Assembly: GCA_030602785.1 (NCBI GenBank)
Contig: JAUVZB010000026.1
Span: forward strand, 1-33,973
DNA: 33,973 nucleotides
DNA from: Dehalococcoidia bacterium
Lineage (GTDB): Bacteria > Chloroflexota > Dehalococcoidia > GIF9 > AB-539-J10
Direction of reading: 5' to 3'
Part shown: positions 1-33,973 of the stretch, one piece after another
Layout: each line of letters begins with the position of its first letter
Position numbering within the stretch: position 1 is the first letter of the stretch
Position numbers and translations under genes: made by a program
The notes under the pieces: model-generated
Told to the model about the DNA's origin: nothing
Databases searched by the model: none
Seen by the model: the letters and a program-made list of their open reading frames with translations, nothing else

Positions 1-63
1 GTCCTGCAACGACGGCGGTAGCAGCAGCAGTTGATTCGGCGCGTACGGCTTGAACGTTTTCAC
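1..63 (-). CDS. IS1182-family transposase, N-terminal fragment
   Basis: Twenty-one codons of a transposase that continues beyond the left edge. The residues FKPYAPNQLLLLPPSLQD match the characteristic N-terminus of IS1182-type DDE transposases (pattern F-x-P-Y-x-P-x-Q-x-L-L-L-P-P-S-L). The protein would cut and rejoin the IS ends. I chose the GTG at 61-63 because the family motif follows at once; an upstream in-frame GTG is an alternative. The frame is open with no stop. The catalytic DDE domain is outside the window, so activity cannot be judged. Confidence 0.7.
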   Translation of the reverse strand, partial: MKTFKPYAPNQLLLLPPSLQD

Positions 64-137
64 GCTACTACTATACCCCACCAGTGTTCCATCTCGATGC
101 CCTATATGGCAATGAGAATTGTTTCTCCGACAGGCTC
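1..137 (-). mobile_element. Insertion sequence end, IS1182-like (partial)
   Basis: The left edge of the window is the terminal part of an insertion sequence. Read on the minus strand it starts with GAGCCTGTCGGAGAAACAA, which looks like an IS terminal inverted repeat, continues with a short leader and enters a transposase reading frame that runs off the window. Its outer edge interrupts an amidohydrolase gene whose homology ends exactly here. The four bases next to the edge (138-141) are ctag, a possible target site. The other IS end is outside the window, so a target duplication cannot be confirmed. Confidence 0.75.
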
Positions 138-348
138 CTAGAAGCATGATGTCCGAGTGTGTGTGTACGTCAATGAAACCCGGGCAGACCACAGAGTCCG
201 AGGCGTCAACAACGGTAGCTGCCTCGACACCAGATGCATCGCCGACGAGTATCTTGATATGCTCGTTCTGTATTGCGACAGTTCCCCGGAACCACACATT
301 CCCGGTTCCGTCAACTATCCTGCCGTTCTTGATTACCGCATCAAACAT
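138..348 (-). pseudogene. N-acyl-D-amino-acid deacylase (D-aminoacylase-type amidohydrolase), truncated by IS
   Basis: First 70 codons of a metal-dependent amidohydrolase that would hydrolyse N-acyl-D-amino acids. The N-terminal beta-sandwich pattern (FDAVIKNGRIVDGTGN) and the metal site PGFIDVHTHSDIMLL are intact; homology then stops at the IS edge, where the family normally continues with an R-Q-G-V-T-T segment. A strong GAGGAGGGGG ribosome site precedes the ATG at 346-348. It is the last visible gene of a dctPQM operon, so this transporter and deacylase were probably co-expressed before the insertion. By chance the frame runs on into the IS sequence without a stop, so a chimeric peptide could be made, but it would lack most of the barrel. 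A related intact gene lies at 7453-9024. Confidence 0.8.
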
Positions 349-445
349 ATCCCCCTCCTCTACAGACAGAGTTCAATCAGGCCACCTGTTCCCAACCCGT
401 CCGGCACGGGACTCCCACCGCGACAGCGCACGTCAACGGTATCTG

Positions 446-1777
446 CTACCAGGCGCCGACAATCTGGGCGCCAACAACTGTGGTTGGGAGCCAGCACGAA
501 AGCGCCGGTAGGTAGGTGGTCAGGAACAGCACCGGCAAACCCACGAAAAAGAGGAAGAACAACATGGGCTTCAGAAGGTCTTCGTAGGGAACCCCGGATA
601 GCCGTGAGCCCACAAATATGGACATCGCATACGGGGGCGTCACTACACCCAGACCAACATTGACTACAACCATTGCTCCCAGATGCACGAGATTGATATC
701 AAACTCAGACACGAGAGGCACAATCAGTGGCACGACAATAAGTAGAATAGGGATGCCATCGATGAACATGCCCAGTATGAGAAGCAGGATATTCAACATG
801 AAAAGGACCACGTACTTGTTCTGGAAGGCTTGAATCATGCCTCCAGCGAAGGCTTGGGCAACGCCCTCTCGAATCAACAACCTCGTGAAGACGGTGCCGA
901 AACCGAGGAGAAGCGTAATCATGCCGAGAGTGGCGATGGTCGTCTTGAATGTGCTCCAGACTTTTCGCCGCGTCAGCTGGCGATAGACAAATAGTCCAAC
1001 GAGCGCGGTGTAGACGACGGCCAGGGAGCCTGCCTCATTAGGGGTGCAGATTCCACCGTAGATGCCCCCGAGAACGATAAGCGGGGTGCCGAGAGCGGGC
1101 AGCGCATACCACCCGGATATCCCGATTTCCTTTATCCTGGCTCTGGGTGTGGAGGGCATTGCTGGAGCCTCGACGCCCGGAATCATGTAGTGCGGCGCCA
1201 TGAAATGGTTCAGCACCATGTAGCCACCGGCCAACAGGAGCCCGGGGATGATTGTGGCCAGGAAGACGGCGGCCACCGACTGGCCGGCAACCAGACAGTA
1301 CATCAACACGGGTACGCTGGGAGGTATCAAGTATCCCAGGAAGCTTGACGAGCATAGGACTGCTGTCGTGTATCTCCTCTGATACCCAAATTGTTCCAGA
1401 CGAGGTACCAGAAGCGGAATCAGCGCGGCAATACAGGGAACAGACGAGCCGGTCAGGGCACTCATGAACAGAGTCGAGACTATTCCGACGTCGACCAAAC
1501 CGCCTCGTATCTTCCCCACGAGGGAGTGCGCGAAGCGCACGAGGTGATCGGCGATTCCCGCCTCCGCCATGAGGTTTCCGGCGAAGATGAAGAACGCAAT
1601 CGCCATCAGAATGTAGCTGTCTATCGCGTGATATGCGGCTCCGGCCATGAACGAGAAGGAGTTGCCTGTCAGGAACAAGGCAAGAGCAGAACAGCCAAGG
1701 AAAACCCAGCACAGGGGCAGCCCGACGAAGATTCCGAGGAAGAAAGCGACAATTCCGAGCGCCATGCCGAGTTCCAT
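446..1777 (-). CDS. dctM: TRAP transporter large permease DctM (system 1)
   Basis: This is the 443-residue large membrane subunit of a tripartite ATP-independent periplasmic transporter. It carries the translocation path and couples uptake of an organic anion to a sodium or proton gradient. Hydrophobic segments run the full length, about a dozen in all. DctM signatures are present: the LIPPSVPVLMY segment near residue 150, GGIYGGICTPNEAG near 245 and the GLGVVTPPYAM segment near 375. Its ATG shares one base with the TGA of dctQ (TGATG), indicating translational coupling. A deacylase fragment follows about 100 bases downstream. The cargo cannot be read from the sequence; the deacylase neighbour suggests acylated amino acids or related carboxylates. 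Family assignment is secure. Confidence 0.95.
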   Translation of the reverse strand: MELGMALGIVAFFLGIFVGLPLCWVFLGCSALALFLTGNSFSFMAGAAYHAIDSYILMAIAFFIFAGNLMAEAGIADHLVRFAHSLVGKIRGGLVDVGIVSTLFMSALTGSSVPCIAALIPLLVPRLEQFGYQRRYTTAVLCSSSFLGYLIPPSVPVLMYCLVAGQSVAAVFLATIIPGLLLAGGYMVLNHFMAPHYMIPGVEAPAMPSTPRARIKEIGISGWYALPALGTPLIVLGGIYGGICTPNEAGSLAVVYTALVGLFVYRQLTRRKVWSTFKTTIATLGMITLLLGFGTVFTRLLIREGVAQAFAGGMIQAFQNKYVVLFMLNILLLILGMFIDGIPILLIVVPLIVPLVSEFDINLVHLGAMVVVNVGLGVVTPPYAMSIFVGSRLSGVPYEDLLKPMLFFLFFVGLPVLFLTTYLPALSCWLPTTVVGAQIVGAW

Positions 1778-2316
1778 CAGGCATCCTCCCCTTCTCGCCC
1801 GCTTCTGAGAGCGCGCAGCTCTTTCACGTCACGGACGGCCAGCACAAGCAGGTGAAGGAGGACGAGTATCATGCCGAAAGCAAACGTTCCCATCAGCCAA
1901 CTGGTATTGAACCAGCGCACCAGCGTTCCGTACTCCGGATACTCGATTGCGCGCAGCAGGAACTTGTGCGCCTGGGGCAGGAACAGACACAGGATGCCGA
2001 TGGACAGGAGTACCATGGCGACCCGATGTATGGCGAGTGACATCGGTTTGCCCTGCAGTACCTTAGCCCGAAGAATGTCGACGGAGACGTGAGTTTCGTT
2101 CCAAGTTGCCACTGCGGCTGCAATGAACATGAAGAAGATGAAGCAGTACAGCGCCAGGTCGCCCAGTATCATGATTTCGAAATGGAGCCAGTAACGATTC
2201 ACTACCTGCGCGAAAATCAGGAGGGTTGTGGCTGAGAGTCCGATGGCGCAGACGACATTCTCTGCGCCTTGAAGCACAGTCATTGCTCTGTTGAATGCTG
2301 ATTTCAGGCGAGACAT
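1777..2316 (-). CDS. dctQ: TRAP transporter small permease DctQ (system 1)
   Basis: Small membrane subunit of the first TRAP transporter, 179 residues with four hydrophobic helices (roughly residues 15-35, 50-70, 90-110 and 135-160). The conserved V-N-R-Y segment follows helix 1 and WNETHVSVD lies between helices 2 and 3, as is usual in DctQ. DctQ pairs with DctM and the bound DctP. I chose the ATG at 2314-2316 because GGGGAGAGGAG sits just upstream and the family N-terminus starts here; a longer in-frame reading to 2412 would run into the dctP-dctQ hairpin and adds residues not typical of DctQ. The stop overlaps the dctM start. Confidence 0.92.
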   Translation of the reverse strand: MSRLKSAFNRAMTVLQGAENVVCAIGLSATTLLIFAQVVNRYWLHFEIMILGDLALYCFIFFMFIAAAVATWNETHVSVDILRAKVLQGKPMSLAIHRVAMVLLSIGILCLFLPQAHKFLLRAIEYPEYGTLVRWFNTSWLMGTFAFGMILVLLHLLVLAVRDVKELRALRSGREGEDA

Positions 2317-2387
2317 CACGAACACTCCTCTCCCCGGCGTGCTCGCACGATAGCCAGCCTGCGAGACATGCCCGAATGGATACCGAG

Positions 2388-2436
2388 CGGGAGTGGGCTG
2401 AGCCGCACACATGGCGTCTGGGCCAGCCCACTCCCG
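2388..2436 (-). promoter_or_regulatory. Intercistronic stem-loop between dctP and dctQ (system 1)
   Basis: A perfect 13-bp inverted repeat (CGGGAGTGGGCTG at 2388-2400 and its complement at 2424-2436) encloses a 23-base loop in the spacer after dctP. No U-run follows on the minus strand, so it looks like a partial terminator or an mRNA 3'-end stabiliser that would let the binding protein be made in excess over the permeases. This role is an inference from position and structure. Confidence 0.6.
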
Positions 2437-2448
2437 AGTATTGCTTGT

Positions 2449-3552
2449 CTACCCAACGATTGACTTGATGTAGTCCATGTCGTCCAGGAGCTGCTTGGTC
2501 ATGTTCTCACCGGGGTAGTGCTGATCCAGCCACGGGGTACAGAGTTCAGCCCACACCTCGGACATGTTCGCCTTCTCTCTGAAGACGGCCCTCTCTGCCG
2601 GAGACAACTCCGTCACAACCATGTCGGTGTTGTTGAGGATCCATTCCTTGTAGAGGAAGCTGTTCTTTCTCTCCGCCTGCAGGTCTCGTTCCTGGGCTCG
2701 GATACTGGCCAGAGTGACGGCTTCCTGAAGGTCCGGAGGAAGCTCGTTCCAGAGGTCAAGGTTCATCACGATGTTACTGGCATCCCAGCCCAACCCGAGC
2801 TCGGTGAAGTATGAGGTGACCTCATGGAAGCGGTGGTCTATCAGGTGCCCGTAGGCCGCCCAACAACCATCCACCACACCACGCTCCATCGCGTTGTACA
2901 GGTCGGCCCAGGGGATTGTCTCGAGAGTCATCCCTGTGCCTTCACCCATGTTCTCCATCGCCATGACATAGGCCAGGGAGCCGGAAACACGGAACTTCCA
3001 ATTGGCGAAGTCATCCGGGGTCTCCAGGGGGCCGACCCTGTTGCATATGCCGTAGGAGCCCAGCGAGGCACTCCAGAGGAGCTTGGCTCCGACCTCCTCC
3101 CATGCCCCTCCCGCAGCGCGGTGAATGGGGCCATCCGGAATGTCATAGGCCATGGCAGCCTGATCGAACGTTTCAATAGTGAACGGCACCCAGTTGATCA
3201 TCCCACCCGGCACGAGATCAACGTATGCTGCCAGGATGGACATCTCTATGTCGCCCTCCTGCAGTGCGTGGAACACCTCGTTGTGAGACCCCAGCACTCC
3301 ATCAGGGTAGAACTCCATGGAGATTCTGCCGTCCGAGTAGTAGTTGACCAGGTCGGTGAACAGCTGGATGGAGTCGTTGCGGGTCTCCTCAGACCAGGGG
3401 CTGTTTATCCTCCACGTGTATTCCGGTTCGACCGCGCCGGAATTCCCATCCCCACCACCGGCAGGCGCGCACCCTGCTGCCGCCACTGGAGTGACGAGCA
3501 AGCATACCAGGCATACAAGCGGGACCAGTCTGGATATCATTCGACTTCTCAT
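2449..3552 (-). CDS. dctP: TRAP transporter substrate-binding lipoprotein DctP (system 1)
   Basis: Extracytoplasmic solute receptor of the first TRAP system, 367 residues. The N-terminus is a lipoprotein signal peptide (basic MRSRMISR, a hydrophobic stretch, then a lipobox-like VAAAGC), so the mature protein is probably anchored by its cysteine outside the membrane. The mature part has the DctP fold: the GRISMEFYPDGVLGS segment near residue 80, the KFRVSGS segment whose arginine normally binds the substrate carboxylate, and IPWADLYNAMERGVVDG near 225. The ATG at 3550-3552 is chosen because GGGAGGTG lies at the right distance and the signal peptide starts there. It is first in the dctP-dctQ-dctM-deacylase operon, separated from dctQ by a hairpin. 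The ligand is unknown. Confidence 0.93.
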   Translation of the reverse strand: MRSRMISRLVPLVCLVCLLVTPVAAAGCAPAGGGDGNSGAVEPEYTWRINSPWSEETRNDSIQLFTDLVNYYSDGRISMEFYPDGVLGSHNEVFHALQEGDIEMSILAAYVDLVPGGMINWVPFTIETFDQAAMAYDIPDGPIHRAAGGAWEEVGAKLLWSASLGSYGICNRVGPLETPDDFANWKFRVSGSLAYVMAMENMGEGTGMTLETIPWADLYNAMERGVVDGCWAAYGHLIDHRFHEVTSYFTELGLGWDASNIVMNLDLWNELPPDLQEAVTLASIRAQERDLQAERKNSFLYKEWILNNTDMVVTELSPAERAVFREKANMSEVWAELCTPWLDQHYPGENMTKQLLDDMDYIKSIVG

Positions 3553-4130
3553 ACGGACACCTCCCTTTTTCCAACTGAGATATCGCGAACTCATTCACGT
3601 TTGGTGACACCCCCCCGAGAGCCACCTTGCGTCGTAGACCAGCCACCTCAGTTGAGCCGACCACTGGTTGTGCCAGGGGGAGCAGAACTGGGAAGCTGTG
3701 CCAAGCAGATTAGAATACGGGAATCGGCATTGTCACAGTTAGTGATGGAAAGCCGCCACCCCGGATCCCCGTCGCAGGTGACTCGCGGCACCGAGGTTGT
3801 CATAGTTGTGCTGTGCTGTTTGAATCGTCTGTTCTGGCGCTGAGGGGCTGGAACGGACTATGCCCGACAGCCATGAGCTGATGTGGCTTCGAGAACTGGA
3901 AGGCAATTGGTACCGCTCGAAGTCCGGTCGGAGCCGCAGATTCTGGATAGCAGAGGCAACCATCCAGGGAAGGGAGAGCGGACTGGTGGCGCACCATGCC
4001 GTACGGATGTGCGGCCGGCCCAAGGTGCCGGGAAAGGGCAACACTCGCGGCATCCTTTCGAATAGCCACCGGAGACTGCGTCCAAGTCAAATGACAGGCG
4101 CGGCCAGGCTCGGGCTGATTGCCAACGGTG
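3553..4130. other. Intergenic region without a supportable gene
   Basis: About 580 bases between the dctP1 start and the end of the creatininase-family gene. Open frames occur on both strands, but none has a convincing ribosome site, protein-like composition or recognisable similarity. The part nearest 3600 should hold the promoter of the minus-strand TRAP operon; I could not identify clear -35 and -10 boxes. Confidence 0.5.
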
Positions 4131-4862
4131 CTAGATAGTCTTTCGCCATACTCGCGCGTCCTCGTACTCGCCCGCATGGTAGCGTCTGATTACGCCGACG
4201 AGCGAGTTCACCGTAGCGTCGAACATGAGCTTGCCTTTTTCACGTGACGCGGATGCCGGGTTGCCGGCTACTCCGGTGTCCCATTCGGCCACTTCCATGT
4301 CAACGAGGTCGGGTTGCAGCAGGAGTTGCAGGGAGGTCTCAAACTCGGCCGCGTGTCCGATGAAGCCTTTATCAGTCTCACTGATGTCTCGCATCGCCCC
4401 TGCCATATCGGGCAATTCCCAGTACGTAAACCCGTAGATTGAGGGAATCCCCTTCTCTTCCAGCAGTTTCAGTCGAATCGAGGCGACTATGGCAGTGTTG
4501 CCTCCGTGTCCGTTGAGGAACATGACCCGCCGAAACCCGTGAGCATGGACGCCGGCGGCGATATCGGTCAGCAGATTAGCGAAGGTGTGGTACCCGAGGC
4601 TTATGGTGCCCTCAGGATGCTCCATGGACATGTGATGAGGTGAGTAGCCGGCCCAGACGGGCGGCAGAACCAACAGGGGAATGTCGTCCACTGCGTCGGC
4701 TGCGCACTTCGCCAACGTATAGATGCAGTTGGTGTCCGTATTGACCGGGAGATGGTTGCCATGCTGTTCCATTGCACCGACCGGTATGATGACGACGGCG
4801 TCAGCGTCAGCATACTGCTTGAACTCAGTCCGCTTCAGCTGTTCCCAGAGTATCTTTCTCAT
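4131..4862 (-). CDS. Creatininase-family amidohydrolase
   Basis: A 243-residue protein of the creatininase/creatinine amidohydrolase family, which are metal-dependent cyclic-amide hydrolases (creatininase, MftE, FAPy deformylase). Metal-ligand motifs are complete: E32-Q-H34-G, N-T-D43, N-G-H119-G-G-N, and E173 in GHAAEFETS. Length matches the family. GGAG precedes the ATG. Next on the same strand is a flavin reductase-like gene about 260 bases upstream. The substrate is not readable; in this neighbourhood a cyclic amide or amidated amino-acid derivative is plausible. The family is clear, but specific creatininase activity should not be assumed. Confidence 0.88.
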   Translation of the reverse strand: MRKILWEQLKRTEFKQYADADAVVIIPVGAMEQHGNHLPVNTDTNCIYTLAKCAADAVDDIPLLVLPPVWAGYSPHHMSMEHPEGTISLGYHTFANLLTDIAAGVHAHGFRRVMFLNGHGGNTAIVASIRLKLLEEKGIPSIYGFTYWELPDMAGAMRDISETDKGFIGHAAEFETSLQLLLQPDLVDMEVAEWDTGVAGNPASASREKGKLMFDATVNSLVGVIRRYHAGEYEDARVWRKTI

Positions 4863-5120
4863 GGCTTCTCACTCCTTCACCTGTTGTGGATGTGGCGCCT
4901 GCCTGATTGCTTGACGAGGCCACGTTGTCCAACCGAGCGAACGACACACCGCCCGCCATCATGCAAACAGCTCGTAGCCACCGACCCAGTCTGTATCGCC
5001 ACTAACGACCCGTAGGGCTTCAGCACGAGCACCTGCATGACATAAGGCCAATCCGTCGCGCTACTTCGGGTCGATGGCCTGCCCCCAATGCTCAGGTCGA
5101 AACCGCTGTGTTGGCGCAGT

Positions 5121-5693
5121 CTACCGAAGTTCGAGCCCCACGCTGAACGCGTCTGCGGCAAACGCACCAAGACGGAAGTACTTACCCGTCGGGTTGTCGA
5201 GAAACACGAGCGGGTCGGTCTTCTCGAAGTCAATGAGCCCGTCAGCTGAGAGGCAGTTGTCTGTGACATGTGTCTCGACGACTCTGCCAATGACCAGGCA
5301 GTGACTCTTCAGTTCGATAATCTGTTCCACCGAGCACTCGAGGTTCACGGGGCACTGCTCGATGAGGGGTGCTGTGCTGAGTTTGCGGTAGAAGACACTG
5401 AATCCGCACTGTGCCACCTTGTCGGCCCTGGCCCCGGACACGACGCCGCAGTGGTCGACTTCTCGCGCCTGCGAAGCCGACGCGACGTTCACGGAGAACT
5501 CGGAATTCGCGCGAATACCGAGCAGCGTGTGACGCGCAGGGCGAATGGCGAGGGACACCATTGGGGGCTCTCCGTTGGCGACCCCTCCCCATGCAACGGT
5601 CATGAATGTGGGCTTGCCGTTGACGGTTGCTCCGATGAGCAGCGCCGGCATCGGGCAGAGCCATGGCTGTGGTCCTTTGGTTATTTTGCTCAT
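5121..5693 (-). CDS. Flavin reductase-like FMN-binding protein
   Basis: A 190-residue protein of the flavin reductase/FMN-binding split-barrel family (RutF/HpaC/DIM6-NTAB). The N-terminal ALLIGATVNGKPTFMTVAWG segment, SLAIRPARHTLLGIRANSEF near residue 50 and the FSVNVAS segment form the flavin-binding barrel. Such proteins bind FMN and either reduce free flavin with NAD(P)H for a partner monooxygenase or act as stand-alone oxidoreductases. No partner monooxygenase is adjacent; the AbfD/HpaB-like gene at 22018-23454 keeps Fe-S ligands and is not an obvious FADH2-dependent hydroxylase. The start codon follows a run of weak purine-rich sequence, so the start is the best available rather than certain. 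Confidence 0.82.
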   Translation of the reverse strand: MSKITKGPQPWLCPMPALLIGATVNGKPTFMTVAWGGVANGEPPMVSLAIRPARHTLLGIRANSEFSVNVASASQAREVDHCGVVSGARADKVAQCGFSVFYRKLSTAPLIEQCPVNLECSVEQIIELKSHCLVIGRVVETHVTDNCLSADGLIDFEKTDPLVFLDNPTGKYFRLGAFAADAFSVGLELR

Positions 5694-5778
5694 CTACTCT
5701 CCTTCGCTATTGGCGCGGTTTGTGTCTGCCACCTGTTCCCAATCCTGCTGTGTGATGATACCGCAATCCCGCATATTT

Positions 5779-5811
5779 GATTCCGGGGAAGCTGCCCCGG
5801 CTTCCGGAATC
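5779..5811. repeat. Imperfect inverted repeat (hairpin)
   Basis: GATTCC at 5779-5784 and GGAAGC at 5787-5792 pair with GCTTCC and GGAATC at 5800-5811, with a two-G bulge and a 7-base loop. It lies in the 160-base spacer between the Ldh-type gene and the flavin reductase gene on the minus strand. No U-tract follows in either direction, so it may be an intercistronic or attenuating structure rather than a full terminator. Confidence 0.45.
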
Positions 5812-5854
5812 CAACGACTGACTCGGGCTCCGGCCACGGTGAGGGCCAGGTTGG

Positions 5855-6973
5855 TCAGCGAGCGGTCCCGTCCAGTTGCATCTGGCCCGGCAGCTGGATG
5901 TTGAGCCGGTCGGCCATTGCCTTCAGACTGCGTACAGTCGCAGTCGCAAGAGGAATGCCGTTTCTTGCGCGAGTGGCATAGCAGCGTTCCTCGCGTTCCC
6001 CGGGCATCAGTATCTCTTCGAAGCCGTCCGCCCTCGGTAGACTCTTCAGGCTATCGATGAGGTTGTCAACCTGGGTCTTGTACTGGTCCAGAGAGGTGAA
6101 GAGGCCGATGTTGATGGCCGCAACGATGCTGTTCTGATTATGAGGCGCCATTTGTCCGGGGTTGGAACTGCGCTTGCCCTGCTTCGCTCCGGGAGTTGAT
6201 AGGGCACCCGACAGGACCGGCTGAATGAGGACATTCGCCGCCATGATGCTTACCAGGCACTCGAAGAGAAGCGCCATCCCCGAACCTTTGGGTCCACCTA
6301 TGGGCAGAAGTGCGGCAAACTGTGTCGGGTCAGTGGTCGGGTTTCCGTCCGTGTCGACTGCCCAATCGTCGGGGATGGGAACTCCACTGTCGGCTGCGAC
6401 CAGCAACTTACCTAGCGCCACAACGCTGGTGGCCATGTCTAGAAGGAGGGGAGGATGCCGCTTCGCAGGCACACAGATCGACAGTGGGCTGTTGTTCAGC
6501 CCTGAAACCCTGGCGCCGAATGGCACCATGTTGGGACGGGCGCAGGCGATGGTGAGTCCTGCCATGCCGCTCTGGGCGATTCTCTGGGGGTACTGGCCGA
6601 TGGCTCCCTGGTGCGTGTGGTTGCGTATCAGTACCCAGCCAATGCCGGCCTCTTTCGCCTTACTGACTGCGAGGTCTGTCGCGCGGCTTGTCACCACAGG
6701 ACCGAAGGCGCGGTCCGCTTCGATGAAGACGGTTGCCGCGGCCTCCGAAATGATGCGGACATCCGGCTTAGGGTTCATTATGCCGCTGTCCACGTTGTCG
6801 AGGTACCACGGCATTCTCACAACGCCGTGGGAGTCGACTCCCCTGAGATTGGCCCACAAGAGCGCATCCGCCTCAGTCACTGCGTCGGCATCTGGCATGC
6901 CCATGCGGACGAAGATTTCCGCGACGAACTGGTGCAGAACCTGCCAGGGTACTCGGATTGCGTCTGTTTTCAT
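5855..6973 (-). CDS. Ldh-family (malate/L-lactate/sulfolactate type) NAD(P)-dependent dehydrogenase
   Basis: A 372-residue member of the Ldh2/MDH2 oxidoreductase family (YlbC, ureidoglycolate, sulfolactate and delta-1-piperideine-2-carboxylate dehydrogenases). These cytosolic enzymes oxidise 2-hydroxy acids or reduce 2-oxo/imino acids with NAD(P)H and do not use a Rossmann fold. The hallmark RGVDSHGVVRMPWY segment around His49 is present, as are RNHTHQGAIGQY near 145, NNSPLSICVP near 187 and the glycine-rich PIGGPKGSGMALL segment near 253. Length is slightly above the usual 330-350. Location beside a deacylase and near an alanine racemase suggests a 2-oxo or cyclic imino acid from amino-acid breakdown, but the substrate cannot be fixed. 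Confidence 0.9.
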   Translation of the reverse strand: MKTDAIRVPWQVLHQFVAEIFVRMGMPDADAVTEADALLWANLRGVDSHGVVRMPWYLDNVDSGIMNPKPDVRIISEAAATVFIEADRAFGPVVTSRATDLAVSKAKEAGIGWVLIRNHTHQGAIGQYPQRIAQSGMAGLTIACARPNMVPFGARVSGLNNSPLSICVPAKRHPPLLLDMATSVVALGKLLVAADSGVPIPDDWAVDTDGNPTTDPTQFAALLPIGGPKGSGMALLFECLVSIMAANVLIQPVLSGALSTPGAKQGKRSSNPGQMAPHNQNSIVAAINIGLFTSLDQYKTQVDNLIDSLKSLPRADGFEEILMPGEREERCYATRARNGIPLATATVRSLKAMADRLNIQLPGQMQLDGTAR

Positions 6974-7049
6974 CTCTGTTTGGCCTTCCTGTCAACCGGG
7001 TACTGTCACTCGCGGCAGATTAACACTCGAATCCGTAGAATACAACGGC

Positions 7050-7076
7050 TAACGGCACTCTTGTTAACGGCACTCT
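7050..7076. repeat. Direct repeat, 12 bp, spaced by 3 bp
   Basis: TAACGGCACTCT occurs at 7050-7061 and again at 7065-7076, about 80 bases upstream of the minus-strand Ldh-type gene and next to the tRNA fragment. It could be slippage, an insertion scar, or a regulator half-site pair; nothing else supports a particular role. Confidence 0.5.
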
Positions 7077-7095
7077 CCGGCACCACCAGCATACA

Positions 7096-7133
7096 GTCAC
7101 GAGACCGCCGCTCTACCTCTGAGCTAGACTGAC
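7096..7133 (-). pseudogene. tRNA 5'-half fragment
   Basis: On the minus strand the sequence reads like the 5' half of a tRNA: a 7-base acceptor strand, TA at positions 8-9, D-arm TAGCTCAGAGGTAGAGC (7110-7126), then G and a GCGGT anticodon stem followed by CTCGTGA. The D-arm matches the bacterial tRNA consensus almost perfectly. The 3' side of the anticodon stem does not pair and there is no T-arm motif or acceptor 3' strand downstream, so it cannot be a working tRNA. It is probably a remnant of recombination or integration at a tRNA gene. A chance match is unlikely but possible. Confidence 0.55.
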
Positions 7134-7452
7134 ATGCGCGCCAGCATGGCTGAAACGGCGCTCACGCTTCAACCCTCGATTCCGGAGCAGCCTCTTGTGA
7201 GTAGAGACAAGCGTGGTATCCCCGGGATATCGTGAGTGCCTTGCAAGCGCAGAGTGACATGATGGGGCCTGCCGCAACAGCATCTACCGTTGGTCGGGCT
7301 GCTTTGAGAGGCATCTCAAGCCCCTCGCCCTGGTTCGCTGGGCAACCTTCCGGCACTTCTTGGCCGGATTTCTTGACCGCCGCACAGCGGTGCGCTATCC
7401 CGAGTTCCTGGACAGCTTCCCAACCGGTGCCTGCTCAGCCGGGAACCAGCGG
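7134..7452. other. Intergenic region without a supportable gene
   Basis: About 320 bases downstream of the intact deacylase on the minus strand. I see no ribosome-site-preceded gene, no strong hairpin with a U-run and no repeat in it. With the tRNA fragment on one side it may be decayed sequence. Confidence 0.4.
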
Positions 7453-9024
7453 CTAGAGTCCCCGGCGAATCGGTACGCCCGGCAGTGCGCCGGTGTGACG
7501 ACCCTGCTCAATCACCAGTTGCCCGTTGACGAACACGTACTCGATGCCCAGTGGGAATTGCCTGGGCTTCGCATAGGTGGCTACGCCACTGACTGTCGCG
7601 GGATTGAACACGACCAGGTCTGCCTTCATGCCTTCTCTGATGAGGCCCCTGTCGCGAAGACCAAACCTTTGCGCAGGGAAGGAAGTCATCTTTCGTATTG
7701 CCTCTGGTAGTGACATAAGACGCTCGCCCCTGACGATTTGCCCCAGCACCTTGGGGTACGTCGCGTAGGTTCTTGGATTGGGCATGCCGCCTATGCGGAG
7801 GGCGTCGGAGCAGAACATGTGGGCCGAATGAGTAATGATCACTTTCACATCATTCATGTCGCCGCCGAACGAGTAGTAGGCCACGCCAAGGCGTTCCTCA
7901 ACCAGAAGGTCGCAAATCGTGTCCCATGGGTCCTTGTTGAGTTTCTGGGCGATTGCACCCACTGTCAGGCCTTCACACCATTTGTTTCCCTCAGTGCCGA
8001 CAGAGCTGACGACCATTCCGTCGATGTTGCCGAGTATTTGCGACGATTGACCCCGCGTCTTCTCCCGGTGCTGTTTGTCCTGAAGTAGCGACAAGAGAGC
8101 ATAGGGGCCTCCCGAGTAGTCTTCTTGAGGACAGGCAATATCAAGCATCGTGCTACCCGCTTCCCAGGGATAGGAGTCGAATGTCATGTCGATTCCTTTA
8201 GAACGCGCCTCATCCACGAATGCGAGCATCCTGCCTGTCTGCCCACGCAACGGAATGGTGGCAAAGAAATGGGAGATGTGGACCGGGCAACCACTGAGAA
8301 GCCCGATCTTGAACGCTTCCCTGAAGCCGTCAAAGAGGCCGTCACCCAGGTCATAGCGCACGTGAGTCACGTACACTCCGCCGCACTCGGCAACTACCTT
8401 GCAGAGTTCTATCAATTCGGTCGTATTGGCGAAGCTCCCGGGCGGGTACTGCAGTCCGGTGGACAGGCCGATGGCTCCCTCGTTCATTGCCTGTCGGACC
8501 ATGTCCTTCATCCCGGCCAACTCAGATGTCGTGGCTGGGCGGTTCTCCCAGCCGACTGTCTCCACCCGGATGCAGCTGTTCGGCAGGAGATATGCCGTGT
8601 TTGCCGATGTGCTGTGATTGAAGCGCTCGAGATATTGGGCGACGCTGCTCCAGTTGTAGTCGAGAGACGGATAACCGTCCAGTCCCGAATTGCGCACAAG
8701 CATCAGTTCGAGGTTCTCGTGGGATAGAGGGGCGTAGCCCAGGCCATCGAGTCCAATAACCTCTGTCGTAACCCCCTGGCGCAGTTTGGGTTCGTTCTCG
8801 GGTTCGGCGAGTGACATCAGCCCGGAGTGAGTGTGCACGTCGATGAAGCCGGGCGCCACGATGAGTTCAGACGCATCGACCTGTGAGTGAGCCTTGACGG
8901 AAGAGGTGTCACCGTTGAGGAGGTGAATCCTGTCTCCCTGGACTGCCACGTCGCACTTGTAGCCAACGTTGCCGCTACCGTCGATAACTGTGCCTCCGTG
9001 AATCAGTACATCAAACACAGACAC
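7453..9024 (-). CDS. N-acyl-D-amino-acid deacylase family amidohydrolase
   Basis: A 523-residue metal-dependent amidohydrolase of the D-aminoacylase type, which releases the acyl group from N-acyl-D-amino acids in the cytoplasm. The metal site PGFIDVHTHS has His64 and His66; later ligands are His221 in VTHVR and His249/His252 in VHISH, with the catalytic aspartate Asp407 in CSDALR. The position that holds the metal-bridging cysteine in Alcaligenes D-aminoacylase (the G-N-C-G motif) reads G-L-D-G here, with Asp93. This is a recognisable subgroup that may have another acyl or cyclic-amide substrate. Length fits the family. The gene lies upstream of the Ldh-type gene on the same strand and opposite alanine racemase, consistent with D-amino-acid use. 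Confidence 0.88.
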   Translation of the reverse strand: MSVFDVLIHGGTVIDGSGNVGYKCDVAVQGDRIHLLNGDTSSVKAHSQVDASELIVAPGFIDVHTHSGLMSLAEPENEPKLRQGVTTEVIGLDGLGYAPLSHENLELMLVRNSGLDGYPSLDYNWSSVAQYLERFNHSTSANTAYLLPNSCIRVETVGWENRPATTSELAGMKDMVRQAMNEGAIGLSTGLQYPPGSFANTTELIELCKVVAECGGVYVTHVRYDLGDGLFDGFREAFKIGLLSGCPVHISHFFATIPLRGQTGRMLAFVDEARSKGIDMTFDSYPWEAGSTMLDIACPQEDYSGGPYALLSLLQDKQHREKTRGQSSQILGNIDGMVVSSVGTEGNKWCEGLTVGAIAQKLNKDPWDTICDLLVEERLGVAYYSFGGDMNDVKVIITHSAHMFCSDALRIGGMPNPRTYATYPKVLGQIVRGERLMSLPEAIRKMTSFPAQRFGLRDRGLIREGMKADLVVFNPATVSGVATYAKPRQFPLGIEYVFVNGQLVIEQGRHTGALPGVPIRRGL

Positions 9025-9239
9025 CTCCTGGTTGTACTTGAGTGCATAGTACGGTTTCTCCGCTTCAGCCGGCGGCTGCTGCCAACTGAGACATCATGTA
9101 GCCTCGGTCAAGTTCCGTCAATGGTCTTTGACTGTGCCCTCGTCACTGGTCAGCACTCACTGGAGGGACCGGGGAGTGCCGCCTCCTCGGAGATAGGATC
9201 GGGGCTGACGGATTGAGCCGCCCGGGCGTTGCCTGCAGG

Positions 9240-9416
9240 CTACTTGAACGTGAGCGCTTGTGCAATCGAGCCCTCCGACATCATCGCATCAAGAGAGTCA
9301 TCCGGTGCTTCGAGCGTACGGTCCACGTCCTGCTCGGTATGTGCGGCAGAGAAGACGTACATCTCGCCGTCGAACGTCGCGATACCCCGCTGCAAGAGCT
9401 GCAGATGCTGACTCAC
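9240..9416 (-). pseudogene. C-terminal remnant of a GSA-aminomutase-like class-III aminotransferase
   Basis: Fifty-eight codons ending in TAG at 9240-9242 encode the tail of a PLP-dependent class-III aminotransferase. The reading LLQRGIATF, then VFSAAHTEQDVDRTLE and DDSLDAMMSEGSIAQAL lines up residue for residue with the tail of the intact enzyme at 14309-15664 (LCRGVSIL, MSAAHSEEDVEQAVE, SSLDAMLAEGSIPDAL). Upstream in this frame a stop appears within about 45 bases and none of the PLP-binding body is present. It sits just upstream of the intact deacylase on the same strand, so an aminotransferase-deacylase pair probably stood here before deletion, with alanine racemase now abutting the scar. 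Confidence 0.75.
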
Positions 9417-9525
9417 GCGGGTGACTCTACTAGTTGATGCTACCGACTGTTAGACTATGTCCAGCTTCTTCCTGTTGTCGTGGCTGACGCGTCGCAATGA
9501 AAGATATTCACCTGGGGGAATACTC

Positions 9526-10656
9526 GTGAAGAAACAACAGCTGGAAGACCTGGTATCAGAGCGTGCCACACGGGCAATAGTCGACCTCGAGGCCATACGG
9601 CGGAACATCTCCGGGATCAAGGAGAGGATTGGAGCTCAGAGACGCCTCATGGCTGTGGTGAAGGCGGATGGCTACGGTCACGGCGCTTTGCAGGTGAGTC
9701 GGGCCGCTCTCAATTGTGGAGCTGACTGCCTCGCCGTGGCGATTCCGGAAGAAGGGCAAGAATTGCGAGCCGCGGGCATTGAGAGCCCTGTCCTTGTGTT
9801 TGGACTTATACGACCGTGTGAGACATGGAAGACTGTCACGGCGGGTCTGGAGCAGACGGTGTGCTCGGTGGAACTTCTTGATGCCCTTGATCATGAGTCG
9901 CGAAATCGTTGCGTCAAGACCAGTGTGCACATCAAAGTGGATACCGGAATGGGCAGGATTGGTCTTGCGCCTGAGGACGTGGTCGAGTTTGCCCGCAGGG
10001 TGACGTCATGCTCCAACATAGTTCTTGGGGGTGTGTACAGTCACTTCTCCTGTGCTGATGAGCGGGACAAGGAATTCTCGCGTGCCCAGGTCAGGCGTTT
10101 CGAGGAGGTGTTGGGGTCACTTGAAGCCGCCGGTATCTCTGTTCCCATGAGACATATGGCCAACAGCGCGGCAGTGCTGGATATGCCGGAAGCTCATTTT
10201 GACATGGTGAGACCGGGCATCATGATTTACGGCCTCTACCCCTCGGCAGAAGTGAGCCACAGTGTGCTTCTTCGGCCGGCCATGAGCTTCGTGACCCGGA
10301 TCTGCCAGGTGAAGGTCGTTCCTCCTGGTGCCGCGATCGGCTACGGCGCAACGTTCGTGACCAGCAAGAGGAGCATCATCGCCACGATACCGGTAGGCTA
10401 CGCCGATGGCTATCGCCGTTCCCAGTCAAACAAGGCGGAGGTAATCGTCAAGGAGAAGCGCGTTCCCATTCTCGGTCGCGTGGCGATGGACATGTGCATG
10501 ATTGATGTGACTTCCATCCCTGATGTTCGACCGGGCGACGACGTCATACTGTTTGGAGCTGGCTTGCCCGTGGAGGAAGGGGCCTCTATCATCGGCACCA
10601 TCAACTACGAGGTCGTGACCGGTATCGGGAAGCGAGTACCTCGAGTGTATATCTGA
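9526..10656 (+). CDS. alr: Alanine racemase
   Basis: A 376-residue PLP enzyme that interconverts L- and D-alanine (or related amino acids) in the cytosol. The PLP lysine is Lys46 in VVKADGYGHG, and the second catalytic base is Tyr273 in AIGYGATF; IKVDTGMGRIG near 137 and IPVGYADGY near 288 are also standard. I chose the GTG at 9526-9528, preceded by GGGGGA seven bases away, over an upstream in-frame ATG that adds an atypical 23 residues. It is divergent from the deacylase and followed by a TRAP operon. Besides making D-alanine for peptidoglycan, its position suggests a catabolic role on D-amino acids from the deacylase; that is inference. Confidence 0.93.
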   Translation: MKKQQLEDLVSERATRAIVDLEAIRRNISGIKERIGAQRRLMAVVKADGYGHGALQVSRAALNCGADCLAVAIPEEGQELRAAGIESPVLVFGLIRPCETWKTVTAGLEQTVCSVELLDALDHESRNRCVKTSVHIKVDTGMGRIGLAPEDVVEFARRVTSCSNIVLGGVYSHFSCADERDKEFSRAQVRRFEEVLGSLEAAGISVPMRHMANSAAVLDMPEAHFDMVRPGIMIYGLYPSAEVSHSVLLRPAMSFVTRICQVKVVPPGAAIGYGATFVTSKRSIIATIPVGYADGYRRSQSNKAEVIVKEKRVPILGRVAMDMCMIDVTSIPDVRPGDDVILFGAGLPVEEGASIIGTINYEVVTGIGKRVPRVYI

Positions 10657-11077
10657 CGCCGTTGACTGCCGGTCCCGAGCGCGACTGAACAACGGGGGCT
10701 CCTGCAAGGTATTGACACGGGCAATCGTGTTCTTGTAACGTCGAATAGGGCGATAGTCGGAGGGGAGGGTCGGATACGAGAGCTCCTGGGAGTTCTGTGA
10801 GCCCTACTTTTGGCACCTGTGTGATTGACCGAAGTGCCGCGCATTTGTGCCATGTTGGGGCGGTAGTCGGCACGGAGGGGAATGATGGTGTTCATCGGCG
10901 CGCTAGGACTGTGCTGGGCGCGTGTTCTTCGACATACTGCAGTGAGGACTATGTTCACGCAGACGATGGACCCGCGTGAATGAGCAGGAGGCGAGATGTA
11001 AGAGTCAATCGTGAGACCCATGTCCTTATGAACCTGTGTATGAAGGTCAGCAAGATCGCTAGGAGGAGGTTGAAGAC
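10657..11077. other. Intergenic leader region upstream of TRAP system 2
   Basis: About 420 bases without a supportable gene. It contains a candidate sigma-70 promoter (10712-10739) that would give a leader of more than 300 bases before dctP. I found no convincing terminator after alr and no recognisable riboswitch. Confidence 0.5.
10712..10739 (+). promoter_or_regulatory. Candidate sigma-70 promoter for TRAP operon 2
   Basis: A perfect -35 box TTGACA (10712-10717) is followed after 16 bases by TGTAAC (10734-10739), a four-of-six match to the -10 consensus. It points toward dctP. The distance to the dctP start leaves a long untranslated leader, so another promoter nearer the gene is possible. 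Confidence 0.35.
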
Positions 11078-12139
11078 ATGTTTAAACGCACGGCAATACT
11101 GTTGGGAATTTTACTGTTGGCACTGGTGACGGTCTTCTCAAGTTGTACTCCGGCTGCTCCTGGCACTGATTCCTCCGGTGCGGCAGGAGACCTCGACTAT
11201 GAGTACGACTGGAGGATGACGACGGCCATTGGCTCCGAGACCGACCTGGCCAAAGCATGCGTTGTTCTGGCCGACAAAATCGGAGAGCGGACCGAGGGAC
11301 GTGTCAATGTCACCGTCTATGCTGATGCCGCGTTGGGAGCCTGGGACCTCACGAACGAGATGATCCAGCGTGGCGACATCGAGATGATGTGCGAAGCCCT
11401 GGATGACAGTTGGGATCCCAGGATCGCCATCGGCTACTACATGCCCTTCCTGTACATCGACTACGCCTCCCAAGCAAAACTGTGCGGGCCTGGCGGTGTG
11501 GTCTATAACCTTCTCAATGAGGTCACAGGAGGATTGAACTACCGGGTTCTGGCCTATTTCTCTTCCGGAGTCGGTGGTGTCAGCCTCAATGAGGTGCCCG
11601 AGGGGCCATTTGACCCCGATGTAGCGAAAGGCATGAAGACCAGGGTGATGGCGCTTACCGCGTGCCGGCTCACCTACGAGCGGCTTGGGTACATGGTGGC
11701 GGCCATACCGTTTGGCGAGGTTTATACCGCGATCCAAACCGGCATCGTCCAGGGGCAGCAAGGTGGCGGCACGATGCAGGCCTGGATGTTCAGGGACGTT
11801 AACAGTGTCTGGCTCCACTACAAAGACTACATCGAGCCCAACTGGTGGTCCATCAACGAAGAGGCCTGGCAGAGTCTCCACCCGACAGATCAGGGTATCA
11901 TCCTCGACACGTGCCAGGAACAGCAGCAGATTCAGCTTGACTACGTGGCGGAAATGGACGAGAAGTACATGGGCCAGCTGAAGGACTATGGCTGGACCAT
12001 TCTCAAACCTACCGATGCGGAGTGGGAGAATATGGCTGCTGCAGTCCGAGCGGACGTCTGGCCGGAACTGGTGCCGCTCATCAGCCCCGAGTTCGTTGAC
12101 GCGGTGTGCGACGACCTCGGAATCGACCGTGTTACCTAG
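11078..12139 (+). CDS. dctP: TRAP transporter substrate-binding lipoprotein DctP (system 2)
   Basis: Solute receptor of the second TRAP system, 353 residues. The N-terminus is a lipoprotein signal (MFKRTAILLGILLLALVTVFSSC, lipobox FSSC at about 20-23). The mature protein shows DctP features: GRVNVTVYADAALGAWD near residue 78, the MKTRVMAL segment carrying the expected substrate-binding arginine, and IPFGEVYTAIQTGIVQGQQGG near 211. AGGAGGAGG precedes the ATG. dctQ and dctM follow, with a hairpin in the first spacer. It is clearly a different receptor from those of systems 1 and 3 and so probably has a different ligand, which cannot be named. Confidence 0.93.
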   Translation: MFKRTAILLGILLLALVTVFSSCTPAAPGTDSSGAAGDLDYEYDWRMTTAIGSETDLAKACVVLADKIGERTEGRVNVTVYADAALGAWDLTNEMIQRGDIEMMCEALDDSWDPRIAIGYYMPFLYIDYASQAKLCGPGGVVYNLLNEVTGGLNYRVLAYFSSGVGGVSLNEVPEGPFDPDVAKGMKTRVMALTACRLTYERLGYMVAAIPFGEVYTAIQTGIVQGQQGGGTMQAWMFRDVNSVWLHYKDYIEPNWWSINEEAWQSLHPTDQGIILDTCQEQQQIQLDYVAEMDEKYMGQLKDYGWTILKPTDAEWENMAAAVRADVWPELVPLISPEFVDAVCDDLGIDRVT

Positions 12140-12166
12140 TCGCTGTTAGAGTGGTCGGGAACATGG

Positions 12167-12195
12167 CTGGGGGAGCTCGAAACGGGCTTCCCCAG
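12167..12195 (+). promoter_or_regulatory. Intercistronic stem-loop between dctP and dctQ (system 2)
   Basis: CTGGGGGAGC (12167-12176) pairs with GCTTCCCCAG (12186-12195), one G-U pair included, around a 9-base loop in the 76-base dctP-dctQ spacer. No U-run follows. It may protect the dctP message 3' end or cause partial termination, lowering permease expression relative to the receptor; this is inference from structure and position. Confidence 0.6.
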
Positions 12196-12215
12196 CGTTT
12201 GAACGGAGGAGAAGA

Positions 12216-12749
12216 GTGCAAGACTCGCCCTTTCTGAGCAGGTTGCTGTTTCGCTGGCTTCCGTCCTTCATGAGCGTCTTGATGGTGGTGGCCGCCGTGC
12301 CGTTGATCCTTCTGGTCTTCGCACAGGTGTGGCTGCGTTACGTCTTCCAACTGCCCCTTCTCTGGGTGGAAGAGGTGGCCATTACTCCTGCCTTCTGGAT
12401 GTACATGACCGGAGCTGCCTACGCTGCATATGACAAGTCCCACATCAGGATAGGGGTACTGGATCTCGCGATCAAGGATGCAAGACGACTTCTCACTGCG
12501 AAGTTCATAGCCTCCGCAATCACGCTAGGCCTCGCCCTGCTGTTCGTGTGGTGGGGTTTCAACTTCTTTGTCGAGGATCTTCAATCTGGCCCGCAGACGG
12601 CCACCCTCAGGTATCCGCTGGTGTATGCCCGCTCTTCCTTCTTCCTCTCGGCGGGACTCTTAGGCGGCCTCTATTTCCTTGTAGATACGATTGACCTGGC
12701 GCGCCAGTTCTTCTGGCACAAGGCACCGCTCAAGAAGGGAGGTGAGTGA
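12216..12749 (+). CDS. dctQ: TRAP transporter small permease DctQ (system 2)
   Basis: A 177-residue, four-helix small subunit of TRAP system 2. Typical DctQ features are the QVWLRYVFQLPLLWVEEVA segment after helix 1 and AYDKSHIRIGVLD between helices 2 and 3. The GTG at 12216 is chosen because GGAGGAG lies five bases upstream and no ATG is suitably placed. Its stop is three bases before the dctM ATG, so the two permease subunits are translated as a coupled pair. Confidence 0.92.
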   Translation: MQDSPFLSRLLFRWLPSFMSVLMVVAAVPLILLVFAQVWLRYVFQLPLLWVEEVAITPAFWMYMTGAAYAAYDKSHIRIGVLDLAIKDARRLLTAKFIASAITLGLALLFVWWGFNFFVEDLQSGPQTATLRYPLVYARSSFFLSAGLLGGLYFLVDTIDLARQFFWHKAPLKKGGE

Positions 12750-12751
12750 CC

Positions 12752-14098
12752 ATGGACTCGGCGTTGCTTGGCATACCTTATCTGGGTCTCGTGGTGTGTG
12801 TGGTCCTCCTGGTTGGGTTGCTGATGCTGGGTATCCCGGCGCCTTTTGCCTTCATGGGCGCGTGCGTGTTCCTGATCTATACCTACGGGTTTGACCCTGG
12901 AGCCCAGTTGCCCGTGGCATTCCACAAGATGAAGTCACTCACTCTTCTTTCGCTGCCGTTCTTCATCATGCTGGGGGGATTCATGACAGTCGGCGGCATT
13001 TCGACGCGGCTGGTTGAAGTTGCCGACGCTCTGGTGGGGAGGGTAACCGGTGGGCTGGGTATGGTGGCGATTGTCAGTTGCGCAATTGTCGGAGCCATCG
13101 CCGGCACCTGTTCGGCCGCAGTTGCAGCTCTGGGCGGATTGATTATCCCCGAAATGGAGAAGCGCGGCTACACCCGGGGATATGCGACCGGCCTGTTGGC
13201 AGTGGCTTCCGTACTTGGGCAGCTAATCCCGCCCAGCGTACCTATGATATTGTACGGCTTCATCACCATGACGTCGGTCACCGCCTGTTTCCTCGCCGGG
13301 GTTGGCCCCGGCTTCCTCACCATCATCATCTACTGCATCGTCAACTACTTCATGGTGAGGAACAACCCCAACATTATCAAGTCTCCTCCGATGAGTCTGA
13401 AGTTGCAGGTCAGGCAGGTGGCGAAGGCCACCCGGCATGCCGCCTTCGCGATGTCGATGCCTTTCATTCTGCTTGGTGGCATCTACGGCGGCATCTTCAC
13501 TCCCACGGAGGCGGCGGCGGTAGCGCTGATAGTAGCTGTAGTCATTGGTCTGTTCATCCATCGCGACTTGAAGTTCAAGGACATCGGCAAAGTCCTCGTG
13601 ACGCAGTCCGTTACCACGGGCGTAGTCGTGCTGATGGTGATCTTCGTGCTCATTCTCAGCCGCATCATGACAATGCAGAACATCCCCCAGGACATGATCC
13701 GGTTCGTCAGCGGACTCACGGAGAATTACTACCTGACACTGCTCATGGTAAACGTGTTCCTGGTACTCCTTGGGATGCTCGTCGACGACTTCACCGGGAC
13801 GCTGCTGGCAGCTCCTCTGCTCTTCCCTCTGATGCTGCACCTGGGCGTCCACCCGGTTCATTTTGCGGCGATTCTGGGTACCAATCTGGGGCTTGGAAAT
13901 GTGACTCCTCCCATGGCGCCAATCCTCTACCTGGCAGGCAGGGTCGGCAACGTGACCATCGATAAGATGATTAAGCCGGCGCTGGTCTTCATGATCTTCG
14001 GCGCGGTGCCGGTCGTCCTGGCTACCACTTTCTGGCCCGACCTGTCGCTGTTCCTGCCGCGCTTGTTTATGCCGGAGCTAATGGCAAGCGGGAGGTAG
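12752..14098 (+). CDS. dctM: TRAP transporter large permease DctM (system 2)
   Basis: The 448-residue large subunit of TRAP system 2, hydrophobic throughout with about a dozen transmembrane or re-entrant segments. DctM signatures include GQLIPPSVPMILYG near 155, LGGIYGGIFTPTEAAAVA near 245 and GLGNVTPPMAPILYLAG near 385. The ATG at 12752 is preferred over an in-frame GTG six bases earlier because AGGGAGGTGA ends six bases before the ATG and would touch the GTG. It is the last gene of the transporter operon; an aminotransferase follows after 210 bases on the same strand and may be co-transcribed. Substrate unknown. Confidence 0.95.
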   Translation: MDSALLGIPYLGLVVCVVLLVGLLMLGIPAPFAFMGACVFLIYTYGFDPGAQLPVAFHKMKSLTLLSLPFFIMLGGFMTVGGISTRLVEVADALVGRVTGGLGMVAIVSCAIVGAIAGTCSAAVAALGGLIIPEMEKRGYTRGYATGLLAVASVLGQLIPPSVPMILYGFITMTSVTACFLAGVGPGFLTIIIYCIVNYFMVRNNPNIIKSPPMSLKLQVRQVAKATRHAAFAMSMPFILLGGIYGGIFTPTEAAAVALIVAVVIGLFIHRDLKFKDIGKVLVTQSVTTGVVVLMVIFVLILSRIMTMQNIPQDMIRFVSGLTENYYLTLLMVNVFLVLLGMLVDDFTGTLLAAPLLFPLMLHLGVHPVHFAAILGTNLGLGNVTPPMAPILYLAGRVGNVTIDKMIKPALVFMIFGAVPVVLATTFWPDLSLFLPRLFMPELMASGR

Positions 14099-14308
14099 AG
14101 AGGGGATTCCTGATCGCTGGATGGAAGAACGTCGTACGTTGGTAGACGGGTGGTCCGGACGCTGCGGCCCGCTGTACGGCCATTTCACCTGGCATGGCGT
14201 CCCCGGAAGAGGTTCAACGCATGGCAAGAGTTGTGGATATGGGTTAGAATTCGGTGTGTGTCGATGATGCATGCCTACGAACCGAGCCAACCGAGGAGGT
14301 TTGTCGAG

Positions 14309-15664
14309 ATGCAGGAACAACAAGATGCCCTGATTGCGAAGTACATAGAGAGCCATGCCGGTTCTCAGAAGCTGCACGAGCAGGCGGCACGACTGTTTGC
14401 CGCGAACGGAGCAACTCACTCCGCCAGGGTGATGGAGCCCTTCAGACCGTACATAACGCACGCGAAGGGCTCGCGGAAGTGGGACGTCGACGGCAATGAG
14501 TACATCGACTACGTGATGGGTCACGGCACGCTCATTCTGGGGCACAGCCACCCCGTCATTGTGAAAGCCCTGGAGGAGCAGATTGCCCGGGGAACGCTCT
14601 ACGGCGACAACCACGAGTTGGAGGTTGAGTGGGCGACGCTCATACAGCGGATGATGCCGGTCGCGGAGCGCGTGGAGTTCTGCACATGTGGACAGGAAGC
14701 GAACATGATGGGGATCTGGCTCAGCCGTGTCTTCACGGGAAGGAAGAAGGTCCTTCGGTTCGTGGACAACTTCCATGGCTGGGGTGAGGAGGTTGTTCGC
14801 AAAGACCTGCCGGGCGTATTTGCCGAGAACGTGGACGAGATCCCGTTCAACGATGTGGAGGCTGTGGCGAAGGCCCTGGCCACGCGCCAGTACGCCATTC
14901 TGATGACAGAGGGTGGCGGCGCGCATATGGCGGGCCAGGTACCGATATGGGATGAACTGCTCTACGCTCTCCCCGAACTCACCAGGGAGTCCGGCACCGT
15001 GTGGCTGATGGATGAGGTGGTCACCGGCTTTCGCGATGCTCCCGGTGGTTGGCAATCGGTGAAGGGTGTCAAACCTGATCTGACCACTGTTGGAAAGTGC
15101 GTTGGTGGCGGTCTTCCGATTGGGGCATTGCTGGGTGGGGCCGACATCATGGAAGCGCTGAGCCCTCAGGCTGCAAGCGACAGGCGTATCTCCCACAGCG
15201 GCACGTGGAATGCGAATGCCGCCGTTGCTTCTGCAGGCGTTGCCGCTTGCAAGCTGTTCTTGGACGGCGCGCCGCAAGAGGCTGCCCGCGCGCGGGGGAC
15301 CCAGCTGCGGGAGATGGGTAACGAGGCACTGAAATCCCGGGGCATCAAAGGAAGGTTGTACGGACGGACAATCATCCACCCGTACTTTGGCCCGATTGAT
15401 TTCGAGCCGGCCGACGTTTCGATGCCGCCGACGCGAGACAGCAAGAAGATCACTGACCCGACGTTCGGGCCCGTTCGCGACAGACTGGTGCTGCACATGT
15501 TGTGTCGCGGCGTGAGCATCCTGACGGCGATTGGCAGCGCATACCTCATCATGTCGGCAGCCCACTCTGAAGAGGATGTCGAACAGGCGGTTGAACAGTT
15601 CGCGAGTTCACTGGATGCGATGCTGGCCGAGGGCTCAATTCCCGACGCCCTACTTGGAGGATAG
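14309..15664 (+). CDS. Class-III PLP-dependent aminotransferase, glutamate-1-semialdehyde aminomutase-like
   Basis: A 451-residue class-III PLP enzyme of the HemL (GSA-2,1-aminomutase) type. Key elements are HGTLILGHSHP near 72, the FHGW segment at 155-158, the cofactor aspartate in MDEVVTGFR (Asp235, Glu236) and the Schiff-base Lys263 in TVGKCVGGGLPIGAL. The N-terminus (THSARVMEPFRPYI) and the C-terminus (SAAHSEEDVEQ) fit aminotransferases often misnamed HemL in catabolic clusters. No haem genes are nearby, so a role in moving amino groups during amino-acid breakdown is more likely than tetrapyrrole synthesis. The ATG at 14309 follows GAGGAGG at good spacing; a longer upstream reading is not supported. 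A stem-loop terminator follows. Confidence 0.87.
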   Translation: MQEQQDALIAKYIESHAGSQKLHEQAARLFAANGATHSARVMEPFRPYITHAKGSRKWDVDGNEYIDYVMGHGTLILGHSHPVIVKALEEQIARGTLYGDNHELEVEWATLIQRMMPVAERVEFCTCGQEANMMGIWLSRVFTGRKKVLRFVDNFHGWGEEVVRKDLPGVFAENVDEIPFNDVEAVAKALATRQYAILMTEGGGAHMAGQVPIWDELLYALPELTRESGTVWLMDEVVTGFRDAPGGWQSVKGVKPDLTTVGKCVGGGLPIGALLGGADIMEALSPQAASDRRISHSGTWNANAAVASAGVAACKLFLDGAPQEAARARGTQLREMGNEALKSRGIKGRLYGRTIIHPYFGPIDFEPADVSMPPTRDSKKITDPTFGPVRDRLVLHMLCRGVSILTAIGSAYLIMSAAHSEEDVEQAVEQFASSLDAMLAEGSIPDALLGG

Positions 15665-15693
15665 CATTCGAGGGCTGCAGTCGTCGTGGTTCC

Positions 15694-15731
15694 CTATCTC
15701 TTCCCGCTGTGGAAGAGATGGTTGGTGTTTT
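15694..15731 (+). terminator. Probable intrinsic terminator after the aminotransferase
   Basis: ATCTCTTCC (15696-15704) pairs perfectly with GGAAGAGAT (15711-15719) around CGCTGT, the stem is extended by a T-G and a C-G pair, and a T-rich GTTGGTGTTTT follows. The U-tract is interrupted, so efficiency may be modest. Confidence 0.6.
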
Positions 15732-16003
15732 GAGGAGAGGTGGAAGAGAGGACACTGGCTAGAAGGAGCGTCCGTGCAGAGCGGCTTCGCGAAGGCCCGC
15801 GGCAGTGTGTCACTTGGCGTTCCGGCAGTCAGGCGCATGCGTCTTCAGTCCCCTACGACCTCGTCATCTTCCGGCGGTTGCATGTGGTCTCATCCGGCTG
15901 TTCGTGTCTACCGACGATCACGTACGGTCTTCGATTCAGAGGCACGACGGCCCCAGGCACAGAATTGAGTTGAAGGTTCACGGCGCGTAAGAAGGAGGGA
16001 AAT
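15732..16003. other. Intergenic region upstream of pntAA
   Basis: About 270 bases between the terminator and pntAA with no supportable gene or repeat. It should hold the pnt promoter; I see no clear boxes. AAGGAGGG just before 16004 is the pntAA ribosome site. Confidence 0.4.
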
Positions 16004-17182
16004 ATGTCTGCAGAACAGGTTGTGTTGGGAATTCCGAAGGAACTCACCCCCGGAGAGAAGCGAGTCGCGGCGATACCGAGCACGTGTGGGAGATACGTGA
16101 AGATGGGCATGCGTGTTCTTGTGGAAACCTCGGCCGGGGAAGGCGCCTTTTTCTCCGATGACGACTACCGCGCGGCAGGCGCTGAGATACTCGCTGACGT
16201 GGAATCGCTTTTTGCACAGGCGAACGTGATTCTCAAAGTCAAAGAACTGCAGCCCAATTCAGCAGGAGGCAAGCACGAAGTCGACATGATGAAGGAGGGC
16301 GCGACCCTCATCTGTTTCATTCACCCGGCTTCGCCACATAACCATGACCTCGTGCGAAGAATTGCCGCTAAGGGCATAACAAGTCTGACAATGGACAGCA
16401 TTCCCCGCATCACTCGGGCCCAGAAGATGGACGCACTCACTGCGATGAGCACAGTTGCCGGGTACAAGGCGGTCGTGATGGCGGCAGATCGCTTCGCGAG
16501 ATTCATCCCAATGACCATGACTGCGGTTGGCATGATTCAACCAGCCAAGGTACTTGTCATAGGCGCAGGTATCGTTGGGCTACAGGCGATTGCCACGGCC
16601 AAGAGACTCGGCGGCATAGTGTCGGCAGTGGACATCCGGCCCGATGCACGCGAACAGGCGGCCAGCCTCGGAGCCAAGATAGGCGGCTTTGAAATGCCGT
16701 CCGAACTCTCCCTGGGAGAGGGTGGATACGCCAGGGCGTTGTCGGAGGATTGGCTGGCGAAGGAGAGAGAGTCGATCGCACCTCTGGTGATGGACTCCGA
16801 TATCGTGATTGGAGCTGCGCTCGTTTTCGGTGAGACGGCTCCTATACTAGTCACTGAAGACATGGTGAAAGGAATGCGCAGCGGCTCCATTGTCTCTGAC
16901 GTGTCGGTTGATCAGGCGGGAAACTGCAGTCTTACGCAGTTCAACAAAGAAGTCTGGCAACACGGTGTTCTGATCAGCGGAATCGCAAATCTTCCTGGCT
17001 ACGTACCCACGGACGCCACCATGATGTATGCCAACACCGTGTGCAACTTCCTGGAGCCCCTGATACGCAACGGGGAACTCGTGATAGACGGGTCGGACGA
17101 GATAGTGGACTCAACGCTGGTGACTATCGGCGGAGAGATTGTGCATCATGGGACTCTGAAATCCATGGGGAAGGCAACGTAG
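16004..17182 (+). CDS. pntAA: NAD(P) transhydrogenase subunit alpha, NAD(H)-binding domain I (PntAA)
   Basis: The 392-residue NAD(H)-binding soluble component (dI) of proton-translocating transhydrogenase, which moves hydride between NAD(H) and NADP(H) using the proton gradient. It resembles alanine dehydrogenase: IPKELTPGEKRVAAIPST at the N-terminus, the AGEGAFFSDDDY segment near 45, TMDSIPRITRAQKMDALTAM near 128, the dinucleotide-binding motif VIGAGIVGLQA near 186, and GGYARALSEDW near 242. It lacks the membrane part, supplied by pntAB, as in split three-gene versions. AAGGAGGG precedes the ATG. The gene does not overlap pntAB; instead 190 bases with the tail of another pntAA lie between, suggesting that this copy replaced an older one. 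Confidence 0.93.
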   Translation: MSAEQVVLGIPKELTPGEKRVAAIPSTCGRYVKMGMRVLVETSAGEGAFFSDDDYRAAGAEILADVESLFAQANVILKVKELQPNSAGGKHEVDMMKEGATLICFIHPASPHNHDLVRRIAAKGITSLTMDSIPRITRAQKMDALTAMSTVAGYKAVVMAADRFARFIPMTMTAVGMIQPAKVLVIGAGIVGLQAIATAKRLGGIVSAVDIRPDAREQAASLGAKIGGFEMPSELSLGEGGYARALSEDWLAKERESIAPLVMDSDIVIGAALVFGETAPILVTEDMVKGMRSGSIVSDVSVDQAGNCSLTQFNKEVWQHGVLISGIANLPGYVPTDATMMYANTVCNFLEPLIRNGELVIDGSDEIVDSTLVTIGGEIVHHGTLKSMGKAT

Positions 17183-17191
17183 GCCGAATGA

Positions 17192-17380
17192 GCAGGCTGT
17201 CATGTCGACCTGACCGATGATATCGTCGCCCACTCGCTGGTGGTGCACAAGGGGGAACTCCTGTTCAAAGGGGGCCTCAAGGCGATGGGGCGCAGCAGTG
17301 AGAACCGAACGCTGAACGGCGTCGCGCGGCTCGCGGGATATGATTTCGGGCCGATGCATGGGGGGTATTACTATGATTGA
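17192..17380 (+). pseudogene. C-terminal remnant of a second pntAA
   Basis: An open stretch of 62 codons ending in TGA at 17378-17380 reads DLTDDIVAHSLVVHKGELLF, then GGLKAMG and a short extra tail. This lines up with the last residues of the intact upstream PntAA (DGSDEIVDSTLVTIGGEIVH, GTLKSMG). Its stop overlaps the ATG of pntAB by eight bases (ATGATTGA), the coupling expected of the original pntAA partner of this pntAB. A stop in frame just upstream (17189-17191) and absence of the NAD-binding domain show it is only a fragment. Its richer GC matches pntAB and pntB rather than the intact pntAA. Confidence 0.75.
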
Positions 17381-17660
17381 TCTTCTGATCATGCTGGGAG
17401 TGTTCCTCGTGGCGTTTGGCGTCGGCTACATGCTGATTTCCAAGGTGCCTCCGCTTCTGCACACGCCACTGATGTCGATGACCAACGCCATCTCGGCCGT
17501 GACGCTGGTGGGGGCCCTGCTGCTGTTTTCGGTGGTCGGCGGCGCCGGCAGCAGACTGATCGGCGCGGTGGCAATCATCGCGGCGGCTTTCAACGTGGTC
17601 GGCGGCTTCGTGATCACGGATCGTATGCTCAGGATGTTCAAGACCAAGGAGAAAAGGTGA
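17373..17660 (+). CDS. pntAB: NAD(P) transhydrogenase subunit alpha, transmembrane part (PntAB)
   Basis: A 95-residue membrane subunit with about three helices; it forms the N-terminal half of the proton channel (domain II) with PntB. The segment LISKVPPLLHTPLMSMTNAIS near residue 23 is highly conserved, including the P-P-L-L-H-T-P-L-M-S motif, and VVGGFVITDRML near the C-terminus is also typical. The ATG at 17373 is chosen because GGGGGG lies ten bases upstream and it gives the normal length. The start overlaps the stop of the pntAA remnant, and pntB follows after 59 bases. Confidence 0.93.
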   Translation: MIDLLIMLGVFLVAFGVGYMLISKVPPLLHTPLMSMTNAISAVTLVGALLLFSVVGGAGSRLIGAVAIIAAAFNVVGGFVITDRMLRMFKTKEKR

Positions 17661-17719
17661 TCGTGTCGGCAACGGGAGAGACGATAGTGCTTCGGTCAAC
17701 ACGATTGAGGAGATGCTGA

Positions 17720-19138
17720 ATGGGACTACTGGTCGATCTGGCGATAATCGTCCTGCTGCTGTGCGGTTTCCGCTTGTTCAGACGACCGCCCGAAGCGCGC
17801 AAGGGGAACCTGACCGCGGCCGCGGCGCTCGGGATGGCCTTCATGTTGGTTCTCTATCGCCACGACATCGTAGACCCGGCGATAGTGATTGTCGCGCTGC
17901 TGATCGGTTCGGGGATTGGCTGGGCCGCGGCGATGCGCGTGAACATGATCCAGATTCCGGCTATGATTGCATTCCAGCACGGCGCGGGCGGCATCGCGGC
18001 ATTCCTGGTGTCGTTCCAGGAACTCCAGGCGCAGGGAGTTCCGGAGTTGGTGGGCCAGATATCGGGCGCGGCGAGCCTGATGATCGGCGCATTCACCTTC
18101 GGCGGCAGCATGATTGCCAGCGCCAAGCTGGCCGCCCGCATCAATCAGCGGCCGGTCGTGCTGAGGCGCCACTCGCTGATACTGTCGCTCTTCGCGGTGG
18201 CCGGTGTAATCCTGACGATCGCCGCGTTGCAGGCCGGAGGGCCGCAGCGAGTCGCCTTCTTGATCGTGCTGATCGCTCTCTCAATCGCGACGGGTGTATT
18301 GTTCGCGATCCGGATCGGCGGTGCGGACATGCCCGTGCTGATCTCATTTCTCAACGCCACCGCTGGCCTGGCCGCGGCGTTCTGCGGCATCATCATTCAG
18401 AACAGGCTGCTCATCGCCTGCGGCGCGACGGTGGCCGCGTCTGGATCGATCCTGACGCACGTGATGTGCAAGGCCATGAACCGCGGCCTGGCCAACATCT
18501 TCATCGGCACCAAGGTCTCAGCCGCTCCTGCTGCGCCCCAGCCTCAGGCTAACCGGCAGGACGAGCCGCAACCGGTGGCAGAGAGGGACCTGAAGGTGAC
18601 TGAGCCATCGGCGTTGGAGCGGCCGGACCCGCTTGAGAACGCGGCCGAAGCCCTGCGCGGAGCCGCGAGCGTCGTGATTGTGCCGGGCTACGGAATGGCC
18701 CTGGCCCAGGCCCAATTTGACGCCGTGCGTCTGGCCGGCCTGCTCGCGCAGCAGGGCCGGCGCGTGTGCTTCGCAATCCACCCGGTGGCGGGCCGCATGC
18801 CCGGTCACATGAACGTGCTGCTGGCCGAGGCAGACGTGGACTACGACAATCTGGTGGAGATGGACGATATCAACCCGGAGCTGAAGGACACCGACGTGGT
18901 GTTGGTGATAGGGGCGTGCGACGTGGTCAATCCGGCGGCCATCGAGACGGAGGGGACGCCGATATCCGGGATGCCGATCATGGCGGCGCATGAGGCTCGG
19001 AGAGTGATTGTCTGCAACCTGGACGAGAAACCCGGATACTCGGGGGTCCAGAATCCGCTCTACACCATGGAGCGCACCATAATGCTGGTGGGCGACGCCA
19101 AGACGTCGCTGGAAGCTCTAATCTACCGCATCGAGTAA
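17720..19138 (+). CDS. pntB: NAD(P) transhydrogenase subunit beta (PntB)
   Basis: A 472-residue subunit with a membrane half (about nine helices to residue 265) and a C-terminal NADP(H)-binding domain III. Conserved pieces are MIAFQHGAGGIAAFLVSF near 80, GGADMPVLISFLNATAGLAA near 200, the nucleotide-binding IVPGYGMALAQAQ near 320, HPVAGRMPGHMNVLLAEADV near 355 and IGACDVVNPAA near 400. The linker around 270-305 is rich in Ala, Pro, Gln and Glu. GAGGAG lies seven bases before the ATG. With pntAA and pntAB it should make the full NADH/NADP transhydrogenase. The region is visibly more GC-rich than the flanking genes. Confidence 0.95.
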   Translation: MGLLVDLAIIVLLLCGFRLFRRPPEARKGNLTAAAALGMAFMLVLYRHDIVDPAIVIVALLIGSGIGWAAAMRVNMIQIPAMIAFQHGAGGIAAFLVSFQELQAQGVPELVGQISGAASLMIGAFTFGGSMIASAKLAARINQRPVVLRRHSLILSLFAVAGVILTIAALQAGGPQRVAFLIVLIALSIATGVLFAIRIGGADMPVLISFLNATAGLAAAFCGIIIQNRLLIACGATVAASGSILTHVMCKAMNRGLANIFIGTKVSAAPAAPQPQANRQDEPQPVAERDLKVTEPSALERPDPLENAAEALRGAASVVIVPGYGMALAQAQFDAVRLAGLLAQQGRRVCFAIHPVAGRMPGHMNVLLAEADVDYDNLVEMDDINPELKDTDVVLVIGACDVVNPAAIETEGTPISGMPIMAAHEARRVIVCNLDEKPGYSGVQNPLYTMERTIMLVGDAKTSLEALIYRIE

Positions 19139-19142
19139 TCGC

Positions 19143-19184
19143 GCCGCGCCGGCGCCGGGCCGGTTACCGGCTCGACGGCGCGGC
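19143..19184 (+). terminator. GC-rich stem-loop after pntB
   Basis: GCCGCGCCG (19143-19151) pairs with CGGCGCGGC (19176-19184), and inside it GCCGG and CCGGC (19159-19171) form a second stem around TTA. It begins four bases after the pntB stop. No U-run follows, so it may end the message through stabilisation or Rho-assisted termination rather than as a classical intrinsic terminator. Confidence 0.45.
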
Positions 19185-19441
19185 GTCAGCCTTCGATGAC
19201 CGCCAGAGGTCGAGGCCATACGCGAGGTGCGGAAGCTGGAACTCCAGGGCTGGCGGGAGACTCCAACTGGAGTTCTTCCGGGCGGATCTCGCCGTTTCGT
19301 GGCCGGGGCCCATCCTTCTGGGAGTCGTTGCACGACTGACATGCTGCCGCTCGCGGCCTGCCACACGCTCCTACCGGGTCGTAGCCTCTCAAGTATGGCG
19401 ATGCACGGTACGTTAGCCGGGAACCCCAATGACAGGAAACG
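19185..19441. other. Convergent intergenic region
   Basis: About 260 bases between the pntB stem-loop and the 3' end of the minus-strand SelA-like gene. I see no gene or repeat in it. Confidence 0.4.
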
Positions 19442-20653
19442 CTATTGGCATGTGAAAGCGGCTCTTAGTCTCTGTCCCACGAGTTCGGCGCTTGCCTGGT
19501 CCTGGAGAGTCAGTGAGTCGACATAGATGATGCCCTGCTCAATCGCGCTCTCCTCAAAGTAGATGCCTGGTTCCTCGCGCTTGAGTCTGTGGGCCACGTC
19601 CATCGCACTCCTGACGGCGACGCCGGCGTCCACCGCTATTTCCAGCATCGGATAGTACTCTTCCTCGTCGTCACACAGCTTGGCCTGCACACCTGCGATT
19701 GCGCCCAGGTGGTTGAGAATGGTGCGAGTCCATTCGAGACGCGTGGCGCAGAGTGCCGCGAACTCCTCCTCGGAGAAGGCCTCCAGGGCTACCAACAGGC
19801 CGACTATGGCTTCTTTGGTTACTTTTCCGCTACGGCCAATACCATGGAGCGGCTTGCCACGCAGCTTGTCCTTGGGGATAAGGTCAGAAGGGGGGTTCCA
19901 GTCAGGGAACCTCTCACCCGCGAGGTCGAGCATCTGGAGAAGCGCAGAGCCGACGAGATCCTTGCGGCCACAGAGAATTGCACTTGCCTGAGGCCCCCTG
20001 ATTCCCTTACCGCCGCTGATGGCGACCAGGTCGGCGCCCATGTCGATGTACTGGTGCAGGTTTGTCATCGGTGGCACTCGCGGGGCGGCATCGATAATCA
20101 CGGGCAGGCCGTGCTTGTGCGCCACCTCAATCACCTGTTCAAGTGGCGGATGCGATCCCGGCAATGGAGCGAACGCTATGGCGACCGTGTGTTCGGTGAT
20201 GCACGATTCCAACTCCCACCGGTCGGTGGAGCGAACTGTGGACGGTTCTGGCGTGTCGTTGAAGACACCTGCAAGAATAATCCTGGCGCCGGCCGCCTGG
20301 ATGGCATGATCGTAACCCGACAGGTGATGGAGCGGCATGACGATTTCGTTGGGCATACCCTCCGTGTGGGGCAGCCTGTTCATCCGGGCCACGTCCCAGC
20401 CGCAGATACAGGCGGCAGCAGCCAGCGTGAGTGCGTGCGCGGCGCCGCACGTGACGATGCCGGCTTCGGCATGTGTCCTCTTGGTTATGATGCGACTGGC
20501 AGCGGCCTGCAACTGGTCCATAGGAACGAAGGAGCGCGCAGCCTCCTCCATGGCGTCGAGCACCTGCTGCCCGACTAGCGTGCCACCATACCGCGTCATC
20601 GCACCCGCAGCGTTGATAATCGGCTTGACTCCATAGTGTTCGTAGATGCCCAC
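19442..20653 (-). CDS. SelA/DgaE-like PLP-dependent enzyme (aminotransferase-fold lyase)
   Basis: A 403-residue fold-type-I PLP protein of the L-seryl-tRNA(Sec) selenium transferase-like superfamily, which also contains D-glucosaminate-6-phosphate ammonia-lyase (DgaE) and many amino-acid lyases. Visible elements are INAAGAMTRYGGTLVG at the N-terminus, VTCGAAHALTLAAAACICG near 67, IIDAAPRVPP with the cofactor aspartate Asp188, and the Schiff-base Lys216 in AISGGKGIRGPQASAIL. No selC, selB or selD is nearby and the protein is shorter than true SelA (about 460), so a catabolic ammonia-lyase or racemase role is more likely. It faces a divergent RidA gene, whose product destroys the enamines such lyases release. 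Confidence 0.83.
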   Translation of the reverse strand: MGIYEHYGVKPIINAAGAMTRYGGTLVGQQVLDAMEEAARSFVPMDQLQAAASRIITKRTHAEAGIVTCGAAHALTLAAAACICGWDVARMNRLPHTEGMPNEIVMPLHHLSGYDHAIQAAGARIILAGVFNDTPEPSTVRSTDRWELESCITEHTVAIAFAPLPGSHPPLEQVIEVAHKHGLPVIIDAAPRVPPMTNLHQYIDMGADLVAISGGKGIRGPQASAILCGRKDLVGSALLQMLDLAGERFPDWNPPSDLIPKDKLRGKPLHGIGRSGKVTKEAIVGLLVALEAFSEEEFAALCATRLEWTRTILNHLGAIAGVQAKLCDDEEEYYPMLEIAVDAGVAVRSAMDVAHRLKREEPGIYFEESAIEQGIIYVDSLTLQDQASAELVGQRLRAAFTCQ

Positions 20654-21258
20654 GTGTCACCTCCTCACGCAATTTGTGTCCGGCCAGGGCGTATCGCAGC
20701 TCCGCGCTGGCCCTTAGTTCCGCCGAGATGTCCATCCGGCCAATTGTGATTCTGACCTATGCGCTCCTGGATTGTCACAGGCAGAAGCACGGTGCTGGAA
20801 CCAGTATCATCCAGGCAAACCCTGGGATTTGGGATTGAAGCCAACTGCGCACGTCGCACTGCGCTACGGGGCAGAAGTACCTCGCTGCTCGCGCCGCAAT
20901 TTCTTCTCAGTGCCTGGTGCGCTTGTCACCATTTCCGAGTAGCTTCGCAGGGCACTGGTTCCCTCGGTACGCACGTTCTGGCGTTCCTGAGGGCTATGAA
21001 GCCACCGCTGTACATACTGTACGTGCTTGGACTGGCCCAGTCCATAGCCGTGTAATCTTTGATGAGAGACTCTTGGTACAATGTGTAGGCGTCGGGCTTG
21101 AGGCGCCATGAAGTGCACCGGCCTCGGGCCAACTGAGTCGGAGGGCATACGGCGTACGGGCGTGTGCTCTGTGGTTTTACCGTGACATTGCCGGGTCCAC
21201 CGGGAAGCAAATCATAGGATTGTATCCCTTGATGATAACGCAGCGAAGGAGGAGCAGA
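20654..21258. other. Divergent intergenic region between SelA-like and ridA-like genes
   Basis: About 600 bases that must hold promoters for both divergent genes. Two short palindromes lie near 21010-21043, followed by an extended -10-like TGGTACAAT (21074-21082) on the plus strand. I see no supportable gene in it. Confidence 0.45.
21010..21043. promoter_or_regulatory. Two adjacent palindromes, possible operators
   Basis: GTACA-TAC-TGTAC (21010-21022) and GGACTGG-C-CCAGTCC (21029-21043) are perfect inverted repeats six bases apart, in the divergent spacer and just upstream of a -10-like TACAAT on the plus strand. This is the right place for a regulator site; no bound protein can be named. 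Confidence 0.4.
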
Positions 21259-21717
21259 ATGGGCGCGGAAGCCAAACTCAAGGAACTGGGACTCACACTA
21301 CCCGAACAGTCGAAGCCTGTCGCGAACTACCTTCCCGCCGTCAGGGCAGGGAACCTGTTGTTCGTGTCCGGTCATGGCCCCTACAACGACGGCAAGATCA
21401 AGACCGCGGGCAAGGTCGGCCAGGACCTGACGGTGGACGAGGGCTATCAGGTGGCTCGCAATGTGACGATGAACTGCCTCGCGTCGATCAGAGTGGCGCT
21501 CGGCGACCTCAATAAGGTGAAGCGTTTTGTGAAGCTGCTTGGCATGGTGAATTGCACTGAAGACTTCAAGGAGCAGCCCAAGGTGATCAACGGGTGTTCT
21601 GACCTTCTTGTTGAACTGTTCGGTGACGCGGGCAAGCACGCACGCTCTGCCGTGGGGATGCAAGCGCTTCCTTTCGCGATTCCCGTGGAAATCGAGATGA
21701 TTGTCGAAGTGGAATGA
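21259..21717 (+). CDS. RidA family protein (enamine/imine deaminase)
   Basis: A 152-residue YjgF/YER057c/UK114 protein, of the subgroup with an N-terminal extension and the FVSGHGP motif. RidA proteins act as trimers that hydrolyse reactive enamine or imine intermediates to 2-oxo acids, protecting PLP enzymes. The active-site arginine is Arg129 in KHARSAVGMQALPF, and the C-terminal strand PVEIEMIVEVE is standard. AAGGAGGAG precedes the ATG at 21259; an upstream ATG lacks such a site. Divergent placement from a SelA/DgaE-like lyase supports action on that enzyme's product (inference). Confidence 0.92.
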   Translation: MGAEAKLKELGLTLPEQSKPVANYLPAVRAGNLLFVSGHGPYNDGKIKTAGKVGQDLTVDEGYQVARNVTMNCLASIRVALGDLNKVKRFVKLLGMVNCTEDFKEQPKVINGCSDLLVELFGDAGKHARSAVGMQALPFAIPVEIEMIVEVE

Positions 21718-22017
21718 TGAGGCGAGTGACAGCGGTGACGCCGCGTTGTCTCGGCTGTGAGCGTGGCGAGAGCCTGTGTTCGCACAGTTCGCTGCCGGCC
21801 ACCAGGGCAGGCCGTTAGTGGCCAACAACGGCATCTGGAGTCTGGCGCTGCTGCTCCGAGCCTGACCTTCAGACGTGACCTTGTCCGGGGTGAATCGGAC
21901 ATCCTCGGCGAAGAGTAGGCTTGATAGGCTCGGCGCCGTAGTTGACGGGGTTGTGTGCGCGACAGCACGGGATCACCTGCCGCGGGAACTCCGGTCGGAC
22001 CAGGGTGCCTGACCGCC
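21718..22017. other. Convergent intergenic region
   Basis: Three hundred bases between the RidA gene and the 3' end of the AbfD-like gene on the other strand. I see no supportable gene, repeat or clear terminator. Confidence 0.4.
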
Positions 22018-23454
22018 TTACTCGCTTCTGATGCCCGCTATGTCCTGGGCCAGCTTCTTCTTCTTCTCGATGTCAGCGTTGCGCAGGACCGTCATGCGAT
22101 GCGTCTCCGGAGAGCCGGCGCCGTGAATGTTGGAGACGATATCCCTGCTTTCGAAGGCCAGCTTCTCGATGAAGCGGAATATGCGCATTCGGTCCTCAAC
22201 AGCAACTCCGTCCGCGCCCATCAGGTACTTCGACAATAGCGGCCCGATTTCCGGGTTTGCGAAGTCTTTGTCCGAAGGAAGGTCGGTTGTTGTTCCGCCG
22301 GCAATCTCAATCATCATTCTGATGACCTCGTGCAGGTCCTTGCCCTCGAAGAGCTTCGAGACATTTGAGAGCACCGGGTCAACCGTCTGGATGCCCGAGG
22401 GGGTAGGTTTGGAATCCACCGAGGCGGCTATGGAGCAGCCGTAGATGGCCTCCGTTATCTTGAGCATCTCCGCCAGCTTGTTGTTCACGTGCGACACGTT
22501 GGCCAGACCGTTGTATTCGGCTGCAGTTGCCGCAGCACCGATGATGACGTCGCCCACGCCGCATTTGCAGCCACCGTGGGAGTGCCTGTGGAAGTTGCCG
22601 AAGTTGCGCACCATCGGGCCGGCGTACTCGTACTCGCCATAGAGAAAGACCCTCTCCCACGGTACGAAGACGTCGTTGAATATGACTATGTTGGCAAACT
22701 TGCTGTATTCGGCATTGCCGAGGTCGCAGCCGTCGAGCGCCCGCGCCTCGAGCGTGCCACGGCCGTAGACATGGATGACTCCTTCCGCATCAACGGGAAC
22801 GGCGAAGGAGACGGCGTAGTCTTTGTCCGCTTCCCGCATCTCGCGGGCGGGGACGACGATGCCCCAGTGGGCGCAGAGCGAGCCGGTCTGGTGAATCTTG
22901 GCGCCCCTCACCGTGATGCCCTCGCTGTCCTTGCTGACTACGTGCAGGTAGAGGTCCGGGTCTTTCTGTTGGGAGGGACGGAGTGAACGGTCGCCCTTCA
23001 CGTCCGTAACTCCACTGAAGACAGTCAGGTCATCTGCCTGCAGGATGTCCACGAAGTTGAGCAGCCGGCTCCAGTACTCCGTACCGTACTTCTGGTCGCA
23101 TTCATAGGCCTCGATACCCACGGAGTTCATGGCATCCATGCCGGTGCAGCGCATGAAGCAAGTGCCGATTCTCTGTGTGAGGAACCTGAGCATTCGGACT
23201 TTGGCCAGCAGGTCTTCCCGGCTCTGATAGAACTTCACGAAACGGCTCACCTTTTCGCCGGACTCGAGCTGGGTCACAAGCAAATCCGCGCCCTCAGCGT
23301 CGTGCTCGAATTCATACGTCCTGGCAACGCCGGCCAGCATATGTGTGAGCAGAGGATGTTCGTACGGATTGGCTACCTTCTCTCCCAGGATGTAGGTAGT
23401 CGGGTGCAGCTTTTCCAGCGAACTGTAGTATTGCTCTCTTGTTCTCAGGGCCAT
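22018..23454 (-). CDS. 4-hydroxybutyryl-CoA dehydratase-like / HpaB-family flavoprotein
   Basis: A 478-residue protein of the 4-hydroxyphenylacetate 3-hydroxylase (HpaB)/4-hydroxybutyryl-CoA dehydratase (AbfD) family. AbfD uses FAD and a [4Fe-4S] cluster for a radical dehydration. All four cluster ligands can be seen: Cys99 and Cys103 (C-F-M-R-C), and His289 with Cys296 (HRHSHGGC), spaced as in Clostridium AbfD. Thr190 in IHQTGSL fits the substrate/flavin site, and the GAGSPE segment lies near 445. Two AbfD active-site positions differ: the residue between the paired cysteines is Met, and the tyrosine four residues after the ligand histidine is His293. So it is probably an Fe-S dehydratase/isomerase on another acyl-CoA, not a hydroxylase. 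It stands alone, with no acyl-CoA gene adjacent. Confidence 0.82.
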   Translation of the reverse strand: MALRTREQYYSSLEKLHPTTYILGEKVANPYEHPLLTHMLAGVARTYEFEHDAEGADLLVTQLESGEKVSRFVKFYQSREDLLAKVRMLRFLTQRIGTCFMRCTGMDAMNSVGIEAYECDQKYGTEYWSRLLNFVDILQADDLTVFSGVTDVKGDRSLRPSQQKDPDLYLHVVSKDSEGITVRGAKIHQTGSLCAHWGIVVPAREMREADKDYAVSFAVPVDAEGVIHVYGRGTLEARALDGCDLGNAEYSKFANIVIFNDVFVPWERVFLYGEYEYAGPMVRNFGNFHRHSHGGCKCGVGDVIIGAAATAAEYNGLANVSHVNNKLAEMLKITEAIYGCSIAASVDSKPTPSGIQTVDPVLSNVSKLFEGKDLHEVIRMMIEIAGGTTTDLPSDKDFANPEIGPLLSKYLMGADGVAVEDRMRIFRFIEKLAFESRDIVSNIHGAGSPETHRMTVLRNADIEKKKKLAQDIAGIRSE

Positions 23455-23635
23455 CTAGTACTCCATTTCTTGCGGAAGGCCAGCGTGTGTCTTTCGTGCT
23501 GGCCTTGCTGCCGGCAATCTTATTGCAGCAGCAAAGGGATATCAACCTGACCATCACCTGCGGCCTGACGCCACGCGAGTTTGCAGGAGCCATTACCGCC
23601 ACGGTAATTGGGGTGGGGTGGTGGTGTCCGGCGGA

Positions 23636-23656
23636 GGGGCACGTTGCACGTGCCCG
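23636..23656 (+). repeat. Hairpin repeat class B (copy 1)
   Basis: Stem GGGCACGT / ACGTGCCC with loop TGC, perfect 8-bp pairing; the GTA of the common frame is lost. Confidence 0.7.
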
Positions 23657-23681
23657 CTGGAGACGGGTGGTGATTGGCAAT

Positions 23682-23705
23682 GTAGGGGTACGTCGCACGT
23701 GCCCG
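23682..23705 (+). repeat. Hairpin repeat class B (copy 2)
   Basis: 24-base unit GTAGGGG...GCCCG with stem GGGTACGT / ACGTGCCC (one T-G pair) and loop CGC. It ends 25 bases before a class A copy. Confidence 0.75.
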
Positions 23706-23730
23706 GTGGGGGGGGGTGATGATTCGAAAT

Positions 23731-23757
23731 GTAGGGGCAGGGCTCCGTCCCTGCCCG
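23731..23757 (+). repeat. Hairpin repeat class A (copy 1)
   Basis: 27-base unit with frame GTAGGGGC...GCCCG; 8-bp stem GGGCAGGG / CCCTGCCC and loop CTCCGT. Identical to the copies at 23969, 29282 and 31242. Confidence 0.85.
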
Positions 23758-23777
23758 TGAGGAAGGGTGAGCTATCT

Positions 23778-23803
23778 GTAGGGGCCATGGCATGCCTGGC
23801 CCG
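23778..23803 (+). repeat. Hairpin repeat class D (copy 1)
   Basis: 26-base unit GTAGGGGC...GCCCG; stem GGGCCA / TGGCCC flanks a palindromic GGCATGCC core. Follows class A by 20 bases. Confidence 0.75.
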
Positions 23804-23857
23804 TTCCCTTGTCGCCACACAACGCCGGCAAGGCCAAGACAGCCCTGAATGACACAC

Positions 23858-23875
23858 TGCCCGACGGGCGGACCT
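23858..23875 (-). repeat. Hairpin repeat class C (remnant)
   Basis: GCCCGACGGGCGGACC matches one arm and flank of the complete class C copies at 29213 and 31072; the other arm is lost. Confidence 0.5.
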
Positions 23876-23923
23876 CCCTGGCCATCCGTTGTAGTCGGGG
23901 TGGCGTGGTGTTATCTGAAGCAG

Positions 23924-23943
23924 AGGCACGTTGGGCGTGCCCG
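23924..23943 (+). repeat. Hairpin repeat class B (copy 3, diverged)
   Basis: GGCACG pairs with CGTGCC around TTGGG; the outer frame has decayed. It is again 25 bases before a class A copy. Confidence 0.6.
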
Positions 23944-23968
23944 GTGGGGGGGGGTGATGATTCGAAAT

Positions 23969-23995
23969 GTAGGGGCAGGGCTCCGTCCCTGCCCG
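23969..23995 (+). repeat. Hairpin repeat class A (copy 2)
   Basis: Exact copy of the 27-base unit at 23731 (stem GGGCAGGG / CCCTGCCC, loop CTCCGT). Confidence 0.85.
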
Positions 23996-24100
23996 GAGGG
24001 ACCGTCTATCTGCAGGGTCGGCGGCATGCCTCGCGCGGCATCGCGTTCCAAGAGATAGCGTCCAAAGGCAGCCCGCAAGAGCACTTGGCCCGCGTTGTCC

Positions 24101-25435
24101 CTACATCATTTTCCCGGGGAGCCACAGGATTATCTGTGGGAAGAGTATGCACAGAACCAGGCCCAGGACTATAAGACAGACAAATGGAATGACTCCCCGG
24201 ACGATGTGGCCGGTATTCACGCCCCACTCTGGTTTGCAGATTCCCCTCAAATAGAACAGAGCGTAGGCGAAAGGAGGCGTAAGGAAGGACATCTGTAGAT
24301 TGACCACGATCATCATGGCGAACCAGAGTGAATCGAAGCCGAGCACTTCACCGATGGGCGTGACGATGGGAACCATGATGAACACTATTCCAATCCAGTC
24401 AATGAACATGCCCAGAAGGAATACGATGACCATTACCGCCATGAAGCTGCCCCAGCGCCCCATTGGAATGCCGACAATGGCGTTCTTGACCACATCTCCA
24501 CATCCAAGGCCCAAGAACGTACTGGTGAACATGGCGGCGCAGATGGCGATTATCATGACCATGCTGGTAATTCGCAGGGAATGGTAGGTAACTTCCTTGA
24601 AAGCTTGGAAACTGAAACGGCGGTAGGCGATCGCCAGGAGTACGGCAGCGATTGCTCCGATGGCGGCAGCCTCGGTTGGAGGTGCGATCCCGAAAAATAT
24701 CGTCCCGAGCACCGCGAGAATGAGAAAGAGGGGTGGTACCAGGGAGGTAACGAGCGCCGTGACCTTGTGGGCGAAGGGCACATTCCGTTCCTCGGGGGGC
24801 AATGCTGGAGCCAGATTTGGCCTGAGGAAACTGGCTATGGCGATGTAGGATATGTACAGGCCTGCCAGCATGAAACCGGGGATGAAAGCAGCCATGAACA
24901 ATTTGCCTACCCCGATACTGGCGGTGGGACCGTATATGACCAGCATCACACTCGGAGGAATCAGGATTCCCAGGGTGCCACCGGCACAAACCGAGCCGCA
25001 CGCCAGTTCCTTGTTGTAGCCGTGGTTGAGCATGGATGGAAGGGCTATGAGTCCTAACATGATGACCGACGCTCCAATAATCCCCACGCAAGCGGCCAAC
25101 AGCGCGCCGATCAGCACGGTGGCTATTGCCAGACCACCTCTCAGCCCACCTGTCCACAGGTAAATGGCATCAAAGAGCTTCTCGGAGATGCCCGATTTCT
25201 CCAGCATCAGCCCCATGAATATGAACAGGGGCGCGGCCAGGAGAACGTAGTTGGTCATTATCCCGAAAACACGCCCGTAGAAGACGGCGAAGGTGCGCTC
25301 GGGCGAAAAGAACAGCAGGCTGACTATCATGGCTATCCCGCCAAGTGCGTAGGCCATTGGAAAACCCAGCAAGATAGCAATCAGGAGCAAACCAAACATC
25401 AGCAGGGTTATGACCTCTGGACTCATGTCAATCAT
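24101..25435 (-). CDS. dctM: TRAP transporter large permease DctM (system 3)
   Basis: The 444-residue large subunit of the third TRAP system, with about a dozen hydrophobic segments. Signatures include LGILIPPSVMLVIYGPTAS near 160, ILAVLGTIFFGIAPPTEAAAIGA near 245 and FLTPPFAYALFYLRGI near 385. The N-terminus (MIDMSPEVITLLMF) is reached from the ATG at 25433-25435, which overlaps the dctQ stop by eight bases (ATGATTGA); the longer upstream reading would cut into dctQ. The reading ends at 24101 against repeat block 1. It is closer in style to mannitol/chloroaromatic-type large DctM proteins than the copies in systems 1 and 2; the cargo is not known. Confidence 0.95.
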   Translation of the reverse strand: MIDMSPEVITLLMFGLLLIAILLGFPMAYALGGIAMIVSLLFFSPERTFAVFYGRVFGIMTNYVLLAAPLFIFMGLMLEKSGISEKLFDAIYLWTGGLRGGLAIATVLIGALLAACVGIIGASVIMLGLIALPSMLNHGYNKELACGSVCAGGTLGILIPPSVMLVIYGPTASIGVGKLFMAAFIPGFMLAGLYISYIAIASFLRPNLAPALPPEERNVPFAHKVTALVTSLVPPLFLILAVLGTIFFGIAPPTEAAAIGAIAAVLLAIAYRRFSFQAFKEVTYHSLRITSMVMIIAICAAMFTSTFLGLGCGDVVKNAIVGIPMGRWGSFMAVMVIVFLLGMFIDWIGIVFIMVPIVTPIGEVLGFDSLWFAMMIVVNLQMSFLTPPFAYALFYLRGICKPEWGVNTGHIVRGVIPFVCLIVLGLVLCILFPQIILWLPGKMM

Positions 25436-25946
25436 TGTGGGCTCCCTTGGCAAGCAGTTTCAGGGAGCGAGCGACATTGACGATCCCCTGGAGCAGGAGC
25501 AGGAACAGGGCAAGCGTTATGACCGTCCTCAATGGATAAATGGGCGGATAGAAGATGGTTGTCGAGGCGAGCTCGCCAATCTTCCATGAATGGATCGTGA
25601 TTTTCAGGGAAGTCAGGAATATGAAGAAAACCAGGGGGAAGAACAAGACGAAGTTGAGCACTACATCGATAATCAGCCTCGTTCTCTGTCGGAAACGGGC
25701 AGAGATGATGTCAACTCTCACATTCTCATCTTTCTGGAGGACCCAGGCCAGTCCCAACAGGTACATGGCGCCCCCGAGCATGTAGCTGACGTCGAAAGAC
25801 CAGATAGTCGGCGCGTTCAGCACATAACGCATGAAGACGTTGTATGCGATGCACGCGATAAGTATGACCAGTAGCCAGCTCGCGAATTTGCCAGTCCAGG
25901 TGCTGGCCCTCTCAATCCAGGTGAACACGGGATTCAGTTTGTTCAT
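25428..25946 (-). CDS. dctQ: TRAP transporter small permease DctQ (system 3)
   Basis: A 172-residue four-helix subunit. Conserved pieces are IAYNVFMRYVLNAPTIWSFDVSYM after helix 1 (in parts at residues 33-55) and VLQKDENVRVDIIS between helices 2 and 3. The ATG at 25944-25946 is used because GGAG lies six bases upstream and it begins the normal DctQ N-terminus MNKLNPVFTWIER. The eight-base overlap with dctM indicates coupled translation. Confidence 0.92.
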   Translation of the reverse strand: MNKLNPVFTWIERASTWTGKFASWLLVILIACIAYNVFMRYVLNAPTIWSFDVSYMLGGAMYLLGLAWVLQKDENVRVDIISARFRQRTRLIIDVVLNFVLFFPLVFFIFLTSLKITIHSWKIGELASTTIFYPPIYPLRTVITLALFLLLLQGIVNVARSLKLLAKGAHND

Positions 25947-25974
25947 GGCGAACTCCATCCGTTGCACACACAGA

Positions 25975-25993
25975 CGCCCTCGTCGCGAGGGCG
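25975..25993 (-). promoter_or_regulatory. Intercistronic stem-loop between dctP and dctQ (system 3)
   Basis: CGCCCTCG (25975-25982) pairs perfectly with CGAGGGCG (25986-25993) around TCG in the 90-base spacer between dctP and dctQ. There is no U-run. Position matches the hairpins in TRAP systems 1 and 2 although the sequences are unrelated. Confidence 0.6.
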
Positions 25994-26036
25994 CCTGCGC
26001 GCGCAACCGTCGACTCTACGGTCCCAGTTCAGGCTG

Positions 26037-27191
26037 TTATTCGTACAGCCATCTGTACTCGGGTTGCACTTTGTATTCCACGATCCGGTACGCGTTAAGG
26101 AACTCCTGCTGAGCCTCGTATACCTCCTTGTAGAACGGATCAGCGGCGGAATTCTCTTCGTGTACTACCTGAATGAGTTCGTATATCGCTCTCTGTACAT
26201 CCTCGGGAAGGTATGCGATCTCGATGCCGGCCTCCTCGAACAGGACCATCGCTTTCGCATCTTCCATGTGAATCCACGAATGGTCAATCATGCTCATGCG
26301 CGAGGCGGCCTCAATTATCGGTTTCAGGTCGTCAGGCACTTCGTTCCAGGTGTCCTCTCGGACCATCAACCGGCACATGGCGTTGGTTGACTGCATTCCC
26401 GGTTCGTGCATCACGGCACCAAGGTCCTGGAACCCTGCAGCGTAGTCCATGGATGGCGTGCAGTACTCAAAACCATCTATGACCCCACGCTCAAAGGCCT
26501 GGTAAATCTCGCCGCCCGGCAGGTTGACTACGGAAGCACCGAGCTTCTGTGCGACATCGCCGTAGAGTCCCATGCAGCGGTATTTCATACCATCGAAGTC
26601 TGAGAGGCTCGTGATGGGTTCTTTGAACCAGCCGAACGACTCGGCTCCTGCCAGGTGGAGCATGCCGCCAACCACCATGACGTCAGTGTCGGACTGCTGC
26701 ATGCACGCATTGATCAGCTCTCGTTCTCCGCCGATTTCAAGCCAGGCGTAGAGCTCAGTGGGGTTGGGGCCACATGGGAGAGCTCCGAAGAGACCGCCCA
26801 CCTTACCGAAGCGCCCCAGGTTGAAATTGAAACATGTGCCTGCCCAGTCGATGGCGCCTGACTCCAGAGCCTCGAATTCCTTGGTCATCGGGCACAGCTC
26901 GCCACCAGCGTGGAGGGTTACATCGATCCGACCGGCGGACATCTCTTCCACCCTGCCGACGAACATCTTGATCTGTTCGAGATAGGGGCCGCCGGGGGGC
27001 CAAGCCTGGAAGTCCATTTCGTACGTCTCTGCCTCCGGCGCCGCCGGAGCTGCCTGTTCGTCCTCCTCTTCCTCAGGAGCCTGCGCCTCCTCTTCAGCTT
27101 CGGGGGCTGCTGCCTCAGGAGCGCAGCCGCTAAGAACCAGAGCTGCAATAGCCACTAGTGACAGGGTCAAGACAACTAACCTACTCTTCAT
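26037..27191 (-). CDS. dctP: TRAP transporter substrate-binding lipoprotein DctP (system 3)
   Basis: A 384-residue solute receptor. The signal peptide MKSRLVVLTLSLVAIAALVLSGC ends in a classic LSGC lipobox. Residues about 24-56 form a linker made almost only of Ala, Pro and Glu, which would hold the binding domain away from the membrane. The mature domain shows GRIDVTLHAGGELCP near 88, the MKYRCMG segment with the substrate-binding arginine, and NLPGGEIYQAFERGVIDGFEY near 220, as in the 2-oxo-acid/lactate-type DctP group. GGAGG precedes the ATG. It is first in a dctP-dctQ-dctM operon. Unusual cysteines in the mature part (about six) hint at an anaerobic or low-oxygen envelope; this is only suggestive. 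Confidence 0.93.
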   Translation of the reverse strand: MKSRLVVLTLSLVAIAALVLSGCAPEAAAPEAEEEAQAPEEEEDEQAAPAAPEAETYEMDFQAWPPGGPYLEQIKMFVGRVEEMSAGRIDVTLHAGGELCPMTKEFEALESGAIDWAGTCFNFNLGRFGKVGGLFGALPCGPNPTELYAWLEIGGERELINACMQQSDTDVMVVGGMLHLAGAESFGWFKEPITSLSDFDGMKYRCMGLYGDVAQKLGASVVNLPGGEIYQAFERGVIDGFEYCTPSMDYAAGFQDLGAVMHEPGMQSTNAMCRLMVREDTWNEVPDDLKPIIEAASRMSMIDHSWIHMEDAKAMVLFEEAGIEIAYLPEDVQRAIYELIQVVHEENSAADPFYKEVYEAQQEFLNAYRIVEYKVQPEYRWLYE

Positions 27192-27756
27192 CTAATCCTC
27201 CTTTTCGCGGATTCCGGCTGCTCAGTCTTTCCCGAGTGTCTCTACCCCATACAACAACCCTCCTGCGATGCACAGTCATGGCGCCGATAGCAGCGGCAGA
27301 CTACACGGGACGGAATGTCTGACTGGGAGAAAGAAAGCTGGATGCCACTTCCCCCTGGCTGCTTCCCATTCAATCGCTCCTGCTTCGTTCTCCCCACTCG
27401 GGGACCACCTGGGTATTGTTGAAGGAAATGCCGATGGCTTTGTCCGCTTTTCATAAGCGGGTTGCTCTGGTTGGTCACTCCGGGGAGTCGTGCACGATGG
27501 TAGCACGACATATTCTGGAAAACAATACCCTGTACTCGTCAATAGTGACGGTCTACGATTCTGTCCTCCCGTCGTGCGGACTGCCGGAAGGACGGAATGG
27601 GATGATCTGCGTACGAGGGGCATGGCATGCCTGGCGGGGCATCGCGTTGAAGGGGATAGCGCCGAAAGGCACACCGCGGGAGCACTCAGACTCGCACTGC
27701 AGTGACTATGGTGTCCCTGGAATCGCCCGGTCTGCTACGAGCATCTCGTGCTACTG
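27192..27756. other. Intergenic region with diverged palindromic repeat
   Basis: About 565 bases between the start of dctP3 and the end of the lipoprotein gene. The part near 27200-27400 should hold the promoter of TRAP operon 3. Around 27617-27690 lies a diverged class D repeat plus downstream motif also seen at 24023-24090. Reading frames here have no ribosome sites or recognisable products. Confidence 0.5.
27617..27690 (+). repeat. Diverged class D repeat with downstream GCATCGCGTT motif
   Basis: GGGGCATGGCATGCCTGGC, then GGCATCGCGTT, GGGATAGCG and AAAGGCACACCGC follow in order. The same order with substitutions (GGCATGCCT, GGCATCGCGTT, AGATAGCG, AAAGGCAGCCCGC) occurs at 24023-24074, so both are copies of one longer element. 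Confidence 0.6.
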
Positions 27757-28869
27757 CTAGTCACAGTTGTACTCGACGGTCATCGTTGGGAGAATCCCGC
27801 GTTCCCAGTGCAGAAGGTCCCTGGTGTCGTCCCAATCCGAACGCGGGTCCGAGAACTGCAGGCGGAACTGGAAGTACCTCTCGCCAAGCTCGTCCTGGAG
27901 TGCGCCGCGGAAGCCAATGGAGTGCGTTGGCATGTCCAGGTCGTCGAAGTCGCACCATTCCCCGATCGGGTCAGTGAGGTCCTTCGTCCAGTACTGGTCA
28001 CGAATCGAGGCGTACTCATGTACATACGCGCGCAGACATCCGAGTCCCGGGAACGGGAAATCGTACGGGATGTCGTAGCCGGACAGGTCGAGCAAGACCC
28101 GCGTGATTTCCGCATCCTCCGGGATGTCTGAGATGTCAAAGGTGAGAAACCCCTGGATGTCCCTGTTGGCGTCATCGTCACCCACGTAGATGCCTATCGT
28201 CCTTTCGACTCCGCTGCTACGGACATAGCCGCTCATCTCGCCGTCTGCCGTCAGAGTGACGACGTTCCCGGACTGCTGCCACGTGCCGGTTACCGTGACG
28301 GTCACGTTGGCCGTCACGGTCGAACCGCCACCTGCTGCCGTCAGCATGTAGGTGGTCGTCACATCCGGTGTAACCACCACCGAGCCAGTCGCCGGCACCG
28401 TGCCGATGTCCTGGTCGATGGTGACCGACGTCGCGTTGGAGACGTTCCATAACAGCGTCACGCTCGCACCCGACTCGATGGTCGAGGGCAGTACTTCGAA
28501 GGCTATGACCGTGGCCGACGCACCACCTGCGGGAAGCACCTTCACGGAGCCGTATACCTCAGCAGACCACGTGTCGTTGTTGTCCTGCACCATGAAGTCG
28601 ATGGCGTGTTCGCCCACCGAGAGCGAATCAGTCTCGAATGTGGCCAACCGGCTCAGCTCACCATCCAGGTCCGAGCTCCAGTAATAGCCCGCCACGTCGC
28701 CATCTGCATCCGTACCCTGTCCGATGAACGCGACCGCCTCGCCCTCGGTCGGCTCTGCCGGCAAGATGGAGCTTATGGACGCTTCGGGAGGCTGGTTCGA
28801 TGGAGGCGAGTCGGAGGAGCACCCGGCCAGAAGCAGCAAAGCGCAAACGAGAAGCAAAGCCCTATTCAT
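27757..28869 (-). CDS. Secreted lipoprotein with PKD/Ig-like repeats and a DNRLRE-like C-terminal domain
   Basis: A 370-residue predicted surface lipoprotein. The signal MNRALLLVCALLLLAGC has an LAGC lipobox. Residues about 24-105 look PKD-like (EAVAFIGQGTDADGDVAGYY and HAIDFMVQDNNDTWS); about 110-195 form a bacterial Ig-like domain (VTLLWNVSNATSVTID, TTTYMLTAAGG); the rest resembles DNRLRE/CBM-type jelly-roll domains (IQGFLTFDISDIPEDAEITR). Such proteins bind polysaccharide or other surfaces; no catalytic motif is visible. I chose the ATG at 28867-28869, where the signal peptide starts behind GAGAGGTG. The gene stands alone, with repeats on both sides, and its expression or history may be independent of neighbours. 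Confidence 0.72.
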   Translation of the reverse strand: MNRALLLVCALLLLAGCSSDSPPSNQPPEASISSILPAEPTEGEAVAFIGQGTDADGDVAGYYWSSDLDGELSRLATFETDSLSVGEHAIDFMVQDNNDTWSAEVYGSVKVLPAGGASATVIAFEVLPSTIESGASVTLLWNVSNATSVTIDQDIGTVPATGSVVVTPDVTTTYMLTAAGGGSTVTANVTVTVTGTWQQSGNVVTLTADGEMSGYVRSSGVERTIGIYVGDDDANRDIQGFLTFDISDIPEDAEITRVLLDLSGYDIPYDFPFPGLGCLRAYVHEYASIRDQYWTKDLTDPIGEWCDFDDLDMPTHSIGFRGALQDELGERYFQFRLQFSDPRSDWDDTRDLLHWERGILPTMTVEYNCD

Positions 28870-28980
28870 CTTCACACCTCTCAGCCATAGCCGGGTCCTC
28901 AATCTACTAGCAGCATACCGTTCTCTCCTCCAGATTACAACGTGCAGGGGAGTTTAGTTGCCCGCAGGGTCGGGCCTATG

Positions 28981-29007
28981 TGCAGGGGGGATGGCATGCC
29001 TCACCCG
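28981..29007 (+). repeat. Hairpin repeat class D (copy 2, diverged)
   Basis: The GATGGCATGCCTCACCCG core keeps the GGCATGCC palindrome; the outer stem is partly broken. It heads the first unit of the 144-base tandem duplication. Confidence 0.6.
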
Positions 29008-29084
29008 TCCCCGTGTTGTGACACAACGTTGCCAAGCCTGCACAGTCGCGAGCGACCTGGTGAGGGTGGGTGGTGGTCCATCCC

Positions 29085-29108
29085 GGGGCAGGGTCCCATC
29101 CCTGCCCG
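29085..29108 (+). repeat. Hairpin repeat class A (copy 3)
   Basis: Stem GGGCAGGG / CCCTGCCC with loop TCCCAT; the leading GTA is lost. Confidence 0.8.
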
Positions 29109-29128
29109 CAGGGTCGGGCCTATGTGCA

Positions 29129-29151
29129 GGGGCCATGGCATGCCTGGCCCG
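29129..29151 (+). repeat. Hairpin repeat class D (copy 3)
   Basis: Stem GGGCCA / TGGCCC around the GGCATGCC core, same as at 23778, with GCA in place of GTA upstream. Confidence 0.75.
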
Positions 29152-29212
29152 TCCCCTTGTCGCCACGCAACGTTGCTAACGCTGGCGCAACCGCGAACGG
29201 CACACCGCCCGA

Positions 29213-29239
29213 CGGGCGGACACAGAGGTCCGCCCCTAC
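29213..29239 (-). repeat. Hairpin repeat class C (copy 1)
   Basis: On the minus strand a 27-base unit with frame GTAGGGGC...GCCCG, 8-bp stem GGGCGGAC / GTCCGCCC and a 6-base loop. Same length as class A but opposite orientation. Confidence 0.85.
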
Positions 29240-29281
29240 AGCAAAAAATCACGCAAGTGGAGGTGGTGGAAGGTTCGAAAT

Positions 29282-29308
29282 GTAGGGGCAGGGCTCCGTC
29301 CCTGCCCG
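29282..29308 (+). repeat. Hairpin repeat class A (copy 4)
   Basis: Exact copy of the unit at 23731 (stem GGGCAGGG / CCCTGCCC, loop CTCCGT). Confidence 0.85.
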
Positions 29309-29328
29309 CAGGGATGGGTGGCCTATCC

Positions 29329-29354
29329 GCAGGAGCCATGGCATACCTGGCCCG
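29329..29354 (+). repeat. Hairpin repeat class D (copy 4)
   Basis: AGGAGCCATGGCATACCTGG keeps the class D frame with point changes; starts 21 bases after the preceding class A copy, as in the other blocks. Confidence 0.65.
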
Positions 29355-29427
29355 TCGCCCTGTCGTCACACAACGCCGCAAAGGCCGGCGCAGAGGCTGA
29401 AGCCCGTTCGGACCTGACTTCAGATGT

Positions 29428-29853
29428 CTATCCCAGGGCTTCTATTCCAAGGCGGGCATACTCTTCGTCCACCTCGGCCTGTGGAAACCCGCTGACACCG
29501 ACTGCGCCTATCACCGAACGGGCCGATGCTTGCTTGTCCAGGACGCATACGCCTCCACCTATCGATGTCACATCCGGATCCGTCCAGTCAGACATCTGTG
29601 CTTTCAGCTGTTTCGTCGCATCGGCGATGGCGCTGGTATCGCGCCTCAACTTGGCGGCGCTGTACGCCTTCACCTGGGCCATTCGGAGAGTATTCCAGCT
29701 GGCGCCATCCATCCTGATGAACTTGATGAGGTCACCCCGGTAGTCCGCGACGGCGATGGAAAGGGGTGGTCCCTTTTCGACTTTCGAATGGGCGATAATA
29801 GCATCCACGATTCTGTCGGCGTCATCCAGCCCGAGCATTCTTTTCTCGTACAT
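29428..29853 (-). CDS. GlcG/HbpS-family protein
   Basis: A 141-residue protein of the GlcG/HbpS (DUF336) family. The family fold appears in PPLSIAVADYRGDLIKFIRMDG near 30, AQVKAYSAAKLRRDTSA near 60, and the glycine-rich SIGGGVCVLD plus VIGAVGVSGFP near 100-122. Members bind haem or act in glycolate, diol or corrinoid-related pathways; the exact role is often unknown. AAGGAGG lies nine bases before the ATG at 29851-29853; an in-frame reading that runs much further upstream is not supported. The HAD phosphatase gene lies about 210 bases upstream on the same strand, and together they could be a glycolate-related pair (inference). Confidence 0.85.
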   Translation of the reverse strand: MYEKRMLGLDDADRIVDAIIAHSKVEKGPPLSIAVADYRGDLIKFIRMDGASWNTLRMAQVKAYSAAKLRRDTSAIADATKQLKAQMSDWTDPDVTSIGGGVCVLDKQASARSVIGAVGVSGFPQAEVDEEYARLGIEALG

Positions 29854-30061
29854 CGACAAAGGCCTCCTTCTGATGCTCTTTGACTGCCCTTCCCGGGCAT
29901 ACTTGCAGGATGGTAACACGCCATGATTGAGGCAGTCTGCCGGATGATGTGGCCATTCACCGTGCGGAAGGCAATCTTGCAGCATGGCGTCGGCTCGTCT
30001 GACGGAGGACGCCAGAGGTGACGCTGAAGAAGCAGAGCAGGGGGGAAGGTGGGGTGGTCGC

Positions 30062-30718
30062 TCAGTCGCGAAACAGAGGAATGATATCGGCCGGTTTGTC
30101 GACCAGGAGCCTGGCACCGTTCGACAGCAGTTCCTCCGCTGGGCGAAAGCCCCACAGTACTCCGACCGCGTATAGACCGGCGGCGGTCGCGGTCTGCATG
30201 TCGACACCGGAGTCGCCGATGTAGAGGCATTCCCCGGGCTTGATGCCCATTCCTTCCAGGATGTGCAGAGCGCCTGCAGGGTCCGGCTTCCTCGGGGTAG
30301 AGGGCGACTCTCCGAGGACGAACTCGAAGGACCAATTCGGCAGCAGTCCGGATACCATCGCTTCAGTGTATTCATGTGGTTTGTTCGACAGTATGGCCAT
30401 GCGTACGCCGCGTGCCGTGAGAGTATCGAGCAGCTCCGGGATGCCCTCATACGGGTGCGAGTGGTCCATGTAGCGCTTCTCGTACTCCTCGCCGATGTGA
30501 GCGATTAGAGCGTCCAGGATGTCTTCGCCGCGGCGGTCCTCCGGGAGTGCTTGCAGTGCGAGGGCTCGTCTGCCATCGCCGACGAAGTACCTGTAGGCGT
30601 CTACTTCGTGCTGAGGGAGTCCCTGTCGTGCCAATGCGGCGTTGACTGCATCAGCCAGGTCTTCCAGTGTGTTCAGTAGTGTCCCGTCGAGGTCGGATAG
30701 CAGAGCGCGGTATTTCAC
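30062..30718 (-). CDS. HAD-superfamily phosphatase, phosphoglycolate phosphatase-like
   Basis: A 218-residue HAD hydrolase of the Gph type, expected to dephosphorylate 2-phosphoglycolate or a similar small phosphate ester in the cytosol. Motif I is SDLDGTLLNT with nucleophile Asp9 and Asp11; motif II serine lies in ILSNKPHEYTE near 115; motif III lysine in TPRKPDPAG near 146; motif IV is GDSGVDMQTATAAG near 170. The alpha-helical cap lies between motifs I and II. The start is taken as GTG at 30716-30718. There is no ribosome site upstream, but TATCAT sits at 30725-30730, six bases before the start on the minus strand, which would give a leaderless message. Confidence 0.88.
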   Translation of the reverse strand: MKYRALLSDLDGTLLNTLEDLADAVNAALARQGLPQHEVDAYRYFVGDGRRALALQALPEDRRGEDILDALIAHIGEEYEKRYMDHSHPYEGIPELLDTLTARGVRMAILSNKPHEYTEAMVSGLLPNWSFEFVLGESPSTPRKPDPAGALHILEGMGIKPGECLYIGDSGVDMQTATAAGLYAVGVLWGFRPAEELLSNGARLLVDKPADIIPLFRD

Positions 30719-30789
30719 TCGCAAATGATAGCAGCAGGGCCGCCGAACAGGCGAATCCCTCCTGCTGGGGATGGACGGGTGGCCTGTCT

Positions 30790-30813
30790 GTATGGCCACG
30801 TTGCACGTGCCCG
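30790..30813 (+). repeat. Hairpin repeat class B (copy 4)
   Basis: 24-base unit; stem GGCCACGT / ACGTGCCC with loop TGC, outer pairs partly changed. Confidence 0.65.
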
Positions 30814-30888
30814 GTGGAGATGTGTGGTGATACGCAATGTAGGTGGCGTTCGCGTACGACTGGGCGGGGGGGGGTGGTGGTTCGTAAC

Positions 30889-30915
30889 GTAGGGGCAGGG
30901 TCCCATCCCCGCCCG
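30889..30915 (+). repeat. Hairpin repeat class A (copy 5)
   Basis: 27-base unit with loop TCCCAT; the right arm has one change (CCCCGCCC). Confidence 0.8.
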
Positions 30916-30945
30916 TCGTAATTGGGGCGGGACGTGATTAGTGAC

Positions 30946-30972
30946 GTAGGGGCAGGGTTCCGTCCCTGCCCG
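30946..30972 (+). repeat. Hairpin repeat class A (copy 6)
   Basis: 27-base unit with loop TTCCGT and a perfect stem; 57 bases after the previous copy. Confidence 0.85.
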
Positions 30973-31014
30973 CAGTGACGGGTGGGATGACCGAGATTAG
31001 CAACCCTATTGCCG

Positions 31015-31032
31015 AAAGTTCCGTCCCTGCCC
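31015..31032 (+). repeat. Hairpin repeat class A (half copy)
   Basis: TTCCGTCCCTGCCCGCAG repeats the loop, right arm and flank of the copy at 30946; the left arm is missing. Confidence 0.65.
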
Positions 31033-31071
31033 GCAGTGACGGGTGGCGTATCTTGCCGACAATCCACCCGA

Positions 31072-31098
31072 CGGGCGGACACAGAGGTCCGCCCCTAC
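31072..31098 (-). repeat. Hairpin repeat class C (copy 2)
   Basis: Exact copy of the 27-base unit at 29213 (stem GGGCGGAC / GTCCGCCC), minus orientation. Confidence 0.85.
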
Positions 31099-31192
31099 CA
31101 GGAACTGGGCAATTCTCCCGTGCCAATCCTCCACCCTACCGACGGGCGACGCACGCATTGCGCGATGGTGGTGTGGTGGGGTGGTTCCGGAC

Positions 31193-31216
31193 GTAGGGGC
31201 GCGTCGCACGTGCCCG
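31193..31216 (+). repeat. Hairpin repeat class B (copy 5)
   Basis: 24-base unit; stem GGGCGCGT / ACGTGCCC (one G-T pair), loop CGC; 25 bases before a class A copy, the same spacing as in block 1. Confidence 0.75.
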
Positions 31217-31241
31217 GTGGGGATGGGTGGCGGTTCGGAAT

Positions 31242-31268
31242 GTAGGGGCAGGGCTCCGTCCCTGCCCG
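31242..31268 (+). repeat. Hairpin repeat class A (copy 7)
   Basis: Exact copy of the unit at 23731. Confidence 0.85.
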
Positions 31269-31298
31269 TCGTAATTGGGGCGGGACGTGATTCGGGGC

Positions 31299-31325
31299 GT
31301 AGGGGCAGGGCCCCATCCCTGCCCG
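31299..31325 (+). repeat. Hairpin repeat class A (copy 8)
   Basis: 27-base unit with a perfect stem and loop CCCCAT; 57 bases after the previous copy. Confidence 0.85.
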
Positions 31326-31345
31326 GGGTTGTGGGGGGCCTATCC

Positions 31346-31371
31346 GTAGGAGCGATGGCATGCCTCGCCCG
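31346..31371 (+). repeat. Hairpin repeat class D (copy 5)
   Basis: 26-base unit with the GGCATGCC core; compared with 23778 a C-G pair of the stem is changed to G-C on both arms (GCGA / TCGC), a compensatory change. Confidence 0.75.
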
Positions 31372-31541
31372 TCCCCTTGTCGTCACACAGCGTCGCCAGG
31401 GCCAATACACCACTGAACGACGCGCTAGCCGAACCGCTGGTTCGTGTATCGCCCGTCCCCTTCTCTCACCACACAACAGCCGACTGCCCCCTTCGCCTTG
31501 ACTCCTGACTCCTTCACGCCCCGGTTTCCTTCGGCTTCGAC

Positions 31542-31550
31542 TGTTACAAT
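31542..31550 (+). promoter_or_regulatory. Extended -10 element of the MFS gene
   Basis: TGTTACAAT is a good extended -10 (TGn plus TACAAT), with the MFS ATG 30 bases downstream. No clear -35 box is seen, as is common with extended -10 promoters. Confidence 0.4.
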
Positions 31551-31579
31551 GGCCGCTGGTCTCTCTGCAACGAGCTTTC

Positions 31580-32860
31580 ATGAACAGCCAGACAGCGAAT
31601 CAGCGGAAGGGTCGCTTCTTCTACGGCTACCACCTGGTAGGTGTCGCCTTCCTGCTCATGGTCCTGTTCAGCGGCTGCGGCGTGTTCGCTTTCAGCCTCT
31701 TCGTCAAGCCCCTCGAGGCGTCGCTGGGCTGGGGGCGGGGCCAGGTGATGGCCGGCTTCACGCTCTTCTACCTGATGGTGGGATTCGCCTCGCCCGTGGT
31801 TGGCCGCTTCGTGGACCGCCACGGGGCGCGACCGGTGATTGCGATTGGGGCGCTGATGATGAGCCTCGGATTCGTCATCGTGAGCCGGATGAGCGACCTG
31901 TACCTCTTCTATCTTGGCTACGTGATAGTCGGAATCGGCGCCTCCGCCATGGGATTGGTGCCGTGTAGCGCGCTCATGTCGAACTGGTTCAAGCGCAAGC
32001 GGGGCACGGCGCTGGGCCTGATGGGGGCCGGCATCGGTGCGGGTGGCGTTGTGATGGCTCCATTCATCGGCTACATGCTGGCGCGCTTCGACTGGCGGGC
32101 GGCCTATGTCTCTATGGCCATCCTGATACTGGCCGTGGCTATCCCGCTAGCGCTTGGCGTAGTACGCACGCGGCCTTCTGACATGGGACTCTATCCGGAC
32201 GGGGATAGGGCACCGGCCGGGGACCCGGGAGACGCGACACTCGGGGGTGGTGAGAAAGAAGGGTTCACGTTGCAGCAGGCGCTGAGGACGCGGGCTTTCT
32301 GGCTGATGGCTGTGGCGTTCGCCTTCTCCAACTTCGCCAACATGGGCACGATTCAGAATTCGGCGCCCTTCCTCGCGGACATCGGCTATCCGACTGCCAC
32401 TGGTGCATCGGCGCTCGGAGCGATTGCATTCGGCAGCGGCACCGGGAAACTCTTCTTTGGCTGGCTGTGCGATAAGATGCGGGCCAGTCATGTCTGTGCA
32501 ATCGGCATCGCGCTGCAGTTATCGGGTGTACTCCTGCTGCTGACCGTGCGTGCTGACTCGCCGCTGGCGGTCATCTGGATATACGCGCTGCTGCTGGGGT
32601 TGGGAGTGGGGGCGTGGCTTCCCAGTCTATCGATGCTGGGGAGCACCAACTTCGGTCTGCTGTTCTACGGGGCCGTGTTCGGCGCGCTCAACATGGCACA
32701 GAGCATGGGAACCTCCACCGGGCCTCTGTTCTCGGGCCTGGTGCATGATGTCACGGGCTCGTACGTGGGCGCCTTCACCACCGCCGCGGTCCTGTTGGCC
32801 ATCGCCATCCCGACCGTTCTGCTGGTGAAGAAGCCCGTCCTCCCGACACGCGACTCTTGA
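31580..32860 (+). CDS. MFS transporter, OFA/monocarboxylate-like
   Basis: A 426-residue major facilitator with twelve predicted helices in two halves of six and a hydrophilic loop around residues 198-230. It resembles the oxalate:formate antiporter/monocarboxylate group: GVFAFSLFVKPLEASLGWGRGQV in parts near 33-55, the VGRFVDRHGARPVI segment (MFS motif A) near 74, and NWFKRKRGTALGLMGAGIGAGG near 132 in two pieces. The likely cargo is an organic anion exchanged or moved with protons. No strong ribosome site precedes the ATG. The gene stands alone between repeat block 3 and the toxin-antitoxin pair. Confidence 0.9.
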   Translation: MNSQTANQRKGRFFYGYHLVGVAFLLMVLFSGCGVFAFSLFVKPLEASLGWGRGQVMAGFTLFYLMVGFASPVVGRFVDRHGARPVIAIGALMMSLGFVIVSRMSDLYLFYLGYVIVGIGASAMGLVPCSALMSNWFKRKRGTALGLMGAGIGAGGVVMAPFIGYMLARFDWRAAYVSMAILILAVAIPLALGVVRTRPSDMGLYPDGDRAPAGDPGDATLGGGEKEGFTLQQALRTRAFWLMAVAFAFSNFANMGTIQNSAPFLADIGYPTATGASALGAIAFGSGTGKLFFGWLCDKMRASHVCAIGIALQLSGVLLLLTVRADSPLAVIWIYALLLGLGVGAWLPSLSMLGSTNFGLLFYGAVFGALNMAQSMGTSTGPLFSGLVHDVTGSYVGAFTTAAVLLAIAIPTVLLVKKPVLPTRDS

Positions 32861-32992
32861 CCCGCGGGTGTCGACTCCGCCCTGACTCTTTCACTTGCCC
32901 ACCTCGGTCTTCAACCCGTACGAAATGAGCATGGTGCCCCCAGAATTCAGGATGCGGCGGAATGTCGATGCACGACCGGCCGCCATTTGGCA

Positions 32993-32998
32993 TATACT
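32993..32998 (+). promoter_or_regulatory. -10-like box of the toxin-antitoxin operon
   Basis: TATACT lies 31 bases before the antitoxin ATG and would give a leader of about 25 bases that carries the AGGAGG site. The -35 region (GCACGA) is a weak match. Confidence 0.35.
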
Positions 32999-33029
32999 GT
33001 TTCTTGCGGAAGCGTGCAGGAGGTTGGAG

Positions 33030-33239
33030 ATGTCCAAGGAGATACTGTTCCTCGTTGAAGAATCGCCCGAAGGCGGCTATGAGGCCCATGCGCCGGGGTC
33101 CTCCATCTACACCCAGGCCGACACGCTCGATGAAATGAAGCAGATGGCCGTAGACGCTGTCCGCTGTCACTTCGATGAGGACGAGGTGCCCAGGCTAATT
33201 CGTCTGCACATGGTGAAGGAAGAGGTCATCGCGGTTTGA
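33030..33239 (+). CDS. HicB-like antitoxin
   Basis: A 69-residue protein of the small HicB-like/DUF1902-type group (partial RNase H-like fold). LFLVEESPEGGYEAHAPGSSIYTQADTLDEM, seen in parts from residue 6, is the typical HicB pattern, in which a strand pair is followed by a helix. It lacks the C-terminal DNA-binding domain of longer HicB proteins. It should bind and neutralise the downstream toxin. AGGAGG precedes the ATG at 33030; the longer in-frame upstream reading has no ribosome site. The stop overlaps the toxin start. Confidence 0.82.
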   Translation: MSKEILFLVEESPEGGYEAHAPGSSIYTQADTLDEMKQMAVDAVRCHFDEDEVPRLIRLHMVKEEVIAV

Positions 33240-33442
33240 AGGTCCCGAGGGATGTGAGTGGTGAGGACTTGGCGAAGCAGCTCAGCCGCCTCGGCTACAG
33301 GGTCTCCCGACAGACTGGCAGTCACATGAGGCTGACTAGAAGCGGGCATATGGAGCATCGCGTTACCGTACCCGCCCATGGAACGCTGAGGATAGGCACG
33401 CTCAACGGCATTCTCATTCCTCACGGTAAGCACTGCAAGTAG
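33236..33442 (+). CDS. HicA-like mRNA interferase toxin
   Basis: A 68-residue YcfA/HicA-family toxin with a double-stranded-RNA-binding-like fold, expected to cleave mRNA. The catalytic histidine is His30 in RQTGSHMRL, followed by RVTVPAHGTLRIGTLNGIL, which is the typical HicA C-terminal half. The start is a TTG at 33236 that overlaps the antitoxin stop, so translation should depend on the antitoxin gene and keep the toxin low. The gene order (antitoxin first) is the reverse of classical hicAB. Two stem-loops follow, the second a terminator. Confidence 0.87.
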   Translation: MKVPRDVSGEDLAKQLSRLGYRVSRQTGSHMRLTRSGHMEHRVTVPAHGTLRIGTLNGILIPHGKHCK

Positions 33443-33488
33443 TTGCTAAAGTGAGATCGACGCAGTACCGTTACTGGTGTATTAGCTC

Positions 33489-33515
33489 CCCAGCCTGAAC
33501 GCGGTTCATGCTGGG
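33489..33515 (+). repeat. Stem-loop downstream of hicA
   Basis: CCCAGC-c-TGAAC (33489-33500) pairs with GTTCA-t-GCTGGG (33504-33515) around GCG, broken only by one C/T mismatch. It is preceded by GTATTAGCTCCCCA, which recurs as GTATTAACTCCCCA just before the next hairpin. Confidence 0.6.
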
Positions 33516-33526
33516 CGTATTAACTC

Positions 33527-33561
33527 CCCACCCTCGCCACGGCGACGGTGGGTTTTCTTTT
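33527..33561 (+). terminator. Intrinsic terminator of the toxin-antitoxin operon
   Basis: CCCACCCTCGCC pairs with GGCGACGGTGGG (one mismatch) and is followed directly by TTTTCTTTT. This is a standard Rho-independent terminator. Confidence 0.8.
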
Positions 33562-33887
33562 GGTAGCCTACCTGTCTCCCTGTCGGGCGTCAATATGCCC
33601 TTGGCGAAGTTCGTCTCTGTGACCCTACCCCATAGTCCAAGCCAGCTCCGACCTCCGTGCTGCCGGGTCACCGGGCGCTGCGGATGGATAGCGAAGTTGA
33701 CGCGAGGGCACGCTGACTCGCATCGAAATGAGTAAGGAGCGCCCCACATTCACACGTGACTCATGATTCCTGACTTCAGACCCGCGACCCCTGACATCAG
33801 CCGTAGGCTGGTCAACATATGTCACTTGTTCTACGCCGTAATCCGTGGATTGGAGAGCATGTGCAGCTATGAACCACACGTGGTAAG
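33562..33887. other. Intergenic region upstream of the last gene
   Basis: About 325 bases without a supportable gene. It contains a short direct repeat (CCTGACTTCAG and CCTGACATCAG near 33772-33801) and ACCAC-AC-GTGGT (about 33873-33884), an inverted repeat just ahead of the RBS hairpin. Confidence 0.45.
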
Positions 33888-33908
33888 TTGTCACCCAGGA
33901 GGTGACAA
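33888..33908 (+). promoter_or_regulatory. Hairpin masking the ribosome site of the last gene
   Basis: TTGTCACC (33888-33895) is the exact complement of GGTGACAA (33901-33908), with loop CAGGA. The AGGAGGTGA ribosome site and the A of the ATG lie in the loop and right arm, so the folded RNA would block translation. Alternatively the DNA palindrome is an operator. Confidence 0.6.
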
Positions 33909-33973
33909 TGAGAAAGCCATCGGATCGCCTGGGCTTCAAGATAGTCGGTGACCTGGAAGAGACCGCTACTCCC
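33908..33973 (+). CDS. Unknown protein, N-terminal fragment
   Basis: Twenty-two codons running off the right edge, starting MRKPSDRLGFKIVGDLEETA. A near-perfect AGGAGGTGA ribosome site is five bases before the ATG, so this is a real start. No family can be named from so short a piece. Its initiation region is enclosed in a perfect hairpin. Confidence 0.65.
   Translation, partial: MRKPSDRLGFKIVGDLEETATP

Follow-up and report, generated by a model that had tools for sequence, protein, structure and literature searches.

The hairpin repeats in the window, by which we mean the whole 33,973-nucleotide stretch of Dehalococcoidia DNA analysed here, are best read as GTAG-tagged REP elements of several families, many of them decayed, each family being the likely substrate of a RAYT transposase of subclass 2.4 (group 4) that would bind, cut and move it; we put the probability of this reading at roughly 0.8. 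The hairpins are probably the remnants of tiny mobile elements, copied by small transposases coded elsewhere in the genome. Several features of the system were observed directly: the elements themselves, their covariation, the RAYT genes of the same genome, a congruence between hairpin apex and RAYT, and a rule governing paired hairpins.

The window contains 24 framed hairpins or relics, located between genes and, unless stated otherwise, on the forward strand. The earlier note had distinguished four classes built on one frame, GTAGGGGC...GCCCG, in three intergenic blocks, and all four are found there, although they are not equal as families. Class B is represented at 23633..23656 (tag decayed to GGAG), 23682..23705 (GTAG tag intact), 23920..23943 (decayed), 30790..30813 (decayed) and 31193..31216 (GTAGGGGC-GCGT-CGC-ACGT-GCCCG), and its tags are mostly decayed, to GGAG, GCAG or GTAT. 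Class D is found at 23778..23803 (GCATGC tip with a bulged T, GTAGGGGC-CAtGG-CATG-CC-TGGCCCG), at 24012..24037 (decayed), as a relic away from the three blocks at 27613..27638, at 28982..29007, 29126..29151 and 29329..29354, all three with the tag GCAG that is frequent in this class, and at 31346..31371; the exchange of a C-G for a G-C pair reported within class D is real, with C..G at 23778 and G..C at 31346. Class A, in turn, comprises two apex types: CTCCGT/TTCCGT tips at 23731..23757 (GTAGGGGC-AGGG-CTCCGT-CCCT-GCCCG), 23969..23995, 29282..29308, 30946..30972 (TTCCGT, a CTCYGT-like tip) and 31242..31268, and TCCCAT/CCCCAT tips in the A-like copies at 29082..29108 (TCCCAT, tag decayed), 30889..30915 (TCCCAT) and 31299..31325 (CCCCAT). 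A further class A copy, at 31012..31033, is truncated. The two class C copies, 29213..29239 (GTAGGGGC-GGAC-CTCTGT-GTCC-GCCCG) and 31072..31098, lie on the reverse strand and have the CTCYGT tip; classes A and C mostly have one apex in common and can be head-to-head partners, as at 30946/31072. Lastly, 30839..30865 is the relic of a TTCG-tip element, the intact form of which in the nearest sister genome, G006, is GTAGGGGTCGTTCGCGAACGACCC. Both this copy and the class B copy at 30790 are decayed forms of copies that are intact in G006. The contigs of G006 break in or beside the blocks, and the comparison with it gave no clean empty site; on inspection, no terminal inverted repeats or target duplications were seen around the hairpins of the window.

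The exact frame occurs 258 times in the 2.57 Mb genome, against 21 for a reversed-pattern control. The inner pairs are Watson-Crick in 671 of 700 cases (96%) in a catalogue of 190 copies for which pairing was not required for entry, and in 174 of 196 cases over distinct sequences, compared with 74.6 ± 7.4 when the 3' arms are shuffled. An alignment of 24 distinct sequences from this genome has a covariation score of 0.310 (shuffles, 0.123 ± 0.022), and all slid registers of it score far lower, which bears out the claim that the inner stems vary and yet pair. The elements have the traits of GTAG REPs: an unpaired GTAG immediately 5' of a 20–40 nt hairpin, high copy number, compensatory variation of stem pairs, and an associated RAYT gene with the same REPs on its flanks.

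Hairpins that are intergenic and found on both strands would also fold as RNA, and action at the RNA level has been supposed for REPs of other species (PMC3733652). We nevertheless consider it improbable that they are mainly RNA elements, such as terminators or stabilisers of 3' mRNA ends, with REP-like mobility only in their history: the unpaired GTAG tag is conserved, no T-run follows the stem, and the Rfam covariance models gave no credible match between 23300 and 31700, only a single weak and irrelevant hit. Furthermore, single intergenic gaps hold arrays of many copies, other copies lie in frame within RAYT genes, and the tips follow the tree of a DNA transposase over 20 phyla. Recognition at the level of DNA is favoured because of the association with a single-stranded DNA transposase and the in-frame copies in its gene.

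The search for a Y1 transposase in the window found none, in agreement with the earlier note; the genome, where the note had proposed to look for a RAYT-like enzyme, codes for three copies of it on other contigs (C81, C47 and C56). The NCBIfam profile NF047646 (REP_Tyr_transpos) matches C47 and C81 with E-values of 1e-14 to 1e-17; the two scores, 53.6 and 64.4 bits, are below the curated cut-off of 80 bits, which is a library threshold and not a biological trait, possibly because the insert splits the profile match, and both genes pass the Pfam Y1_Tnp cut-off. They have the motifs NHIH (C81) or NHLH (C47), the L being one step beyond the published [IFV] class, together with WQ and YIANNP. REPs lie in frame inside the reading frames of C81 and C47, between HuH and Y, and REPs flank all three genes. 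The tips belonging to the C81, C47 and C56 RAYTs (TCCCAT, CTCNGT and GCATGC) are three of the main tips of the window; for the ACGT (class B) and TTCG tips no RAYT was found in this 95%-complete assembly, so these are either orphans or elements whose gene is absent from it. The AlphaFold model of a related RAYT (L033) has the Y1 transposase fold (pLDDT 87.7), with the REP-coded insert as a low-confidence loop, and Foldseek matches it to ISDra2, the REP-bound E. coli RAYT 4er8 and IS608 (E 4e-7 to 1e-6). A single RAYT sequence found no match in the PDB, whereas profile and fold searches led to 4er8. The REPs are of the type that RAYT/TnpA-REP subclass 2.4 (group 4) serves, the activity and recognition of the RAYTs here being predicted. 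The best reading, and one that the earlier note had considered, is a folded structure recognised by a protein of REP/RAYT type that is specific for the frame.

The tag and foot (GTAG with GGGC/GCCC) are found again across 20 phyla. On the RAYT tree, which is poorly resolved and was rebuilt with the insert columns removed after a first tree had kept them, the apex type (loop and closing pairs) requires 11 changes (minimum 9; shuffles 50.6 ± 2.0) with four apex labels corrected and two dropped after the tree had been viewed, and 16 changes (minimum 11) with the uncorrected labels. The host phylum barely follows the tree (45 changes; shuffles 50.4 ± 1.8), and the inner stem has no signal beyond that of apex type (24; shuffles 25.3 ± 1.2). 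The RAYT's own apex was the commonest of the three apexes tested in 30/30 genomes. Within the phylum, a RAYT is present in 58 of 75 hairpin-rich genomes and in 119 of 325 others, an odds ratio of 5.9 from counts tallied by hand and then tested. Taken over the 20 phyla, the comparison suggests that the base and tip of the hairpin serve as the address label of the transposase and that its mid-stem can vary freely.

About 10 copies of a GGAC/AGGC pair are carried by a ~340 bp repeated unit that has inverted repeats at its ends, as would be the case if the hairpins were not RAYT substrates but were passively carried along by MITEs or other IS elements. Most catalogued copies, however, are outside the context of this unit, and RAYT loci from 20 phyla have hairpins in or adjoining the RAYT gene, which leaves the passenger explanation a very small probability. 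Head-to-head pairs with a 69–70 nt gap, considered as many independent dimers, were rejected as such and removed before the comparison of stems because they are copies of the one 340-bp unit.

On the RAYT-substrate reading, the element, folded in single-stranded form, would be bound by the RAYT, which would recognise three parts of it (the GTAG tag left unpaired, the invariant GGGC/GCCC foot and a clade-specific apex) and cut near the tag. Pairing alone would be required of the inner stem, which could consequently drift by compensatory change. The elements would act as head-to-head pairs, presenting one readable hairpin per strand; the members of a pair would keep the same foot and apex, and their usually unlike inner stems would strongly reduce pairing of one arm with the other.

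The geometry of neighbouring hairpins is in keeping with this: the inner stem is identical in only 2 of 56 head-to-head and 2 of 14 tail-to-tail pairs, as against 22 of 30 tandem neighbours, and the genome studied here has the same trend (1/9 head-to-head, 11/14 tandem). Foot and apex are identical within pairs, the differences being confined to the inner stem. Hairpin pairs also abound in Geobacter argillaceus (G495), whose group 4 RAYT is intact. A clear exception to the unlike-stem rule is the genome G499, with many GAAC/GAAC head-to-head pairs. In folding calculations, pairing between arms is still favoured in 38 of 53 natural pairs; its advantage (snapback) is −3.4 kcal/mol with unlike stems and −16.1 kcal/mol with identical ones, that is, reduced rather than abolished. 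As to the reason for unlike partners, which we infer, selection by recognition has a serious competitor, to which we give slightly less than an even chance: identical inverted pairs would form long cruciforms that are deleted, collapsed to a double-ended hairpin or lost in assembly, while mismatched pairs survive. The rise in snapback advantage that identical stems would bring agrees with it, as do the double-ended palindromes seen in 15 of 80 RAYT genes; Di Nocera et al. (2013, PMC3733652) proposed that unlike dimers are shielded from the SbcCD-type enzymes that would remove them, and Quentin et al. (2018, PMC6006769) derive 'double foot' REPs by deletion within inverted dimers. Identical pairs are not always lost, however, since they persist in G499 and predominate among P. 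fluorescens REPINs. The restriction of differences to the inner stem, with foot and apex identical, also counts against this rival, although a constraint on foot and apex from recognition would give that as well.

REPs are embedded in the RAYT gene with the frame kept in 71 of 84 RAYTs, a figure biased as a measure of prevalence because the query used to draw the sample itself carried inserts; the phylum's 30 best matches to an insert-free profile come mostly from different RAYT groups, whose feet differ as well, and embedded hairpins are almost absent from them. In most CCCYGT-tip genomes examined the two embedded hairpins have no other exact copies in the genome, and across phyla these pairs nevertheless retain their foot, apex and pairing as well as the reading frame. 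We tentatively raise the idea, with the odds somewhat against it, that the subclass 2.4 REP pair is a cis-acting part of the RAYT gene and not a landed copy; together with the apex code and the unlike-stem rule, the gene would then carry a matched substrate or switch and bring it along wherever it is transferred.

The elements of the window are themselves an ordinary, though rich, addition to the REP catalogue. The REP/RAYT interpretation of the earlier note is supported; its view that a shared frame with swapped stems is the unusual part is not, since GTAG REPs are already on record as having compensatory variants of the stem next to an unchanging GTAG tag (Di Nocera, De Gregorio, Rocco 2013, PMC3733652), and subclass 2.4 as having a constant G-C foot (PMC6006769). 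What the comparison adds is a division of labour: tag and foot are universal, the apex is inherited with the transposase across phyla, and the inner stem is free but unlike that of its partner. Two questions become directly testable, namely what the RAYT recognises and why REP dimers often have unlike stems, for which Di Nocera et al. saw no obvious explanation, and loop sequence is suggested as a means to assign orphan REP families to a transposase.

The regularities in apex, inner stem and partners were not found stated in the REP/RAYT papers compared; the embedding of REPs in RAYT genes has already been described (Quentin 2018). With the GTAG REP super-family (PMC3733652) the elements have in common an unpaired GTAG at one end, a stem of 6–13 bp with compensatory variants, a large number of copies, dimers in head-to-head orientation, the occurrence of several families per genome and family-matched RAYTs; unlike in that super-family, the GGGC/GCCC foot is constant over all classes and phyla, and several apex types have one foot within one genome. 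TnpA-REP subclass 2.4 (RAYT group 4; PMC6006769) has the same NHxH, WQ and YIxNNP motifs, three G-C foot pairs and double-foot REPs, and its tnpA gene likewise contains REPs, placed between HuH and Y with the frame undisrupted; the text of that paper compared here does not report an apex that follows the RAYT tree, embedded partners unlike in inner stem, or embedded pairs as possible sole copies in the genome. The REPINs of Pseudomonas fluorescens (Bertels and Rainey 2011, PMC3116915) are likewise RAYT-linked units of an inverted REP doublet, but typically of identical REPs, whereas here the inner stems of two partners are almost never alike. Finally, E. coli REPs and TnpA-REP (PDB 4er8; Corneloup et al. 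2021, PMC8266576) have the same transposase fold, GTAG tag and, presumably, single-stranded hairpin substrate; the E. coli elements have a recognised bulge, while the stems here are mostly perfect. In vitro, tag and loop matter for other RAYTs and stem swaps matter less (PMC8266576), and the apex of the present elements seems to carry specificity, as does the loop in vitro for group 3 enzymes.

The 24 framed hairpins or relics read from the sequence at 23633–31371 of the window, with intact and decayed copies intermixed, share one layout: a GTAG tag, a GGGC/GCCC foot, an inner stem and an apex, i.e. the loop with its closing pairs. Most lie in the three intergenic blocks to which the earlier note had assigned them, with one relic (27613) outside. 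The surrounding genes encode, on the minus strand, a 4-hydroxyphenylacetate 3-hydroxylase-like protein (22018–23454), a TRAP transporter DctM/DctQ/DctP (24101–27191), an HbpS-like protein (29428–29856) and a HAD hydrolase (30062–30799), and, on the plus strand, an MFS transporter (31580–32860). Across the 2.57 Mb of the genome the exact frame has 258 matches, whereas the reversed pattern has 21. In the own-genome catalogue of 190 copies, gathered without any pairing requirement, 96% of inner pairs are Watson–Crick, and 15 different inner stems are perfectly paired. Among distinct sequences, 174/196 pairs form (74.6 ± 7.4 when shuffled), and an alignment-based covariation count agrees; because inner pairs form far above shuffles in both counts, the covarying stems proposed earlier are real.

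The catalogue contains five apex types: CTCYGT (91), GCATGC (40), TCCCAT (27), TTCG (15) and ACGT (9). Of the four inner-stem classes proposed earlier, D (CA/TG) stands as a single tip type, GCATGC, while A (AGGG/CCCT) is split over two, most copies sharing CTCYGT with class C (GGAC/GTCC) and three A-like window copies having TCCCAT/CCCCAT. Class B (ACGT/ACGT) is mostly decayed in the window, and the nearest sister genome has intact counterparts of two decayed window copies.

Two other sequences touch these elements. A repeat about 340 bp long, bounded by imperfect terminal inverted repeats (CTAGGAGCCTGTCSGAGAA .. TTATTCCGACCTGCTTCTAG) and MITE-like in appearance, contains two head-to-head REPs with GGAC/AGGC stems and is found at many contig ends of this genome, G000 (C13, C21, C35, C36, C40, C42, C59, C60, C78 and C23; loci L162–L172). 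In two genomes (L032:1–125 on G000 C47; L192 on C101 of the sister genome G006, reverse strand, after CGTAG), a REP is fused at its GTAG tag to one and the same foreign sequence (GTAG|ATACCGTCTTGCATGTCAAGC..), which looks like the terminus of an IS110-like element, and the recurrence of this junction suggests an IS targeting these REPs.

The genome encodes three RAYT-like Y1 transposases, as the earlier note had thought worth looking for: two from a Y1_Tnp search (contigs C81 and C47) and a third (C56) from a profile built on those two; neither search gave a RAYT matching class B. The C81 and C47 proteins match Pfam Y1_Tnp and the REP-associated tyrosine transposase family NF047646, the latter at E 1e-17 and 2e-14 and in both cases under its curated cut-off; their genes sit within dense hairpin arrays and hold in-frame hairpins that fall after the HUH motif and before the catalytic tyrosine. 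At C56, GAGGCATGCCTC hairpins flank the gene. The tips in or beside the three genes are TCCCAT (C81), CTCNGT (C47) and GCATGC (C56). The predicted structure of a relative, L033 (pLDDT 87.7; about 56 in the REP-coded insert), matches ISDra2, IS608 and the REP-bound E. coli RAYT. The C81 RAYT and REP array (L031) is flanked by ORFs resembling phage structural genes; the upstream product looks, by eye alone, like a major capsid protein, so the island could have inserted into a prophage.

The frame is present at nearly all of 80 RAYT loci from about 20 phyla, taken from one scan of named genomes. The embedded hairpins comprise 42 head-to-head pairs, 15 double-ended palindromes and 12 singles, with none at 11 loci, frequencies biased by an insert-bearing query and ranking by similarity. 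The reading frame is open across the whole match in 71/80, and more than one frame is used relative to the hairpin; what is conserved is thus the DNA, not one peptide. At a Nitrospirae locus (L081) the RAYT frame stays open despite holding seven hairpins, which include a tandem run of four identical copies spaced 51 nt apart.

Apex type clearly follows the transposase. On a weakly resolved tree of 84 RAYTs, insert columns removed, it requires 11 changes (minimum 9; shuffles 50.6 ± 2.0) with four labels corrected and two dropped, or 16 (minimum 11) before correction; host phylum requires 45 (50.4 ± 1.8), and the inner stem gives no signal beyond apex type (24 vs 25.3 ± 1.2). In 30/30 whole genomes picked by RAYT apex, that apex was the commonest of three tested, embedded copies included; several CCCYGT genomes have no copies beyond the embedded ones, so that there, notably, the pair is not a genomic repeat. 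The sole exact CCCYGT-tip REPs of G471, G472, G476, G477, G479 and G480 (genomes of L033, L034, L038, L043, L054 and L063) are two inside the RAYT gene, with stems AGGC and AACC identical across phyla. A RAYT is present in 58/75 hairpin-rich genomes and 119/325 others, tallied manually from two tables and then tested. Genes may be missing from MAG assemblies. Our best reading is that the RAYT would recognise the tag, foot and apex of the folded single strand, and would bind, cut and move the element, the inner stem having only to pair.

Members of embedded pairs are alike in foot and apex and unlike in inner stem: stems agree at positions 5–7 in 2/41 pairs (7.9 ± 2.1 expected from random pairing within apex type; 1/2000 runs as low). 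When every neighbouring pair at the 80 loci is counted, the two inner stems are identical in 2/56 of the head-to-head, 2/14 of the tail-to-tail and 22/30 of the tandem cases and, in our genome with the 340-bp unit left out, in 1/9 head-to-head vs 11/14 tandem pairs. In genome-wide lists, two Geobacter genomes (G495 and G486) obey this rule almost without exception, and G499 (genome of L088) breaks it, with many GAAC/GAAC head-to-head pairs about 10 nt apart. Folding with DNA parameters gives arm-to-arm pairing an advantage of −16.1 kcal/mol when the stems are identical and of −3.4 kcal/mol when they are unlike, a reduction that does not always remove it. Unlike partners may reflect recognition or mere stability.

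In the open-access main texts consulted on GTAG REPs and RAYTs we found neither apex–RAYT congruence over phyla, nor a partner rule for subclass 2.4, nor single-copy embedded pairs. The elements and their RAYTs are nevertheless of the known GTAG REP/subclass 2.4 kind, since compensatory stem variants and unlike dimers (PMC3733652), the foot of three G–C pairs, double-foot REPs and REPs embedded in the RAYT gene with its frame undisrupted (PMC6006769) are already described. In vitro, other RAYTs depend on the tag and the loop and are less sensitive to swapped stems (PMC8266576). The REPINs of P. fluorescens pair identical REPs (PMC3116915), whereas here the partners almost always differ in the inner stem.
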